From: Sphingopyxis sp. H053
GTDB taxonomy: Bacteria > Pseudomonadota > Alphaproteobacteria > Sphingomonadales > Sphingomonadaceae
DNA: 64,000 bases
Assembly: GCF_001468225.1 (NCBI RefSeq)
Contig: NZ_LNRU01000006.1
Span: forward strand, 372,001-436,000
Direction of reading: 5' to 3'
Positions 1-64,000 of the stretch are shown piece after piece. Position 1 is the first letter of the stretch. The number at the start of each line of letters is the position of its first letter. The notes under the pieces were generated by a model, which had not been told where the DNA came from, did not search any database, and saw only the letters and a list, made by a program, of their open reading frames with translations. A program made the position numbers and the translations under genes.

Positions 1-1
1 G

Positions 2-1429
2 GAGCGGACCAGCATCGACCTGACCGACGGCACCGGAAAAACGATGATGCGCGCCACCGGACAGGTCATCAAATTTCCCGGCTTTCTGGCGCTGTACGAC
101 GAAGGCCGCGACGACAGCAACGACGATGACGACGCACGCCTGCTGCCCGCCATGGCCAGGGGCGATGCACCCGCGAAGACGGGGGTCGAGGTCGAAAGCC
201 ACGAAACCCAGCCGCCGCCGCGCTATTCCGAAGCCAGCATGGTCAAGAAGATGGAAGAGCTGGGGATTGGGCGTCCTTCGACCTGGGCGGCGATCCTGCA
301 GGTTCTGAAGGATCGCGCCTATGTGACGGTCGAAAAGAATCGCTTCATTCCGGAAGAAAGCGGGCGGTTGCTGACGGCGTTCCTCGAACGCTTTTTTGCG
401 CGCTATGTCGAATATGATTACACCGCCGGGCTCGAGGAAGAGCTCGACGACGTGTCGGGCGGCCGCGCACAGTGGCAGGCGGTGCTCGAACGCTTCTGGC
501 GCGACTTTAAGCCGCGCACCGGCGAGGTGATGGAGCAGAAGCCGTCGGAGATTACCGCGGCGCTCGACGAATTCCTCGGCCCCTATCTCTTCCCCGACAA
601 GGGCGACGGCAGCGACCCGCGCATCTGCCCCAATTGCGGCACCGGCAAGCTGGCGCTGCGCGGCGGCAAGTTCGGGCCGTTCATCGCGTGCAGCAATTAC
701 CCCGACTGCAAATATACACGGAAATTTGCGCAGCCGGGCGGCAGTGACGGTGCCGATACCGGCCCCGAGACGATGGGCACCGACCCCGAGTCCGGGCTGG
801 AGGTTACCAAGCGCAGCGGGCGTTTCGGTCCCTATATCCAGCTCGGCGACGGCAAGGAGGCAAAGCGCTCGTCGATCCCGAAGGATATCCCGGGCGAGGA
901 TTTCGATCTCGATTATGCGAGCCGGCTCTTGAACCTGCCGCGCGAGGTCGGGGTGCACCCCGAAAGCGGCAAGCCGATCATGGCGGGGCTGGGGCGCTAT
1001 GGCCCCTATCTGCTTCACGACGGCAAATATGCGAAGCTGACCGGCACCGCCGAAATCTTTGACATCGGCATGAACACCGCGGTCGTCCGCATCGCCGAAG
1101 CGGCAGCCGGCGGCGGGCGCGGCCGCACCAAGGCCGAACCGCTCAACACCTTCGGCCCGCATCCGACGAGCGGCGGCGAGATGAAGCTGATGGAAGGACG
1201 CTTCGGTCCCTATGTCACCGACGGCACGACCAACGCGACGCTGCCCAAGAGCGCCGACACCGCGACGCTGACGCTCGAAGAGGCGATCGCGCTGATCGAC
1301 GCACGCGCGGCAAAGGGGCCGGCGAAGGGCAAGAAGAAAGCAGCGCCAAAGAAGGCTGCGGCGAAGAAGGCCCCAGCCAAGAAAGCGCCTGCAAAGAAGG
1401 CTCCGGCGAAGAAGAAGGCGGCCGAATAA
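2..1429 (+). CDS. topA: DNA topoisomerase I, C-terminal part (5' end outside window)
   Basis: The reading frame is open from base 2, so the gene starts upstream and only about 475 C-terminal residues are visible. Topoisomerase I relaxes negative supercoils by transient single-strand cleavage. The visible part covers the end of the core (motif RPSTWAAILQ near base 270), a four-cysteine zinc-ribbon module (CPNC...C...C, about bases 625-710), and three topoisomerase C-terminal repeats marked by G-R-F/Y-G-P-Y. It ends in a lysine/alanine tail of repeated APAKK units, as in many alphaproteobacterial TopA proteins. The catalytic tyrosine and Toprim domain lie outside the window. Identification is secure. 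Confidence 0.95.
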   Translation, partial: ERTSIDLTDGTGKTMMRATGQVIKFPGFLALYDEGRDDSNDDDDARLLPAMARGDAPAKTGVEVESHETQPPPRYSEASMVKKMEELGIGRPSTWAAILQVLKDRAYVTVEKNRFIPEESGRLLTAFLERFFARYVEYDYTAGLEEELDDVSGGRAQWQAVLERFWRDFKPRTGEVMEQKPSEITAALDEFLGPYLFPDKGDGSDPRICPNCGTGKLALRGGKFGPFIACSNYPDCKYTRKFAQPGGSDGADTGPETMGTDPESGLEVTKRSGRFGPYIQLGDGKEAKRSSIPKDIPGEDFDLDYASRLLNLPREVGVHPESGKPIMAGLGRYGPYLLHDGKYAKLTGTAEIFDIGMNTAVVRIAEAAAGGGRGRTKAEPLNTFGPHPTSGGEMKLMEGRFGPYVTDGTTNATLPKSADTATLTLEEAIALIDARAAKGPAKGKKKAAPKKAAAKKAPAKKAPAKKAPAKKKAAE

Positions 1430-1460
1430 CGCCGGCGGACAGGCGTTCGCCCCTTTATCT

Positions 1461-1532
1461 CGTCATTCCCGCGAAAGCGGGAACCCAGCTGCAACAGTTG
1501 CTCGCTGGGTTCCCGCTTTCGCGGGAATGACG
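1461..1532. repeat. Extragenic palindromic element (CGTCATTCCCGCG family)
   Basis: A 72-bp inverted repeat lies between topA and the lipase gene. The left arm begins CGTCATTCCCGCGAAAGCGG and the right arm is nearly its exact reverse complement, with a short central loop. Each arm is itself a small hairpin. Related elements occur at 2744, 20744, 35605 and 40813. It may also act as a terminator for topA, although there is no clear T-tract. Confidence 0.85.
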
Positions 1533-1608
1533 AATTTTTGGGGGACGTTACAGTCCGCGTTCCCGTCGCTGCCAAGCCGTGTTACGGTGGTCACCCGGGA
1601 GACTGTCC

Positions 1609-2733
1609 ATGCGCCACCTGCTTGCCGCCGCCCTGCTTACCATATTCTCGGTATTTTCGTTGCCCGCCGCGGCGCAGTCTTCCCGATATTTGATCTCCGC
1701 CCAGCCCATGACCGACGCGCCGCCGGGCGTGCAGGCGTGGCGCGTGCAATATTGGACCACCAACGGAAGTGGGACGCGCTTCGCCGTTACCGGCATTGTC
1801 GCTGCGCCGATGGAGGCGATCCCGCCGCGTCCGCGCCGCGTGATCGCCTGGACCCACGGCGCCTGGGGCGTCGCCGAGAAATGCGCGCCCTCGCTCAGCC
1901 CGAATTTCTTCGCCGCCACCGCGGGGATCGATGCGGTGCGCAGCGGTTATGTCGTCGTCGCGCCCGATTATATCGGCCTTGCCAACCCGACGATGCATCC
2001 GTTCCTCGTCGGCCCGGACACAGCGCAGTCGGTCCTCGACGGCGTGCGTGCGGCGCGCGAAATCCCCGGCGCTGCTGCCGGCGCCGATTTTGCGGTCTGG
2101 GGTGAATCGCAGGGAGGCCATGCAGCGCTCTGGACCGCAATCGCCGCGCGGTCCTATGCCCCCGATTTGCGGCTCATCGCGACCGCGGCGGCGGCCCCGC
2201 CAACCGATCTCGCCGCCAATCTCCGCGAAGGCAGCGACAAGAATGCGCGCGCGCTGCTCTTGTCCTTCACGCTGCACAGCTGGTCGACGCTCTACGGCTT
2301 TTCCCTCGACTCGATCGCCAACCGTACGAACCAGGGCATCATTCACCGGCTCGCCGAGAATAATTGCGTGAGCTTCGACAAGAAGCCGAAGCTCGGCACC
2401 ATCCTCGGCATCCTCACCATCGTCCGCGCAACGAAGAACAAGGATATCGCGCAGATCGAGCCCTTCGGCTCCTTCGCGCGCACCAACAGCGTCGATCCCG
2501 CGCGCGTGCCGGGACCGCTGCTGATCGCGCAGAGCCGCAACGACACGATCGTCGCACCGGCGGTCACGCGCAAGTTCGCCAAATCGGTCTGCCGGCGCGG
2601 AACGCCGCTGCGCTGGATCGACATGACCGGCGATCACGGGGCAAGCGCGCGCGAAAGTTCGCAGGAAACGATCGGCTGGATCACCTCGCGCTTCGATGGC
2701 AACCCGCCGCCGAACGACTGCCGGCGGATTTAA
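1609..2733 (+). CDS. Secreted lipase/esterase of the secretory-lipase (LIP) alpha/beta-hydrolase family
   Basis: A 374-residue exported hydrolase. The ATG at 1609 follows GGGAG and opens a clear signal peptide (MRHLLAAALLTIFSVFSLPA-AAQ); a start 30 bp upstream would spoil it. The nucleophile elbow GESQGG gives Ser167, and likely acid and base are Asp312 (in RNDTIV) and His343 (in GDHGAS). The N-terminal pattern, with a WTHGAWG oxyanion segment, resembles the secretory lipase family first described in yeasts and common in actinobacteria and sphingomonads. The substrate is probably a short-chain ester or acylglycerol, which is an inference. It appears monocistronic, with palindromic repeats on both sides. 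Confidence 0.8.
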   Translation: MRHLLAAALLTIFSVFSLPAAAQSSRYLISAQPMTDAPPGVQAWRVQYWTTNGSGTRFAVTGIVAAPMEAIPPRPRRVIAWTHGAWGVAEKCAPSLSPNFFAATAGIDAVRSGYVVVAPDYIGLANPTMHPFLVGPDTAQSVLDGVRAAREIPGAAAGADFAVWGESQGGHAALWTAIAARSYAPDLRLIATAAAAPPTDLAANLREGSDKNARALLLSFTLHSWSTLYGFSLDSIANRTNQGIIHRLAENNCVSFDKKPKLGTILGILTIVRATKNKDIAQIEPFGSFARTNSVDPARVPGPLLIAQSRNDTIVAPAVTRKFAKSVCRRGTPLRWIDMTGDHGASARESSQETIGWITSRFDGNPPPNDCRRI

Positions 2734-2743
2734 CTCCTCTGTT

Positions 2744-2822
2744 CGTCATCCTCGCTGAGGCGGGGATCAAGTTTCGGCGACCGCGAGGAAAAGGCGGGAT
2801 TCCCGCATTCGCGGGAATGACG
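2744..2822. repeat. Degenerate extragenic palindromic element
   Basis: The right half (GGCGGGATTCCCGCATTCGC followed by GGGAATGACG) matches the CGTCATTCCCGCG family, while the left half (CGTCATCCTCGCTGAGGCGG) has drifted. It lies between the convergent lipase and era genes and may serve as a bidirectional transcript end. Confidence 0.65.
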
Positions 2823-2831
2823 AGAAAAGGG

Positions 2832-3725
2832 TCAATCGACCCAATCAAGCCCCATGTCGCGATAGACGCCGCGGTCCTCGTCCCAGTTCGCCTTGACCTT
2901 GACGTGCAGGAACAGATGGACCTTGCGCCCCAATAACTCGGTCAGCTCGGCGCGCGACTTGCTACCGATCTCCTTGATCCGCTCGCCCTTGTGGCCGAGG
3001 ATGATCGCGCGCTGGTTGTCACGCGCGACAAGGATTTGCTGGTGGATTTCGGCACTGCCGTCGGGGCGCGTCGTGAACTTCTCGGTCTCGACGGTCGACT
3101 GGTACGGCAGTTCCTCGTGGAGCTGGCGATAGAGCTGCTCGCGCGTGATTTCGGCCGCGAGCATACGCTCAGGCGCGTCGCTGACCTCGTCCTCGGGAAA
3201 ATGCCAGTGGCCTTCGGGCATCAGCGCCGCCAGCGTCGCCTTGAGTTCGGGAACGCCGTCGCCGGTGCTCGCCGAGATGAAGAAGGTTTCGTCGAATTTG
3301 ACGCGCTCGTTGAGCTGCGTCGCGATCGTCAGCAATTTGTCCTTCTTGGTCAGGTCGACTTTGTTGAGGACGAGGAACTTCTTTTCGGGCCGCCCCTCGA
3401 TCCCTTGCAACACGCGCTCGGCGCGCTCGCCGAGCTTTGCCGCGGCGTCGATCATCACGAGGATCGCCTCGGCCTGGTCGAGGCTGTTCCACGCCGCCGC
3501 GACCATCGCGCGGTCGAGCCGGCGCGTCGGAGCGAAGATGCCCGGCGTGTCGATCAGCACGATCTGCGTTTCGCCGTCCATCGCAACGCCCATCAGGCGG
3601 GTGCGCGTCGTCTGCGCCTTCGGGCTGACGATCGCGACCTTCTGGCCGACGAGCGCGTTGACGATCGTCGATTTGCCCGCGTTGGGCGCGCCGACGACGG
3701 CGACAAATCCGCAACGGTGGGTCAT
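2832..3725 (-). CDS. era: GTPase Era
   Basis: A 297-residue ribosome-assembly GTPase that binds the 3' end of 16S rRNA. The G1 motif GAPNAGKS is at residues 12-19, the effector segment is QTTRTR, G3 is DTPG and G4 is NKVD. The C-terminal third has the KH-domain pattern ([22 protein letters not shown]). Length is typical. The start codon overlaps the rnc stop by 4 bp, so the pair is probably translationally coupled in the lepB-rnc-era operon. Confidence 0.97.
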
Positions 3726-4402
3726 AACTTCATTCCTTCGAGTTCGGCGAGCAAGGCCGCCGCCGCGGCTTTTTCGGCCGCTTGTTTTGAGGCGCCCTCG
3801 GCTTCGGCACGCGCGAGCTTGCCGATACTGACCGCGATGCGAAAGCGCGGCGCATGGTCGGGGCCCTCGCGCGCGATGATTTCATATTCGGGTGGGCGGC
3901 GTTTGCGCGCCAGCGCCCATTCCTGAAGCGCCGCCTTGGGATGCTTGGGTGCTTCCTGCTGCCCGTCGATCATATCATCCCAGTGGGTGAGGACGAAGCG
4001 GCGCGCGGCATCGGCGCCTTGGTCGAGATAGATCGCGCCGATCAGCGCCTCGATCGCGTCAGCGGCGATATTGTCGCTGTAACGCCCGCCATCGCTCCGC
4101 GCCTGCGCGCCAAAGCGGACGAGGTCGGTGAGCTTCAGCCGCTGCGCGATCGCGGCGCAGGTCGCGCCCGATGCCAGCACGTGCAGGCGCGACGACATCT
4201 CGCCCTCGCTCGCCGAGGGAAAGCGCGTGTAGAGCTCGGAGGCGATGACGAGCCCGAGCACGCGGTCGCCGAGGAATTCGAGCCGCTGATAATCGGCACG
4301 CCCGGTGCTGCCGTGCGTCAGCGCCAGATCGTAGAGCGCCGGGTCGTCCGGGGTGCAGCCGATGATCTCGGCGAGCGCCCCGGTGTTAAGCGGATCGTTC
4401 AA
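3722..4402 (-). CDS. rnc: Ribonuclease III
   Basis: A 226-residue double-strand-specific endoribonuclease that processes rRNA precursors. The family signature LEFLGDRVL is at residues 41-49, with catalytic acidic residues there and downstream (DAIEALIGA). A double-stranded RNA binding domain fills about residues 155-226. It overlaps lepB upstream and era downstream by 4 bp each, giving a compact coupled operon. Confidence 0.97.
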
Positions 4403-5292
4403 AAACCGTCCCCGATGCGGCCCCAGCGCGCGGCGGTGAACCAGCTGATCGGGTTGATCCAGCTCGCCGATCCGTCGGTCGAGAACATGCCGACCAGTGC
4501 GTGGCCGACCAGGTTTTCCTCAGGAACGAGGCCGATGCCCTGATTTTCCATCGCGGGGAAACGGCTGTCGGCGCTGCGGTCGCGGTTGTCGCCCATCAGG
4601 AACAGATGGCCCGCAGGCACGACGACAAGCGGGGTATTGTCCTCGGGGATCGTCGTGATGTCGAGGATATTATAGCTTTTGCCGCTCGGCAGCGTTTCCT
4701 TGAACTGCTTGTAGCGGCACTGGCGCTGGCCGTCGGCGGCGACTTCCTCGAACTCGGGCGAATAGCAGGGCAGGGTGCCCGTCATGCGCGAGGCTTCGAC
4801 CATGTTCGGGGTCACCGGAATGACGAAATCGGCGATGGCTTCGCGCTTCAGCGGCTTGCCGTTCAGCCAGACAATGCCCTCTTTCACCTGAACACTGTCG
4901 CCGGGCAGGCCGATCACGCGCTTGATATAATCATTGTCGGCGACCGGCGGCGCCTTGAACACGACGACGTCGCCGCGTTCGGGCGTGCGCGCGAAAATCC
5001 GGCCCGGGATCAGCGGCGCGCTGAACGGCAGGCTGTATTTCGAATAGCCATAAGCCATCTTGTTCACGAGCAGATAGTCGCCGATCAGCAGCCGCGGCTG
5101 CATCGATTCCGACGGGATATTGAACGGCGACAGGAAAAAGCTGCGGAAAATCAGCACCGCGATCGCGAGCAGCGCGAGGAAGCGGACGGTGTCGACCGCC
5201 TCTTCCTTGGCGGACACCGGTGCCGGGGTCGGGGACGACGGCGCGGGTCCGGTCGGGGGCGTGACATCGGCGGTAAAGCTGGCTTGGGTCAT
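4399..5292 (-). CDS. lepB: Signal peptidase I
   Basis: A 297-residue inner-membrane peptidase that removes Sec signal peptides. A Pro/Ser-rich cytosolic head is followed by a membrane segment at about residues 36-56 and the catalytic serine S63 in NIPSESMQP. The catalytic lysine K124 is in [12 protein letters not shown], and the late box is [12 protein letters not shown] chose the ATG at 5292; upstream in-frame starts exist at 5301 (ATG) and 5331 (TTG), but none has a convincing Shine-Dalgarno. First gene of lepB-rnc-era and divergent from pgi. The acpS and pdxJ genes often found upstream in this order are absent. Confidence 0.95.
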
Positions 5293-5415
5293 GCCGCGCA
5301 TTGGCGATGAATAGGTTGCCACGTCAAGCAAATATCGGTGGACGACACTGGCGCGCGGGTGGCCGTGGGCTTAGAGAAAGTCCGCGATTCACTCCCCCTT
5401 CGAGGACAATAGACG

Positions 5416-6921
5416 ATGACAACCGCATCCGACGCCTGGCAGGCCCTTTCGAACTGGCAGCCGCAGAAGCTGACCGATCTGGTCGCCACCGACCCCGAAA
5501 CGCGCCTGCAGGCGCTGGTGCGGAGCGTCGCCGACATCCGTTTCGACTTTGCCAAGACGCATCTCGATGCGGCGGCTGTCGATATTCTCTCGGGCCTCGC
5601 CGATGCGCAGGATTTCGGGGGCCGGCGCAAGACGCTCTTCTCGGGCGGCATCGCCAATCCGACCGAAGACCGCGCCGCCGAGCATAGCGCCGAACGCGGC
5701 GACGGTGCGCCGGAGTCGGTCCACGCCGCGCAGGCGCTGCACCAGCGGATGCGGATGATGATCGACGCGATCGAGGCCGGCGCGTTCGGCGAGATCCGCC
5801 ATCTGCTCCACATCGGCATCGGCGGATCGGCGCTCGGCCCCGATCTGCTCATCGACGCGCTCGGCCGCCACAGCGACCGTTATGACGTCGCGGTGGTGTC
5901 GAACGTCGACGGCGCTGCGCTCGACGAAGCCTTCGCCCGGTTCAGCCCCGAACATACTTTGGTCGCGGTCGCTTCGAAAACCTTCACGACAACCGAAACC
6001 CTGCTCAACGCGAATTCGGCGCTGCTCTGGCTCGAAGAAGCCGGGGTTACCGACCCGCTCGGCCGCTTCATCGCGCTGACCGCAAAGCCCGAACGCGCGA
6101 TCGAGTGGGGCATCGACGAAACGCGCATCCTGCCGTTCAACGAAAGCGTCGGCGGGCGCTATTCGCTCTGGTCGTCGATCGGCTTTCCCGCCGCGCTCGC
6201 GCTCGGCTGGGACGCTTTTGCCGACCTGCTCGAGGGCGCTGCCGAGATGGACCGCCATTTCCGCCTTGCCGACGGCGCCGACAATATCTGCCTGCTCGCC
6301 GCCTTCGCCGACCAGATTTATGCGAACCGCCTCGGCTGCCAGACGCGCGCGGTCTTTGCCTATGACGAACGGCTGCGTCTGCTTCCCGACTATCTGCAAC
6401 AGCTCGAAATGGAATCGAACGGCAAGTCGGTTACATTGGACGGCCAGCCCGTCGGCCGCGAAAGCGCGCCGATCACCTGGGGCGGGGTCGGCACCGACGC
6501 GCAGCATGCGGTGTTCCAGCTGCTGCATCAGGGCACGCACTTGACCCCGGTCGAGTTCGTCGTCGCGCGCGAGCCCGACCATCTGCTCGACGATGCGCAT
6601 CACGAAACGCTCGTCGCCAACTGCATCGCACAGGGCGCGGCGTTGATGACGGGGCGCGCCAGCGAGGATGGCGCGCGCAACTATCCGGGCGACCGTCCGT
6701 CGACGACGATCCTGCTCGACCAGGTCACGCCGCGCAGCCTCGGCGCGCTGATCGCCTTCTACGAACATCGGGTGTTCGCCAATGCCGTGCTGCTCGGCAT
6801 CAACCCGTTCGACCAGTTCGGGGTCGAGCTGGGCAAGGAAATGGCGAAGGGGCTTGCCGAGGGCACGGTCGAATTCGACGCCGCGACGCAGGCGCTGATG
6901 AAGGCCGCGCGCGGCGAATAG
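5416..6921 (+). CDS. pgi: Glucose-6-phosphate isomerase
   Basis: A 501-residue cytosolic isomerase that interconverts glucose-6-phosphate and fructose-6-phosphate. Family signatures visible are HIGIGGSALGPDLL, the Ser/Thr-rich phosphate-binding stretch VASKTFTTTETL, FNESVGGRYSLWSSIGFP (signature 1 region) and GVELGKEMAKGL near the C terminus (signature 2 region). The length is slightly short of the enterobacterial enzyme (about 549) but normal for sphingomonads, which commonly route glucose through the Entner-Doudoroff pathway, so a gluconeogenic role is plausible. AGGAC precedes the ATG. Confidence 0.96.
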   Translation: MTTASDAWQALSNWQPQKLTDLVATDPETRLQALVRSVADIRFDFAKTHLDAAAVDILSGLADAQDFGGRRKTLFSGGIANPTEDRAAEHSAERGDGAPESVHAAQALHQRMRMMIDAIEAGAFGEIRHLLHIGIGGSALGPDLLIDALGRHSDRYDVAVVSNVDGAALDEAFARFSPEHTLVAVASKTFTTTETLLNANSALLWLEEAGVTDPLGRFIALTAKPERAIEWGIDETRILPFNESVGGRYSLWSSIGFPAALALGWDAFADLLEGAAEMDRHFRLADGADNICLLAAFADQIYANRLGCQTRAVFAYDERLRLLPDYLQQLEMESNGKSVTLDGQPVGRESAPITWGGVGTDAQHAVFQLLHQGTHLTPVEFVVAREPDHLLDDAHHETLVANCIAQGAALMTGRASEDGARNYPGDRPSTTILLDQVTPRSLGALIAFYEHRVFANAVLLGINPFDQFGVELGKEMAKGLAEGTVEFDAATQALMKAARGE

Positions 6922-7031
6922 CCCTCCGCTCCATCACTGTGACCGCAAAATTCGATTGGCATCGCATGCCGGGGTAACCACATAGGCCGCCGACGCGAAT
7001 TACACGCGACCATAAGGATCAGGGGTTTTGA

Positions 7032-8378
7032 ATGAGCGAGTTTGATTTCGACCTGTTTGTCATCGGCGCCGGGTCGGGCGGGGTTCGCGCCTCGCGCATC
7101 GCCGCTTCGCACGGCGCGCGCGTCGCGCTGGCCGAGGAATATCGCGTCGGCGGCACCTGCGTCATCCGCGGCTGCGTGCCGAAGAAGCTGCTCGTTTACG
7201 GCGCGCATTTCGCCGAGGATCTGAAGGACGCGCGCCAGTTCGGCTGGGACGTCCCCGATTGCAAGTTCGACTGGAATCGCCTCCGCGACAATGTGCTCGC
7301 CGAGGTCGATCGGCTCGAAGGCCTCTACGGCCAGACGCTCGACAACCATAAGGTCACGCTGTTCAAGACGCGCGCGACCGTGATCGGCCCGCAGAAGGTC
7401 CGCCTCGCCGACGGGCAGGAAATCAGCGCCGAGCGGATATTGATCGCGACCGGCGGCTGGCCGCACGTCCCCGAATTCCCGGGCAGCGAACATGCGATCA
7501 CGTCGAACGAGGTCTTCCACCTCGAAACGCTGCCGAAGCGCGTCGTGATCGCGGGCGGCGGCTACATCGCCAACGAATTCGCCGGCATTTTCAACGAATT
7601 CGGCAGCAAGGTGACGATCGTCAACCGCGGCGACACGATCCTGCGCGGCTATGACGAGCAGATCCGCGACCGCTTGCTTCAGATCTCGATGACCAAGGGC
7701 ATCGAGTTCAAGTTCAACGCGCCCTTCCAGTCGATCGAAAAGAATGACGACGGTTCGCTGACCGTCCATCTGGAAAATAGCGATCCGATCCAGGCCGACG
7801 CGGTGCTCGTTGCCGCGGGGCGCGTGCCGAATACCAAGGGGCTCGGCCTCGAAGACGTCGGCGTCGAACTCGACAAGGATGGCGCGATCAAGGTCGACGA
7901 GACCAACCAGTCGTCGGTGCCGAGCATCTATGCCGTCGGCGACGTCACCAACCGCATCCAGCTGACGCCGGTGGCGATCCGCGAAGGGCAGGCGTTTGCG
8001 GACTCGGTGTTCGGCGGCAAGCCCACCGTCGTCGACTATGCCAATGTCCCGAGCGCGGTGTTCAGCCATCCGCCGATCGGCGCGGTCGGGATGACCGAGG
8101 CCGAGGCGCGCAACAAGCTCGGCTCGATCCGCGTTTACACCAGCGATTTTCGCGCGATGAAGAATGTCCTCGCGGGCCGCAACGAGCGCGCGCTGTACAA
8201 GATGATCGTCAACGCCGCGACCGACCAGGTCGTCGGCCTGCACATGATCGGCCCCGACGCGCCCGAAATCCTGCAGGCGGCGGCGATCGCGGTGAAGGCG
8301 GGGCTGACCAAGGCCGATTTCGACGCCACCGTCGCGCTCCACCCGAGCATGGCTGAGGAACTGGTGCTGCTGAAATAA
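7032..8378 (+). CDS. gor: Glutathione-disulfide reductase
   Basis: A 448-residue FAD- and NADPH-dependent reductase that regenerates glutathione. The FAD fold is GAGSGG at residues 12-17, and the redox-active disulfide is C43/C48 in GGTCVIRGCVPKK. The second dinucleotide fold is IAGGGYIANEFAG, followed by the YAVGDVTNRIQLTP FAD segment and the catalytic C-terminal histidine H437 in LHPSMAEE. The GCVPKK context fits glutathione reductase rather than dihydrolipoamide dehydrogenase, whose gene lies at 39.4 kb with the GICLNWGCIPTK motif. A 110-bp gap to pgi suggests an independent promoter. Confidence 0.94.
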   Translation: MSEFDFDLFVIGAGSGGVRASRIAASHGARVALAEEYRVGGTCVIRGCVPKKLLVYGAHFAEDLKDARQFGWDVPDCKFDWNRLRDNVLAEVDRLEGLYGQTLDNHKVTLFKTRATVIGPQKVRLADGQEISAERILIATGGWPHVPEFPGSEHAITSNEVFHLETLPKRVVIAGGGYIANEFAGIFNEFGSKVTIVNRGDTILRGYDEQIRDRLLQISMTKGIEFKFNAPFQSIEKNDDGSLTVHLENSDPIQADAVLVAAGRVPNTKGLGLEDVGVELDKDGAIKVDETNQSSVPSIYAVGDVTNRIQLTPVAIREGQAFADSVFGGKPTVVDYANVPSAVFSHPPIGAVGMTEAEARNKLGSIRVYTSDFRAMKNVLAGRNERALYKMIVNAATDQVVGLHMIGPDAPEILQAAAIAVKAGLTKADFDATVALHPSMAEELVLLK

Positions 8379-8439
8379 GGTTTCGGCCCGCAACCCGCAT
8401 GCGCTATCTTCCCCGCATAAGGAGCGAGGGGAGGGGCGC

Positions 8440-9456
8440 ATGACGGGCACGGCATTGGTCACTGGGGGCAGCGGCTATATCGCGGGCTTCCTGATCCGGC
8501 AGCTGATCGAAAACGGCTGGACCGTCCACACGACCGTTCGCAGCCTGAAGCGCGAAGCCGAGGTTCGTGGCTGGCTGGGCGTCGACAACGGGAGGCTGCA
8601 CTTCTTCGCCGCCGATCTCGAAAACGACGCTGGCTGGGCCGAGGCGATGGCAGGGTGCAGCCATGTCGCACATGTCGCGTCGCCTTTTCCGCTCGACGTG
8701 CCGAACCATGCCGACGAGCTAATTGTTCCGGCGCGCGAGGGCGCGCTCCGCGCATTGCGCTTCGCCAAAGCGGCTGGGGTCAAGCGGTTCGTCCTGACCT
8801 CATCGATGGCGGCGATCGCTTATGGTCATGGCAAGGGCCGCGACATCTATAGCGAAGCCGACTGGACCAATCTCGATAATCCCGAGGTCATGCCCTATCC
8901 GCGCTCGAAGACCGTCGCCGAGCACGCGGCGCGCGACTGGGCGAGGGCGGACGGCGGCGGCATGGAGTTCGCCTCGGTCAATCCCGCCGCGGTGTTCGGG
9001 CCGTTGCTGTCGGACGACCTTTCGACCTCGATCGAGCTGGTGAAGCAATTGCTCGAGGGCAAGGTGCCGATGTGCCCCGACATCGGCTTCGGGATCATCG
9101 ACGTCCGCGACGTCGCCGACCTTCACTATCGCGCGCTGACCGCGCCCGATATGCGCGATGAACGCTACGTCTGCTCGGGTCCATTCCTGAAGATGATCGA
9201 TGTTGCGAACCTGCTCCGCGCGAACCTGGGCGAACAGGCGCGAAAAGTGCCGAAGCGGAAGATGCCCGACTGGCTGCTCAAGCTGCTCGCGCTGGTGCGC
9301 CCCGAACTCAAGCAGCTCGTCGCCGAACTCGGCAACGTCCGCGGCGGCGACAGCAGCCATGCGATGAAGACATTGGGATGGACGATGCGCCCGCCCGAGG
9401 AGGCGATCCTCGCGACCGCGCATAGTCTGATCGAGCGCGGGATCGTGAAGGTCTGA
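8440..9456 (+). CDS. NAD(P)-dependent epimerase/dehydratase family reductase (dihydroflavonol-4-reductase-like)
   Basis: A 338-residue extended short-chain dehydrogenase. The N-terminal nucleotide-binding motif is TGGSGYIAGFL, the catalytic Ser lies in LTSSMAAI, and the YxxxK motif is YPRSK. The overall pattern (TVRSL, HVASPF, GFGIIDVRDVAD) resembles dihydroflavonol-4-reductase and cinnamoyl-CoA reductase relatives, which in bacteria reduce aldehydes or ketones of unknown identity. GAGGGGAGGGG precedes the ATG. No operon partner helps to define a substrate. Confidence 0.82.
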   Translation: MTGTALVTGGSGYIAGFLIRQLIENGWTVHTTVRSLKREAEVRGWLGVDNGRLHFFAADLENDAGWAEAMAGCSHVAHVASPFPLDVPNHADELIVPAREGALRALRFAKAAGVKRFVLTSSMAAIAYGHGKGRDIYSEADWTNLDNPEVMPYPRSKTVAEHAARDWARADGGGMEFASVNPAAVFGPLLSDDLSTSIELVKQLLEGKVPMCPDIGFGIIDVRDVADLHYRALTAPDMRDERYVCSGPFLKMIDVANLLRANLGEQARKVPKRKMPDWLLKLLALVRPELKQLVAELGNVRGGDSSHAMKTLGWTMRPPEEAILATAHSLIERGIVKV

Positions 9457-9461
9457 GAATC

Positions 9462-9556
9462 CCCCTCCCATTTATGGGAGGGGCTAGGGGAGGGCATGTC
9501 TGCCCCGCGCGAACTGTAACAGGCCCTCCCCCGACCCCTCCCGCAAGCGGGAGGGG
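9462..9556. repeat. Pair of inverted GC-rich repeats (CCCCTCCC family)
   Basis: The left copy (9462-9495) and the right copy (9523-9556) are reverse complements with a few mismatches: each joins a hairpin (CCCCTCCC...GGGAGGGG) to a tail ending GGGGGAGGGC or its complement. A 27-bp spacer separates them. They lie between the 3' ends of convergent genes. The same sequence style flanks the DUF559 gene at 38.9-39.4 kb. Confidence 0.75.
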
Positions 9557-9562
9557 AGAAGA

Positions 9563-10972
9563 TCACCCGATCCGGTACGGCACCACGTCCCTGCGATCCG
9601 GATCGACCAAAATCGGCCGGTCGCTCGGCGGGAACGCACGCTGGTCACAATCGTCGCGCGGACAGATGCGGCACGACAGGCCGATGCGCGTTGCCGCCTG
9701 CGGCGCGGCGACATCGACCCCGTCGGCATAGACGAAATCGCCCGCATATTGCGCCTCGCAGCCGAGCGCGACGGCGTATCGGCGCGGGCTGCGCGCATAG
9801 CTGCCCGACGGCTTCACCAACCCCTTCGCCATCGACACATAGCGCAGGCCATCGGGCGTCTCGGCAAGCTGGAACAGGATGCGGTCGGGAATCGCCGCGG
9901 CTTCGTGGACGATCCACAGCGGGCAGGCGCCGCCGAAGCGCGCGAACTGCAGCCGCGTCGCCGAATGCCGCTTGGTGATATTGCCCGCCATGTCGACGCG
10001 GCAGAAGAACATCGGGATGCCGCGCGCGCCGGGGCGCTGCAGCGTCGAAAGGCGGTGGCACGCCTGTTCGAAGCTCACGCCATATTGCATCCGCAGACGG
10101 TCGATATCGTGCCGCACCGCGCGCGCGCTGGCGCGAAAGGGCGCATAGGGCATCAGAACGGCGCCCGCGGCGTAGTTGGCAAGGCCGACATGGAGCAGTT
10201 GCCGCGCCGCCGCCGTGCGCAGCGGCGATGCTTCGACGACCGCCGCAATCTCGTTCACCAGCGCGAGCGCGGCGAGCTGGTGCGCGAGCTGGAAGCGCCG
10301 GCTTTCGGCGGGCAGCGACGGATCGATCACCAGATGCCGCATCGTGGCGTCGAAATCGCGCAGCGCCTGCGTCTGGCCGTAAACGATCGAAATGCCGAGC
10401 GCATCGCGCAGCCGGCGCTCGATCGTTTCGACGGGCGGCGAGGGGTCTCGCCCGCGCAGCTGGCCCGCCAGCGCCTCCGCCGCGCGGTCGATGCTGTCGA
10501 CATAATTGCCTGCGTCGTGGAACCAGTCGCGCACCTCTTCCCACGGCAGGCGGCTGCCCTCGGCGGTGCCGCCGGTCAGCGCCTCGTCGATGATCTGCAA
10601 TCGCTGCCCCGCGCGGCGATAGGCGGCGTGGAGCGCGACGAACTGGTCGGCGAGCTGCGGCTGTTGCAGCGCGGCGCGTTCGAGCTGTTCGGGGGCGAGC
10701 GGCGACGCCGCGAAGAGCGGGTCCGCCGCAGCTTCGCGAAGCGCTCCCGCGCGGCGGTCGCCGGCGTCCGCCGCGACTTCCTCCCATTCCAGCGGAAACA
10801 GCTTTTGCAGCCGGTCGAGCAGCGCCGGCGTCAGCGGGCGGTCATCATGCTCGATCTGGCTGAGGTACGAAATGGAAATGCCGAGCCCGCCCGCAAAATC
10901 GGCCTGTTTGGCTCCCCGCGCGATGCGGAGTTCGCGGAGCTTTGCTCCGGCAAAAATGCGCTGCCGTGCCAT
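9563..10972 (-). CDS. Short-chain fatty acyl-CoA regulator (ScfR/PccR-type XRE regulator with IrrE/ImmA-like and DUF2083 domains)
   Basis: A 469-residue regulator. An XRE helix-turn-helix occupies about residues 3-60 (LRELRIARGAKQADFA, then SISYLSQIEHDDRPLTP), followed by a long alpha-helical region with an ImmA/IrrE-like segment (RRFQLAHQLAALALVNEI). The cysteine-containing C-terminal domain includes CRICPRDDCDQRAFP. This is the architecture of ScfR proteins, including PccR of Rhodobacter sphaeroides, which controls propionyl-CoA carboxylase. It is divergent from pccB, with TTTGCAAA boxes between. The start at 10972 has GGAG nine bases upstream; earlier in-frame starts would run into the boxes. 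The role is inferred from family and context. Confidence 0.88.
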   Translation of the reverse strand: MARQRIFAGAKLRELRIARGAKQADFAGGLGISISYLSQIEHDDRPLTPALLDRLQKLFPLEWEEVAADAGDRRAGALREAAADPLFAASPLAPEQLERAALQQPQLADQFVALHAAYRRAGQRLQIIDEALTGGTAEGSRLPWEEVRDWFHDAGNYVDSIDRAAEALAGQLRGRDPSPPVETIERRLRDALGISIVYGQTQALRDFDATMRHLVIDPSLPAESRRFQLAHQLAALALVNEIAAVVEASPLRTAAARQLLHVGLANYAAGAVLMPYAPFRASARAVRHDIDRLRMQYGVSFEQACHRLSTLQRPGARGIPMFFCRVDMAGNITKRHSATRLQFARFGGACPLWIVHEAAAIPDRILFQLAETPDGLRYVSMAKGLVKPSGSYARSPRRYAVALGCEAQYAGDFVYADGVDVAAPQAATRIGLSCRICPRDDCDQRAFPPSDRPILVDPDRRDVVPYRIG

Positions 10973-11078
10973 CGAAATGCGCTCCATTGCGATGGGTGTC
11001 GAGCCGCCGCGGGGGTTTAGGGAGGGGTATTGCGACGTCTCGACACCCTTAAAACGAATGAGCGGACAATATACGGCT

Positions 11079-11110
11079 CTTTGCAAAGTATCAATTTACA
11101 ACTTTGCAAA
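11079..11110. promoter_or_regulatory. Candidate ScfR/PccR operator: two TTTGCAAA boxes
   Basis: CTTTGCAAAG, a perfect palindrome, is at 11079-11088. A second TTTGCAAA is at 11103-11110, with 15 bp between the two octamers (23 bp start to start). A half-site TTTGCG follows at 11117. The boxes lie in the 204-bp divergent region between the regulator gene and pccB. The PccR motif in Rhodobacter is, from memory, a TTTGCAAA repeat, so this is a strong candidate operator; the spacing differs from what I recall there (4 bp). Confidence 0.75.
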
Positions 11111-11176
11111 TTCACATTTGCGTGGGCGGCGCAATCGGAGCAGACGACGCTCTTCCAAATCCAGTGGAGAGTCGCC

Positions 11177-12709
11177 TTGTCCGCCAATATCGCCGAAATG
11201 GAACGCCGCCGCGCCGCAGCCGCTCTGGGTGGCGGGCAAAAACGCATCGATGCACAGCACAGCAAGGGCAAGCTGACCGCGCGCGAACGGCTCGACGTGC
11301 TGCTCGACGAAGGCTCGTTCGAAGAGCTCGACACTTATGTGGAGCATAATTGCACCGATTTCGGCATGCAGGACCAGATCGTCCCGGGCGACGGCGTTGT
11401 TACCGGTTCGGGCACGATCAACGGCCGCCTTGTCTATGTCTTCAGCCAGGATTTCACCGTCTTCGGCGGCTCGCTGTCCGAGCGCCACGCCGAGAAGATC
11501 ATGAAGGTGATGGACAATGCGATGAAGGTCGGCGCGCCCGTCATCGGCCTCAACGACAGCGGCGGCGCGCGCATCCAGGAGGGCGTCGCCTCGCTCGGTG
11601 GCTATGCCGAAGTGTTCCAGCGTAACGTACTCGCATCGGGCGTCGTGCCGCAGATCAGCCTGATCATGGGGCCGTGCGCGGGCGGCGCTGTCTATTCGCC
11701 CGCGATGACCGACTTCATCTTCATGGTGAAGGACAGCTCGTACATGTTCGTCACCGGCCCCGATGTGGTGAAGACCGTGACCAACGAGGTCGTGACGCAG
11801 GAAGAGCTCGGCGGCGCGATCACGCACACGACCAAAAGCTCGGTCGCCGACCTCGCGTTCGAGAATGACATCGAGGCACTGCTCGCGGCGCGCGATTTCT
11901 TCGACTATCTGCCCGAGAACAACCGCAGCGGCGTGCCGGTGCGCCCGACGAGCGACCCCTATGACCGCGCCGAGGCGAGCCTCGACACGCTGATCCCGCC
12001 GAACGCGAACCAGCCGTACGATATGCACGAGCTGATCCGGAAGACCGTCGACGAGGGCGATTTCTTCGAGGTGCAGCCGGCGCACGCCGCGAACATCATC
12101 TGCGGCTTCGGACGCATCGAAGGGCGCACGATCGGCATCGTCGCGAACCAGCCGCTCGTGCTCGCGGGCGTGCTCGACATCAACTCGTCCAAGAAAGCCG
12201 CGCGCTTTGTCCGCTTCTGCGACGCGTTCGAAATCCCGATCATCACCTTCGTCGACGTCCCCGGCTTCCTGCCCGGGACCGCGCAGGAATATAATGGCAT
12301 CATCAAGCATGGCGCGAAATTGCTCTTCGCCTATGCCGAGGCGACGGTGCCGAAGATCACGGTGATCACGCGCAAAGCCTATGGCGGTGCGTACGACGTG
12401 ATGGCGTCGAAGCATCTGCGCGGCGATTTGAACTATGCCTGGCCGACCGCCGAGATCGCGGTGATGGGCGCGAAGGGCGCGGTCGAGATCATCTTCCGCA
12501 GCGACATCGGCGACCCCGAAAAGATCGCGCAGCGCACGAAGGAATATGAGGACCGTTTCGCGAACCCGTTTGTCGCGGCATCGCGCGGCTATATCGACGA
12601 GGTCATTCACCCGCACAATACGCGCAAGCGGATCGCGCTGGGTCTGCGCAAGCTCCGGAACAAGCAACTCGAAAACCCGTGGAAGAAGCACGACAATATT
12701 CCGCTCTGA
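11177..12709 (+). CDS. pccB: Propionyl-CoA carboxylase, carboxyltransferase (beta) subunit
   Basis: A 510-residue biotin-dependent carboxyltransferase that, with PccA, converts propionyl-CoA to (S)-methylmalonyl-CoA. Visible motifs include [20 protein letters not shown], the acyl-CoA oxyanion region [10 protein letters not shown] and [14 protein letters not shown], and the C-terminal [13 protein letters not shown] and [13 protein letters not shown]. The TTG at 11177 has GGAGA six bases upstream and gives [12 protein letters not shown]; an upstream ATG at 11030 would extend through the operator boxes. First gene of the methylmalonyl-CoA operon, with pccA at its far end. Confidence 0.95.
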
Positions 12710-12835
12710 TCGCGGGGGCGCGGATAATATCCGTGTGTGTGATGCCCGGCACATGAGAAATACCGGACTGGAGGCAAGGACGGGAGGCGGTTAGAACATG
12801 GCCGCCATGTCCTTGATTCCGAAAGAGGTTTGAAG

Positions 12836-13585
12836 ATGCGTAAATTCCTTCTTGGTGCTCTGATTGCTCCCGCCCTGCTGGCTTCGCCGGCGGCGTTTGC
12901 GTTCGATCCCGATACCCCTGTCGGCGAGCCGAAACCCGCTTTTCCGGTGACGCTGGACAGCGAAGAGAACAGCACGATCGGCCTCGCGTTCCGGACGGCT
13001 TTCGGACTTCCGAAAGGGGCCGAAGCGACGGCCGCGCGCGAGATCGACGGGCGCACTTACACATTCCGCCCCGCCGCCATCCACCTGCTGCCGAACCGGG
13101 TCGGCGTGCTGCTGAGCCTCGGCAGCCTCGACGAAGCCGGGCACAGCGAGGGCGGGATCAACGCGATCCATTATCTGCAGGGCGGCCCGTCGGGCTGGCA
13201 GCGCAAGGGCGAGTGGCTGAACCTCGGTGCGGTCGGCTCGGTCGGTAATGCGGCAACCGCGTGGGGCTTCAGCGACGCGCTCGGCAAGAATCCCTATCTC
13301 GTCACCTCGGGCGGCGGCGTGTGGCAGGGCTGCGCGATCAGCAGCGCGACGTTGACCGAGCTGGCACCCGATGCACCGGTCGATCGCGGCAGCTTCACCG
13401 ACGGCATGAGCTCGGGGGCCGGTCTGAACCAGAAGGAGCAGAGCTTCGACGGGCAGATCACCGCGGCCGTTCCCGACAAGAGCTTTACCGTCACCTATAC
13501 GGGGACACGCGCGATCAAGCAGCAATATGTGCTCAAGAACGGCAAGTACGAACTGGTCGGCAAGGACCAGGTTCCGGGGTGTTAA
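12836..13585 (+). CDS. Secreted protein of unknown function in the propionyl-CoA operon
   Basis: A 249-residue protein with a clear signal peptide (MRKFLLGALIAPALLASPAAFA-FD), so probably periplasmic. I recognise no domain. It is rich in Gly and Ser with few charged clusters, and has two cysteines (one in WQGCAISS and the C-terminal residue). AAAGAGG precedes the ATG at 12836; an in-frame TTG at 12830 is less likely. The 126-bp gap from pccB contains the small palindrome CGGATAATATCCG at 12721-12733, so it may have its own promoter. Confidence 0.7.
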   Translation: MRKFLLGALIAPALLASPAAFAFDPDTPVGEPKPAFPVTLDSEENSTIGLAFRTAFGLPKGAEATAAREIDGRTYTFRPAAIHLLPNRVGVLLSLGSLDEAGHSEGGINAIHYLQGGPSGWQRKGEWLNLGAVGSVGNAATAWGFSDALGKNPYLVTSGGGVWQGCAISSATLTELAPDAPVDRGSFTDGMSSGAGLNQKEQSFDGQITAAVPDKSFTVTYTGTRAIKQQYVLKNGKYELVGKDQVPGC

Positions 13586-13606
13586 GGCGGATCTGAGGAT
13601 AGGAAA

Positions 13607-14065
13607 ATGGCGAAATATCACGCATTGATCGAATGGGAAGCGTCGGCCACCGACGATGTTCCGGGCGGCAAATACGGCCGTGGCCATCGTTGGACGTTCG
13701 ATGAGAATGTGAGCGTTCCGGCGTCGTCGTCGAAGCATGTCGTGCCGCTGCCCTGGTCGGTCGAAGCCGCGGTCGACCCCGAAGAGGCGCTGGTCGCCTC
13801 CGCGTCGAGCTGTCATATGCTGACCTTCCTCTATCTCGCGGCCAAGGCGGGCTATGCCGTTCAATCCTATCGCGATGCCGCGGTGGGCACGATGGCGAAG
13901 GCTGACGACGGGCGCGTCCAGATAACCGGGGTCGAGCTTTCCCCCGATATCGAATGGCAGGGCGCGGCGCCCGACGCCGCAACGCTCGAACGCCTGCACC
14001 ACGACGCGCATGACCAATGCTTTATCGCCAACAGCGTCAAATTCCCGATCGAGGTGGTGACATGA
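13607..14065 (+). CDS. OsmC family protein
   Basis: A 152-residue OsmC/Ohr-fold protein. The family reduces organic or fatty-acid hydroperoxides with a conserved cysteine pair. The conserved helix SASSCHMLTFLYLAAKAG carries one candidate cysteine, and a second is near the C terminus in HDQCFIANSV. That spacing fits the OsmC group, so a peroxidase role is plausible. Its stop overlaps the epimerase start by 4 bp, so it is co-translated with a metabolic enzyme. Confidence 0.88.
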   Translation: MAKYHALIEWEASATDDVPGGKYGRGHRWTFDENVSVPASSSKHVVPLPWSVEAAVDPEEALVASASSCHMLTFLYLAAKAGYAVQSYRDAAVGTMAKADDGRVQITGVELSPDIEWQGAAPDAATLERLHHDAHDQCFIANSVKFPIEVVT

Positions 14066-14499
14066 AACTCGGACGCCTCAACCATGTCGGCGTCGCGACG
14101 CCGTCGATCGCCAACAGCATCGTCTTTTACCGCGACGTGATGGGCGCGACGCAGATCCATGAGCCGTTCGACCTGCCCGAGCAGGGCGTCAAGGTGTGCT
14201 TCGTCGATACGCCCACCGACAGCGGCCTCAACGGCACACAAATCGAGCTGATCGAACCATTGCCGGGCAATGCGTCGATCGCGGCTTTCCTGCAAAAGAA
14301 CCCCGCAGGAGGCCAGCATCATCTGTGTTGCGAAGTGCCCGACATCCACGCCGCCAAGGCCGAGTTCGAGGGACAAGGCAAGCGCGTCCTCGGCGAACCG
14401 CGGATAGGGGCGCATGGGACGCTGATCTTCTTCGTCCACCCCAAGGATATGGGCGGGGTGCTGACCGAGATTATGGAGACGCCGAAGGAAGCGCATTGA
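14062..14499 (+). CDS. mce: Methylmalonyl-CoA epimerase
   Basis: A 145-residue glyoxalase-fold enzyme that converts (S)- to (R)-methylmalonyl-CoA, the form used by the mutase. Metal ligands are visible as His in LNHVGVAT, His in GGQHHLCCEV and the C-terminal Glu in GVLTEIMETP. The start is the ATG at 14062, overlapping the OsmC gene (ATGA). Its place between pccB and the mutase gene confirms the assignment. Confidence 0.93.
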   Translation: MKLGRLNHVGVATPSIANSIVFYRDVMGATQIHEPFDLPEQGVKVCFVDTPTDSGLNGTQIELIEPLPGNASIAAFLQKNPAGGQHHLCCEVPDIHAAKAEFEGQGKRVLGEPRIGAHGTLIFFVHPKDMGGVLTEIMETPKEAH

Positions 14500-14503
14500 A
14501 CAT

Positions 14504-14677
14504 TCTCCTCTCCCCTTGCGGGAGAGGAGAATGAAGGTTGGGGACGTGTCCCCTACCGGAACTTGGAGAGGTGCGGGTTGCGAGCCGGTGGCTCACGCAC
14601 CCTCTCCCAGCTTCGACTAGGCGGCTGGCCGCCAAGTCTTCGCAACCCTCTCCCGCAAGGGGAGAGGGGGTTAGGGA
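14504..14677. repeat. Inverted repeats flanking an 110-bp stretch upstream of the mutase gene
   Basis: The 191-bp gap holds two opposite copies of TCTCCCCTTGCGGGAGAGG (left about 14508-14526, right about 14647-14667). Between them is a second imperfect inverted repeat (GAGAGGTGCGGG against CACCCTCTCCC). The palindromic layout suggests a mobile non-coding element of the CCCTCTCCC family. It has the potential to affect read-through from mce into the mutase gene. Confidence 0.65.
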
Positions 14678-14690
14678 CAAGAGACTGCAT

Positions 14691-16838
14691 ATGACCGACA
14701 AGCCAACGCTGGGCCAATGGACCGCCGCCGCCGACAAGGAAGTGAAGGGCAAGGACCTCACCTGGGCGACGCCCGAGGGCATCGACGTCAAGCCGCTTTA
14801 CACGGCCGAGGACGTCCAGACCGACCCCGGCCTGCCCGGTTTCGCGCCCTTCACGCGCGGCGTGCGCGCGTCGATGTATGCGGGCCGCCCGTGGACGATC
14901 CGGCAGTACGCGGGCTTCTCGACCGCCGAGGAATCGAACGCCTTCTATCGCCGCAACCTCGCCGCGGGACAGAAGGGCCTATCGGTCGCTTTCGACCTCG
15001 CGACGCACCGCGGCTATGACAGCGACCACCCGCGCGTCGTCGGCGACGTCGGCAAGGCGGGCGTCGCGATCGACAGCGTCGAGGATATGAAGATCCTCTT
15101 CGACGGCATTCCGCTCGATCAGATGTCGGTCAGCATGACGATGAACGGCGCGGTGATCCCGATCCTTGCCTTCTTCATCGTCGCGGGCGAGGAGCAGGGC
15201 GTCGATCGCAAGCTGCTCGACGGGACGATCCAGAACGACATCCTCAAGGAGTTCATGGTCCGCAACACCTATATCTACCCCCCCGAGCCGAGCATGCGGA
15301 TCATCTCGGACATCTTCGGCTACACCAGCCGCGAGATGCCCAAGTTCAACAGCATCTCCATCAGCGGCTACCATATGCAGGAAGCCGGCGCGACGCAGGT
15401 GCAGGAGCTTGCCTTCACCATTGCCGACGGCGCCGAATATGTGCGCTACGGTGTCGCGAGCGGCCTCGATATCGACAAGTTCGCGGGGCGCCTCAGCTTC
15501 TTCTTCGCGATCGGCATGAACTTCTTCATGGAGATCGCGAAGCTCCGCGCGGCGCGCGTGCTCTGGCACCGCGTGATGACCAATCTCGGCGCCAAGGACG
15601 AGCGTAGCAAGATGCTGCGCACCCACTGTCAGACCTCGGGCGTCTCGCTCACCGAGCAGGACCCGTACAACAACGTCATGCGCACGACGATCGAGGCGAT
15701 GGCGGCGATGCTCGGCGGGACGCAGTCGCTCCACACCAACGCGCTCGACGAAGCGATCGCGCTGCCGACCGATTTCTCGGCCCGCATCGCGCGCAACACG
15801 CAGATCGTCATCCAGGAAGAGACCGGGATGACCAAGGTCGTCGACCCGCTCGGCGGCTCTTACTATGTCGAGGCGCTGACGCAGGAACTCGTCGACAAGG
15901 CGTGGGAGATCATCGAGCGCGTCGAGAAGGAAGGCGGCATGGCGAAGGCCGTCGCCGCGGGCTGGCCCAAGGCAATGATCGAAACCGCCGCTGCCGCCCG
16001 GCAGGCGCGCGTCGACCGCGGCGACGATGTGATCGTCGGGGTGAACAAATATCGCCTGAAGGACGAAGATCTGCTCGAAACGCTCGAAGTCGACAACGCC
16101 AAGGTGCGCGAGGGGCAGATAGCGCGGATCAACCGCATCAAAGCAAGCCGCGACGAGGCGGCATGTGCTGCGGCGCTCAAGGCGCTCCGCGACGGTGCGG
16201 CGCAGCCTTCGAGCATCGAGAACAACCTGCTCGCACTCGCCGTCGAAGCCGCCCGCGCCCGCGCGACGCTCGGCGAAATCTCGTCTGCGATGGAAGAAAG
16301 CTTCGACCGGTACGGCACCCAGCCGACTCCGGTGAAGGGCGTCTATGCGGCGCCCTATGAAGGCGACGATCGCTGGCAACAGGTGCTCGACGGGGTGAAG
16401 GCGGTCGAGCGCCGTATGGGGCGCAAACCGAAATTGCTCGTCGCCAAGATGGGGCAGGATGGGCACGACCGCGGCGCGAACGTCATCGCGTCGGCGTTCG
16501 GCGACATGGGCTTCGACGTCGTCTCCGGCCCGCTGTTCCAGACCCCCGACGAAACCGTCGTGCTCGCGCTCGAAAGCGGCGTCGATGTCGTCGGCGCGTC
16601 GAGCCTCGCCGCGGGCCACAAGACCTTGATCCCCGAACTGATCGGCAAGCTCAAGGAAGCGGGCAGGGGCGACATCAAGGTGATCGCTGGCGGGGTCATC
16701 CCGCCGCAGGACTATCAGTATCTCCGCGACGCGGGCGTGCAGGGTATCTATGGGCCCGGCTCGAACGTGGTCGAATGCGCCGCCGACGTGCTGCGCCTGC
16801 TCGGCCACAATATGCCGCCGCTGGAGGATGCCGCTTGA
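14691..16838 (+). CDS. scpA: Methylmalonyl-CoA mutase
   Basis: A 715-residue adenosylcobalamin enzyme that converts (R)-methylmalonyl-CoA to succinyl-CoA. The N-terminal TIM barrel shows [19 protein letters not shown] and [19 protein letters not shown]. The C-terminal B12-binding domain has the His ligand in [15 protein letters not shown]. It is the fused single-chain form. The start at 14691 was chosen because upstream in-frame codons read through the repeat. No meaB/argK chaperone gene is visible in this window. Confidence 0.96.
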
Positions 16839-17281
16839 ACCGATCGTTTCGCCTGATGATCGCCGGACTTGGCGCCGTAGCGGCGATTGCTGCGCACGCC
16901 GAGCCTGCGAGCCGCCCGAGCGAATATCGCAAGGATGTCGCGGTCGAGTTCATCTACCGGCAGCAGATCGACGATGTCTATTTCACCGACTGGAACGGCC
17001 GCCTCGAAAAGAGCGAGGGCCCCTGGCGCGACATCTATTTCGAGACGAGCGATAAATATGTGAACAAGGGGCTGATCCGCCTCAACTGCGACGATCCCGA
17101 AGCCGACATCGACTTCACGCTCTACGGCGTCGGCGAATATGGCGGCGCCGAAACCGGGCGGCAGGTGACGATCAGCTACGGCGATCGCCGGCCATGGGCC
17201 GACGGCAATTATCAGGACATGTCCGGCGAAACGCCGACGATCGAATTTTACGGCGCCGCGCTCGAGCGCTTCTGCAAATAA
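16835..17281 (+). CDS. Small secreted protein of unknown function
   Basis: A 148-residue protein whose TTG start (16835) overlaps the mutase stop and has GGAGG seven bases upstream. The resulting N terminus is a good signal peptide ([25 protein letters not shown]). The mature part is acidic and rich in Tyr and Asp, with cysteines in LNCDDPEA and at the C terminus (FCK) that could form a disulfide. I recognise no domain. Translational coupling to the mutase suggests co-expression, but a periplasmic protein has no obvious role in this pathway. Confidence 0.7.
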
Positions 17282-17303
17282 CATCAAAGAAGGTCGACGA
17301 TCC

Positions 17304-18335
17304 ATGAACCTCTCCCAACCTGCAACGCAAGACGATCAGCCGCGGACCGACTGGACGCGCGAGGAAATCGCCGAACTGTTCGACCTGCCGTTCGACGAAC
17401 TGATGTGGGAGGCGCAGGGCGTCCACCGCCGCCATCATGCGCATGGGCAAGTCCAGCTTTGCACGCTGCTCAGCATCAAGACCGGCGGCTGCGTCGAGGA
17501 TTGCGGCTATTGCTCGCAGTCGAAGAGCGCCGACAGCGGGCTGAAAGCCACCAAGCTGATGGACGTCCGCGCGGTGCTGCAATCCGCCGCGCAGGCGAAG
17601 GATTCGGGCTCGAAGCGCTTCTGCATGGGCGCCGCCTGGCGCAACCCCAAGGAGCGCGACATGCCCGCGATCGTCGAGATGATCGAGGGCGTGCGCCAGA
17701 TGGGTATGGAAACCTGCATGACGCTCGGCATGCTGACCAAGGAACAGGCGCAGACGCTCGCGGTCGCGGGGCTCGATTATTACAACCATAATATCGACAC
17801 TTCCCCCGAGAATTACGAGAATATCATCTCGACCCGCACCTTCCAGGACCGCCTCGACACGCTCGAGGAGGTCCGCAACGCCGGGATCAACGTCTGCTCG
17901 GGCGGCATCGTCGGGCTGGGTGAGAACCGGCAGGATCGCGTCGGCTTCATCCACGCGCTCGCGACACTCGAACGCCATCCCGAAAGCGTGCCGGTCAACG
18001 CGCTGGTGCCGGTGAAGGGTACCGTGCTCGGCGACATGCTCGCCGACACCCCGCTCGCCAAGATCGACGACATCGAATTCGTCCGCACGATCGCGGTCGC
18101 GCGCATCACGATGCCGAAATCGATGGTCCGCCTGTCGGCGGGGCGCGAGAGCATGTCGGAGGCGACGCAGGCGCTCTGCTTCATGGCGGGTGCGAACAGC
18201 ATCTTCACCGGCGACAAGCTGCTCACCACCGGCAACCGCGGCGACAATGCCGACGCGGCGCTGTTCGCCAAGCTGGGGATCGTCCCGATGGAGAGCGAAG
18301 AGCCGATGCGCGCGCAGATGGAAGCGGCGGAATGA
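17304..18335 (+). CDS. bioB: Biotin synthase
   Basis: A 343-residue radical-SAM enzyme that inserts sulfur into dethiobiotin. The radical-SAM cluster is CVEDCGYC, and further family motifs are [20 protein letters not shown] and GGIVGLGE. It lies inside the propionyl-CoA carboxylase operon, apart from any other bio gene in this window, which fits local supply of the biotin prosthetic group for PccA. It overlaps the next gene by 4 bp. Confidence 0.96.
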
Positions 18336-18724
18336 TCCTTTCCGCCCTCTTGGCACTGGCGGCCGCCACGCAGGAGCCCGAGATCGATTGCGACAACGCG
18401 ATGGCGCAGTTCGAGCTCAACACCTGCGCCTACAAGGAATTCGAGCGCGCCGATGCCGCGATGAACGCCCAGTGGAAGATCACCGTGGCGCGCATGAAGG
18501 CCATCGATGCCGATTTCGACCGTACGCAGGACAACCGCCCCGGCTATTTCGACACACTGCTCGCCGCGCAGCGCGCGTGGCTGACGTACCGCGACAAGCA
18601 ATGCGCCAGCGAGGGCTACACGATGCGCGGCGGCTCGGCCGAGCCGATGGTGATCAGCGGTTGCCAGACGCAACTGACCGAAGCGCGCACCAAACAACTC
18701 AAAGATTTGATTGAGGAATATTGA
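18332..18724 (+). CDS. LprI-like (DUF1311) secreted protein
   Basis: A 130-residue protein with a short hydrophobic N terminus ([15 protein letters not shown]) and a domain with four regularly placed cysteines ([28 protein letters not shown]). It also has the pattern [13 protein letters not shown], typical of the LprI N-terminal/DUF1311 family. Some members inhibit lysozyme; the role here is unknown. It overlaps bioB upstream and abuts pccA downstream, so it belongs to the operon. Confidence 0.75.
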
Positions 18725-18729
18725 GGGCC

Positions 18730-20736
18730 ATGTTCAAGAAAATCCTGATCGCCAACCGCGGTGAAATCGCCTGCCGCGTCATCAAGACCGCGCGGCGCAT
18801 GGGCATCGCGACCGTTGCCGTCTATTCGGACGCCGACGCGCGTGCGCCCTTTGTGCAGATGGCCGACGAGGCGGTGCATATCGGGCCGTCACCCGCGTCC
18901 GAATCCTATCTGATCGCCGACAAGATCATCGCCGCGTGCAAGCAGACGGGCGCCGAGGCGGTGCATCCGGGCTATGGCTTCCTCTCCGAACGCACCAGCT
19001 TCGCCGAGGCGCTCGCGAAGGAAAATATCGCCTTCATCGGCCCGCCGGTGAACGCGATCGCCGCGATGGGTGACAAGATCGAGTCGAAGAAGCTCGCGAA
19101 GGAAGCCGGCGTCAACGTCGTCCCCGGCTTCGTCGGCGAAATCCGCGACACAGAGCATGCGGTCGAGATTTCGAACGAGATCGGCTACCCGGTGATGATG
19201 AAGGCGTCGGCTGGCGGCGGCGGCAAGGGCATGCGCCTCGCCTATGACGAAAAGGACGTCCGCGAGGGCTTCGAGGCGACCAAGCGAGAGGGGCTCAACA
19301 GCTTCGGCGACGACCGCGTCTTCATCGAGAAATTCATCCTCAACCCGCGCCATATCGAGATCCAGATCCTCGGCGACCAGCACGGCAATGTCCTCTACCT
19401 CAACGAGCGCGAATGCAGCATCCAGCGTCGCCACCAGAAGGTGGTCGAGGAAGCGCCGTCGCCCTTCGTCACCGAAAAGATGCGCAAGGCGATGGGCGAG
19501 CAGTGCGTCGCGCTGTCGAAGGCGGTCGGCTATTACAGCGCGGGCACGGTCGAGCTGATCGTCTCGGGCGCCGATCCGACGGGCGAGAGCTTCTATTTTC
19601 TCGAAATGAACACGCGCCTGCAGGTCGAGCATCCGGTAACCGAGGCAATCACCGGCATCGACCTCGTCGAGCAGATGATACGCGTCGCCGCGGGCGAAAA
19701 GCTTGAGATGACGCAGGACGACATCAAGATCGACGGCTGGGCGATCGAGAACCGCGTCTATGCGGAAGATCCCTATCGCGGCTTTCTGCCCTCGACCGGG
19801 CGCCTCGTGCGCTACCGCACCCCCGTTCCGGCGTGGGAAGGCGACGAGCGCGGCGTCGACGGCGTGCGCGTCGATGCCGGGGTCGAGGAGGGCGGCGAAG
19901 TGTCGATCTTCTACGACCCGATGATCGCCAAGCTGGTGACGTGGGGGAAGACGCGCGACGAGGCCGCCGACCTGCAGATCGCGGCGCTCGACCGGTTCGA
20001 ACTCGAAGGTCTCGGGCATAATATCGATTTCGTCTCGGCGATCATGCAGCACCCGCGCTTCCGCTCGGGCGAGCTGACGACGGGCTTCATCGCCGAGGAA
20101 TATCCCGAAGGCTTCCACGGCGCGCCGACCGATGCGACGATCACGCGCGCGCTCGCGGCGATCGCGGGCTTCATGGCGAGCGCCGAAGCCGATCGCGCGC
20201 GCCGCACCGACGGGCAGCTTGGCGACCGGCTCGAACCGCCCGCCAAATGGCAGGTCACGATCGATGGCACGGCATACAAGGTCAAGATCGGCGAGAAGCA
20301 TATCAAGGTCGAGGGCGACCGGATCGACATCGCGCTCGAATATACGCCCGGCGATCGCCTCGTCGTCGCCGAGATCGACGAAACCGAGCTCGCGGTAAAG
20401 GTCGCGAAGACGCGCACCGGCTGGAAAATGACGACACGCGGGCATATCCACGACGTCCGCGTGCTGCCGTGGCATATCGCGCCGCTCACCGCGCATATGA
20501 TCGAAAAGATCCCGCCCGATCTGTCGAAATTCCTCATCTGTCCGATGCCGGGGCTGCTCGTGACGCTGCACGTCGGCGAGGGCGACAAGGTCGAGGCGGG
20601 CCAGCCGCTCGCAACGGTCGAGGCGATGAAGATGGAAAATATCCTTCGCGCCGAAAAATCGGGCACGGTGAAGACGGTCAACGCCGCGCAGGGCGACAGC
20701 CTCGCGGTCGACGCGGTGATTTTGGAGATGGAATAA
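18730..20736 (+). CDS. pccA: Propionyl-CoA carboxylase, biotin carboxylase/biotin carrier (alpha) subunit
   Basis: A 668-residue subunit. The biotin-carboxylase part has FKKILIANRGEIACRV at the N terminus, the ATP-grasp glycine loop KASAGGGGKGMR and EMNTRLQVEHPVTE. A middle BT domain follows, and the C-terminal biotinyl domain carries EAMKMEN with the biotinylated lysine. I chose the ATG at 18730; an in-frame TTG at 18721 overlaps the preceding stop and has GAGG four bases upstream, so it remains possible. Last gene of the operon, followed by a palindromic repeat. Confidence 0.95.
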   Translation: MFKKILIANRGEIACRVIKTARRMGIATVAVYSDADARAPFVQMADEAVHIGPSPASESYLIADKIIAACKQTGAEAVHPGYGFLSERTSFAEALAKENIAFIGPPVNAIAAMGDKIESKKLAKEAGVNVVPGFVGEIRDTEHAVEISNEIGYPVMMKASAGGGGKGMRLAYDEKDVREGFEATKREGLNSFGDDRVFIEKFILNPRHIEIQILGDQHGNVLYLNERECSIQRRHQKVVEEAPSPFVTEKMRKAMGEQCVALSKAVGYYSAGTVELIVSGADPTGESFYFLEMNTRLQVEHPVTEAITGIDLVEQMIRVAAGEKLEMTQDDIKIDGWAIENRVYAEDPYRGFLPSTGRLVRYRTPVPAWEGDERGVDGVRVDAGVEEGGEVSIFYDPMIAKLVTWGKTRDEAADLQIAALDRFELEGLGHNIDFVSAIMQHPRFRSGELTTGFIAEEYPEGFHGAPTDATITRALAAIAGFMASAEADRARRTDGQLGDRLEPPAKWQVTIDGTAYKVKIGEKHIKVEGDRIDIALEYTPGDRLVVAEIDETELAVKVAKTRTGWKMTTRGHIHDVRVLPWHIAPLTAHMIEKIPPDLSKFLICPMPGLLVTLHVGEGDKVEAGQPLATVEAMKMENILRAEKSGTVKTVNAAQGDSLAVDAVILEME

Positions 20737-20743
20737 CCACTTT

Positions 20744-20814
20744 CGTCATTCCCGCGAAGGCGGGAATCCAGCTAAAGCACGGATAAGCTGGATTCTCGCC
20801 TGCGCGGGAATGAC
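20744..20814. repeat. Extragenic palindromic element (CGTCATTCCCGCG family)
   Basis: A 71-bp inverted repeat. The left arm starts CGTCATTCCCGCGAAGGCGG and continues into AATCCAGCT; the right arm is AGCTGGATTCTCGCCTGCGC followed by GGGAATGACG. It lies just after the pccA stop and may end the operon transcript. Confidence 0.85.
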
Positions 20815-20825
20815 GGAGGTTTGGA

Positions 20826-21197
20826 ATGCACGTAAATCACAATGCGGGTGCGAGCGCCGCAAATGAAATCACCTTCGACGATTTCCTTCGCGTCGACATC
20901 CGCATCGGCACAATCGTCGAGGCCGACCCCTTCCCCGAGGCGCGCAAGCCCGCGTTCAAGCTGAAGATCGATTTCGGGCCCGCAATCGGAGTGAAGAAGA
21001 GCAGCGCGCAGATCGTCGACCGCTATGCGCTGGAAGAGCTTGCGGGGCGGCAGGTCGCCGCCGTCGTAAACTTCCCGCCGCGTCAGATCGGCAAGTTCAT
21101 GTCCGAAGTACTGACGCTCGGCTTCGCCGATGAGGAAGGCGCGGTGATCCTGTTCGCGCCCGACCGCCCCGTTCCGAACGGGTCGCGCCTCTTCTGA
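20826..21197 (+). CDS. csaA: tRNA-binding protein CsaA
   Basis: A 123-residue single OB-fold protein of the Trbp111/CsaA family, which binds tRNA and has been linked to protein export in Bacillus. Typical motifs are FLRVDIRIGTIVEA, KIDFGPAIGVKKSSAQI and VVNFPPRQIGKFMSEVLTLG. GGAGG precedes the ATG. It has about a dozen more N-terminal residues than the usual 110-residue family member. Confidence 0.92.
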   Translation: MHVNHNAGASAANEITFDDFLRVDIRIGTIVEADPFPEARKPAFKLKIDFGPAIGVKKSSAQIVDRYALEELAGRQVAAVVNFPPRQIGKFMSEVLTLGFADEEGAVILFAPDRPVPNGSRLF

Positions 21198-21264
21198 TCG
21201 TCTCGCCTGTTGCTCAGCCCCATTTCGCCGCTAGGCTGGTGCAAAGAAACAGGGGAGAGGGACG

Positions 21265-22272
21265 ATGAACCCACTGAAAGCCGCCTTCTTTGCGGCTGCT
21301 TGCGCGACGCTGCTGCCCGTATCGGCGACGGCCGAGGCCGAACTGCCGCGCGAATATGACGTGCAGCTCTCGCGCAATGTGGTGTACGGCCGCGCCCCGA
21401 TAGACGCCTCGAAGGCTCGGCCGCGCGACCGCGACCTGCACGTCGATGTCTATCGCCCCGTCGCCGACGGCAAGCCGCTCACGAACCGCCCCGCGGTGAT
21501 CATGGCGTTCGGCGGCGCTTTCCATCGCGGCGACAAGGGCGAGGAGCGTTTTACCGAGGATGGCGCGCAGGACAGTTCGATGGCCGATTATTGCCGCCGC
21601 TTCGCGCGCGATGGCTATGCCTGCTTTTCGATCGATTATCGGCTGACGCCGGAGGACCCCGGCCTCGCGAAACCCGTCGACGAAAAGAAGCTCGTCCCGA
21701 AGTCGGTGAACCTGTCACCCGCCGCCACCGCGCGCATCGAAATCGTGCGCCAGCGGATGGGCTTGCCGCCGCTCGACGATCAGGCGCGCGACCAATATTG
21801 GCGCAGCATCCTCGCCGCCGCCGAAGATATGGCGATGGCGACCGAATTTGTCCGCGGTCACGCTGGCAAGTACGGCGTCGATGCCGACCGCATCGCGCTT
21901 GGCGGCTTTTCGGCGGGCGCGATCACCGCGCTCAACACCGCTTATGGCATCGGCGCGCCGGTCAAGGCCGTGTTCGCGCTGTCGGGCGCCGTCGGCGGCT
22001 ATAACCCGTCCCAAACCGTCCAGCCGGGCATGCCGCCGGCGCTGTTCTTCGTCGGTCAGAACGATCTGGATGGCATCCAGGCGGGAACGCGCTTCGCGGT
22101 CAAGGCGCTGACCGACAAGGGCATCGCCGCCGAGACCGCGTGGGTGCCGGGCTTCGGCCACTTCTATCCGATGGGCGCGGTCAGCCTGGGTAGCGACGTC
22201 AGCCGCATGCCGGTCGAGACGCGCATCCTCGCATTTCTGGAGGCCAAGCTGGGCAACAAGCCACGCGAATAG
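21265..22272 (+). CDS. Exported alpha/beta hydrolase (esterase/lipase)
   Basis: A 335-residue protein with a signal peptide (MNPLKAAFFAAACATLLPVSATA-EAE). The N-terminal lid and oxyanion region is MAFGGAFHRG, where HSL-type esterases have HGG; the nucleophile motif is GFSAG. A late catalytic Asp is likely in GQNDLDGI and His in GFGHFYP. The architecture resembles BD-FAE-like esterases. Its leader, with TAGGCTGG about 25 bp before AGGGGAGAGGGAC, is shared with the next gene, suggesting similar promoters. Confidence 0.8.
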   Translation: MNPLKAAFFAAACATLLPVSATAEAELPREYDVQLSRNVVYGRAPIDASKARPRDRDLHVDVYRPVADGKPLTNRPAVIMAFGGAFHRGDKGEERFTEDGAQDSSMADYCRRFARDGYACFSIDYRLTPEDPGLAKPVDEKKLVPKSVNLSPAATARIEIVRQRMGLPPLDDQARDQYWRSILAAAEDMAMATEFVRGHAGKYGVDADRIALGGFSAGAITALNTAYGIGAPVKAVFALSGAVGGYNPSQTVQPGMPPALFFVGQNDLDGIQAGTRFAVKALTDKGIAAETAWVPGFGHFYPMGAVSLGSDVSRMPVETRILAFLEAKLGNKPRE

Positions 22273-22325
22273 CCAACCGGCGAACGACCGGCTAGGCTGG
22301 GCGCGGGAAACAGGGGAGAGGGACC

Positions 22326-22733
22326 ATGACTTTACCGGTAACCGCGTTCGTGGCCGCCATTTGCGCGCTGCTGCTGCTTGCGACTGCGATCGATACGGTG
22401 CGCCAGCGGCTGCGCCTGAAAGCCGCGTTCGGCGATCACGGCGACGCGAAGCTCATCAGCGCCAGCCGCAGCCACGGCAATCTGGCCGAATATGCGCCGA
22501 TCACCATCATCCTGCTTGGCTTGCTGGAGACGGCGCGCGCCAATCATATGGCGCTTATGGTCATCGGCGCGATTTTCCTCTTCGGCCGCATCGCGCATGT
22601 GATCGGGCTCTATACGCCGTCCGAGCCGGGGAAGGCGCCGCTAGGGCGCCAGGTCGGCGTCGCTGCGACCTTTGGCACATTGCTCATACTCGGCCTCTGG
22701 ACGTTGTGGATGCTGGCGACGACGAACCTTTAG
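22326..22733 (+). CDS. MAPEG family membrane protein
   Basis: A 135-residue protein with four hydrophobic segments. The conserved MAPEG pattern after the first helix (RLRLKAAFGDHGD, then RSHGNLAEYAPITIILLGLLE) carries the Arg, Asn and Glu residues typical of the family. MAPEG proteins include microsomal glutathione transferases, but many bacterial members have no known substrate. Its 3' end overlaps the convergent cyclase gene by 4 bp. Confidence 0.88.
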   Translation: MTLPVTAFVAAICALLLLATAIDTVRQRLRLKAAFGDHGDAKLISASRSHGNLAEYAPITIILLGLLETARANHMALMVIGAIFLFGRIAHVIGLYTPSEPGKAPLGRQVGVAATFGTLLILGLWTLWMLATTNL

Positions 22734-23494
22734 TCGATCAGCGCCACCGCCCTGATCCATCCCGCGCTCGCGCGTTCGATCTTCACTGGAAAGCAGCTGA
22801 AGGTAAAATCCGTCGCGGGGATCGCGGCCAAATTGGTCAGCTTCTCGATCTGGTAATAGGGCCGGATGCGCCCCGCCTTATGGCCTTCCCAGATAATCGA
22901 CGGATCGCGCGTTTCGGCCCAGCGCCGCGCGGTGTGGCTGAACGGCGCGTCCCAGCTCCACGCATCGGTGCCGACGACCTGCACGCCGCGTGTCGTCAGG
23001 TACAGCGTCGCCTCGGCGCCCATGCCGCAGCCCTGATCGGTAAAATTGTCGGTGCCATAGAGTGCGCCCGACTGGACGAGCACGATGTCGAGCGGCTGGA
23101 GCACATGCCCGATCCGCGCCAGCTCGGCCTCGACCTCGCCGCCGCTCACGACATGGCCGTGCGGCCGATCCGAAAAATCGAGTTTCACCCCGGGACGGAA
23201 GAAGAGGTCGAGCGGCGCTTCGTCAATCGACGGGGCGGGCGACGCGCCGCTGTCGGTCGTCGAATGATAATGCCAGGGCGCGTCCATATGCGTGCCGTTG
23301 TGCGTGCTCAGCGACAGCATCTCGACCGCCCAGCCTTCGCCATCGGGCAAATCCTCTCGGGTCAGCCCGGGGAAGAACATCGCGATCTGCTCCCACGTAT
23401 TTTCGTGGGTCATATAGGTGATGTTGGGGCGCATCACCGGCGGGTCGGACACGACGTCATTGGTGATCGGTATCGAAAGGTCGATGAACTGCAT
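22730..23494 (-). CDS. Cyclase family protein (metal-dependent hydrolase, kynurenine-formamidase-like)
   Basis: A 254-residue protein of the cyclase superfamily (PF04199), which includes bacterial kynurenine formamidase and isatin hydrolase. The metal-binding motif H-x-G-T-H-x-D-x-P-x-H appears as HNGTHMDAPWH, and the N terminus FIDLSIPITND is typical. At about 254 residues it is longer than KynB, and no tryptophan-degradation gene is nearby, so the substrate is uncertain. I prefer the ATG at 23494 (AGGA eight bases upstream) over a GTG three bases earlier. Confidence 0.85.
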   Translation of the reverse strand: MQFIDLSIPITNDVVSDPPVMRPNITYMTHENTWEQIAMFFPGLTREDLPDGEGWAVEMLSLSTHNGTHMDAPWHYHSTTDSGASPAPSIDEAPLDLFFRPGVKLDFSDRPHGHVVSGGEVEAELARIGHVLQPLDIVLVQSGALYGTDNFTDQGCGMGAEATLYLTTRGVQVVGTDAWSWDAPFSHTARRWAETRDPSIIWEGHKAGRIRPYYQIEKLTNLAAIPATDFTFSCFPVKIERASAGWIRAVALID

Positions 23495-23603
23495 CACCGC
23501 ATCCTGCCACCGGAATGACGCTACGCCAAGAAGGCTTGCGCGGCGGCGCTTGCCCGGTAGAGAAGGGCGAAAGCCCCATGCAATACGGGGTGGGGAGAGC
23601 CTG

Positions 23604-25229
23604 ATGACCGAGAGTGCCGCCGCCGGACCCGGCGCCGTTTACGAACCGACCGCGAAGGACATCCGCATGGTCATCGCCGCCTCGTCGGCGGGCACGGTGT
23701 TCGAATGGTATGATTTCTTCATCTACGGCACGCTCGCGGCGATCATCGGCAAGGCTTTCTTTCCCAGCGACAATGCGACGCTTGAAACGCTGCTCGTCTG
23801 GGCGGGGTTCGCGGTCGGTTTCGGTTTCCGTCCGCTCGGCGCCGTCCTCTTCGGTTTCCTTGGCGACCGCCTCGGACGCAAATACACCTTCCTCGTCACC
23901 GTCACGCTGATGGGCATCGCGACCGCGGGCGTCGGGATGATCCCGTCGGCCGCCACCATCGGCATCGCCGCGCCGATCATCGTCATCCTGCTCCGCGTGC
24001 TGCAAGGGCTCGCGCTCGGCGGCGAATATGGCGGTGCGGCGGTCTATGTCGCCGAACATTCGCCGCCCGGAAAGCGCGGTTTCTACACCAGCTTCATCCA
24101 GGCAAGCGTCGTTGGCGGGTTCGTGCTCAGCTTGATCGTCGTGCTCGGCTGCAAGGCGCTGATGCCCGACGCCATCTGGGAAAGCTGGGGCTGGCGCGTG
24201 CCCTTCCTCCTCTCGATCATCCTGCTTGTCATTTCGCTCTGGATGCGCCTCAAACTGTCCGAAAGCCCGGTGTTCCAGGCGATGAAGCAGGAAGGCGAGC
24301 TGGCGAAGAATCCGCTCAAGGAAAGCTTCACCTACCCCGGCAACCCGCGCCGCATCTTCATCGCGCTGTTCGGCATCGCGGCGGGGCTGACGGTGATCTG
24401 GTACACCGCGATGTTCTCGGGCCTGTCGTTCCTCAAAGGGCCGATGAAGGTCGAGGACACCGCCGCCGAAATCATCGTCGGCTGCGCCGCCGCGGTCGGC
24501 ATGGGCTTCTTCATCTGGGCGGGGCGCCTCTCCGATCGCATCGGGCGCAAGAAACCGATCGTCTGGGGTTATGGCGTTACGCTGGTGCTGCTGTTCCCGC
24601 TGTTTTGGCTGATGGGCAGCGTCGCCAACCCCGCGCTGTCTACTGCCGCCGAACGCGCGCCGGTGACCGTCACCGGGTCGCAGTGCAGCTTTGACCCGTT
24701 CGCGCAGAAACAGGAAACGGCATGCGGCCGCACGCTTGGCGAACTGACCAAACTCGGCGTCCCCTATACCGTCGCGCAGACCGATAGCGGCTTCGACAGC
24801 GTCAAGATCCGCATCGGCGACCGCGAAGTCGCGAGCGAAGATCCCGCGCTTCTGCAGCCCGCGCTCGAGGCGATGGGTTATGACTTCGCCAAGCAGATCC
24901 CGAGCATCGCCAGCATCGCCGTGATCTTCCTCGCCTTGCTCGGCCTCAGCGCGCTGTCGGGTTTCACCTATGGCCCCGTCGCGGCGCTGCTGTCCGAAAT
25001 GTTCCCGCCGCACGTCCGCTACTCGTCGCTGTCGATCCCATACCATCTCGGCACCGGATATTTCGGCGGCTTTCTGCCGCTGATCGCGAGCTTCATCATC
25101 GCGAAGACCGGCAATGCCTATTCGGGCCTGTGGTACACCTGGGGCGTCGTGCTCGTCGCTTTTCTCGTCACCGCCTTCATGCTCAAGGACCCGGTCGAGG
25201 GGCAGTGGGACAAGCCGGCGCCCCGCTGA
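23604..25229 (+). CDS. MFS transporter, metabolite:H+ symporter (MHS) type with an extra extracytoplasmic domain
   Basis: A 541-residue transporter with about 12 membrane segments. MHS hallmarks are SSAGTVFEWYDFFIYG, the loop GDRLGRKYTF, GLALGGEYGGAA and GRLSDRIGRKKP. Between late membrane segments, residues about 345-430 form an insertion with two cysteines (CSFDPFAQKQETAC) that ordinary MHS members lack. Family substrates are carboxylates, betaines or other osmolytes; this one cannot be named. GGGGAGAG lies just upstream of the ATG. Divergent from the cyclase gene. Confidence 0.86.
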   Translation: MTESAAAGPGAVYEPTAKDIRMVIAASSAGTVFEWYDFFIYGTLAAIIGKAFFPSDNATLETLLVWAGFAVGFGFRPLGAVLFGFLGDRLGRKYTFLVTVTLMGIATAGVGMIPSAATIGIAAPIIVILLRVLQGLALGGEYGGAAVYVAEHSPPGKRGFYTSFIQASVVGGFVLSLIVVLGCKALMPDAIWESWGWRVPFLLSIILLVISLWMRLKLSESPVFQAMKQEGELAKNPLKESFTYPGNPRRIFIALFGIAAGLTVIWYTAMFSGLSFLKGPMKVEDTAAEIIVGCAAAVGMGFFIWAGRLSDRIGRKKPIVWGYGVTLVLLFPLFWLMGSVANPALSTAAERAPVTVTGSQCSFDPFAQKQETACGRTLGELTKLGVPYTVAQTDSGFDSVKIRIGDREVASEDPALLQPALEAMGYDFAKQIPSIASIAVIFLALLGLSALSGFTYGPVAALLSEMFPPHVRYSSLSIPYHLGTGYFGGFLPLIASFIIAKTGNAYSGLWYTWGVVLVAFLVTAFMLKDPVEGQWDKPAPR

Positions 25230-25272
25230 TCACCCCATTGGCGCAGCCCGCGAAGCTGTATAGGGGCAGGGC

Positions 25273-26322
25273 ATGATCCACGTCCCGTCGCCGCTCCGCC
25301 TCCGTCTCGACAGCAATGCCCTCGTCGCCAACTGGCGCTGGCTGGCCGGCCAGAGCGGCGGCGCGGCGTGCGGCGCCGCGATCAAGGCCGACGGCTACAG
25401 CCTTGGCGCGCGGGCCGTAATGCAGCACCTCACCGCTGCGGGCTGCCGAGACTTTTTCGTCGCGACCTGGGCCGAGGCGGCGGCATTGATGCCCTTGCCC
25501 GAAGGCGTATCGCTGTCGGTGCTGCACGGCGTCGGGGCGAGCGACATGGTCGCGGCGCGCACCCTCCCGGTGCGCCCCGTGCTGAACAGCGTCGAACAGG
25601 TCGCGCGCTGGCGCGAAGCGGGCGAGGGACGTCCGTGCGATGTGATGGTCGATACCGGAATGAACCGCCTCGGCCTGCGCATCGACGAGGTGCTGGGCGG
25701 CGCGCTCGACGGGCTTGCCATCGAAACGCTGCTCAGCCATCTGGCGTCGGCCGACGAGGACAGCGACCAGAATGCGCGGCAACTCGCGGCATTCCAAGCC
25801 ATTCGGGAAGCTGTTCCCGCACAGCGATACAGTCTCGCCAACAGCGCGGGCATCTGCCTGGGCTCCGACTATGCGTTCGACCTGACGCGTCCCGGCATCG
25901 CGCTTTACGGCGGCACCCCGCGCGGCGAAGCGCAGGGTCATATTCGCCAGGTCGTTTATCCCGAGACGCGCGTGCTGCAGCTACGCACGGTGCGCAAGGG
26001 CGAAGCGGTGGGCTATGGCGCGACCTGGACCGCGCCGCGCGACAGCCGGGTCGCGGTCGCCAATATGGGCTACGCCGACGGCTATCTGCGTTGTCACGCC
26101 GGGGCGGGCGGCGGTGCGTCATGGCAAGGAAATGCGCTGCCGCTGATCGGCCGCGTTTCGATGGACCTCATCGCCTTTGATGCCAGCGACGCCGGCGCGA
26201 TCGACGAGGGCGACTGGCTTGCGCTCGATTACGACCTGCCATCGGCGGCCACGCGGAGCGGCTTGTCGCAATATGAGTTGCTGACCGGACTTGGCATCCG
26301 GTTCGCGAGGCTGTGGAGCTAG
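25273..26322 (+). CDS. alr: Alanine racemase
   Basis: A 349-residue PLP enzyme supplying D-alanine for peptidoglycan. The PLP lysine is K38 in AAIKADGYSLGA. Other motifs are MVDTGMNRLG, LANSAGICL, the catalytic Tyr region AVGYGATW, and GRVSMDLIAFD near the C terminus. It is slightly shorter than the enterobacterial enzyme but complete. AGGGGCAGGGC precedes the ATG. Confidence 0.93.
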   Translation: MIHVPSPLRLRLDSNALVANWRWLAGQSGGAACGAAIKADGYSLGARAVMQHLTAAGCRDFFVATWAEAAALMPLPEGVSLSVLHGVGASDMVAARTLPVRPVLNSVEQVARWREAGEGRPCDVMVDTGMNRLGLRIDEVLGGALDGLAIETLLSHLASADEDSDQNARQLAAFQAIREAVPAQRYSLANSAGICLGSDYAFDLTRPGIALYGGTPRGEAQGHIRQVVYPETRVLQLRTVRKGEAVGYGATWTAPRDSRVAVANMGYADGYLRCHAGAGGGASWQGNALPLIGRVSMDLIAFDASDAGAIDEGDWLALDYDLPSAATRSGLSQYELLTGLGIRFARLWS

Positions 26323-26433
26323 CTCCCCCAACCGCGCGGCTCTTCGCGCCGCACAGCGATATCGTTAAGGCATAGCCGCATCGCGCAACGGACCGTCGGC
26401 GCGGCGCGCTGCATTCCGTCCTGCCTAAGAAAT

Positions 26434-26461
26434 GGGGGACGAGAGCAAGCTCTCGTCCCCC
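26434..26461. terminator. Strong hairpin between alr and the TonB receptor gene
   Basis: GGGGGACGAGAG and CTCTCGTCCCCC form a perfect 12-bp stem with a CAAG loop. The hairpin lies 23 bp beyond the receptor stop codon (minus strand) and about 110 bp after alr. On the minus strand it is followed by ATTTCTT, a weak T-tract, so it most likely terminates the receptor transcript and may stop alr read-through as well. Confidence 0.75.
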
Positions 26462-26484
26462 GAATTCTGCGACAGGTTGAGCGA

Positions 26485-29400
26485 TCAGAAGCGAGCGCGG
26501 GCACCTGCATAGAAGCTGCGGCCACGGAAGCCGTAGATCGCGCTACCCGCGCCCGTTGCGGTCGAACCGTACGGCGGCATCTTGTCGAGGACGTTGTCGA
26601 CACCAGCATAGAAGTTGATGTTCGGACCGCCCGACGACTTGTTGACGTCCCATTCGAAACGCAGATCGTGGTAGAAGACGCGCGGATATTTATCGACATC
26701 GGCATAGTCGATGTTCGCCGGCGGAAGGCCATTCAGTTCGTTCAGATCCTCATAGGTGTTGAGGTACATCGGCCCGATGTAGCGCATCCGGTATCCGAAG
26801 GTGAACGGACCAACGCCCAGGTCGACGTCCCAGCGGAACTCGTCCTTCGGATCGCCCAGTTCGCCGAGAAGACGGTTCTCGAAGTCCGGGTTCACCGAGT
26901 CCTGAAAGTTGCTGATCGCCAGATTGTGCGTGTAGATCAGGTTCGTGTTCAGGCTGACATCGTCGGTCAGGGCCGTGCGATAGGCCAGGTTGACGTCGAT
27001 ACCCTCGCGCTTGCGGCGGGCGAAGTTCAACGGCGCCACGATCAGCGAGTTGGTCACAATACGACCCGGCTGATCGCCATTGACCGGAGCATTGGTCAGG
27101 TTGCGGCTGAACTGACGGCAGAACACATTGTCGAGCGACGCCGAGTCATAGCAGCTGTTGAGGATCTGCTGCGCCGTCAGCGACGTGATGATGCCGTCCA
27201 CCGTGATGTCGTAATAGTCGACCGACAGGTTCAGACCCGGGATGAAGCGCGGCTGGATGACCACGCCATAGGTGTAGGAATCCGAGGTTTCCGCGACCAG
27301 GTTCGGGTTGCTGCCGCTGACGATGCCGAGCGACTGGTTGACGTCGGTGAGCAGGCCCAGCTGCGCGCCCAGAGCGGCCGTGCAGTTGGTGTTACGGATG
27401 CCCGTACCGCGCTGCCCCGGGTTGCAGGGATCGGTGATCGTCTGGAAGTTCGGAACCAGCGGGAATGCCGTTTCCGAAACGTTCGGGGCGCGAACCGCGC
27501 GGCTGTAGTTGGCGCGGAAGCGGACATCCTCGATCGGCGCATAGTCGATGCCGGCGTTGTACGAATAGACCGTACCGACATTGCCCTGATACTTCGCGAC
27601 ACGACCCGCGCCGCTGAGCGTCAGTTCATAGGCGAAAGGCACTTCCTTCAGCAGCGGAAGTTGGATTTCGCCATAGGCTTCCTTCACCTCGAAGGGCTTC
27701 GGACGGAACGACGGGATCGAAACGCCATTGGTGTAGCCACCGGTGACGAACGGATCCTGCTCGTAGAACGCCCGCTCGTTGCGGTATTCGGCGCCGATCG
27801 CGAAGCGGACCGGGCCGCCCGGCAGGTTGAAGAACCCGCTGGTGTCGCCCGCGACAAAGCCCGACGCAATGAACTGCGACAGCCCCGACGACGCGGTGAA
27901 GGTGCGGCTGAAATAGTCGATCGCACCGCTGTTATCGAGGCCGCCAAACGGATTGTAAGGCACGCAAGCCGCGATATCGGCAGCAAGGCGGTTCTGGTTG
28001 ACGACCGGGTCACCGAAGCTGGCGTTCTGGAACCGGACGGCCGAAGCGGGGTCGAACTGCGCACGGCACTGGATTGCGCCGGTGACGGGGTTACGGCCCG
28101 CGTCCAGCGAGAGCATGAACCGCTGGCGGTCGATGAAGCCCGTGGTGGTCACGTCTTCGCGGAACTTGCCGTAGTTCATCGACAGTTCGTAGTTCCAGTC
28201 GTCGTTGAACGTGCCGCGGAGGCCGCCAACAACGCGCCAGGTATCGCGCTGGAACTTTTCGTCGCGAATGCCGACGTCGAGCAGCGAGCGCGCGAGGACG
28301 AAGCGGTACGAACCATCGGCGATCGCGGCGCGATCTGCTGCGCTGAGGTTGCCGCCGGCAGGGCAGGTGACCAGAAGGTCGGTCCGGCAGCCCGAAGCCG
28401 AGATCAGATTGGCCAGGGTCGTGCGGTCCGCGGGGTTCAGGAACGGGTTATCGAGGCGCGTGCGCTCGCGATAATCGAACTGCTGCAGCGTGCCCTGGAT
28501 GCCGGCCGGACCAGCGTTGTTGCCGAGTGCGTTGACGCGGTTCCACTTCGCTTCGAGGAACAGTTCCGACTGCTCATTGACCTCGAAACGCGCCAGCATG
28601 TTGAAGTTATAGCGTTCGGTGAACGGAAGCACCGAAAGCAGCTTGCCTTCGCGGCCCGTCTGGCCGTTGCCGCCGGCAATGCCGCCGAGAATGCCTGCAC
28701 CGTAGCGCGACCCCGTCTGCGGGACCAGGCGGCCTTCGTTGGTGAAGATATAGGTGCAGTTGTACGGCGTGCCGAGGCTGTTCGGGCCGCCGTTGTTGGC
28801 CAGCGTGCCGTTACCGCAGGCTGCGCCCGGGGCGTTGCGCTGGTTGATCGGAACAAGCCCGTTGAAGTGGATCGTCGAGCTGCGGATGTCGCGGATGAAA
28901 ACGCGATCCGGGAAGCCGTCGCCGCCATTGACGATACCGGCGCCGGCGTCGCCGTCGATCACACCGAAGGCATCCTGACGCTGGAACGCCGGGATGTCCG
29001 ATGCGAACACGCGATCCTGGCGCGAATATTCGCCATGCAGCGTCACGTTGCCGCGGCCTTCGGCGAAATTCTTGCCGTACATGGCCGAGAAATACTGGTT
29101 GCCGCCGAAGCCTTCTTCGGAAATGCCGCCCTGGGCGCGGAGCTGGAGACCGTCATAGTCGCGGCGCAGGATGAAGTTGACGACGCCCGCGATCGCGTCC
29201 GAGCCGTAAATCGCCGAGTTGCCGCCCGTGACGATGTCGACGCGTTCGATCAGGTCGTTCGGGATGGTATTGACGTCGGGCGACACGGCATTGTTCAAAA
29301 TGTCGGCGGGAACGTGGCGGCGGCCGTTGACCAGGACCAGCGTGCGCTGGGTGCCGAGGCCGCGAAGATCGAGCAGGTTAAGACCCGCGATACCGATGCC

Positions 29401-29694
29401 GAGGCCCGGGTTCTGCTGGGCGAACGTGCTGCGCAGCTGGGGCAGGTCGTTCAGGGTGTCGCCGATGTTGGTCTGACCCTGCTGGAAAAAGCTTTCGCCG
29501 GTGATCGAGGTGATCGGCACGGTCGATTCGAGGTTCGGACGGCGGATGCGCGAGCCGGTGACGACAATCGTCCCTTCCGAAGCCGCTTCGGCGCTTTCGT
29601 CCGCAGCAACGGCCTCTTGTGCCATCGCGGGCATCGCGCTGAACAAAGCAAGAGTCAGGGCAGAGCCCCGCACCAGCAGGCTAGTCTTTTTCAT
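26485..29694 (-). CDS. TonB-dependent outer-membrane receptor
   Basis: A 1069-residue protein with a signal peptide (MKKTSLLVRGSALTLALFSAMPAMA-QEA). The plug domain begins with a TonB-box-like acidic stretch and EGTIVVTGSRIRRPNLEST, followed by LNDLPQLR and LVLVNGRRHVPAD. The long beta-barrel ends in Phe (YAGARARF), as required for BamA-dependent insertion. It belongs to the large oligopeptide or carbohydrate-type receptors expanded in sphingomonads; the ligand cannot be predicted. There is no nearby transporter or hydrolase operon. GGGGAAATACACC precedes the ATG. Confidence 0.93.
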   Translation of the reverse strand: MKKTSLLVRGSALTLALFSAMPAMAQEAVAADESAEAASEGTIVVTGSRIRRPNLESTVPITSITGESFFQQGQTNIGDTLNDLPQLRSTFAQQNPGLGIGIAGLNLLDLRGLGTQRTLVLVNGRRHVPADILNNAVSPDVNTIPNDLIERVDIVTGGNSAIYGSDAIAGVVNFILRRDYDGLQLRAQGGISEEGFGGNQYFSAMYGKNFAEGRGNVTLHGEYSRQDRVFASDIPAFQRQDAFGVIDGDAGAGIVNGGDGFPDRVFIRDIRSSTIHFNGLVPINQRNAPGAACGNGTLANNGGPNSLGTPYNCTYIFTNEGRLVPQTGSRYGAGILGGIAGGNGQTGREGKLLSVLPFTERYNFNMLARFEVNEQSELFLEAKWNRVNALGNNAGPAGIQGTLQQFDYRERTRLDNPFLNPADRTTLANLISASGCRTDLLVTCPAGGNLSAADRAAIADGSYRFVLARSLLDVGIRDEKFQRDTWRVVGGLRGTFNDDWNYELSMNYGKFREDVTTTGFIDRQRFMLSLDAGRNPVTGAIQCRAQFDPASAVRFQNASFGDPVVNQNRLAADIAACVPYNPFGGLDNSGAIDYFSRTFTASSGLSQFIASGFVAGDTSGFFNLPGGPVRFAIGAEYRNERAFYEQDPFVTGGYTNGVSIPSFRPKPFEVKEAYGEIQLPLLKEVPFAYELTLSGAGRVAKYQGNVGTVYSYNAGIDYAPIEDVRFRANYSRAVRAPNVSETAFPLVPNFQTITDPCNPGQRGTGIRNTNCTAALGAQLGLLTDVNQSLGIVSGSNPNLVAETSDSYTYGVVIQPRFIPGLNLSVDYYDITVDGIITSLTAQQILNSCYDSASLDNVFCRQFSRNLTNAPVNGDQPGRIVTNSLIVAPLNFARRKREGIDVNLAYRTALTDDVSLNTNLIYTHNLAISNFQDSVNPDFENRLLGELGDPKDEFRWDVDLGVGPFTFGYRMRYIGPMYLNTYEDLNELNGLPPANIDYADVDKYPRVFYHDLRFEWDVNKSSGGPNINFYAGVDNVLDKMPPYGSTATGAGSAIYGFRGRSFYAGARARF

Positions 29695-30187
29695 GGTGTA
29701 TTTCCCCGGTTGGCCGTTCAAAAAATTGGAGAGAACGGATTGCACGCTAGAAAGACGCAAATTTTCGGCGGCACAAGCTTTTGATGTAAATTTTCTGACA
29801 GTGGGGAGACTCCGATGCGGCGCTGTGCCATTTTTGCAACACAGCACGCAAGGGCGAGCGCCTCGCGCTTGGAATCAAAGTGCTAGTTCGAGAAACGAAT
29901 GAGCCAAAACAGCGACTTGAAACAAAAAAAAATACCAGAGATTTGATTACGATTGAAACTAAATTGCGTAGAGGCGGGTCAGCCGTCACGAGATCGGTTA
30001 GCAAGCCAAAAAATTCTAACCGACGGATTTGGAGCGCAGGGTTCGGAAGAAGAATCGGTTCTTTCACGCGAAAGGCCGCGAATCCGCGCATGTTGCGATG
30101 CATCATTATTTGATGCTAATGCGGGGGCTTCGAATGTCCGGGCGGCGCGGTCGCCATTGCACCGGAATATAGGGAGCGCAGGTCAAG
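29695..30187. other. 490-bp non-coding, AT-rich region between the TonB receptor gene and phaR
   Basis: No convincing gene on either strand. The stretch at about 29870-30120 is clearly richer in A/T than the rest of the window and contains a run of nine A at 29924-29932. It must hold the divergent promoters of the receptor gene and phaR. An inverted repeat lies at 29994-30023. I could not assign a specific promoter or small RNA. Confidence 0.6.
29994..30023. promoter_or_regulatory. 8-bp inverted repeat in the receptor/phaR intergenic region
   Basis: TCGGTTAG (29994-30001) and CTAACCGA (30016-30023) are exact reverse complements separated by 14 bp of AT-rich sequence. The arrangement could be an operator for a dimeric regulator, or a hairpin at the 3' end of a small transcript. 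Nothing decides between these. Confidence 0.35.
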
Positions 30188-30733
30188 ATGGCGAAGTCCA
30201 GGGCGGGGGCGACGGAAGATGACGTCGTCACGATCAAGAAATACGCCAACCGGCGGCTCTATGATACCGAGCGCAGCTGCTACATCACGCTCGAGGATCT
30301 GGGCACGATGGTCCGCGACGGCCGCGATTTCCGCGTCGTCGATGCCAAGAGCGGCGACGACATCACGCACAATGTCCTGACGCAGATCATCATGGACGAG
30401 GAAACGCGCGGCGAAACGCTGCTGCCGGTCAATTTCCTGCGCCATCTGATCGGCATGTACGGCGACAAGATGCAGTCGATGGTGCCGCAATATCTCGAAG
30501 CCTCGATGACCGCCTTCCGCAAGAACCAGCAGGACGTCCGCTCGGCGCTCGAAGGCGCGCTGGGATCGAACCCGCTCGCCGAATTGACGCGCCGCAATAT
30601 GGAGATGTTCCAGCAGGCCGCTGGAGCATTCATCCCGGGCGCGGGCGGCGGCGGCAAGGCCAAGGATGCCGAAATCGCGGCGCTCAAGGCCGAAGTCGCC
30701 GAACTCAAGGCCGCGCTCGCCAAGAAGAATTAA
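30188..30733 (+). CDS. phaR: Polyhydroxyalkanoate synthesis repressor PhaR
   Basis: A 181-residue regulator. The N-terminal PHB/PHA accumulation DNA-binding domain is unmistakable (TIKKYANRRLYDTERSCYIT, then DITHNVLTQII). A PHB-accumulation regulatory segment follows (LLPVNFLRHLIGMYGDKM), and the C terminus is a Lys/Glu/Ala coiled coil. PhaR binds PHA granules and represses phasin genes. No PHA synthase or phasin gene is in the window, so it acts in trans. Confidence 0.95.
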   Translation: MAKSRAGATEDDVVTIKKYANRRLYDTERSCYITLEDLGTMVRDGRDFRVVDAKSGDDITHNVLTQIIMDEETRGETLLPVNFLRHLIGMYGDKMQSMVPQYLEASMTAFRKNQQDVRSALEGALGSNPLAELTRRNMEMFQQAAGAFIPGAGGGGKAKDAEIAALKAEVAELKAALAKKN

Positions 30734-30776
30734 TCGGGCCGCCACGGCGCCCCAGCTACGGAAAATACGGAATATC

Positions 30777-32303
30777 ATGGTCAAACATGCGCTCAGCGTA
30801 ACCCGGCAGGCCGACTTCGCGGCCTGGTATCAGGATGTCATTGCCGAAGCCGATCTGGCCGAGGAATCGGGCGTGCGCGGCTGCATGGTCATCAAGCCGT
30901 GGGGCTATGGCATCTGGGAACGCATCCAGACGGTGATGGACGCAGCGATCAAGGATGCCGGGGTTCAGAATTGCTATTTCCCCCTATTCATCCCGTTGAG
31001 CTTCTTTGAGAAGGAAGCCGACCATGTCGATGGTTTTGCTAAGGAAATGGCGGTCGTCACGCACCACCGCCTGATTCAAGACGGCAAGGGCAAGCTGATT
31101 CCCGATCCCGAAGCGAAGCTCGAGGAACCGCTGATCGTCCGCCCGACTTCGGAGACGGTGATCGGCGCCGCAATGAGCCGCTGGGTGCAGAGCTGGCGCG
31201 ACCTGCCGCTCAAGGTCAACCAGTGGGCCAATGTCGTGCGCTGGGAAATGCGCACGCGCATGTTCCTGCGCACCAGCGAATTCCTGTGGCAGGAAGGCCA
31301 TACCGCGCACGCCGACAAGGCCGACGCGATGGCCGAGACGCTGCGCGCGCTCGAAATGTATCGCGCCTTTGCCGAGGATGTGCTCGCGATGCCGGTGATC
31401 GCCGGCGAAAAGCCCGAGAATGAGCGCTTCCCGGGCGCCGTTGCGACCTATTCGATCGAGGCGATGATGCAGGACGGCAAGGCGCTGCAGGCCGGCACCT
31501 CGCACTATCTTGGCACCGGCTTCGCCGAAGCCGCGAACATCCGTTACCAGGACAAGGACGGCGGCCACAGCCTCTGCCATACAACGAGCTGGGGCACGTC
31601 GACGCGCATGATCGGCGGCGTCATCATGACGCATGGCGACGACGATGGCCTCCGCTGCCCGCCGCGCATCGCGCCGCACCAGATCGTGATCGTGCCGATG
31701 CTCCGCGACAATGAAGAGGACGCCGCGATCCTCGACTATTGCCGCGACCTCGAAAGCCAGCTGAAGGCGCTCAATGCGTTTCGCGAGCCCGTGCGCGTGC
31801 TGCTCGATGCGTCCGCGAACAAGGCGCAGACCAAGCGCTGGGGCTGGGTCAAGAAGGGCGCGCCGATCATCGTCGAAATCGGTCCGCGCGACGTCGCCGG
31901 CGGCAATGTCGCGGTGATCCGCCGCGACCGGCTGTACAAGGACGACGGCAAGCTCAATTCGGCGTTCGTCGCCAAGGGCGACTTCGTGGCCGAGGCGGTG
32001 GCGACGCTGGAAGATATCCAGTCGAGCCTCCACGCCGAGGCACAGGACCGCCTGCATGCGAACATTCGCCGCGACGTCACCGACCTGAAGGCGCATTTCG
32101 TCGGTGACGACAAATTCGTCGGCTGGGCCGAGGTGCAGTGGTCGCGGCCGAGCGGCGCGGCGCTCGACGATATCGTCGCCCAGCTCAAGGCGCTCAAGCT
32201 GACGATGCGCAACACACCGCTCGACGCCGAGCCCGCGGACGGCGCCTGCTTCTTCACCGGCGATCCCGCGGTCGAACGCGTGTTGATCGGGCGAACCTAC
32301 TGA
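30777..32303 (+). CDS. proS: Prolyl-tRNA synthetase, archaeal/eukaryotic-type (class 3)
   Basis: A 508-residue class II synthetase. It shows the archaeal/eukaryotic-like pattern: GCMVIKPWGYGIWERIQ, RPTSETVIGAAMSRWVQSWRDLP (motif 2 lead-in), RTSEFLWQEGHTAH and HTTSWGTSTRMIGG. It also has the C-terminal Tyr (RVLIGRTY) that in this type folds back to the active site. The bacterial editing insertion is absent. Of the four zinc cysteines usual in the C-terminal domain, only one (CFFTGD) is recognisable. The ATG at 30777 lies 43 bp after phaR. Confidence 0.93.
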   Translation: MVKHALSVTRQADFAAWYQDVIAEADLAEESGVRGCMVIKPWGYGIWERIQTVMDAAIKDAGVQNCYFPLFIPLSFFEKEADHVDGFAKEMAVVTHHRLIQDGKGKLIPDPEAKLEEPLIVRPTSETVIGAAMSRWVQSWRDLPLKVNQWANVVRWEMRTRMFLRTSEFLWQEGHTAHADKADAMAETLRALEMYRAFAEDVLAMPVIAGEKPENERFPGAVATYSIEAMMQDGKALQAGTSHYLGTGFAEAANIRYQDKDGGHSLCHTTSWGTSTRMIGGVIMTHGDDDGLRCPPRIAPHQIVIVPMLRDNEEDAAILDYCRDLESQLKALNAFREPVRVLLDASANKAQTKRWGWVKKGAPIIVEIGPRDVAGGNVAVIRRDRLYKDDGKLNSAFVAKGDFVAEAVATLEDIQSSLHAEAQDRLHANIRRDVTDLKAHFVGDDKFVGWAEVQWSRPSGAALDDIVAQLKALKLTMRNTPLDAEPADGACFFTGDPAVERVLIGRTY

Positions 32304-32438
32304 GCGATCGCGCGGTACGGCCGTGAAAACGGTTCGGCGCCCTGTCACAAATCTGGTAGGATGCGGCGGCAAGGATCGGGCGATGAACCCGGCCTGCGTC
32401 GGGCGCATCCTATTAGATTTTTGACAGGGGAAAAGGTC

Positions 32439-33167
32439 ATGAAACGACAGATTGCCGGATCGTCGATCATCGCAGCGATGTTGCTTGGCAGCATCGCGCC
32501 CGCCGCGGCCAAGCCGCCTTCGGACATATCCGACCTGCCCGGTTCGCGCGCCGCGGGCGCGGAAACCGCGATGGAATCGCGCGGATATGAAATGACGAAG
32601 ACCAGCGGCGGCGCGCAATATTGGTGGAACGGCGGAACGAAGACCTGCGTCAGCGTCGTCGTCTCCAACGGACGCTACGCGAACGTCGACAAGACCGATT
32701 CCAGCAACTGCGGCCATGGCGGGAGCGGCAGTGCAGCGGCAGCCGTCGGCGCGATTGCAGCGGTCGGCCTGATCGCGGCGCTCGCCAGTCACAAGAAGAA
32801 GCATGGCGATGGCGACGCCAACCACGACAGCGAATATTCGCGCGGCTACAACGATGGTCTTTATGGCGGTCAATATGACCGCAGCGACAGCGAAGGCTAT
32901 CACGACGGCTTCATGGCGGGCGAGGCCGAAGCGTCCAATCGCCGCGCCGCGAACCGCAGCTATGCCCGCGGCGGCCCCGATGCGGCACGCGCTGCATGCG
33001 AGCGCCGCGCCGATCAGTATCAGAATGCCCCCGGCGGCAGCAGCGTCGCGGTCAGCCAGCGCAGTGCCGGCGGCGGCAATTATGTCTTCACGATGGCGAC
33101 CGGCCATTATCGTTCGACCTGCACGGCTTCATCGAACGGTCAGGTCATCGACATTTCACCCTATTGA
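32439..33167 (+). CDS. Secreted or membrane-anchored protein of unknown function
   Basis: A 242-residue protein with a signal peptide (MKRQIAGSSIIAAMLLGSIAPAAA-KPP). An N-terminal domain of about 70 residues (SDLPGSRAAGAETAMESRGY, then WWNGGTKTCVSV) is followed by a Gly/Ala hydrophobic stretch (AAAAVGAIAAVGLIAALASHKKK). A low-complexity region then repeats Y-x-D-G-x-Y/F (YNDGLYGGQY, YHDGFMAGE), and the C terminus has cysteines in AACERR and STCTAS. I know no function. AGGGGAAAAGG precedes the ATG. Confidence 0.7.
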   Translation: MKRQIAGSSIIAAMLLGSIAPAAAKPPSDISDLPGSRAAGAETAMESRGYEMTKTSGGAQYWWNGGTKTCVSVVVSNGRYANVDKTDSSNCGHGGSGSAAAAVGAIAAVGLIAALASHKKKHGDGDANHDSEYSRGYNDGLYGGQYDRSDSEGYHDGFMAGEAEASNRRAANRSYARGGPDAARAACERRADQYQNAPGGSSVAVSQRSAGGGNYVFTMATGHYRSTCTASSNGQVIDISPY

Positions 33168-33224
33168 TCCGCGCCCCGGAGTGAGGGGGGTGACGGGCCG
33201 CCCGTTACCCCCTATCCGCAGACA

Positions 33225-35594
33225 ATGGCCCGCAAACAATATCACGGACTGCCCAGTCCTGAGCAGATCCTTCGCTTCATCGAAGAGAGCAAGGACGCGG
33301 TCGGCAAGCGCGAGATCGCGAAGCATTTCGCGCTCCACGGCAACGACAAGATCGCGCTGAAGGCGCTGCTCAAGGACATGACCGACGAGGGGCTCGTCGA
33401 TCTGGCGCCCGGACGCGCGTTCCACAAGCATGGCGGGCTGCCGCGCGTGACCGTGCTGCGCGTCGCGGCGATCGATGGCAGCAATGTCTGGGCGGTTCCC
33501 GAGCGCTGGGAAGCCGCCACGCCCGCACCGCGCCTCCGCGTGATCGAGCAGGGGCGCAAAGGCGCGCTTGGCGTCGGCGACCGCATCCTCGCGCGCACCG
33601 AGGAACGCGGCAGCGGCCATGTCGCGCACCCGATGAAGCGGCTCGAAGCCGGCGGCGAGACGGTGATCGGCGTGCTCGTCGAGGATATGGGGCCCGGCGG
33701 CAAGCCGATCCTGTGGCTGCGCCCCGCCGACAAGCGCGCGCGCTACGACTTCGCCGTCGCCGACAAGGGCGATGCGAATGTCGGCGACCTCGTCCGCGCC
33801 GAGCTGACCGGGCGCGGGCCCGCGATCAAGGCGAAGGTCGTCGAGCGCCTCGGCGATCCGTTCGCGCCGCGCGCCCTCAGCATGATCGCGATCGCGCGCC
33901 ACGAAATCCCGCATGTCTTCGGCGCCGAAACGCTCGCCGAGGCCGAGAAGGCGGCGAAGCTGCCGCTCACCCCCGAGGGCCGCGAGGATTTGCGTGACCT
34001 GCCGATCGTCGCGATCGACCCGATCGACGCGCGCGACCATGACGATGCCGTCTGGGCGACCCCCGACGACGACAGCTCCAACAAGGGCGGTTTCCGCGCG
34101 ATCGTCGCGATCGCCGATGTCAGCTATTATGTCCGCCCCGACGGCGATCTCGACCGCGAGGCGCGGCGGCGCGGCAACAGCGTCTATTTCCCCGACCAGG
34201 TCGTGCCGATGCTGCCCGAAACACTCTCGGCGGGCGTCTGCTCGCTGAAGGCGGGGCAGGACCGCGCGGCGATGGCGTGCCATCTCGTGATCGACAAGCA
34301 TGGCAAGGTGACGTCATGGCGTTTCACGCGCGCGCTCGTCCGCCTGCGCGCCAACATCGCCTATGAACATGCGCAGGCTGCCTATGATAAATCCACGTCG
34401 CCCCAGCGGAAGCTGGGGCCGCAGGAGGCTGGTCAGGACGCCAGCGATCCCAGCCTTCGCTGGGATGACGATATAATTCCGGCACTTCAGAATCTGTGGG
34501 CCTGCTGGACGCTGCTCGCCAAAGCGCGCGCCGCCCGCGCCCCGCTCGACCTCGACCTGCCCGAACGCCAGGTCATCCTCGACGAGGCGGGCGGCATCGC
34601 CGAAATCCGCGTCCGCGACCGGCTCGATTCGATGCGGCTGATCGAGGATTATATGATCGCGGCGAACGTCGCGGCGGCCAAGGCGCTCGAGGCGAAGAAA
34701 TCGCCGGTCATGTACCGAATCCACGAGCCGCCGAGCCGTGAAAAGCTCGTCAGCCTCAAGGATTATCTTGAAACCTTCGAACGGAGCTTCGCGCTCGGAC
34801 AGGTGATCACCCCCGCGGTGTTCAACCGCCTGATCGACGGCTTTTCCGAAGACGACCGGTTGCCCGAAATCATGCAGGCGATCCTGCGCAGCCAGACGCA
34901 GGCTTATTACGGCCCGGCCAACGCGGGCCATTTCGGACTCGCGCTCGGCAGCTACGCGCATTTCACCTCGCCGATCCGCCGCTACGCCGATCTGGTCGTC
35001 CACCGCGCGCTCGTCGACAGCTATAAACTCGAAGTGCCCGGCAAGCCCAAGGATCTGCCCGCCCGCACCGGGCTCGGCGAGGCCGACGCCAAGGGGCTAT
35101 CGCGCATCGGCGAGACGATCAGCGCACTCGAACGCCGCGCGATGGAGGCCGAGCGCGAAACCGTCGACCGCTATGTCGCGGCCTATCTGTCGACCAAGAA
35201 GGGCGAGATCGTCGCGGCGCGGATCACCGGGGTGCAGCCCTTCGGCTTCTTCGCCACCGTCGACGGGCTCGGCGGCGACGGGCTGGTGCCGGTTTCGACA
35301 CTCGGCAGCGAACGCTTCTTCTACGACGAAGCCGCGCGTAGCCTCGACAGCGAACACGGCCGCGTCAGTTTTACGACCGGCCAGCGACTCGATCTGCGGC
35401 TGATGGACGCAAACCCGATCAGCGGCGCCTTGCGTTTCGAACTTCCCGATGCCCCCGAAGGCGGTTTCCGCAATCGCCCGCCGCGCCGCGACGGGGTGAA
35501 AGCAAAGGGCACCGGGAAAGACGGGGCCGGCAAGCATTTGGTCGGCAAACGCGGGCGGCCCGCGAATATCAAGCACAAGGGCAAGCGACGCTAA
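33225..35594 (+). CDS. rnr: Ribonuclease R, carrying an in-frame palindromic-element insertion
   Basis: A 789-residue processive 3'-5' exoribonuclease. It has an N-terminal helix-turn-helix (KREIAKHFALHGNDKIALK), cold-shock domains, the RNB catalytic core with active-site acids in DPIDARDHDDAVWA, the LRSQTQAYYGPANAGHFGLAL and SPIRRYADLVVHR motifs, an S1 domain (GVQPFGFFATVDGLGGDGLV) and a basic C terminus. Residues about 391-415 are encoded by a 75-bp double-hairpin repeat element (34396-34470) in a loop between YEHAQAAYD and the helix ALQNLWACW. The frame is intact, so the protein is probably functional. Confidence 0.95.
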   Translation: MARKQYHGLPSPEQILRFIEESKDAVGKREIAKHFALHGNDKIALKALLKDMTDEGLVDLAPGRAFHKHGGLPRVTVLRVAAIDGSNVWAVPERWEAATPAPRLRVIEQGRKGALGVGDRILARTEERGSGHVAHPMKRLEAGGETVIGVLVEDMGPGGKPILWLRPADKRARYDFAVADKGDANVGDLVRAELTGRGPAIKAKVVERLGDPFAPRALSMIAIARHEIPHVFGAETLAEAEKAAKLPLTPEGREDLRDLPIVAIDPIDARDHDDAVWATPDDDSSNKGGFRAIVAIADVSYYVRPDGDLDREARRRGNSVYFPDQVVPMLPETLSAGVCSLKAGQDRAAMACHLVIDKHGKVTSWRFTRALVRLRANIAYEHAQAAYDKSTSPQRKLGPQEAGQDASDPSLRWDDDIIPALQNLWACWTLLAKARAARAPLDLDLPERQVILDEAGGIAEIRVRDRLDSMRLIEDYMIAANVAAAKALEAKKSPVMYRIHEPPSREKLVSLKDYLETFERSFALGQVITPAVFNRLIDGFSEDDRLPEIMQAILRSQTQAYYGPANAGHFGLALGSYAHFTSPIRRYADLVVHRALVDSYKLEVPGKPKDLPARTGLGEADAKGLSRIGETISALERRAMEAERETVDRYVAAYLSTKKGEIVAARITGVQPFGFFATVDGLGGDGLVPVSTLGSERFFYDEAARSLDSEHGRVSFTTGQRLDLRLMDANPISGALRFELPDAPEGGFRNRPPRRDGVKAKGTGKDGAGKHLVGKRGRPANIKHKGKRR
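34396..34470. repeat. Palindromic repeat element inserted in frame inside rnr
   Basis: 75 bp (25 codons). It is bounded by ACGTCG and GATGACG and contains two hairpins, GCCCCAGCGGAAGCTGGGGC and TCCCAGCCTTCGCTGGGA. It is strongly similar to the element in the E2 gene at 37910-37986 and has the same architecture as the extragenic element at 40813-40887. The translated segment ([10 protein letters not shown]...) does not look like ribonuclease R sequence. Confidence 0.85.
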
Positions 35595-35604
35595 CGCATC
35601 CCTT

Positions 35605-35673
35605 CGTCATTCCCGCGAAAGCGGGAACCCAGCAGCAACGTCAGACTGGGTTCCCGCTTTCGCGGGAATGACG
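35605..35673. repeat. Extragenic palindromic element (CGTCATTCCCGCG family)
   Basis: A 69-bp near-perfect inverted repeat. The left arm CGTCATTCCCGCGAAAGCGG continues GAACCCAG and the right arm is its exact complement. It lies between the convergent rnr gene and the XRE regulator gene, 11 bp after the rnr stop. Confidence 0.87.
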
Positions 35674-35676
35674 AGG

Positions 35677-36459
35677 TTATGTTGCGGCCAGCGTCTGCAA
35701 CAATGCCGCGCTCTCCGCATCCGCCGGAAAAAACGCCTCGATCGCCAGCTCGGACAATGTGATATCCACCGGCGTTCCGAAGATCGTCACCGTCGACACA
35801 AAGCGAATTTGACCCATCGGCGTATCGAGGATCAGCGGCACCGCAATGCCGTTCGCCGCGCTGCGATGATGCTCGTCTTCCGCGGCGGGATAGCCAGCCA
35901 GCTCGTCGCGCAACGCAATCAGCCCGGCGTCGGCGCTCGCATCGATCTGATGATCGAGCCGTTCGAGAAGATGCGCGCGCCATTCGTCCCGATTGACGAT
36001 ATGCGGTGCCAGCCCCTCGGGGTGCAGCGCGATCCGGAGCACGTTGACGGGTGGTTCGAACAGATGCAGCGCCGCGAGCCCCGCGAGGATTTCGACGGCA
36101 CTATTCGCCGCAATCATGTTCCAGTGCCGGTCGACCGCGAGCGCAGGGTAGGGCTCGTGCCCCTTCAGCACATGCTCGACGATCGCGCGCATCCCGGCCA
36201 TTTCGGGGCTGTCGAGCGCCCGCTCCTGATAGTCGGGGGCATAACCCGCCGCGAGCAGCATCGCGTTGCGCGCGCGGTGCGGCACGTCGAGGCAGTCGGC
36301 GATCCGCTGCAACATCTGTGCGCTCGGCTTCGACCGCCCCGTCTCGATAAAGCTCAGATGCCGCGTCGAAATCTCGGTATCGAGCGCGAGGTCCATCTGG
36401 CTCATCCGGCGGCGGGTGCGCCATTCGCGCAATTGCTCGCCCAGCGTCGCGACTTGCAT
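35677..36459 (-). CDS. XRE-family regulator with MmyB-like ligand-binding domain
   Basis: A 260-residue regulator. An N-terminal helix-turn-helix (LREWRTRRRMSQMDLALD, then STRHLSFIETGRSKPS) is followed by an MmyB-like PAS-related domain (YPALAVDRHWNMIAANSA), which in other members binds fatty-acid-like ligands. It is divergent from a small membrane-protein gene and may regulate that gene and itself. The start at 36459 has GGAGACGAT upstream; the frame stays open further upstream but without such a signal. Confidence 0.86.
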   Translation of the reverse strand: MQVATLGEQLREWRTRRRMSQMDLALDTEISTRHLSFIETGRSKPSAQMLQRIADCLDVPHRARNAMLLAAGYAPDYQERALDSPEMAGMRAIVEHVLKGHEPYPALAVDRHWNMIAANSAVEILAGLAALHLFEPPVNVLRIALHPEGLAPHIVNRDEWRAHLLERLDHQIDASADAGLIALRDELAGYPAAEDEHHRSAANGIAVPLILDTPMGQIRFVSTVTIFGTPVDITLSELAIEAFFPADAESAALLQTLAAT

Positions 36460-36576
36460 GATCGTCTCCTTCGTCCGGAGAGCTATACCTCCGCCTTCCT
36501 GTTTTCCATTACCTCCGGCGTAATCGACGCCATTCACTTTCGAGTCCAGTTTGAGGAGGTCGAAAGGAGAACCCAA

Positions 36577-36966
36577 ATGTCGATCCTCAACCTGAAGAAC
36601 ATCCTCGTCGCCGACGCCATCACCTGCGGAGGCGTTTTTGCCATCGGCCTCTTCGCCGCCGCGCCGGTCGGTGCGCTGCTCGGGCTGCCCGCAAATATCG
36701 TCGCGATCGGCGGCTGGATCTGCCTCGCCGCCGCGCTACTGATGATCGTCGCCGCGCGGCAGGCGGTGCCCAATCCGGCGCTGGTCAAGCTGATCGCAAT
36801 CGGCAATCTCGGCTGGGTCGCGGCGAGTTTCGCGGTCGTCGCGACCTTTGCCGCGCAGATGACCGGCCTCGGCATCGCGGTCGTCGTGGCGCAAGCCTTC
36901 GGCGTGCTCGGCTTTGCTATCCTTGAATGGAAAGACGCGGGCGCGCCGCGCAGCCTCGTCGTCTAA
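36577..36966 (+). CDS. Small four-helix membrane protein of unknown function
   Basis: A 129-residue hydrophobic protein with four predicted membrane segments (starting about residues 9, 42, 71 and 98), few charges and a short polar tail. AAGGAGA precedes the ATG at 36577. It is divergent from the XRE/MmyB regulator, an arrangement often seen for a regulator and its target. Its 3' end overlaps the convergent stress-protein gene by 4 bp. I cannot name a family. Confidence 0.7.
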   Translation: MSILNLKNILVADAITCGGVFAIGLFAAAPVGALLGLPANIVAIGGWICLAAALLMIVAARQAVPNPALVKLIAIGNLGWVAASFAVVATFAAQMTGLGIAVVVAQAFGVLGFAILEWKDAGAPRSLVV

Positions 36967-37418
36967 CTCAACGCATCGAGCCGGGCGATATCGATCCCGC
37001 CCGGTACCAGCATCACCGGACAGGGAAGCGTCCCCGCATCCTGTCCGGTGAAATGCGCGACCAGCGGCCCCGGCGCGCCGCTCGCTGCCGTCGCGAGCAC
37101 CAGCGCCGCGATCTCGTCGCTCGCACCGATCACTTCGCGCACCACTTCGGCGGGCTTGCCCGACTTCACCATGATCTGCGGCGTGACGCCCGCTTCCTGC
37201 ACCACCGCATCGGCGGCAGCGGCCACCAGTTCCTCGGCATGTTCGCGCGCCTCGGCCTCGATCGTCGCCTGGACGCCCCCGAACGCGACGAAATCCTGCG
37301 GCGGAATAATCGCCAGCACCATCACGCCGCCGCCCGTCCGCGCCGCGCGGCGCGCGGCAAAGCGCAGCGCCAGCGTCGCCTCCGGGCTGTTGTCGATCAC
37401 CACCAGATATGTCCGCAT
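36963..37418 (-). CDS. Universal stress protein (UspA family)
   Basis: A 151-residue single-domain protein. The N-terminal strand MRTYLVVIDNSPEATLALRFA and a later HAEELV segment fit the family. The ATP-binding loop G-x2-G-x9-G-S/T is not clear: the C terminus has ATAASGAPGPLVAHFTGQD, so nucleotide binding is uncertain. The ATG at 37418 follows a GC-rich leader; a much longer open frame upstream is an artefact of base composition. Confidence 0.8.
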   Translation of the reverse strand: MRTYLVVIDNSPEATLALRFAARRAARTGGGVMVLAIIPPQDFVAFGGVQATIEAEAREHAEELVAAAADAVVQEAGVTPQIMVKSGKPAEVVREVIGASDEIAALVLATAASGAPGPLVAHFTGQDAGTLPCPVMLVPGGIDIARLDALS

Positions 37419-37578
37419 CGCCCCGACCCCTCGTGTTTTTGCTTGGGGCGAAGAGTGCGTCACATTCGTATGAAACGCAAGTTGGCCCGCTAGACCTTGA
37501 CCGATGCAAGGCTTATGGCGAGGAAGAATCCGTAGCGGCAGGCCCACGCCTGCAAGACTGACAGGGACAAGCCTGAAT

Positions 37579-38913
37579 ATGCCAATCGAACTCAAAATGC
37601 CCGCTCTCTCGCCGACGATGGAGGAGGGCACCCTTGCCAAATGGCTGGTCAAGGAAGGCGATACGGTCAAATCGGGCGACCTGCTCGCCGAAATCGAGAC
37701 CGACAAGGCGACGATGGAGTTCGAAGCGATCGACGAAGGCGTCGTCAGCCAGATTCTCGTCGCCGAAGGCACCGACAATGTGAAGGTCGGCACGGTGATC
37801 GCGGTGATCGCGGGCGAGGGTGAAGATGCCGGGAGCGCGAAGGCCGCACCGGCACCGGCACCAGCTCCCGCAGCTGAACCGAAGACCGAAGCGCCTGCTC
37901 CGGCCAAAGACGTCGCCCCAGCGCAAGCTGGGGCCGCTCCCGCGAGTGCGCCGACGCCAGCGGTCCCAGCTTCCGCTGGGACGACGAAAGATGGCGAGCG
38001 CATCAAGGCCAGCCCGCTCGCGAAGCGTCTCGCGGCCGAGCGCGGAATCGACCTCTCGACCGTTACCGGCACCGGCCCCGGCGGCCGCATCGTCAAGGAC
38101 GACCTCGACGGCGCATCGGTTGGCACGCCCGCAGCACCCGCTGCGACGCCGAGCGCGGCTGCTCCCGCCGCCGCCGCTCCGGCAGCGGCTCCCGCAACCG
38201 CCGGCGCCATCCCCGATTTCGGCATCCCGCACGAGGATGAGAAGCTCAGCGGCATGCGCAAGACGATCGCGCGCCGCCTGACCGAGTCGATGCAGCAATC
38301 GCCGCACATCTACCTCACCGTCGACATCCGCCTCGACGCGCTGCTCAAGCTCCGCGGCGAACTCAACGCCAGCCTCGAAAGCCGCGGCGTCAAGCTCAGC
38401 GTCAACGACATGCTGATCAAGGCGCTCGCGGTCGCGCTCGAACGCGTCCCCGCGTGCAACGTCAGCTTCGGCGGCGACGTGATGCGCCAGTATAAGCGCG
38501 CCGACATCTCGGTCGCGGTCAGCATTCCGGGCGGCCTGATCACCCCGATCATCACCGACGCCGGCGGCAAGTCGATGTCGAAAATCTCGACCGAAATGTC
38601 CGAGCTCGCGGCGAAGGCGAAGGAAGGCAAGCTCCAGCCCAACGAATATCAGGGCGGCACCGCCTCGATCTCGAACATGGGCATGATGGGGATCAAGCAG
38701 TTCACCGCGGTGATCAACCCGCCGCAGGGCATGATCATGGCGATCGGCGCGGGCGAGAAGCGGCCCTACATCGTCGACGACGCGCTCGCGATCGCCACCG
38801 TCATGTCGGCGACCGGCAGCTTCGACCACCGCGCGATCGACGGCGCCGACGGCGCGCTGTTGATGAAGACCTTCAAGGAACTGGTGGAGAACCCGCTGGG
38901 GCTGGTGGCGTGA
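37579..38913 (+). CDS. pdhC: Pyruvate dehydrogenase complex E2 (dihydrolipoamide acetyltransferase), with in-frame repeat element in the linker
   Basis: A 444-residue E2 subunit. The lipoyl domain (residues 1-80) has the lipoylated Lys in [12 protein letters not shown], and the peripheral subunit-binding domain is [17 protein letters not shown]...GGRIVKDDL. The C-terminal catalytic domain contains [14 protein letters not shown]. The [18 protein letters not shown] start indicates pyruvate rather than 2-oxoglutarate specificity. In the Ala/Pro linker, residues about 111-136 (APAQAGAAP...VPASAGTT) come from a palindromic repeat. E1 genes are not in the window; the E3 gene follows after a DUF559 gene. 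Confidence 0.94.
37910..37986. repeat. Palindromic repeat element inside the E2 linker coding sequence
   Basis: About 77 bp beginning ACGTCGCCCCAGCGCAAGCT and ending CAGCTTCCGCTGGGACGACG. It contains the hairpins GCCCCAGCGCAAGCTGGGGC and TCCCAGCTTCCGCTGGGA, plus the central GACGCCAGCG, all shared with the rnr element at 34396-34470. It codes in frame for Ala/Pro-rich sequence within an already flexible linker. Confidence 0.85.
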
Positions 38914-38979
38914 TCAACCCCTCTCCCTTCAAGGGAGAGGGAGGGGCCCGCGCGCGCAAGCGCGTGGGAGGGTGAGGGT
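38913..38979. repeat. Left inverted repeat of the DUF559 unit
   Basis: 67 bp starting at the last base of the E2 stop codon and ending one base before the DUF559 start codon. It contains the hairpin CCCCTCTCCCTTCAAGGGAGAGG, given here as two arms (CCCCTCTCCCTT and AAGGGAGAGG), a GC-rich hairpin, and the tail GGGAGGGTGAGGG, which doubles as the Shine-Dalgarno sequence. It is the reverse complement, with a few changes, of 39323-39387. Confidence 0.8.
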
Positions 38980-39408
38980 ATGACGGCAGGCTATTCACAG
39001 CTGACGCTGGAACGCGCCAAGGCGCTGCGCCGTTCACTGACCGAACAGGAACGGAAATTATGGGGCGCACTTCGCGATCGGCGGCTAGGCGGTTTCAAAT
39101 TTCGCAAACAACAGCCTATCGGCCCCTTCATCGCCGATTTCGTCTGTCAGGAGCAACGCCTGATCGTTGAGGTTGACGGATCGCAACACGCCTCCTCCGA
39201 AACCGACGTCCAGCGCGACGGCTATTTGAAGGGCAAGGGCTATCGCGTTCTGCGAGTCTGGAACAATGATGTGACTGGAAATTTGTCGGGAGTTTTGACG
39301 GCGGTTCTTGCCGCGCTTTCGGCCCCTCACCCTCCCATTGCTGCGCAATGGGCCCCTCCCTCTCCCTTGAAGGGAGAGGGGATTGATAATGGAGCAGATT
39401 TTGGCTGA
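38980..39408 (+). CDS. DUF559 (Vsr/endonuclease-like) protein
   Basis: A 142-residue protein of the DUF559 family, related to very-short-patch-repair nucleases (PD-(D/E)xK fold). Motifs seen are ERAKALRRSLTEQERKLW, the core GFKFRKQQPIGPFIADFVC and IVEVDGSQH, and KGYRVLRVWNNDV. Residues from about 115 onward (PHPPIAAQWAPPSPLKGEG) are translated from the right repeat and are not part of the domain. The ATG directly follows the left repeat. The gene separates the E2 and E3 genes and overlaps the E3 start by about 20 bp. Cellular role unknown. Confidence 0.85.
   Translation: MTAGYSQLTLERAKALRRSLTEQERKLWGALRDRRLGGFKFRKQQPIGPFIADFVCQEQRLIVEVDGSQHASSETDVQRDGYLKGKGYRVLRVWNNDVTGNLSGVLTAVLAALSAPHPPIAAQWAPPSPLKGEGIDNGADFG
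39323..39387. repeat. Right inverted repeat of the DUF559 unit
   Basis: 65 bp. It starts CCCCTCACCCTCCCA, has a central hairpin CATTGCTGCGCAATG, then CCCCTCCCTCTCCC, a hairpin partner AAGGGAGAGGGG, and ends ATTGAT. It matches the reverse complement of the left repeat except for the central loop. It overlaps the DUF559 3' coding end and supplies GGGAGAGGGG upstream of the E3 start. Confidence 0.8.
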
Positions 39409-40798
39409 TACCAACTACGACCTCATCGTCCTCGGCTCGGGGCCCGGCGGCTATGTCGCGGCGATCCGCGCGGCTCAATTGGGCCTGAAGACCGCGATCG
39501 TCGAGCGCGAGAATCTTGGTGGTATCTGCCTCAACTGGGGCTGCATTCCGACCAAGGCGCTGCTGCGCTCGGCAGAAATCTATCATTATATGCAGCATGC
39601 CGGCGACTATGGCCTCGTCGCCGCGCAGATCAGCGCCGACATCGATGCGGTCGTGAAGCGCAGCCGCGGGGTCGCGAAGCAGCTGAGCCAGGGCGTCGCC
39701 TTCCTGATGAAGAAGCACAAGATCACCGTCCATATGGGCGAGGGCAAGCTGACCGCGCCGGGCAAGCTCGAGGTAAAGGGCGAGAAGGGCACCGAAACCC
39801 TCACCGCGAAGAATATCATCGTCGCAACCGGCGCCCGCGCCCGCGACCTGCCGTTCGCGCCCGCCGACGGCAAGCGCATCTGGACCTATCGCCACGCGCT
39901 CGTCCCGCCCGAAATGCCCAAGAAATTGCTCGTCATCGGATCGGGTGCGATCGGAATCGAATTTGCGAGCTTCTACAGCGACATGGGCGTCGATGTGACC
40001 GTCGTCGAAATGCTCGACCGCCTCGTTCCCGTCGAGGACGCGGATGTCTCGGCCTTCCTCGAAAAATCGCTCAAGAAACAGGGCATGACGATCTTCACGG
40101 GCGCCGGAGTCGAGGAACTGAAGGCCACCGCGACCGGCGTCACCGCAAAGATCAAGACGAAGGACGGCAAGACCGAAAGCGCCGAATTCAGCCACGCGAT
40201 CGTCGCGATCGGCATCGTGCCGAACACCGAAAATATCGGGCTCGAAGCGCTCGGGGTGAAGACGACCAAGGGCCATATCGACACCGACGCGATGTGCCGC
40301 ACCAACGTCCCCGGCATCTGGGCGATCGGCGACGTCACCGCGCCGCCGTGGCTCGCGCACAAGGCGATGCACGAATCGGTGATTTCGGTCGAGGCGATCG
40401 CGGGCAACCATCCGCACGCGATGGACGTGCGCAACATCCCCGGCTGCACCTATTGCCGCCCGCAGATCGCGAGCGTCGGCCTGACCGAAGCGAAAGCCAA
40501 GGAACTCGGTTACGAGGTCAAGGCCGGCACCTTCCCGTTCATCGGCAATGGCAAGGCGATCGCGCTCGGCGAGTCCGAGGGCTTCACCAAGACCGTGTTC
40601 GACGCGAAGACCGGCGAATTGCTCGGCGCGCATATGATCGGCGCCGAGGTCACCGAGCTGATCCAGGGCTATACGATCGGCAAGACCGCCGAGCTGGTCG
40701 AGGATGATTTCATCGGCACCGTCTTCCCGCATCCGACGCTCAGCGAAACGATGCACGAGGGCGTGCTCGCGGCCTTCGGACGGCCGCTGCATATTTGA
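39389..40798 (+). CDS. lpd: Dihydrolipoamide dehydrogenase (E3)
   Basis: A 469-residue FAD disulfide reductase that reoxidises the lipoyl groups of E2. The FAD fold is VLGSGPGGYVAAI, the redox disulfide is in GGICLNWGCIPTK, the NAD fold is IGSGAIGIEFASFY, the FAD segment is WAIGDVTAPP, and the catalytic His/Glu pair is near FPHPTLSE. The ATG at 39389 lies just after the right repeat. A TTG at 39401, with GGAG six bases upstream, gives MADTNYDLIVLG, the usual E3 N terminus, and may be the original start. Confidence 0.94.
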   Translation: MEQILADTNYDLIVLGSGPGGYVAAIRAAQLGLKTAIVERENLGGICLNWGCIPTKALLRSAEIYHYMQHAGDYGLVAAQISADIDAVVKRSRGVAKQLSQGVAFLMKKHKITVHMGEGKLTAPGKLEVKGEKGTETLTAKNIIVATGARARDLPFAPADGKRIWTYRHALVPPEMPKKLLVIGSGAIGIEFASFYSDMGVDVTVVEMLDRLVPVEDADVSAFLEKSLKKQGMTIFTGAGVEELKATATGVTAKIKTKDGKTESAEFSHAIVAIGIVPNTENIGLEALGVKTTKGHIDTDAMCRTNVPGIWAIGDVTAPPWLAHKAMHESVISVEAIAGNHPHAMDVRNIPGCTYCRPQIASVGLTEAKAKELGYEVKAGTFPFIGNGKAIALGESEGFTKTVFDAKTGELLGAHMIGAEVTELIQGYTIGKTAELVEDDFIGTVFPHPTLSETMHEGVLAAFGRPLHI

Positions 40799-40812
40799 TC
40801 TCACAACATTCT

Positions 40813-40887
40813 CGTCACCCCCGCGAAGGCGGGGGTCCCGCTTTGCCAGCACGAGGAAGCGGGATTCCCGCCTTCGCGGGAATGACG
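40813..40887. repeat. Extragenic palindromic element with two hairpins
   Basis: 75 bp. It is bounded by CGTCA and TGACG, with hairpins CCCCCGCGAAGGCGGGGG and TTCCCGCCTTCGCGGGAA separated by about 30 bp. Its plan (boundary, hairpin, spacer, hairpin, boundary) and length match the two in-gene elements in rnr and the E2 gene. Confidence 0.82.
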
Positions 40888-40898
40888 AAGGGGGAGTT

Positions 40899-41522
40899 GT
40901 GAGCGTCGAGTCCTATCGCTTTCCGGCCATAGCGGTTGCGCTCCTTCTCGCCGTCATCCTGCTTGGCTTCGCGGTCGGCGGGGGATGGACGCAGGGCATC
41001 GACTGGCAAATCTCGCACAGCCTCGCGATCCGCGTCGACGAACGCGACCCCGCCTTCATATCCTTCATGCAATGGGCAAGCTGGGTCGGCGGCGGCACGC
41101 CGCGCTGGATCATCGTCATCCTGCTCTGCGGGCTCGTCTGGCATTGGTGCGGCCCGCGCTGCGCCATCGCACTCGGCGGCGCGTCGCTGCTCTCGAATCT
41201 CGCCTCCAGCCTGCTGAAGCTCGGCTTCGGCCGCGCGCGTCCCGACCTGATCGATCACCTCGACCATCAGACGAGCTATTCCTACCCCAGCGGCCACGCG
41301 ACGAGCGCCGCGACCGTTTACCTGCTCCTTGCCTGGCTCGCGCCGCCGCGCTGGCGCCCCTACGCCTGGACGCTCGCGGCCGCGATGATCATCCTCAATG
41401 GCTTCTCGCGGATCATGCTCGGCGTCCATTGGGCGAGCGACATCGCCGGCGGCACGATGCTCGGCACCGCCTTCGCGCTGCTTGGCGCCTGGTGGGTGGC
41501 AAGGCACAGGGCGGCCGCCTGA
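40899..41522 (+). CDS. PAP2-family phosphatase (undecaprenyl-pyrophosphate or phosphatidate phosphatase-like)
   Basis: A 207-residue membrane protein. The three PAP2 motifs are present: K-x6-R-P as KLGFGRARP, PSGH in YPSGHATSA, and SR-x5-H-x3-D as SRIMLGVHWASD. At least five membrane segments are visible. I chose the GTG at 40899 with GGGGG upstream; the frame continues upstream through the palindromic repeat without another credible start. The substrate could be undecaprenyl pyrophosphate or a lipid phosphate. Confidence 0.88.
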   Translation: MSVESYRFPAIAVALLLAVILLGFAVGGGWTQGIDWQISHSLAIRVDERDPAFISFMQWASWVGGGTPRWIIVILLCGLVWHWCGPRCAIALGGASLLSNLASSLLKLGFGRARPDLIDHLDHQTSYSYPSGHATSAATVYLLLAWLAPPRWRPYAWTLAAAMIILNGFSRIMLGVHWASDIAGGTMLGTAFALLGAWWVARHRAAA

Positions 41523-41595
41523 CGCATTTTCCGCTGTCCTATTTTGCGGCGGTTTGCCATCTAGTTTGCGGGCACCAACAACAGGCGGGGTAAAC

Positions 41596-42930
41596 ATGCA
41601 ATCGCGAATGAAGTTAGGCAGTTTTCTGCGGGGAATCGCTTTGGGCTCGACGGCGCTTTTTGCCGCGTCAATCGCCCCTGCAAAGGCACAGGACGCGCCC
41701 GGCCAGACCGTCATCACCGCCGCGCGATACCTCGACGTGCTGACCGGCAAGACGGTCGAATACCCCGCGATCTTCGTCGGCGCCGACGGCCGCATCACGA
41801 ACATCGCCGACGCGCGCACCGTCCGCTGGGGATCGAACGTCAAACATATCGACCTTGGCGACAAGACGCTCGTCCCGGGCCTTATCGACATGCACGTCCA
41901 TCTCGACGGCCCTGCCGACATCGGCGGCTATCGCGGGCTCGAGTTCACCGACAGCTTCTGGGGCATGACCGCGGTCAAAAATGCGAACGACATGCTCGGC
42001 GCGGGCTTCACCACCGTGCGCAATGTCGGGTCGGACAACCGCAACGACATCGGGCTGAAGCAGGCGATCGACGCGGGCTATGCAACAGGGCCGCGCATCG
42101 TCCCTGCGGGCTACGCGCTCGGCGCGACCGGCGGGCATTGCGACAGCACCTTTCTGCCGCCCAGCCTCGAAAAGAAGGACGGCAAGGAAGAGGGGATCGG
42201 CGACACGCCCGAGGAACTGCGCTTTCAGGTTCGCCGCCAGCGCAAATATGGCGCCGAGGTGATCAAGGTTTGCGCCACCGGCGGGGTCTTTTCGCGCAAC
42301 ACCGAGCCCGGCCAGTTGCAGGTTTCCGAAAAGGAGCTCGCCGCGATCGCCGACGAAGCGCATCAATGGGGCCTTCGCGTCGCCGCGCACGCGCATGGTG
42401 CCTCGGGCATCCGCGCCGCGATCGCCGCGGGCATCGACACGATCGAGCATGTCAGCCTCGTCGACGACGAAGGCATCCGCATGGCGCTCGCGCGCAAGCA
42501 GCCGGTGTGGTTCTCGATGGACATCTACAACACCGAATATACGCAGGCCGAAGGCGCGAAGAATGGTGTGCTCGAGGATAACCTGCGCAAGGACCGCGAA
42601 GTCGCCCAGATCCAGCGCGACAATTTCCGCAAGGCGGTGAAGGCCGGCGTGCGCATGGTGTTCGGTTCCGATGCGGGCGTGATGCCGCACGGGCAGGTCG
42701 GGGGCCAGTTCCGCGTCATGGTCGAATATGGAATGACCCCGCTACAGGCGATCCAGGCCGCGACGAAGAACGCCGCCGAGGCGCTGGGCCGCGAGAAGGA
42801 TGTCGGCGCGATCGCGATCGGGCGCTACGCCGATATCGTCGCGGTCGATGGCAATCCGCTGACCGACGTGCGCCAGCTCGAAAGCGTCGACGCGGTGGTG
42901 AAGGGCGGGGTGCTCGTCAGGCGCAAATAG
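41596..42930 (+). CDS. Exported amidohydrolase (metal-dependent, Xaa-Pro/Xaa-Arg dipeptidase-like)
   Basis: A 444-residue amidohydrolase with an N-terminal signal (LRGIALGSTALFAASIAPAKA-QDA). Metal-site residues are visible as HVH in GLIDMHVHLD, the Lys in EVIKVCATGG, His in AAHAHGASG and TIEHVS, and Asp in FGSDAGVMPHG. The pattern resembles exported amidohydrolases of Caulobacter and Sphingomonas that cleave dipeptides; substrate prediction is tentative. ATG chosen from signal-peptide fit. Confidence 0.85.
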   Translation: MQSRMKLGSFLRGIALGSTALFAASIAPAKAQDAPGQTVITAARYLDVLTGKTVEYPAIFVGADGRITNIADARTVRWGSNVKHIDLGDKTLVPGLIDMHVHLDGPADIGGYRGLEFTDSFWGMTAVKNANDMLGAGFTTVRNVGSDNRNDIGLKQAIDAGYATGPRIVPAGYALGATGGHCDSTFLPPSLEKKDGKEEGIGDTPEELRFQVRRQRKYGAEVIKVCATGGVFSRNTEPGQLQVSEKELAAIADEAHQWGLRVAAHAHGASGIRAAIAAGIDTIEHVSLVDDEGIRMALARKQPVWFSMDIYNTEYTQAEGAKNGVLEDNLRKDREVAQIQRDNFRKAVKAGVRMVFGSDAGVMPHGQVGGQFRVMVEYGMTPLQAIQAATKNAAEALGREKDVGAIAIGRYADIVAVDGNPLTDVRQLESVDAVVKGGVLVRRK

Positions 42931-42933
42931 CCC

Positions 42934-43719
42934 CTACAGCACCAGCCGGTCGACGATCGCCTCGCGCATTTCGGGGGTGAAGTTCAGCACCGCCTCGGCA
43001 TAGGTCGGGATATCGCCATGGTCGCGCCGCACCGTGGCGAGCGCGGCGTCGAGATAGGCGGGGTTGACCGACATCAAAGCGCGGATCGCATCGTCGTGGA
43101 TTTCGGCGCCATAACGCGAGCGGATATGCGCCGCGCCCTGTGCGATGCGTTCCTCGATCTTGCCCGCGGTGTTGGTGAGGAGATAGTCTTGCATCAGGTC
43201 ATCTTCATGGACCCCGAGCAGTCGGTGGACGATCGCGACGGCAAAGCCGGTGCGGTCCTTGCCCGCAACGCAGTGGACAAGGCTCGGCGCGTCATATTCG
43301 GCGAGCGCCGCCAGATAGAGCCGCAGCGTCGCGACGAGCGCGGGGCGATAGGGCATGCCGGCATAGGTATCGATCATCCGCTCGCGCGCCGTCTCGACGT
43401 CGATCGTCCCGCCCGCCGCCTGCAGATGCGGAGCGAGGCCCGCGGTTACGCCGCCCGCGAACAGCACGCGCGCCGAGAAAGTCTCGGAGCGCCGGCACGG
43501 ATGCAACTCGCGCTCGTCATCGCCGCGCAGGTCGATCACCGTCTCGAGCCCCAGCGCATCGAGTGCGTCCAGATCATCGTCGGTCGCTGCCTCATGGTGC
43601 GCCGAGCGCCACAGCGTCCCGTCGCGCAGCCGCCCGCCGCCCTCGACGGCATAGCCGCCATAATCGCGGAAATTGTGGACGCCGGCCAGTGGCAGGACTC
43701 GCTCGGCAATCATCATCAT
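42934..43719 (-). CDS. Tyrosine-protein phosphatase (PF13350-type)
   Basis: A protein of about 260 residues with an FRDYGGY N-terminal motif and the active-site loop HCVAGKDRTG, where Cys is the nucleophile and Arg binds phosphate. This is the bacterial lipid/tyrosine phosphatase family related to LipA of Listeria. Three consecutive ATG codons start the gene: 43719 overlaps the upstream stop (ATGA), while 43713 has the best spacing from AGGAGA. It is co-transcribed with the enoyl-CoA hydratase gene. Confidence 0.87.
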   Translation of the reverse strand: MMMIAERVLPLAGVHNFRDYGGYAVEGGGRLRDGTLWRSAHHEAATDDDLDALDALGLETVIDLRGDDERELHPCRRSETFSARVLFAGGVTAGLAPHLQAAGGTIDVETARERMIDTYAGMPYRPALVATLRLYLAALAEYDAPSLVHCVAGKDRTGFAVAIVHRLLGVHEDDLMQDYLLTNTAGKIEERIAQGAAHIRSRYGAEIHDDAIRALMSVNPAYLDAALATVRRDHGDIPTYAEAVLNFTPEMREAIVDRLVL

Positions 43720-44519
43720 TCTCCTGTAAACACCGGGGGACGCTTTTCGACGAAGGCATTGATCGCCTCGCGGTTATCCGCGGTTTCGTGGACGATCGCC
43801 TGATAGGCTGCACTCAGTTCCAAAATATCGCTCATCCGGCTGTGCTGCGCCTCGCGCAGCAGGCGTTTCGTCAGACGCAGCGCGCGCGGCGGGTTGCAGA
43901 CGATCCGCTCGGCAATGGCGATTGCACGGTCGAGCAGTTCCGCATCGGGCACGACGTCCGTGACCAGACCATATTCCTTTGCCTGCACCGCGTCAAAGCG
44001 GTCCCCGGTCAGGAACAGCTCGGCGGCACGCGGATAGCCGAGTATCTTCTGGAGCAACCACGCCCCGCCGTCGCCGGGGACAATGCCGACCTTGATAAAG
44101 CTGCACGCGAATTTCGCGCTCTCCGCAGCGATGCGGATGTCGCAGGTGCAGGCCAGGTCGGCGCCAAGGCCGATCGCATGGCCGTTGACCGCGGCGATCA
44201 TCGGCACCTCGCAATCCATCAGCGCGCGGATTACCGCCTGCACGCCCTTGCGGTAATTGGCACGCGTGGAATCGGGCTGGTCGAGCACGCCGATGCCGGT
44301 GCGGTCCTGCATGCCTTTCAAATTCCCGCCGGCGCTGAACGCCTTGCCGCTGCCGGTCAGGATGATCGCGCTGACGCTGCGGTCGTCGCCGAGGGTGCGC
44401 AGCGTGTCGATGATGTCCTGGCAATCTTCGTGGGTGCCGATCGCATTCATGCTCTCGGGCTTGATCATCGTCAGGACCGCGATCTTGCCCCGCCGCTCGA
44501 CACTCAGAAATTCGCCCAT
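43716..44519 (-). CDS. Enoyl-CoA hydratase/isomerase family protein
   Basis: A 267-residue crotonase. The oxyanion-hole segments are SGSGKAFSAGGNLKGM and NGHAIGLGADLACTCDI. At the position of the second catalytic Glu the sequence is IVPGDGGAWLLQKILG, with Asp in place of the usual Glu (PxxGG), as in several isomerases and atypical crotonases. The ATG at 44519 is preferred; an in-frame TTG lies 6 bp upstream. Divergent from the acyl-CoA dehydrogenase pair, so it probably belongs to the same catabolic island. Confidence 0.88.
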   Translation of the reverse strand: MGEFLSVERRGKIAVLTMIKPESMNAIGTHEDCQDIIDTLRTLGDDRSVSAIILTGSGKAFSAGGNLKGMQDRTGIGVLDQPDSTRANYRKGVQAVIRALMDCEVPMIAAVNGHAIGLGADLACTCDIRIAAESAKFACSFIKVGIVPGDGGAWLLQKILGYPRAAELFLTGDRFDAVQAKEYGLVTDVVPDAELLDRAIAIAERIVCNPPRALRLTKRLLREAQHSRMSDILELSAAYQAIVHETADNREAINAFVEKRPPVFTGE

Positions 44520-44570
44520 CTTCAATTATCCTTTGCTGACTAACCAAAGCTATTGCATGGCTGGTGCGAC

Positions 44571-45710
44571 ATGCAAGGCTTTGCGCTCTATCCGTTCGAT
44601 CCACCCGGCGACATTGCCGCACTGCGCGCCGATTTGCGGGCATGGCTTGCGGTGAACCAGCCGCAAGGCGATGTCGTTGCGCGGGCGAATTGCTGGGCAA
44701 GTTTCGATCCCGATTTCAGCCGCGCGTTGGGCGCGGCGGGGTACATCGGCATGACCTTGCCGGCGCAGTACGGCGGCGGTGACCAGCATCCGCTCGAGCG
44801 CTATGTCGTGATCGAGGAATTGCTGGCGGCGGGCGCCCCGGTCGGAGCGCACTGGATCGCTGATCGCCAGACCGGGCCGCTGATCTTGCGCTATGGCAGC
44901 GAGGAACAGCGGCAGCGCTACCTGCCGGGAATTGCGGCGGGCGAGCTTTATGCGTGCATCGGCCTGTCCGAACCCGGCGCCGGTTCCGACTTGGCCGCCG
45001 TACGAACGACTGCGCGCGAAACTGCCGAGGGCTGGCGCATCAACGGCCAGAAAATCTGGACCACCGGCGCGCATTTCTCGCACATCATGCTCGCGCTCGT
45101 CCGCACCGAAGAAGGGAGCGAGCGCAACGCCGGGCTCAGCCAGCTGCTGATCGACCTCGACACCCCCGGCATCACGATCCGCCCGATCATCGACATGGCG
45201 GGTCACCACGACTTCAACGAAGTCTTTTTCGACGACGTGCTCGTCCCGCACGGCGCGCTGGTCGGCGAGCGGGGGCAGGGGTGGAAGCAGGTCACCGCCG
45301 AACTCGGCCTCGAGCGTTCGGGGCCCGAACGCTATCTGTCGAGCCACGCACTGCTCGTCGCGCTGATCGATGCGGCGGGCGCCGAACCTGATCCAGCGAT
45401 TGCCGCGTTGATCGGCGAACTCACCGCCGAGATGTGGACGCTGCGCCAGCTGTCGATGTCGACCGCGGCGAAACTCGCGGCGGGCGAAGACCCGATGGTC
45501 GAAGCGTCGGTGGTCAAGGAACTGGGCAATGCCTTTGAACAGGACATGCCGCGCCGCGTGCAGGCGATCGTGACAGGCGGTTGGGACGATGAAGATGATC
45601 TTGCGAAACTGCTCCGCGCGCTGCTCATCGCATCGCCCAGCTTCTCGCTGCGCGGCGGAACGCGCGAGGTGATCCGCGGGATCATCGCACGCGGATTGGG
45701 CCTGCGATGA
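44571..45710 (+). CDS. Acyl-CoA dehydrogenase, full-length subunit of a pair
   Basis: A 379-residue flavoenzyme. FAD and substrate motifs are IGLSEPGAGSDLAAVRT and GWRINGQKIWTTGAHFS, and the C-terminal FAD/CoA segment is SLRGGTREVIRGIIARGLGL. The ATG at 44571 has only a weak Shine-Dalgarno; an in-frame TTG lies 18 bp upstream. Its stop overlaps the start of the next dehydrogenase by 4 bp, an organisation typical of heteromeric acyl-CoA dehydrogenases known from sterol and bile-acid side-chain breakdown. That role is an inference. Confidence 0.9.
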   Translation: MQGFALYPFDPPGDIAALRADLRAWLAVNQPQGDVVARANCWASFDPDFSRALGAAGYIGMTLPAQYGGGDQHPLERYVVIEELLAAGAPVGAHWIADRQTGPLILRYGSEEQRQRYLPGIAAGELYACIGLSEPGAGSDLAAVRTTARETAEGWRINGQKIWTTGAHFSHIMLALVRTEEGSERNAGLSQLLIDLDTPGITIRPIIDMAGHHDFNEVFFDDVLVPHGALVGERGQGWKQVTAELGLERSGPERYLSSHALLVALIDAAGAEPDPAIAALIGELTAEMWTLRQLSMSTAAKLAAGEDPMVEASVVKELGNAFEQDMPRRVQAIVTGGWDDEDDLAKLLRALLIASPSFSLRGGTREVIRGIIARGLGLR

Positions 45711-46408
45711 GCGCGGCGCACGACATGCTGTGCGATACCGCGCGCGCGGTCTTCGCGGAGGCCGCGACGGCGGGGATCGCTCCGGTCGAGGAAGCGGGCT
45801 TTGGCCTGCTGCTTGTTCCCGAAGAGGATGGCGGTTTCGGCGGCGACTGGGGCGATGCGAATGCGGTGCTGCAAATCGCCGGTGTGGTCGTGCCCGATCT
45901 CCCGGTTGCCGAACTGATCGCCGGCGAAGCGTATCAGCCCGCGGCGACGGTGAGCCTGATGGCCGGTGCGATGGGGCAGGCGCTTGTCCTCTCGATCGAG
46001 CATGTGAACACCCGCCAGCAATTCGGCCGGCCGCTCGGCAAGTTCCAAGCGGTCCAGCAATCGCTCGCGGTGATGGCGTGCGAAGTGCGCGCGGTCGAAG
46101 CCGCCGCTGCGGCGCTGGCGACACGCCTCGATGCGATGAGCCTCGATCCGTCAGCCGCCGATTTCGAAATCGCGGCAGCGAAGCTCCGTGCCAATCGCGC
46201 CGTCGGCGTGGTCACCGCGATTGCGCATCAGGTGCACGGTGCGATCGGCTTTACCGAGGAATATGACCTGCACCGCGTGACGGTGCCGCTGATGCGCTGG
46301 CGCGGGGCGCACGGAAACGACGCCTATTGGGCGGCGCGGCTGGGCCGTCAGGTTGCCACCCTTGGCGGGCGCGGCCTCTGGGAAGCGATGACCGCGCGCG
46401 GCGCTTGA
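45707..46408 (+). CDS. Short acyl-CoA dehydrogenase-like subunit lacking the middle beta domain
   Basis: Only 233 residues, against about 330-380 for the family. An N-terminal helical part (VEEAGFGLLLVPEEDGGFGG, then PDLPVAELIAGE) joins directly to the C-terminal four-helix domain (SIEHVNTRQQFGRPLGKFQA, then VHGAIGFTEEYDLHR). The roughly 100-residue beta-barrel between them is missing. The frame is intact and translationally coupled to the full-length subunit upstream, so it looks like a partner rather than a pseudogene. Confidence 0.85.
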   Translation: MSAAHDMLCDTARAVFAEAATAGIAPVEEAGFGLLLVPEEDGGFGGDWGDANAVLQIAGVVVPDLPVAELIAGEAYQPAATVSLMAGAMGQALVLSIEHVNTRQQFGRPLGKFQAVQQSLAVMACEVRAVEAAAAALATRLDAMSLDPSAADFEIAAAKLRANRAVGVVTAIAHQVHGAIGFTEEYDLHRVTVPLMRWRGAHGNDAYWAARLGRQVATLGGRGLWEAMTARGA

Positions 46409-46412
46409 ACAA

Positions 46413-47543
46413 TCAGCGCAGCGCGCCACCTTCGCGGAGCGCGGCAATCCTGTCTGCATCATAACCCAGACCCGCCAGCACGGCGTCGCCATCAGCGCCG
46501 ACTGCCGGTGCCGGCCGCGGCGTGTCGTTGACCGTTGCCGAATAGCGCGGAGCAGGGGCGGGCTGAACCGCGCCGCCGACGGTCAAGAAGGTTTCGCGCT
46601 CGACATTGTGCGGATGCTGCGGCGCTTCGCTCAGCGACAGGATCGGCGCGAAGCAGACATCGGTCATTTCCATAATTGCGCACCATTCGTCGCGCGTTTT
46701 GGTCTTGAACAGGGCGGTCAGCTTTTCCTTGAGTGGACCCCATTTCGACGGGTCGAGTTGAGCGTCGAAATCGGCATCGTCGGTCAGCCCGGTCTTCTCA
46801 CGCAGCAGCGCATAGAATTGCGGCTCGATCGACCCGATCGAGATATACTTGCCATCGGAACAGACATAGCTGTCATAGAAATGCGCCGCGCCGTCGAGCA
46901 TGTTGACCCCAGCTTCGTCCTTGAGCCGACCCGCGGCGTGGAAGCCCCACGTCATACCCGCGAGCAACGCCGAGCCGTCGGTCATCGCGCAGTCGATCAC
47001 CTGGCCCTCGCCGGTCTTGGCGGCGTGAACGAGCGCGCTCGACATGCCGAACGCGAGCATCATCCCGCCGCCGCCGAAATCGCCGACATAATTGACCGGC
47101 GGGACGGGCTTTTCGCCCGCGCGCCCAATGCCGTGAAGCACACCCGACAGCGAGATGTAATTGATGTCATGCCCCGCCGCCTGCGCATAGGGGCCGAACT
47201 GGCCCCAGCCGGTCATGCGCCCGTAAACGAGCTTTGGATTGTCCGCGAGCAGCACATCGGGGCCGAGCCCAAGCCGCTCCATCACCCCCGGCCGATACCC
47301 CTCGATGATCCCGTCGGCGCTCTCGCACAGTTCACGCGCGATCTGCACCGCCGCGGGATTTTTCATGTCGAGCGCGATCGACGTGCGATTGCGGCTCAGC
47401 GGGTCGCGCGGGTCCATGAAGCCGCCGGGGCGATCGATGCGGATCACCTCGGCGCCATGGTCGGCGAGCATCATGCCGCAGAAGGGGCCGGGACCGATGC
47501 CGGCGAATTCGATGATCCTGATACCCTTCAGCGGCCCGGACAT
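46413..47543 (-). CDS. CaiB/BaiF family CoA-transferase, alpha-methylacyl-CoA racemase-like
   Basis: A 376-residue protein whose N terminus (SGPLKGIRIIEFAGIGPGPF), GYRPGVMERLGLGP, ARMTGWGQ-like GRMTGWGQFGP and GHDINYISLSG closely follow mycobacterial alpha-methylacyl-CoA racemase. His in GHDINYI and Asp in YVGDFGGGG match its catalytic bases. This enzyme epimerises 2-methylacyl-CoA so that beta-oxidation can proceed. The start at 47543 has GGAGA six bases upstream. Last gene of the minus-strand catabolic operon. Confidence 0.9.
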   Translation of the reverse strand: MSGPLKGIRIIEFAGIGPGPFCGMMLADHGAEVIRIDRPGGFMDPRDPLSRNRTSIALDMKNPAAVQIARELCESADGIIEGYRPGVMERLGLGPDVLLADNPKLVYGRMTGWGQFGPYAQAAGHDINYISLSGVLHGIGRAGEKPVPPVNYVGDFGGGGMMLAFGMSSALVHAAKTGEGQVIDCAMTDGSALLAGMTWGFHAAGRLKDEAGVNMLDGAAHFYDSYVCSDGKYISIGSIEPQFYALLREKTGLTDDADFDAQLDPSKWGPLKEKLTALFKTKTRDEWCAIMEMTDVCFAPILSLSEAPQHPHNVERETFLTVGGAVQPAPAPRYSATVNDTPRPAPAVGADGDAVLAGLGYDADRIAALREGGALR

Positions 47544-47559
47544 GATGCTCTCCTGTTCC

Positions 47560-48810
47560 TCAGATACGTTCGATGATGATCGCGGGTGCCATGCCGCCCG
47601 CGGCGCACATGGTGACGAGGCCATAGCGGCCGCCCGAGCGTTCGAGCTCGTCGAGCGCGGTGCCGATCAGGATCGAGCCGGTCGCGCCGATCGGATGGCC
47701 GAGCGCCATCGCGCCGCCGTTGATGTTCACCTTCTCGCGGTCGAGAGCGAGGTCGCGGATGAACTTCTCGGCGACAACCGAGAACGCTTCGTTGATTTCC
47801 CAGACGTCGATGTCGTCCTTGGTCAGCCCGGCCTTTTCGAGCACCTTCTTTGCGGCGGGAACGGGCGCGTTGAGCATCAGCGTCGGATCGTCGCCGATAT
47901 TGGCATAGGCGACGACGCGCGCGCGCGGCTTCAACCCATGCTTGTCGGCATAATCCTTCGAGGTGAGGAGCAGCGCAGCGGCACCGTCGACGACACCCGA
48001 AGAGTTGCCGGCGTGATGGAAATGCTGGATTTCGACGTCGGGATAGCGGCGATTGACCTGCTTGCGGAAGGTGAAGCCGCCGCCGAGATCGAAATCAGCG
48101 AGGCCGGTGAAGGCAGGCTTCAACGATGCAAGGCCTTCGGCAGTCGTTTCGGGCCGCGGGAATTCCTCATGGTCGAGTGCGACGCTGCCGTCGGTATTGA
48201 GCACCGGCACGACTGACTTGTTGAAACGGCCTTCCTTGATCGCGCGGTCGGCGCGCTGCTGGCTGACGAGCGCGAGCGCGTCGAGCGCCTCGCGGCTGAT
48301 CCCTTCGATCGTCGCGATGGCATCGCCGCAGACGCCCTGGTGCGACTGCGGATGCAATTCGTCGAGCGCTTCGTGACCCGATCCCATCAGGCGCGGCGGC
48401 AGGCCGGCGTTCGCCTGTTCGGCAGCATAGGCGGTCGTATAGCTCATCATCTCAGTGCCGCCGGCGATGACGCAATCTTCCATGCCGCTCATCACGCTGG
48501 CCGCTGCGAAGTTCACCGAGCTGATCCCGCCGCCGCAGAAGCGGTCGAGCGTCGTGCCCGATGCCTTCGTGTCATAGCCCGCCGACAGCGCCGCCATACG
48601 GCCAAGGTCGCCGCCCTGTTTCCCGTTCTGGCTCGATGTCGACCAGACGATGTCGTCGACGGTCGCGGTGTCGAGATTGTTGCGGTCACGGATCGCAGCG
48701 AGCACCGTTGCGGCGAGATGCTGCGGGTGGAGGTGCGACAGCGCGCCTTTGCCGGGCTTGCCGATCCCGCGCGGGGTGCGGACGGCGTCGATGATATAGG
48801 CTTCGGCCAT
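47560..48810 (-). CDS. Acetyl-CoA C-acetyltransferase (thiolase)
   Basis: A 416-residue thiolase. The nucleophilic Cys is in LDRFCGGGISSVN, His in NINGGAMALGHPIGATG, and the second Cys in TMCAAGGMAPA. The sequence fits a degradative FadA-type enzyme completing a beta-oxidation round. The ATG at 48810 follows AAAGGAATATTCTC. The neighbouring racemase, SDR and dehydrogenase genes on the same strand are spaced 16-56 bp apart. Confidence 0.93.
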   Translation of the reverse strand: MAEAYIIDAVRTPRGIGKPGKGALSHLHPQHLAATVLAAIRDRNNLDTATVDDIVWSTSSQNGKQGGDLGRMAALSAGYDTKASGTTLDRFCGGGISSVNFAAASVMSGMEDCVIAGGTEMMSYTTAYAAEQANAGLPPRLMGSGHEALDELHPQSHQGVCGDAIATIEGISREALDALALVSQQRADRAIKEGRFNKSVVPVLNTDGSVALDHEEFPRPETTAEGLASLKPAFTGLADFDLGGGFTFRKQVNRRYPDVEIQHFHHAGNSSGVVDGAAALLLTSKDYADKHGLKPRARVVAYANIGDDPTLMLNAPVPAAKKVLEKAGLTKDDIDVWEINEAFSVVAEKFIRDLALDREKVNINGGAMALGHPIGATGSILIGTALDELERSGGRYGLVTMCAAGGMAPAIIIERI

Positions 48811-48866
48811 GAGAATATTCCTTTCGGTCGGGGAGTTAGCGGGGGGCCATGCGACCACCCCGAGTT

Positions 48867-49649
48867 TTAACGAGGGGCCATTCTGATCGCGCCGTCGAGA
48901 CGCACCGCCTGGCCGTTGAAATAGGTGTTGCGAACCATCTCCATTGCGAGGCTCGCATATTCCTCGGCCTTGCCGAGGCGCTTGGGGAAGGGGACCGAGG
49001 CTTCGAGGCTCTCCTTGACCTTCGGGTTCATATTGCCGAGCAGTGGAGTGCCGAACACACCGGGCATGATCGAATTGACGCGGATGCCGAGGTCCATCAG
49101 GTCGCGCGCCATCGGCAGGACGAGGCCGTTCACGCCGGCCTTGGCCGAACCATAGATGACCTGCCCGATCTGCGCGTCCTGCGCGGCGACCGACGCGGTG
49201 AAGATGATCGCGCCACGCTCGCCGTCGTCCATCTCGGGAAGGTTCGCCATGCCCTCGGCGGCGATCGACCCGATGCGATAGCTCGCGGTCAATATGCCCG
49301 CGACGCCATAGGCATAATCCTCGGTCGGGGTGCGACGGAACGTGCCCGTTTCCTTGTCATAGGCGAGCGTCTTGCCGCGACGCGAGGTCATCGCGCAATG
49401 GACACAAACGCGCTCCTGGCCATGCGCGGCGCGCGCCTTGGCATAGCCATCGAGGACCGATTGCTCGTCGGTGATATCGACATGCACGAAGAGCCCGCCG
49501 ATCGACGCCGCGACCTCTTCGCCAAGCGCGTCGTTGATGTCGAAAATAGTAACTTTCACGCCCGAAGCGGCAAGCGCTTCGGCGGTGGCGCGGCCGAGAC
49601 CCGATGCGCCGCCCGTGACGACCGCTGCTAAGGTGGAATCGATTTTCAT
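48867..49649 (-). CDS. Short-chain dehydrogenase/reductase (3-hydroxyacyl-CoA dehydrogenase type II-like)
   Basis: A 260-residue SDR. The cofactor motif is TGGASGLGRA and an acidic residue in FDIND suggests NAD preference. The catalytic Ser is in FTASVAAQD and YxxxK is YGSAK. The usual NNAG/NCAG motif reads VHCAMTSRR. The pattern resembles HSD10-type 3-hydroxyacyl-CoA dehydrogenases, which fits the hydroxyacyl step of beta-oxidation in this operon. GGAGG lies upstream of the start. Confidence 0.88.
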   Translation of the reverse strand: MKIDSTLAAVVTGGASGLGRATAEALAASGVKVTIFDINDALGEEVAASIGGLFVHVDITDEQSVLDGYAKARAAHGQERVCVHCAMTSRRGKTLAYDKETGTFRRTPTEDYAYGVAGILTASYRIGSIAAEGMANLPEMDDGERGAIIFTASVAAQDAQIGQVIYGSAKAGVNGLVLPMARDLMDLGIRVNSIMPGVFGTPLLGNMNPKVKESLEASVPFPKRLGKAEEYASLAMEMVRNTYFNGQAVRLDGAIRMAPR

Positions 49650-49661
49650 GGGCGTGCCTCC

Positions 49662-50867
49662 TCAGGCCGGGATCTGGTTGAACGGGATGCCCTTGTCGGG
49701 GCGATGGTCTTGCGGCAGGCCGAGGACCTTCTCCGCAATCGTATTGAGCAAGGTCTCGTCCGATCCCCCCGCGATGCGTCCGGTGGGGGCGTTGATCCAG
49801 CTCGACGCCCAATCCTCCTTCTGCGACGCATGTTCGTCGAAAAGGAAGCCGTCGCTGCCCTGCAGGTCGAGCGCAAGCTCGGACAGCTTCTGGCGCGAGC
49901 GCACCGCGACCAGCTTGTTGAGCGAGCCTTCGGGCCCCGGCATCATTCCCGCCTGCATCATCAAGCGCGCGCGGACGTTGATCGAATCGAGCCCCGATCG
50001 CATCGCATAGTTGCGCGCGATCTGCTGCCGGATGCGGCCATCCTCGATCGCTGGGCGACCATTGAGTTGCACCGATTTCGCCAGATCGACGAACAGGTCA
50101 AGGTGCGGACCAAAGCCCGCGCTGTCGGTCGCGACATAGCGTTCGATCATCAGCGTCGCGATGGCGACCGCAAAGCCGCCGCCGACTGGTGACATGCGGT
50201 GATCGTCGGTGATCTTCACATCGTCGAAGAACACCTCGTTGACGTGGCTGTCGCCGCCCGCGAGCTTGATCGGGCGCACGGTCACGCCGGGCGCCTTCAT
50301 GTCGACCCAGAAGTAAGTGAGGCCCTTGTGCTTCGGAACAGTCGGGTCGGTGCGAACGACGATGACCCCATAGTCGCTATAATGCGCCCAGCTCGTCCAC
50401 ACCTTCTGCCCGTTGATCTTCCACCCGTTGCCGTCGGGTTCGGCCTTGGTGCGCAGCCCCGCAAGATCCGATCCGCCCGAGGGCTCGGAAAAGAGCTGAC
50501 ACCAGATTTCCTCGCCCTTCAGCGCCTTGAGCACGCGCTCCTTGACGAAGTCCCTGTCGCTGCCGAACTGCATCAGCACCGGCACCGGCATGCCGAGCGA
50601 GATACCGAAATAGAAGCTCGGGAAGCCGTGCTTCATTTCCTCGGCGTCGAAGGTGACTTTTTCGAGATGACCGAGGCCCTGGCCGCCATATTCGACCGGC
50701 CAGTTAATCCCGGCATAACCCGCGTCGAACTTCGCCTTCTGATAGCGGCGGCCGAGCGCCAGATCATCGGCTTCGGACAGCCCCTTGCGCGCGTCGCGGC
50801 CAAAGACCGGCGCCATCGAAGCGAGCCACGCAGCCGCCTTGGCGCGATAGGCTTCAAGATCGCTCAT
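49662..50867 (-). CDS. Acyl-CoA dehydrogenase, subunit of second pair
   Basis: A 401-residue acyl-CoA dehydrogenase with INWPVEYGGQGLGHLEK, FSEPSGGSDLAGLRT, GWKINGQKVWTSWAHYSDYG and a C-terminal IAGGSDETLLNTIAEKVLGL segment. It matches the large subunit of dehydrogenase pairs in sterol and bile-acid gene clusters. Its start overlaps the stop of the upstream partner (50864) by 4 bp, and it is followed at 12 bp by the SDR gene. Confidence 0.9.
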   Translation of the reverse strand: MSDLEAYRAKAAAWLASMAPVFGRDARKGLSEADDLALGRRYQKAKFDAGYAGINWPVEYGGQGLGHLEKVTFDAEEMKHGFPSFYFGISLGMPVPVLMQFGSDRDFVKERVLKALKGEEIWCQLFSEPSGGSDLAGLRTKAEPDGNGWKINGQKVWTSWAHYSDYGVIVVRTDPTVPKHKGLTYFWVDMKAPGVTVRPIKLAGGDSHVNEVFFDDVKITDDHRMSPVGGGFAVAIATLMIERYVATDSAGFGPHLDLFVDLAKSVQLNGRPAIEDGRIRQQIARNYAMRSGLDSINVRARLMMQAGMMPGPEGSLNKLVAVRSRQKLSELALDLQGSDGFLFDEHASQKEDWASSWINAPTGRIAGGSDETLLNTIAEKVLGLPQDHRPDKGIPFNQIPA

Positions 50868-51958
50868 GCCGCTTCTCCTGCCAGCCGGTCGACGAGTATA
50901 TCCTCCCAGAACAGGCTGCTGCCCTGTTCGATCGCGAGGCTGCGCGCGCGGCGCATATGAAGGTGCAGCCCGATTTCCCAGGTGACGCCGATTCCGCCAT
51001 GGATCTGGATGCAATCGCGCGCCGCCGTGTCATAGGCATCGGTCGCCGACAGGCGCGCCGCCGCCGCCGCTTTGATGAAATCAGCGGCGCCTTCCCGCGC
51101 CGCGGCGTGGATGCAGTTTGCGCGCGCCAGTTCAACGAGCCCGTAGAGCTCGGCGATCCGATGCTTCACCGACTGGAAGGCGCCGATCGGCTGGCCGAAC
51201 GCCTTGCGCGTCAGTGCGTAGTCGCGCGCAATTTCCATCAGCGCTTCAGCGCCACCGGTCTGTTCGTGCGCGGTCACCACGGCTTGCAACGCCAGGATAT
51301 GGAGCGCCCCATTGCGCGCGGCGCCGCCGGCGGCGAGCTTTTCGGCCGGCGCTCCCGAAAAGCTGAGGTCCGCAATCAAACGACTATTATCGAAGCTTGC
51401 GACAGCCGAGCGCTGAACGCCGGCCAGATCGACGAGCGCGAGCACCGGTATATCCGAGCCATTCGCAAGGACGACCGCGACGTCGGCCGCCAATCCGGCC
51501 GAAACGCTGCGCGCCGTGCCTTCTAGCCGGTCGCCGGCAAAGGTCACATCGGGCTGGCGGGGAAGGGCATCCGGACCCGCCGCAAAAGCGATCGCACCGA
51601 TCGTTTCGCCGCTCGCGAGCCCCGGAAGCCAGCGCGCCTTTTGCGCGTCGGAACCGAAAAGCTCGATCGCTTTCGCCGCGCCGAAACTTGATGTCAGGAA
51701 CGGCGCGCCGCTGATGCCGCGCCCCGCCTGATGCGCGATCAATCCCAGCTCGATCAGGCCAAGGCCCAGCCCACCATCGGCTTCAGGAAGCGCGAGCGCG
51801 GTCCAGCCCTGTTCCTTCGCGGTGTCCCAGAAGGGGCGATGATATTCGCCGACGGTTTCGAGCAGCGGCAGGAGCGCATCCTTGCTGACCCGTGCTTCCA
51901 GAACGCGCCGCGACTCGGTCGCGATCGCTTGCTGCCCTTCGTCGTAGAGGATGGTCAT
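50864..51958 (-). CDS. Acyl-CoA dehydrogenase, partner subunit of second pair
   Basis: A 364-residue protein. The N-terminal helical domain (GWTALALPEADGGLGLGLIE) and the C-terminal domain (RKAFGQPIGAFQSVKHRIAE, then IHGGIGVTWEIGLHLHMRRA) are clear. The middle part lacks a recognisable SEPxxGSD-type FAD/substrate motif, as is usual for partner subunits. First gene of the minus-strand operon; an operator (52006-52026) lies about 50 bp upstream of its start. Confidence 0.9.
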   Translation of the reverse strand: MTILYDEGQQAIATESRRVLEARVSKDALLPLLETVGEYHRPFWDTAKEQGWTALALPEADGGLGLGLIELGLIAHQAGRGISGAPFLTSSFGAAKAIELFGSDAQKARWLPGLASGETIGAIAFAAGPDALPRQPDVTFAGDRLEGTARSVSAGLAADVAVVLANGSDIPVLALVDLAGVQRSAVASFDNSRLIADLSFSGAPAEKLAAGGAARNGALHILALQAVVTAHEQTGGAEALMEIARDYALTRKAFGQPIGAFQSVKHRIAELYGLVELARANCIHAAAREGAADFIKAAAAARLSATDAYDTAARDCIQIHGGIGVTWEIGLHLHMRRARSLAIEQGSSLFWEDILVDRLAGEAA

Positions 51959-52005
51959 GCGCGCACCCGTCCTTCTCCCATTATCTCGTTGCGGCCAGTG
52001 AACCG

Positions 52006-52026
52006 GACGTTGACGTAAACGTCAAG
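52006..52026. promoter_or_regulatory. Candidate operator (copy 1), core TTGACGTAAACGTCAA
   Basis: The core at 52010-52025 is a near-perfect palindrome (TTGACGT-AA-ACGTCAA). With flanking bases it matches the copy at 53292-53312 in 20 of 21 positions. It lies about 50 bp upstream of the 51958 start codon, and a further half-site TTGACG is at 52031. The form resembles, from memory, boxes of the MerR-family LiuR regulators of acyl-CoA catabolism; no regulator gene is in the window. Confidence 0.7.
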
Positions 52027-52068
52027 CACTTTGACGCTACGCTTTCAGCCCCGCAACTGACGGCCGTG

Positions 52069-53250
52069 TCAGGCGAGCGCGGCCTTCCAGTCGCGGCGGA
52101 TTTTCTTCGCGAGGCTCCATTTGTGGACCTCGGTCGGGCCGTCATAGATGCGGAACGCCCGGACTTCGCGGAATACCTGCTCAACGATCGTCTTGTCGGT
52201 GACACCGGTGCCGCCCATCACCTGGACGCAGCGGTCGGCGATGCGCATCAGCGCCTCCGACACGGCAACCTTCGCCATCGAGCTTTCGACGGTTCCGAGC
52301 GATCCGGTGTCGAGCACACCCGCGCACCAGTCGATCATCAATTCGGCCTGTTTCAGGTCGATCATATTCTCGGCAAGCATGAAACCGACGCCTTCATGGT
52401 CGATCAGCGGCTTGCCGAACGCCTCGCGACGGTTGGCATAGTCAGTCGCAATCTCATGCGCGCGGATGCACGCGCCGAGCCAGCGCATGCAGTGCGACAG
52501 GCGGGCGGGGGACAGGCGAACCTGCGCGTAACGAAAGCCTTCGCCGGCCTCGCCCAGCATCTGGTCGGCGGGCACGCGCAGATTGTCGATCGTCAGTGTC
52601 GCATGGCCGCCGGGCATCGAGCTGTCGATCGTATTCGGCACATCGTCGATGCGGATCGCGGGGTCGGGCAGGTCGACGAGGAACATGCACGCGCCCTGTT
52701 CGGATTTCGCCATCACGATCCCGACGCGCGCGCCCTGCGCGCCGGTGATGAAGGTCTTGCGGCCGTTCACCACCCAATGATTGCCGTCGAGGTGGCACGT
52801 CGTCTTCATCATCGACGGGTCGGACCCCGCGCCGCCGTCTTCGGCGGGCTCGGTCATGAAGAAGGCCGAGCGGACGCGCCCCTCGACCATCGGCTTCAGG
52901 AAACGCGCCTTGAGTTCGGCGCTCCCTTCCTTGCCGAGCAGATACATATTCCCCTCGTCGGGCGCCATCGTGTTGCAAGCGAGCGGGCCGAGCGGCGACA
53001 GGCCGCTCTTTATGAGCACCACTGCGGTTTCGCGCTGGTTGAGGTGGCTGCCATCGTCGAAGATATGCGGGGTCAGCACGCCCGCCGCACGCGCATGGTC
53101 GCGCATTTCCATCACCAATTCGTCGGTTGGTGCGCCATGATGGTCGCGGCGCGGATCACTTTCGTACGGGACCACGATTTCGCGAACGAACGCTTCGACC
53201 CTTTCGGCGATGGCCAGCGCCCGATCCGATATGCCTTCGCCCGCCGTCAT
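52069..53250 (-). CDS. Acyl-CoA dehydrogenase (third, single gene)
   Basis: A 393-residue acyl-CoA dehydrogenase with FFMTEPAEDGGAGSDPSMMKT, HWVVNGRKTFITGAQGARVG, RREAFGKPLIDHEGVGFMLA and C-terminal QVMGGTGVTDKTIVEQVFRE and IYDGPTEVHKWSLAKKI. It resembles long-chain FadE10/ACAD11-like homodimeric enzymes. It shares an operator region with the divergent flavoprotein gene at 53370 and lies upstream of the dehydrogenase-pair operon on the same strand. Confidence 0.92.
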   Translation of the reverse strand: MTAGEGISDRALAIAERVEAFVREIVVPYESDPRRDHHGAPTDELVMEMRDHARAAGVLTPHIFDDGSHLNQRETAVVLIKSGLSPLGPLACNTMAPDEGNMYLLGKEGSAELKARFLKPMVEGRVRSAFFMTEPAEDGGAGSDPSMMKTTCHLDGNHWVVNGRKTFITGAQGARVGIVMAKSEQGACMFLVDLPDPAIRIDDVPNTIDSSMPGGHATLTIDNLRVPADQMLGEAGEGFRYAQVRLSPARLSHCMRWLGACIRAHEIATDYANRREAFGKPLIDHEGVGFMLAENMIDLKQAELMIDWCAGVLDTGSLGTVESSMAKVAVSEALMRIADRCVQVMGGTGVTDKTIVEQVFREVRAFRIYDGPTEVHKWSLAKKIRRDWKAALA

Positions 53251-53291
53251 TCCGATTCCCTTCGCTATCTAACTATTTTCCTAGTCAACCC

Positions 53292-53312
53292 GACGTTGAC
53301 GTAAGCGTCAAG
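53292..53312. promoter_or_regulatory. Candidate operator (copy 2), core TTGACGTAAGCGTCAA
   Basis: The core at 53296-53311 lies in the 119-bp divergent region between the acyl-CoA dehydrogenase (start 53250) and the nitronate monooxygenase-like gene (start 53370), about 46 and 59 bp from each start. It is identical to copy 1 except for one base, so both promoters are probably controlled by one regulator. Confidence 0.7.
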
Positions 53313-53369
53313 TTATTTCATGGACCGGGCGAAGATGCCGTAAGGGCAGGACCGCACAGGAGAGATCGA

Positions 53370-54350
53370 ATGGCTTTCAGGACACGCATCACCGAAATGC
53401 TGGGCATCGAGCATCCCATCGTCCAGGGCGGGATGCAGAGCGTCGGCTACGCCGGACTGGCGAGCGCGGTGTCGAACGCCGGCGGCCTCGGCATCATCAC
53501 GGCACTGACGCAGCCGAGCCCCGAAGCGCTGCGCGAGGAAATCGAAAAGTGCCGGTCGATGACCGACAAGCCGTTCGGCGTGAACATGACCGTGTTCCCG
53601 ACGATCAACGCCCCCGATTACAAGGCCTATGCGCAGGCGATCATCGATGGCGGGGTCAAGATCGTGGAGACCGCGGGCACGCAGGCGGTGCGCGAGATCT
53701 GGGAAATGCTGAAGCCGCATGGCGTCACGATCCTCCACAAATGCACCGCAGTGCGCCACGCGCTGTCGGCCGAGCGCGCGGGATGCGACATCATCTCGAT
53801 CGACGGCTTCGAATGTGCAGGCCATCCGGGCGAGGACGACATCCCCGGCCTGATCCTGATCCCCGCCGCCGCCGACAAGGTGAAGATCCCGATGCTCGCC
53901 TCGGGCGGTTTCGGCGATGGTCGCGGCCTCGTCGCCGCGCTGTCCCTCGGTGCCGAGGGCATCAACATGGGCACGCGCTTCTGCGCGACGGTCGAGGCGC
54001 CGATCCACGACAATGTAAAGCAGGCCTATGTCGACAATGATGAGCGCGGCAGCTTCCTGATCTTCCGCAGCCTCAAAAACACTGCGCGCGTCGGCAAGAG
54101 CGACGTGAGCGAAGAAGTGGTGCGCCGCCTCGCGGTGCCCGACGCCACTTTTGCCGACGTCGCCGAACTGGTGAACGGCAAGGCAGGCCGCGAATTGCTC
54201 GAGACCGGCGACCTCAGCAAGGGCGTGTTCTGGGCCGGGATGGTGCAGGGCCTGATCCACGATATCCCGACATGCCAGCAGCTCATCGACCGGATCATCG
54301 CCGAGGCCGATGCGATCGTCGACCAGCGGCTGGCATCGATGCGCGCGTAA
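53370..54350 (+). CDS. Nitronate monooxygenase-like FMN protein
   Basis: A 326-residue TIM-barrel flavoprotein of the nitronate monooxygenase/enoyl-ACP reductase II superfamily. Family motifs are GIEHPIVQGGMQSVGYAGLASAVSNAGG, quoted in part as IVQGGMQSVGYAGLASA; GVNMTVFPTIN; the FMN-phosphate loops ASGGFGDGRGLVAALSLGAE (GGFGDGR) and NMGTRFCATVEA. Such proteins are often embedded in acyl-CoA or steroid catabolic clusters without known substrate. AGGAGAG precedes the ATG. Divergent from the dehydrogenase across operator copy 2. Confidence 0.85.
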   Translation: MAFRTRITEMLGIEHPIVQGGMQSVGYAGLASAVSNAGGLGIITALTQPSPEALREEIEKCRSMTDKPFGVNMTVFPTINAPDYKAYAQAIIDGGVKIVETAGTQAVREIWEMLKPHGVTILHKCTAVRHALSAERAGCDIISIDGFECAGHPGEDDIPGLILIPAAADKVKIPMLASGGFGDGRGLVAALSLGAEGINMGTRFCATVEAPIHDNVKQAYVDNDERGSFLIFRSLKNTARVGKSDVSEEVVRRLAVPDATFADVAELVNGKAGRELLETGDLSKGVFWAGMVQGLIHDIPTCQQLIDRIIAEADAIVDQRLASMRA

Positions 54351-54384
54351 TTCGCCCGGCACGCTGGCGCGCCGCGCCGGCTTT

Positions 54385-54419
54385 CGATATGATCCGATTC
54401 TTCGCAATCTATCATATCG
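54385..54419. promoter_or_regulatory. 9-bp inverted repeat upstream of the hydrolase/flavin-reductase fusion gene
   Basis: CGATATGAT (54385-54393) and ATCATATCG (54411-54419) are exact reverse complements with a 17-bp spacer, ending 42 bp before the TTG start of the next gene. It could be an operator overlapping the promoter. It is unlike the TTGACGT boxes of the same island. Confidence 0.45.
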
Positions 54420-54461
54420 GACGCCGCCGGCTTCAGCCTGCCGGCACGGCAAGGGGGATTT

Positions 54462-55544
54462 TTGAGCCTCATCGAATATAAGGGTTTTGGCGGCGTTCCC
54501 CTGTCGGCCGACATGCTCGGCGACGAGAATGACCCCGCCGTTCTCCTGATTCCCGAAATCGGCCAAGGCCGCGCCGCGTGGCGTGAGGTCGCCGACGCGC
54601 TCGTGTTGTCGGGCCGCCGCGTCGTGAACCTAGACCTTCGGGACGATGACGACTTGGCGCCGCATATCGAGGATTTGCGCGCCGTCCTGGCGCAAATGGG
54701 TTCGCGTCCCGTTGTTGTCGCGGCAGGGCATGGAGGCTGGATCGCAACGCGCGCGCTGGCACTCGACGGTACGCTTCTAGCGGCCGGATTGGTCGTCGTC
54801 GATATGCCCGTCGACGAAGACGCGATCGCGAACGACGTTGCTGCCCACTTGGCGTTGCCCACGCTCGTCGTGCGCGGGGGCTTTTCTCCCGCGCAATCCA
54901 GCGCGGTCAGCGACGCCTTCTACGCCGCGCTGCCGATCGGCCAGATTGCCGACATCAACGAATGCGACCTCGAGCTCGCGTCCGACCGGAAGGAAGCCTT
55001 GCTCGGCCAGTTGCTCGAATTCCTCGAACGGCGTCAGCCGCGCGAGGCGATGGAATTTCAGGCAGGTTCCGACCCGCGCACGCTGCGCGATGCGATGGGC
55101 TGCTTTGCCACCGGCATCACGATCGTCACCGCGGTCGATGCCGCAGGAACGCCGGTCGGCCTGACCGCGAACAGCTTCACCTCGGTATCGCTCGATCCGC
55201 CGCTGCTGCTGGTGTGCATTGCCAACACGGCGGGAACCGCACCGGCCCTCCGCGAAGCCGCGCATTTCGGCGTCAACGTGCTGCAGATCGGCCAGCAACC
55301 GACGTCGAACCGCTTTGCGGCAAGGGGCGAGGACCGCTTCGCCAACCAGCCGTGGGCGCCGGGCCAGACCGGCGTGCCGCTGCTCGGCAGTTCGCTCGTC
55401 TCGTTCGAGTGCCAGCATGAATCGCTGCACGAGGCGGGGGATCATTTCATCCTGGTTGGCAGGGTGGTGCGCGCGCAGTTTGAACCGCACCGCGATCCTT
55501 TACTCTATTTTCGCGGAAAATATCGGAGGCTGCATTTCGCCTGA
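54462..55544 (+). CDS. Fusion of a degenerate alpha/beta hydrolase and a flavin reductase
   Basis: A 360-residue protein starting at TTG with AAGGGGG upstream. Residues 1-195 look like an alpha/beta hydrolase (PAVLLIPEIGQGRAAWREVA, VVNLDLRDDDDLAPHIEDL, LVVRGGFSPAQ), but the nucleophile elbow reads AAGHGGWIA, with Gly where GHSMGGW has Ser. Residues 200-360 are an HpaC/ActVB-type flavin reductase (LRDAMGCFATGITIVTAVDA, GLTANSFTSVSLDPPLLLVC, HFGVNVLQIGQQ). It may supply reduced flavin to a monooxygenase and use the first domain for substrate binding or docking. Confidence 0.82.
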   Translation: MSLIEYKGFGGVPLSADMLGDENDPAVLLIPEIGQGRAAWREVADALVLSGRRVVNLDLRDDDDLAPHIEDLRAVLAQMGSRPVVVAAGHGGWIATRALALDGTLLAAGLVVVDMPVDEDAIANDVAAHLALPTLVVRGGFSPAQSSAVSDAFYAALPIGQIADINECDLELASDRKEALLGQLLEFLERRQPREAMEFQAGSDPRTLRDAMGCFATGITIVTAVDAAGTPVGLTANSFTSVSLDPPLLLVCIANTAGTAPALREAAHFGVNVLQIGQQPTSNRFAARGEDRFANQPWAPGQTGVPLLGSSLVSFECQHESLHEAGDHFILVGRVVRAQFEPHRDPLLYFRGKYRRLHFA

Positions 55545-55545
55545 T

Positions 55546-55635
55546 TGGCGGACAGGGTGGGATTCGAACCCACGGTGAGCTTGCACCCACGGCGGTTTTC
55601 AAGACCGCTGCCTTAAACCACTCGGCCACCTGTCC
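55546..55635 (-). tRNA. tRNA-Ser (anticodon UGA)
   Basis: A 90-nt class II tRNA read on the minus strand. The acceptor stem GGACAGG pairs with CCTGTCC, followed by G and an encoded CCA. The D-arm is GCCGAGTGG...AAGGC, the anticodon loop CTTGAAA gives UGA, there is a long variable arm, and the T-loop is GGTTCGAATCC. The long variable arm and G73 identify serine. Confidence 0.97.
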
Positions 55636-55778
55636 GCACGGCGTCGCCATAGCGTGCGAACGCATTGCGGCAAGCAAAACCTCGCCTGCACGACCCATCG
55701 CGCGAATGAATCGCCTTGTCTCGCGACGACCTAGCCAAGCCGCTCGCATCTGTGCGAGACACGTCTTATGGTGGGGAC

Positions 55779-56843
55779 ATGATGCACGCTATACGTTTCA
55801 GAATCGGACGCCTTTTCAAATTTGCGACGGCGTTCCTGTCGGCATGGATGCTCACCGCGTCGGCGCCGCTCCATGCACAGGGCAGCGAGTCCGGCTTCGA
55901 CACCTACGTCCAGTCGCTATGGCCGAAGGCGCAGGCGCGCGGCGTGTCGCGCACGACCTTCGACCGGGTGACCGCGGGGCTGACCTATAATCCGCGCGTC
56001 GTCGCGCTCGATCGCGACAACCTCGGCAGCCCTCCGAGCCCCAACACGCCGATCCCTGCCTTTGCACCGTATAGGGCGAAACATGTCGATGCGGCGCGCA
56101 TCGGCGGCGGCCGCCGCGTCCACGACCGGCTGCTCCCGCTCCTGTCGCGTATCGAGGCGCGCACGGGCGTTCCGACCAGCATCATGATCGCCATTTACGG
56201 CCACGAAACCGCCTATGGGCAGGTCACCGGCAATTTCGATCTGCCCGAAGCGCTCGCAACGCTCGCCTATGAAGGGCGTCGCCGCAGCCTGTTCGAACCC
56301 GAACTGATCGCGACGATGGTGATGGTCGAACGCGGCGTCCCGCGCAGCGCCCTCAAGGGCAGCTGGGCCGGGGCGTTCGGCTATCCGCAATTCCTGCCGT
56401 CGGTCTATCTGCAGGTTGCAGAAGATGGCGACGGCGATGGCGTCGCCCGCATCTGGTCGAGCGAGGCCGATGCGATCGAATCGATCGGCTCATACCTCCG
56501 TCGCGCCGGGTGGCGCGCCGGGCAGCCATGGGGCGTTGCGGTCACCGTTCCCGCGGGCTTCAACCGCGGCGCGGTCGCCAACCGCCTCGCACCCACGCGT
56601 TGCCCGCGCGTTTTCGATCGCCACAGCCGCTGGCGCTCGATGGCCGAATGGCGCGCCGACGGCATCGCGCCGCTCGGGGGCCGCTGGCCCGATGGCAATG
56701 TGCAGGCGACGCTTCTCGAACCCGATGGCCCCGGTCGAACCGCTTATTTGCTGACCGGTAACTATCGTGCGATATTGGACTATAATTGTTCCAACTTTTA
56801 CGCACTGTCTGTGGGGTTGCTGGCGGATGAAATCGATCGTTAG
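55779..56843 (+). CDS. Lytic murein transglycosylase (MltB family)
   Basis: A 354-residue peptidoglycan-cleaving enzyme exported by an N-terminal signal (FATAFLSAWMLTASAPLHA-QGS). The SLT-like fold has the catalytic Glu in AIYGHETAYGQ and the family motif GSWAGAFGYPQFLPSVY. GGTGGGGAC precedes the start. The rlpA gene begins inside its last codons, so the two wall enzymes are co-expressed. Confidence 0.92.
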   Translation: MMHAIRFRIGRLFKFATAFLSAWMLTASAPLHAQGSESGFDTYVQSLWPKAQARGVSRTTFDRVTAGLTYNPRVVALDRDNLGSPPSPNTPIPAFAPYRAKHVDAARIGGGRRVHDRLLPLLSRIEARTGVPTSIMIAIYGHETAYGQVTGNFDLPEALATLAYEGRRRSLFEPELIATMVMVERGVPRSALKGSWAGAFGYPQFLPSVYLQVAEDGDGDGVARIWSSEADAIESIGSYLRRAGWRAGQPWGVAVTVPAGFNRGAVANRLAPTRCPRVFDRHSRWRSMAEWRADGIAPLGGRWPDGNVQATLLEPDGPGRTAYLLTGNYRAILDYNCSNFYALSVGLLADEIDR

Positions 56844-57819
56844 GGGCGGGGGCCTGATGGCCGGAGCGATGCTGATGCTCGCCGGTTGTGGTAGTGTGGA
56901 TGGCAAGCGCCAAGGTGGGCCGACGGCAAGCCCAACGCCTGCATCTTCAGTCGCGGGCGTGGCCGATGTGCCGGTCAAGGTCGGCGATCCCTATTCGGTC
57001 GGCGGCGTGACCTATACGCCCGCAGATATCCCCGACTATGACGATGTCGGCTATGCTAGCTGGTATGGCGAGGAACTCGCCGGGCAACCCACCGCGAATG
57101 GCGAGACTTTCGACCCCGCGGGCATATCGGCAGCGCACAAGACGCTGCCGCTGCCGAGCTATGTCGAGGTTACCGCGCTCGATACCGGGCGGACCATACT
57201 CGTGCGCGTCAACGACCGCGGACCGATGGTCGGCGATCGGCTGATCGACCTGTCGCGCGGTGCTGCCGAACAATTGGGCCTCACCGACGGCGTCGCCGCG
57301 GTCCGCGTCCGCCGCACCAACCCGCCCGCAGCCGAACGCGCGCAGCTTCGTTCCGGCAAGCCCGTTCCCGAACGCATTGCGACGCCCGAATCGCTGCTGG
57401 CGATCCTGCGCAGCAAGGCTAAGGCGCTGCCGGTGCCCAAGACCGCGGTCGCTGCGGCAACACCGGTCGCCGCTCAGCCCGCCGCGCCGATAGCATCGGG
57501 CAAGGCCAAGCCCGGTGACGACCGCTTCGTCGTCGAAGGTCCGGGGACGACAAAACCCGCACCCAAGCCCGCGCCGGCGGCAACGGCCGCCAAGCCCGCT
57601 GCCGCGGTCGCGGGAAAATACGCCATCCAGGTCGGAGCGTTCAGCAGCGAGACCCGTGCCAATGCGGCTGCCAAGTCGGTCGGCGGCCATGTCACCAAGG
57701 CAGGCAATCTGTGGCGCGTGCGCGTCGGCCCCTTCGCAAGCGACGCCGAAGCGCGAGGCGCCCTCGGCAAAGTCAAAGCCAGAGGCTTCCGCGACGCGGT
57801 GGTCCAGCGCGACCGCTGA
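56827..57819 (+). CDS. rlpA: RlpA-type septal lipoprotein with SPOR domain
   Basis: A 330-residue lipoprotein with lipobox LAGC near residue 21. A double-psi beta-barrel domain (VGYASWYGEELAGQPTANGE, then VRVNDRGPMVGDRLIDLS) carries the catalytic Asp/Glu/His pattern of RlpA lytic transglycosylases that cut glycan lacking stem peptides. An Ala/Pro linker leads to a SPOR domain (YAIQVGAFSSETRANAAAK) that binds denuded septal peptidoglycan. It overlaps the upstream MltB-type gene by 17 bp and is followed by a D,D-carboxypeptidase, a cell-wall gene cluster. Confidence 0.92.
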   Translation: MKSIVRGGGLMAGAMLMLAGCGSVDGKRQGGPTASPTPASSVAGVADVPVKVGDPYSVGGVTYTPADIPDYDDVGYASWYGEELAGQPTANGETFDPAGISAAHKTLPLPSYVEVTALDTGRTILVRVNDRGPMVGDRLIDLSRGAAEQLGLTDGVAAVRVRRTNPPAAERAQLRSGKPVPERIATPESLLAILRSKAKALPVPKTAVAAATPVAAQPAAPIASGKAKPGDDRFVVEGPGTTKPAPKPAPAATAAKPAAAVAGKYAIQVGAFSSETRANAAAKSVGGHVTKAGNLWRVRVGPFASDAEARGALGKVKARGFRDAVVQRDR

Positions 57820-57850
57820 CGGCCTGCGCGTGGGGAGGCCAGGCATTATC

Positions 57851-59053
57851 GTGAGGGGCGCGGCGGCGGGCCTGACCGCGCTCGCGCTGACGCTGGCTTT
57901 TCCCGCAGCATCGGCAGGCGATACCCGCCCCAAAGGCGCGCCGGTCAGCCGCCCGCTTTATGTCACGCAGGCGCCGATCGTGATGCTCAAGGATCTCGAT
58001 TCGGGCGCGATCCTCTTTTCGCGCGGTGCCGACAAGCGCTTCGCGCCGGCGTCGATGGCGAAGGTGATGACCGCCTATGTCGTGCTCGACCTGATCAAAA
58101 AGGGCGAACTTGCGCGCGACAAGCAATTCACCGTCAGCGAGGCGACATGGAAGAAGTGGAACGGCAGCACCGGCGGGTCGACGATGTTCCTGCGCCCGAA
58201 CGAAAAAGTCTCGGTCGACGAATTGCTCAAGGGATTGATCACCGTCTCGGGCAATGACGCCGCCGCAGTCCTTGCGGTCGGCATCGACGGAAGCGAGGAT
58301 GCATTCGCCAAAAGAATGAACGTCGTAGCGGCCAAAATTGGGATGACATCGAGTCGCTTCGGAACGCCGAGCGGCTGGCCTGACGGCGGCATCACCAAAG
58401 TCAGCGCGGCTGATCTCATAACGCTTGCCGACCGGCTGATCCGCGACCATCCGGATGGCTATAGTCGATATTTCTCGCTGCCGAAGCTTCAGCACGGCAA
58501 GTCGCCCGAGGGCAAGCCGATCATCCAGCCCAACCGCAACCCCATTCTCGGGCGTTTCGAGGGGGCCGACGGCCTGAAAACCGGCCACACCGCCGAAGCC
58601 GGCTATTGCTTCCTCGGTTCGGCGAAGCGGAACGGCCGCCGCCTGATCATGGTGGTCGCCGGCATGAGCAGCGAAAAAGCGCGGCGCGACGAGGCCGAAC
58701 GGCTGATGAAATGGGGCTTCGAGGAATGGGAGGGGCGGGAACTTGTCCCCGCAGGCGCCAGCCTCGGCCGGATCGATGTCGGAAAAGGAGCGATTCCCGC
58801 GGTCGCCACGGAGGCCGGGATCGCGGTGCGGATGACGGTTCCCAAGGGCTATGAGGGCAGCTATCGCGCGGTGATGCGCACACGAGCCCCCATTGCCGCG
58901 CCGCTCATTCGCGGGACGCCGGTCGCCGACCTTGTCGTCACGCCCGACGGCCTGCCGCCGCAAACGACGCCGCTAATCGCCGCCACAGATGTCGCCGAGG
59001 GCGGCGTGTGGGCGCGCGCACGAACAGGGTTTTACCGGCTGACCGGGCTGTGA
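57851..59053 (+). CDS. dacC: D-alanyl-D-alanine carboxypeptidase (PBP5/6 type)
   Basis: A penicillin-binding protein of about 400 residues that trims peptidoglycan pentapeptides. The active site shows SMAK (Ser68, Lys71), SGN in TVSGNDAAA and KTG in DGLKTGHTAEAGY. A C-terminal beta domain follows. The GTG at 57851 (GGGGAGG 12 bases upstream) gives a signal peptide; another GTG at 57830 is possible. Its stop overlaps tmk. Confidence 0.92.
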   Translation: MRGAAAGLTALALTLAFPAASAGDTRPKGAPVSRPLYVTQAPIVMLKDLDSGAILFSRGADKRFAPASMAKVMTAYVVLDLIKKGELARDKQFTVSEATWKKWNGSTGGSTMFLRPNEKVSVDELLKGLITVSGNDAAAVLAVGIDGSEDAFAKRMNVVAAKIGMTSSRFGTPSGWPDGGITKVSAADLITLADRLIRDHPDGYSRYFSLPKLQHGKSPEGKPIIQPNRNPILGRFEGADGLKTGHTAEAGYCFLGSAKRNGRRLIMVVAGMSSEKARRDEAERLMKWGFEEWEGRELVPAGASLGRIDVGKGAIPAVATEAGIAVRMTVPKGYEGSYRAVMRTRAPIAAPLIRGTPVADLVVTPDGLPPQTTPLIAATDVAEGGVWARARTGFYRLTGL

Positions 59054-59667
59054 CTGGGCGGTTCATCACGCTCGAGGGCGGCGAAGGGGTCGGTAAATCC
59101 ACCCAGATTCGCGCGCTAACGGCCGCGCTCGAGGCGCGCGGCATCGAAACCGTCGCGACGCGCGAACCCGGCGGCAGCGCGGGCGCGGAGGCGATCCGCG
59201 CACTGCTGATGGAAGGAAGCGACGACCGCTGGGATGCGCGCAGCGAGGCCCTGCTATTCGCCGCTGCGCGCGCCGACCATGTCGCGCGGACGATCCGTCC
59301 CGCGCTTGAAAGCGGCGCGTGGGTGCTCTGCGACCGTTTCGTCGATTCGAGCCGCGCCTATCAGGGTGGCGGTGGCGGAATCACCGACGCCGACCTCCTG
59401 ACGCTGCACGGATTCGGTTCGATGGGCTTGCTGCCCGACCGCACCTTCCTGCTCGCCGTCAGCGCCGACGAGGCGGCACGGCGGTTGACCGAACGCGGCG
59501 GGAGCGACCGCATGGGTAACAAGCCCGCCGACTATCAGACGCGGCTCGCGGCGCGCTTTGTCGAGATGGCGAAAGCCGAACCCGCGCGATGGCGGATCAT
59601 CGATGCAGATGCGGCGGCATCGGACGTCACCGCCGCGATCCTCGCCGAACTCGCCGAATGGCTGTGA
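59050..59667 (+). CDS. tmk: Thymidylate kinase
   Basis: A 205-residue kinase that phosphorylates dTMP. The P-loop is EGGEGVGKST, the dTMP-binding DR motif is CDRFVDSSRAYQGGG, and the lid follows LTERGGSDRMGNK. The GTG start overlaps the dacC stop by 4 bp, and the stop overlaps the holB start, so dacC-tmk-holB is one coupled unit. Confidence 0.95.
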   Translation: MTGRFITLEGGEGVGKSTQIRALTAALEARGIETVATREPGGSAGAEAIRALLMEGSDDRWDARSEALLFAAARADHVARTIRPALESGAWVLCDRFVDSSRAYQGGGGGITDADLLTLHGFGSMGLLPDRTFLLAVSADEAARRLTERGGSDRMGNKPADYQTRLAARFVEMAKAEPARWRIIDADAAASDVTAAILAELAEWL

Positions 59668-60647
59668 TGATCGGTCATCAGGACGCCGAAAAGGCTTTTC
59701 TCGAAGCGTGGCAGGGCGGTCGCCTCCATCACGCATGGCTGCTCGCCGGACCGCAGGGAATGGGAAAGGGCCTATTTGCCGAACGCGTCGCGCGCTTTCT
59801 CGTGACCCATGGTCGCGGCGGTGACGGGCAATCGGTGACGCTCGACGATCGCGGAGACAACGCCGCGGCCCGGCTGGTCGACGCCGGAAACCATCCCGAG
59901 ATCCTCCGCCTCGCGCGCCAGCCGAAGGACAAAGCGAAAGAACTCGCCCGCAACATCACGATCGAACAGATCCGGCAGATGATCCGCCGTCTGCACCTCT
60001 CACTGTCGCTCGGCGAGTGGCGCGTGATCATTATCGACGCGGTCGACGATCTCGAAACCGATGGCGCCAACGCGCTGCTCAAGACACTCGAGGAACCGCC
60101 GGAAAAAACGCTGTTCCTGCTCGTCAGCCATTCGCCGGGGCGCTTGCTCCCGACGATCAGGTCACGATGCAGAATGCTTCGTTTTCAGCCGGTTGAGCGT
60201 GACGTCATGACACCATGGCTGCACGAACTGCGGCCGATGCTGGAGATGACGGAGGTGCGCGCGATCGTCGCCGCATCGGGCGGTGTACCAGGCAAGGCGC
60301 TCGCGCTGATCGATAGCGATGTCGCGGTGATGGAAAAGAAGCTGCTCGCCATTGCGACGAGCGGAGATCCGGAAAACCGGCTGCGCGAGGCGCTTGCGCG
60401 CGAGGTCGGCGGAACCAGCAATCGCGCCCGGCTCGAACTGGTGATCGACATTGTTCCGGGTCTGCTCGCGCGCCTCGCGCGCGAACGGCCAGTCGCGGAA
60501 ATCGCGCCGATCCTCGCACAGTGGGATCGCGTCCAGCGCACCGTTCGCGATGCGATCCGCGGGTCGTACGATGGCGCGATGGTCGGCTTCGAAATTGGCA
60601 ACTGCCTTGCCGAATTGGCGCCGCGTACCGGGCAAACCGCACGCTGA
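59667..60647 (+). CDS. holB: DNA polymerase III delta prime subunit
   Basis: A 326-residue clamp-loader subunit. The AAA+ domain shows HHAWLLAGPQGMGKGLFAER (Walker A), LETDGANALLKTLEEPPEKT and the sensor SHSPGRLLPTIRSRC; the expected SRC arginine is present. The start is uncertain among 59658, 59664 and 59667, all overlapping the tmk stop. The tmk-holB-metG-tatD order is conserved in many alphaproteobacteria. Confidence 0.93.
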   Translation: MIGHQDAEKAFLEAWQGGRLHHAWLLAGPQGMGKGLFAERVARFLVTHGRGGDGQSVTLDDRGDNAAARLVDAGNHPEILRLARQPKDKAKELARNITIEQIRQMIRRLHLSLSLGEWRVIIIDAVDDLETDGANALLKTLEEPPEKTLFLLVSHSPGRLLPTIRSRCRMLRFQPVERDVMTPWLHELRPMLEMTEVRAIVAASGGVPGKALALIDSDVAVMEKKLLAIATSGDPENRLREALAREVGGTSNRARLELVIDIVPGLLARLARERPVAEIAPILAQWDRVQRTVRDAIRGSYDGAMVGFEIGNCLAELAPRTGQTAR

Positions 60648-60685
60648 CGCTTTCCCTCACGCGCGCCAACGGCTAAGGCGCGGCC

Positions 60686-62275
60686 ATGTCCGAAAACACC
60701 GAACCTTTCTATATCACCACGGCGATCAGCTACCCCAATGGCCGTCCGCATATCGGCCACGCGTACGAGGCGATCGCGACCGACGTTATGGCCCGTTTCC
60801 AGCGCGCGCGGGGACGCGACGTGCGGTTGATCACTGGCACCGACGAACATGGGCTGAAGATGTTCCAGACGGCGCGCGATCAGGGCCGCGCGACGATCGA
60901 TCTCGCTGACGAAATGTCGGGATATTTCCGTGAGATGTATGCCAGGCTGAATATCAGTTATGACAATTTCATGCGCACGTCGGACGCCGCGCATCACTCA
61001 GCGTCGCAGGCGATCTGGAAAGCCATGGAAGCCAATGGCGATCTTTATCTCGATCGCTACGAGGGCTGGTATTCGGTCCGCGACGAGGCTTTTTACGACG
61101 AAAGCGAACTGACCGACGGGGAAGGGGGCGCCCGCCTCTCACCGCAGGGCACGCCGGTCGATTGGACCGTCGAGGAAAGCTGGTTCTTCCGCCTGTCCCG
61201 ATATCAGGACAGGCTGCTCGCGCTCTATAACGACCAGCCCGATTTCATCCGCCCTGAAAGCCGTCGCAACGAGGTGCTGCGCTTCGTCGAAGGCGGTCTC
61301 AAGGACCTCAGCGTCTCGCGCACCAGCTTCGATTGGGGCGTGCCGGTGCCGGGTTCACCGGGACATGTCATGTATGTGTGGGTCGATGCCCTCACCACCT
61401 ATCTTTCGGGACTGGGCTATCCCGATCCCGACAGCGATTTCGGCAAATTCTGGCCGGCGAATATCCATATGATCGGCAAGGATATCGTGCGCTTTCATGC
61501 GGTTTACTGGCCGGCCTTCCTGATGAGCGCAAATCTGCCGCTGCCCAAGCAGGTGTTCGGCCACGGCTTCCTGCTCAACCGCGGCGAGAAGATGTCGAAG
61601 TCGCTCGGCAACGTTGTCGACCCGATGGCGCTCGCCGATCAGTTCGGGGTCGACGCGCTGCGCTATTATCTGCTCCGCGAAGTCAGCTTCGGGCAGGACG
61701 GCACCTATTCGGCAGAGGCGATAGTGCGGACCGCCAACGCCGATCTTGCGAACAGCTTCGGCAATCTCGCTCAGCGCAGCTTGTCGATGATTTTCAAGAA
61801 TCTGGATGGCAAACTGTCTGCGGATTATACGCCGGCGCAGGACGATATCGACTTGCTCGCCGACATCACCCACATGGCGGCGGTCCGCCTGCCGCGCGAA
61901 TTCGAGCAGCTCGCTTTCTCGATCGGGATCGAGGACTGGATCCGCGCCGTCTTCGCCTGCAATCAATATGTCGACACGCAAGCGCCCTGGGCGCTGCGCA
62001 AGACCGATCCCGAACGCATGCGCGCGGTGCTGATGACCTTGTTCCAAGCCGTGCGTACGCTGGCGATCGCGATCCGGCCCGTCGTCCCGGCAGCGGCGGA
62101 CAAATTGCTCGACCAGATGGGCATCGCCGCCGACGCGCGCGACTTCTCCGCATTGGACGATCGGGACTGGCTAGTGAAACTGGCCGCCAGCGGCTTCACC
62201 GTCGGACAGCCCGTGCCGATCTTCCCCCGTCTCGAACTGCCCGAGGGTGAAGGGGAAGGGGAAGGGGAGGCGTAA
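60686..62275 (+). CDS. metG: Methionyl-tRNA synthetase
   Basis: A 529-residue class I synthetase. The HIGH motif is PNGRPHIGHAYEA, the KMSKS motif is RGEKMSKSLGN, and the tRNA-binding anticodon domain follows. The zinc-knuckle cysteines of the long type are absent and no C-terminal dimerisation domain is present, so it is the short type. The protein ends in Glu-Gly repeats (PEGEGEGEGEA) encoded by GGGGAA units, whose purine-rich DNA also serves as the Shine-Dalgarno for tatD; the stop and tatD start overlap (TAATG). Confidence 0.95.
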   Translation: MSENTEPFYITTAISYPNGRPHIGHAYEAIATDVMARFQRARGRDVRLITGTDEHGLKMFQTARDQGRATIDLADEMSGYFREMYARLNISYDNFMRTSDAAHHSASQAIWKAMEANGDLYLDRYEGWYSVRDEAFYDESELTDGEGGARLSPQGTPVDWTVEESWFFRLSRYQDRLLALYNDQPDFIRPESRRNEVLRFVEGGLKDLSVSRTSFDWGVPVPGSPGHVMYVWVDALTTYLSGLGYPDPDSDFGKFWPANIHMIGKDIVRFHAVYWPAFLMSANLPLPKQVFGHGFLLNRGEKMSKSLGNVVDPMALADQFGVDALRYYLLREVSFGQDGTYSAEAIVRTANADLANSFGNLAQRSLSMIFKNLDGKLSADYTPAQDDIDLLADITHMAAVRLPREFEQLAFSIGIEDWIRAVFACNQYVDTQAPWALRKTDPERMRAVLMTLFQAVRTLAIAIRPVVPAAADKLLDQMGIAADARDFSALDDRDWLVKLAASGFTVGQPVPIFPRLELPEGEGEGEGEA

Positions 62276-63051
62276 TGCTCGTCGATTCGCACTGCCACCT
62301 CAACTACAAGGGCCTCGCCGAGCAGCAGGATGAGGTGCTGGAGCGCGCACGCGCGAAGGGTGTGACCGCGATGCTCAACATCGCGACGCGCGAAAGCGAA
62401 TGGGACGACGTGCTTGCCGCCGCCGAGGCCAATGACGATGTGTGGGCGAGCGTCGGCATCCACCCGCACGACGCCGACCATCATCCCAACGTCGATACCG
62501 CGAAGCTGGTCGAACGCGCGGCGCATCCGCGCGTGATCGGGATCGGCGAAACGGGGCTCGACTATTATTACGACAAGAGCGACCGCGCGCGGCAGCAGGA
62601 CAGCTTTCGCCGTCATATTCACGCATCGCAGCAAACCGGCCTGCCAATCATCGTTCACACGCGCGACGCCGAAGCCGACACGCTGGCGCTGCTCGGCGAA
62701 GAGATGGGCAGGGCGGCTTTTCCCGGCGTGATCCACTGCTTTACCGCGAGCGACGATTTTGCCCATAAGGCGCTCGACCTTGGGCTCTTCATCTCGATTT
62801 CGGGCATCGTCACGTTCAAGAACGCCGCCGATCTCCAGGCCACGGCCAAGTGGTTGCCGCAGGACCGACTGCTGATCGAAACCGATTCCCCCTTCCTCGC
62901 CCCCGTCCCGCATCGCGGCAAAACCGGCGAGCCCGCCTTTGTTGCCGATACGCTCGCGTTCCTCGCCAAGCTGCGCGGCGACGACGAAGACGCGCTCGCC
63001 GCCGCGACGAGCGCCAATTTTTACGCGCTTTTCAACAAGGCGCGGCCATGA
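62275..63051 (+). CDS. tatD: TatD-family metal-dependent deoxyribonuclease
   Basis: A 258-residue TIM-barrel hydrolase. Metal ligands are in VDSHCHLN, the Glu in GIGETGLDYYYD, His in IIVHTRDAE and HCFTAS, and Asp in LIETDSPFLAP. Members degrade DNA in repair and apoptosis-like processes. The ATG overlaps the metG stop. The paralogue YcfH is an alternative name for this gene position. Confidence 0.93.
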   Translation: MLVDSHCHLNYKGLAEQQDEVLERARAKGVTAMLNIATRESEWDDVLAAAEANDDVWASVGIHPHDADHHPNVDTAKLVERAAHPRVIGIGETGLDYYYDKSDRARQQDSFRRHIHASQQTGLPIIVHTRDAEADTLALLGEEMGRAAFPGVIHCFTASDDFAHKALDLGLFISISGIVTFKNAADLQATAKWLPQDRLLIETDSPFLAPVPHRGKTGEPAFVADTLAFLAKLRGDDEDALAAATSANFYALFNKARP

Positions 63052-63064
63052 CGTTCCACGCATC

Positions 63065-63829
63065 ATGAGGTTGAGAATCCTCGGCTGCGGGACGTCTTCG
63101 GGTGTTCCGCGGATCGGCAACGACTGGGGGCAGTGCGATCCCGACAATCCACGCAACCTGCGCAGCCGGGCGTCGATCATGGTGTCGCTCGGCGGCTTTC
63201 GTATCCTCGTCGACACCAGTCCCGATATGCGGTTGCAATTGCTCGATGCCGGCGTGGGCGAAATCGATGCCGTCATCTGGACCCACGAACATGCCGACCA
63301 TACGCACGGCCTCGACGATCTGCGCCAGGTCATGCACCTGCGCCGGTCGGCCGTTCCTGTTTATGCGCGCGACCATGTGCTCGACATCCTCAAATGGCGC
63401 TTCACCTATGCCTTCGCGGGCAATGCCGGCTATCCGGCGTCGGTCGATCCAATCGACCTGCAAGATCATCAGTCGATCGGTCCCATTGAAGTGTCGGCGA
63501 TCGAAATGCCGCACGGGCCGATCAAGGCCAGCGGCCTGATCTTCAGCGATGGTGCGCATAAGATCGCCTATGCAACTGATTTTTCAAAGTTTACTGACGA
63601 AATGGTCGACTTCTTCCAAAGCGTCGACCTGTTCGTCATCGACGCGCTGCGCCGCTATCCGCATCCGACGCATCCGCATCTGGCCATGACGCTCGAAGGT
63701 CTTGCCAAGGTCGGCAATCCGCGTGCAATCATCACGCATATGGACAACACGATGGATTATGACGACCTTGCGGCCGAATTGCCGCCGGGTGTCGAACCGG
63801 GATATGACGGGCTGGAGGTGCAGCTATGA
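63065..63829 (+). CDS. MBL-fold metallo-hydrolase (PhnP-like)
   Basis: A 254-residue metallo-beta-lactamase-fold enzyme with LGCGTSSGVPRIG at the N terminus and the metal motif THEHADHTHGLDD. Further ligands are in MPHGPIKASG, YATDFSKF and ITHMDNTMDY. The pattern matches the PhnP-like phosphodiesterases that follow tatD in alphaproteobacteria; the true substrate is unknown. The ATG lies 13 bp after the tatD stop. Confidence 0.9.
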   Translation: MRLRILGCGTSSGVPRIGNDWGQCDPDNPRNLRSRASIMVSLGGFRILVDTSPDMRLQLLDAGVGEIDAVIWTHEHADHTHGLDDLRQVMHLRRSAVPVYARDHVLDILKWRFTYAFAGNAGYPASVDPIDLQDHQSIGPIEVSAIEMPHGPIKASGLIFSDGAHKIAYATDFSKFTDEMVDFFQSVDLFVIDALRRYPHPTHPHLAMTLEGLAKVGNPRAIITHMDNTMDYDDLAAELPPGVEPGYDGLEVQL

Positions 63830-64000
63830 GTGGTGACACGACGGTTCAGATCCTGTGGTTCGCGGGCGCGTTCGCATTGGTCCTGAGTTCTTTGCTGGCA
63901 CGGCGCTTGCCGATGGCCGACTGGCTCAAGATGGCGCTGGCGTGGGTTGCGATCTTTGGGCTCGTATTCCTCGTCATCCGCACATGGCAGACGGTGACGT
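63826..64000 (+). CDS. N-terminal part of a membrane protein (possibly a retropepsin-like aspartic protease), cut by window end
   Basis: 58 residues are visible from the ATG at 63826, which overlaps the previous stop by 4 bp. There are two hydrophobic helices (ILWFAGAFALVLSSLLARRL and MALAWVAIFGLVFLVI). This N-terminal plan is like the TIGR02281 clan AA aspartic protease family often found next to the PhnP-like gene, but the protease motif lies beyond the window, so the name is tentative. Confidence 0.6.
   Translation, partial: MSGDTTVQILWFAGAFALVLSSLLARRLPMADWLKMALAWVAIFGLVFLVIRTWQTVT

Follow-up and report, generated by a model that had tools for sequence, protein, structure and literature searches.

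Among palindromic elements that insert into bacterial genes, the closest described relatives of the one discussed here are the CGTC REPs. This superfamily was defined by Di Nocera, De Gregorio and Rocco (2013; PMC3733652), in whose account it is present in all alphaproteobacterial orders; its members are mostly extragenic, with some in ORFs, including those of tRNA synthetases in S. alaskensis, and the palindromic elements RPE-4 and RPE-6 of Rickettsia are equated with CGTC families. In the parts of that account drawn on here, no dedicated enzyme and no RAYT flanked by CGTC units is reported, and recB of Xanthomonas is the only example given in which different REPs occupy nearly one position in a gene. 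Rickettsia palindromic elements (RPEs) are ~150 bp long according to the relevant part of a review. Portions of three further papers were also drawn on (PMC12306157, PMC10969869, PMC1564403).

The element considered here lies inside the RNase R gene (rnr) of Sphingopyxis sp. H053, in a 64,000-nt stretch of its genome (“the window”), to which all coordinates in Table 1 refer.

The RNase R gene and its element

The rnr product has Pfam RNB, CSD2, and S1 matches that each exceed their own cut-offs, while its top NCBIfam match, the RNase R model TIGR02063, at 546.8 bits is under the curated cut-off of 597.85. An initial annotation of the window had proposed a 75-bp double hairpin in this gene, and that is what is found: two hairpins with 8-bp stems and 4-nt loops, between CGTC...GACG ends, with both 24-base units in the open rnr frame. 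CGTC REPs are characterized by A-T pairs at the first and second positions of the stem and a tail close to CCA; here the right arm begins with A-T and the left with G-C, and the tails differ from CCA. Since the frame is open and the RNB domain extends to either side of the insert, the gene looks functional, to judge by its sequence. In a structure prediction from 37 sequences (mean pLDDT 61), insert residues 394–412 have pLDDT values below 50 and are flanked by helices at 380–391 and 417–436; at this low confidence, the insert is predicted to lie between two helices. It is presumably harmless to RNase R.

Table 1. Positions of the rnr element and related features in the window.
Feature	Position	Strand	Basis
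rnr, RNase R, 789 aa	33225..35594	+	open frame; Pfam RNB, CSD2, S1; NCBIfam RNase_R top match, under cut-off
CGTC-REP head-to-head dimer, subtype A (stem CCCAGC/GCTGGG), 25 codons, aa 391–415	34396..34470		
Left REP unit, 8-bp stem, 4-nt loop	34397..34420	+	exact pattern match
Right REP unit, 8-bp stem, 4-nt loop	34446..34469	-	exact pattern match
Allele patch common to carrier species (insert and neighboring codons), borders approximate	34387..34495	+	codon view, sliding identity
Second subtype-A REP dimer, 76 bp, in frame in E2 Ala/Pro linker (E2 37579–38913), other reading frame	37911..37986		
Extragenic CGTC-REP dimer, subtype C, directly past rnr	35605..35673		
Extragenic CGTC-REP dimer, subtype C, past E3 gene	40813..40887		
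Extragenic CGTC-REP dimer; other palindromes in same gap of some relatives	20743..20817		
Extragenic CGTC-REP dimer, subtype C	1459..1534		
CCCTC-type palindrome ahead of DUF559 gene	38918..38941		
DUF559 (Vsr-like) gene between CCCTC palindromes, start codon uncertain	38980..39408	+	PF04480, E 1.2e-37
CCCTC-type palindrome at DUF559 gene end	39358..39381		

The insert among Sphingopyxis relatives

A search for RNase R gave a match in all 60 genomes of the genus; 30 loci were taken, and 29 sequences, including that of H053, were aligned. (Genome G003 is absent from the alignment; its locus, taken as L230, is without the insert.) Four of the 29 carry the insert and the other 25 have ~10 similar codons in its place, which upholds the original reading of the element as an insertion. 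That it adds 25 codons without breaking the frame is half right: the frame is kept, but the net change between carriers and non-carriers is +51 nt, or +17 codons, rather than +75 nt. The carriers are without ~8 host codons found in the non-carriers, so the insertion was not clean, and the 25-codon gap that had been expected in relatives is one of 17 codons in the alignment.

The codons immediately beside the insert are common to the four carriers. In comparison with its nearest relative, G038, the H053 gene is 92–99% identical per comparison window but 78% identical in the insert patch; against the three other carriers, the sliding identity of this patch is 84–92%. Because patch identity departs from that of the rest of rnr, a short insert-bearing tract has either passed from one species to another or persisted in a small number of them.

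The repeat family in the H053 genome

The 24-base subtype-A half-element has 43 exact matches in the 5.13-Mb genome and its reversed pattern has none; with up to three mismatches the counts are 210 and 6. On these counts the rnr element is above chance, and the further copies for which the initial annotation had suggested searching do exist. Subtype C (stem CCCGCG) outnumbers subtype A in this genome, with 271 matches at up to two mismatches and one for the reversed pattern. The element at 40813 is of this sister subtype: it shares the layout of the rnr element, as had been proposed, with a different stem (CCCGCG rather than CCCAGC). The element in the E2 gene, also proposed as a match, is of the same subtype A.

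Element loci, 99 in all, were assembled from subtype-A places at up to one mismatch, exact subtype-C places among the first 100 matches listed, and the window; in these sampled parts of the genome 81 of the 99 are head-to-head dimers. Most copies are intergenic, and the few in-gene copies here are in frame, in connectors or linkers. Tabulating them, a further suggestion of the initial annotation, gives at least five genes with domain support among the 99 loci: rnr, E2, pdhB, glyS, and ileS. Fifty-three ORFs span an element, of which 33 reach a coding score of 0.1; 27 of these were taken to Pfam, and the other six cover the same elements in antisense or as duplicates. The in-gene calls rest on open frames and Pfam matches, a codon-score classifier having been dropped after it misplaced rnr, probably because antisense frames score well in a GC-rich genome. 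Three candidate hosts were rejected as start-site artefacts, the element preceding the first domain: serA, an M20 peptidase, and a PAP2 ORF at 40704.

The dimers in rnr, E2, glyS, and ileS are 75, 76, 76, and 79 bp long and all are in frame; pdhB has one clear unit. Length divisible by three, which had been put forward as a sign of selection, can therefore be set aside as a selected trait: since the 76-, 76-, and 79-bp elements also stay in frame, the frame is kept through the junctions and not by element length.

The pdhB gene (E1 beta with a lipoyl domain; L143, 616–2166) has its REP in a linker. Its lipoyl part is 90% like the E2 lipoyl domain in H053 and in G011, and ~72–82% in most other listed relatives; to judge by these identities, gene conversion between the two lipoyl domains is possible. 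The window also contains a CCCTCCC-type inverted repeat pair (9462–9556), which resembles the inserts of some RNase R loops, and a 26-bp inverted repeat with a 38-nt gap (32340–32429), which adjoins an ORF at 32361 and is not REP-like.

Recurrent insertion sites

The variable loop in which the initial annotation placed the element is a hypervariable connector of RNase R. A survey of 109 Sphingomonadales sequences yielded 97 distinct loops: 65 of no more than 19 aa, two of 23 aa, and 30 of more than 25 aa. The long loops have a mean fold z of -4.5, against +0.4 for the 65 short ones (single-letter shuffles), and a perfect stem of at least 7 bp is found in 20 of the 30 long loops and in none of the short. 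Matches to repeats outside rnr (BLASTN, E ≤0.01) were found for 25 of the 30 long loops, in a comparison with DNA enriched for element loci; for L246 the match is a single hit. By sequence, these 25 can be sorted into five palindrome types: CGTC subtypes in 11 loops, a CCCTCCC type in eight, and, in two loops each, a CCTCCCCGGAACGGGGAGG type, a TTCGACAAGCTC type, and a related one. The other five of the 30 long loops are not palindromic repeats. Long loops with an ASSPCS or SSSPCS motif occur on separate branches (L268, L283, L288, L295), and in the first three of these they are non-palindromic.

On a tree of RNase R proteins without the loop, palindrome presence takes 18 changes at the fewest and the CGTC state nine; for the label “no long loop,” 13 changes are forced by well-supported branches alone.

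Similar distributions were seen by eye at other sites. Among 30 aligned glyS sequences, 13 have CGTC-like elements (two of them partial), three have CCCTC elements, and 14 are without; ileS has CGTC subtypes in ~15 of 30, and the E2 linker has an element in 12 of 30. In the intergenic gap at 20743, seven genomes (H053 and the syntenic stretches L062, L066, L069, L074, L077, and L079) have a subtype-C REP, a ATTGCGAG type, or a TTCGACAAGCTC type, depending on the species. Palindromes of unrelated families have docked repeatedly in the RNase R loop, and glyS and ileS behave alike. No paper reporting the rnr palindrome site was found in the open-access literature, supplements apart.

Nuclease genes between palindromes

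In several genomes, subtype-A units are spaced ~330–345 bp apart, and in H053 the interval encodes a 96-aa GIY-YIG nuclease (PF01541, E 9.5e-14). Besides UvrC, 25 Sphingopyxis genomes gave 87 GIY-YIG matches, of which 86 were taken and 77 tested, the other nine loci being truncated or without a frame. Near-identical palindromes, mostly CGTC-tagged, are present on both sides of 43 of these 77 single-domain genes, compared to 8 of 1121 control ORFs (open frames rather than curated genes, drawn from the window and from syntenic regions in six relatives, with some homology among them). The proportion depends on how gene starts are called: under other rules it is 36 of 66, against 3 of 391 controls, and 29 of 85 at score 20; under yet another, typed hairpins are found on both sides of 28 of 66, with the same subtype on both sides in all 28. 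The strictest gene finder recovered 7 of 66 genes, 5 of them typed on both sides. Under the first rules 34 of the 77 genes are below the bracketing score, and in a subfamily of the FWTYILLCADG type (eight genes) none is bracketed.

Palindrome type follows nuclease descent. To place twelve types, named after the sequences had been seen, on a nuclease tree of 49 genes takes 13 changes, where the minimum is 11 and 500 shuffles gave a mean of 36.5 and a lowest value of 31; L408 has a palindrome type different from that of its nuclease clade. In a loose letter search, 35 of the 49 genes have the CGTC tag on one or both sides, and 30 on both. The tag is not universal: TGTC or a different end is carried by the majority of G1 types and by part of the T and C types. 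The proteins themselves have Tyr, Tyr (Tyr-Gly), Arg, and Glu columns conserved in 75–77 of 77, which we take to be the catalytic residues of GIY-YIG nucleases.

The subtype-A GIY-YIG nuclease of H053 is encoded at C1:492876–493097 of the genome. The dimer past its gene is 75 bp long, with 18 differences from the rnr insert, five of them outside the central 17 nt; in G018, both dimers around the cognate gene are also 75 bp. Subtype-A units number 13–50 in the five genomes with a subtype-A nuclease and a median of one in the 20 without (p = 0.002), a comparison that ignores kinship and is partly circular, because the nuclease gene is typed by its flanking units. In G002, G010, and G011 there are 14–28 subtype-A units, with the subtype-A nuclease gene absent from the set.

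Relatives of the nuclease are also found in 33 records of a plasmid collection, of which 16, from other genera, were examined. At a shared-repeat score of at least 22, a repeat is shared across the gene in 12 of them (a count made without control ORFs): Novosphingobium, two Sphingobium, Sinorhizobium meliloti, two Shinella, Rhizobium, Neorhizobium, Azospirillum, Aeromonas, Neisseria, and Planktothrix, the repeat in the last having no perfect stem of 7 bp. Bracketing is absent in the records from Rhizobium tumorigenes, Sinorhizobium K101, Photobacterium, and Spirosoma.

In five species (L313, L316, L320, L325, L348), a GIY-YIG gene with G-subtype palindromes is within ~1.3 kb of the ileS match; in H053 a CGTC element is inside ileS itself.

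A parallel arrangement involves DUF559 genes. All four in the H053 genome, including the one in the window, are bracketed by CCCTC palindromes. Genus-wide, 21 of 25 genomes have DUF559 matches, 69 in all, and a CCCTC palindrome is shared across the gene at a score of at least 20 in 22 of 32 loci tested; this count was made without control ORFs and omits L384, a short locus with misplaced borders whose palindrome is not CCCTC. In L394, a flank of the DUF559 gene is similar to the palindrome type that L239 and L252 have in rnr. The window's DUF559 cassette (38918–39381) sits between E2 and E3. The same palindrome is present there in G027, another CCCTC palindrome pair in G038 and G011 (with the DUF559 match confirmed in G011), and other sequence in G006 and G057. 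In the open-access literature, supplements apart, no paper was found that ties GIY-YIG or DUF559 genes to such palindromes.

Possible origin of the rnr insert

The rnr insert is probably a non-autonomous palindrome copy that was moved by a small GIY-YIG nuclease and retained in a protein connector able to tolerate it; this reading is supported by the recurrence and by the match of nuclease and palindrome types. The 75-bp unit, a CGTC-tagged REP dimer, would be a mobile palindrome, and in its full form the same palindrome would flank, on either side, a small gene for a single-domain GIY-YIG nuclease. This nuclease would recognize palindromes of its own subtype and nick or cleave DNA, with the result that the dimer is copied to new places. 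The insertion and its repeat nature, the recurrence at the site, the patchy allele tract, and the bracketing and co-segregation of nucleases and palindromes are observed; movement of the palindrome by the nuclease, and the manner of cutting, are inferred. Against this reading stand the nuclease subfamilies without bracketing, the three genomes with 14–28 subtype-A units and no cognate gene in the set, the partial circularity of the copy-number comparison, the CGTC tag's lack of universality, the discordant palindrome of L408, and the loss of host codons at the insertion. The RNase R connector between two helices would be a tolerated site, at which palindromes of several families have been taken up over evolution, and once inserted, an rnr allele might pass between species in short recombination tracts.

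A broader proposal, which we favor with more reserve, is that GIY-YIG nucleases are dedicated mobilizers of CGTC REPs and their near kin (dRS3-like elements of Neisseria and, by extension, putatively, RPE-4 and RPE-6) and DUF559 nucleases of CCCTC palindromes. Each clade would have its own subtype, and a few connectors, RNase R foremost, would be long-term docking sites where palindromes turn coding. The defining paper left the mode of CGTC REP movement open, and with a type-matched nuclease partner that question can be put to a direct test. In the RNase R loop, for its part, a natural series of unrelated palindromes has entered a single protein in frame, so that it can be asked when mobile DNA turns into protein and whether hairpins in the mRNA matter.

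Of the alternatives, the one that survives best, although we think it unlikely, is that nuclease and REPs are associated without mobilization: the nuclease might be a passenger or live off REPs, which could be its homes or its landing pads, or it might trim their hairpins, with the REPs spreading otherwise. All of the measurements concern association only, and the GIY-YIG domain was first recognized in homing nucleases, according to part of the cited literature. The matching of clade and type is expected of a specific partner, but a specific landing pad would predict the same.

A second alternative is at the RNA level. RNase R degrades structured RNA, REP-containing RNA included, as described from work in E. 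coli; the rnr message could thus be a substrate of its own product, and a hairpin in it selected for autoregulation. Any strong hairpin would then serve, which would account for the return of unrelated palindromes to one spot in rnr. In five Sphingopyxis carriers, the stems also vary less than the spacer (0.069 vs. 0.148 differences per nt), and at two of the three varying stem pairs both sides have changed in a way that keeps pairing, in one species. However, a stem pair is broken in L251, and with three varying pairs the covariation is thin; most loops (65 of 97) are short and none of these has a 7-bp hairpin; and glyS and ileS, which do not encode ribonucleases, show the same recurrence, which speaks against a role specific to rnr. 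We regard autoregulation as distinctly improbable.

It is very unlikely, thirdly, that there was one ancient rnr insertion in a sphingomonad ancestor, followed by many losses and by changes of type through conversion with other repeats. The subtype-A inserts of Sphingomonas and Sphingopyxis do share a frame and nearly the same position. Against this, the CCCTC and CGTC families are unrelated, making interconversion unlikely; the short Sphingopyxis loops have one alternative sequence in common; and there are the 18 changes on the tree, though three changes can be one gain and two losses. Lastly, movement of CGTC REPs in trans by a RAYT (Y1 tyrosine transposase), as proposed for the GTAG REPs whose layout theirs resembles in the part of PMC3733652 used here, is hardly credible: a Y1_Tnp profile search had no match in the H053 genome and was positive in five of 14 control genomes, and that part of the paper describes no RAYT with flanking CGTC units.

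Comparison with known systems

The likeness to Rickettsia palindromic elements drawn in the initial annotation is well founded, in that RPE-4 and RPE-6 are themselves placed in CGTC families in the portion of PMC3733652 consulted. The rnr element is likewise palindromic and in frame inside a gene that, from its sequence, appears functional; it differs in its host, Sphingopyxis rather than Rickettsia, and in its length, 75 bp as against the ~150 bp given for RPEs in part of a review.

In having palindromes on either side of a single enzyme gene, together with many non-autonomous copies, the system resembles the REP/RAYT systems (REPtrons, REPINs), but the gene is that of a GIY-YIG or DUF559 nuclease and not of a Y1 transposase. 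The partner protein is like the GIY-YIG homing endonucleases in its domain and its conserved Tyr, Tyr, Arg, and Glu; unlike them, it is a stand-alone 96-aa protein between palindromes, with dispersed palindrome copies and no intron seen.

The closest resemblance is to the CGTC REP superfamily itself: the rnr dimer has the unpaired CGTC tag at both ends, the 8-bp stem, the 4-nt loop, and the head-to-head arrangement, and both the element and its genome conform to the superfamily's stems of 8–9 bp, loops of 4–5 nt, and predominance of dimers. Membership stands, because the lack of a dedicated transposase was the state of knowledge in 2013 and not a structural criterion. The superfamily and its in-gene habit have been known since then, and the rnr insertion fits that habit; what differs from the 2013 account is the GIY-YIG partner, flanked in 43 of 77 genes, and the recurrent site in rnr.
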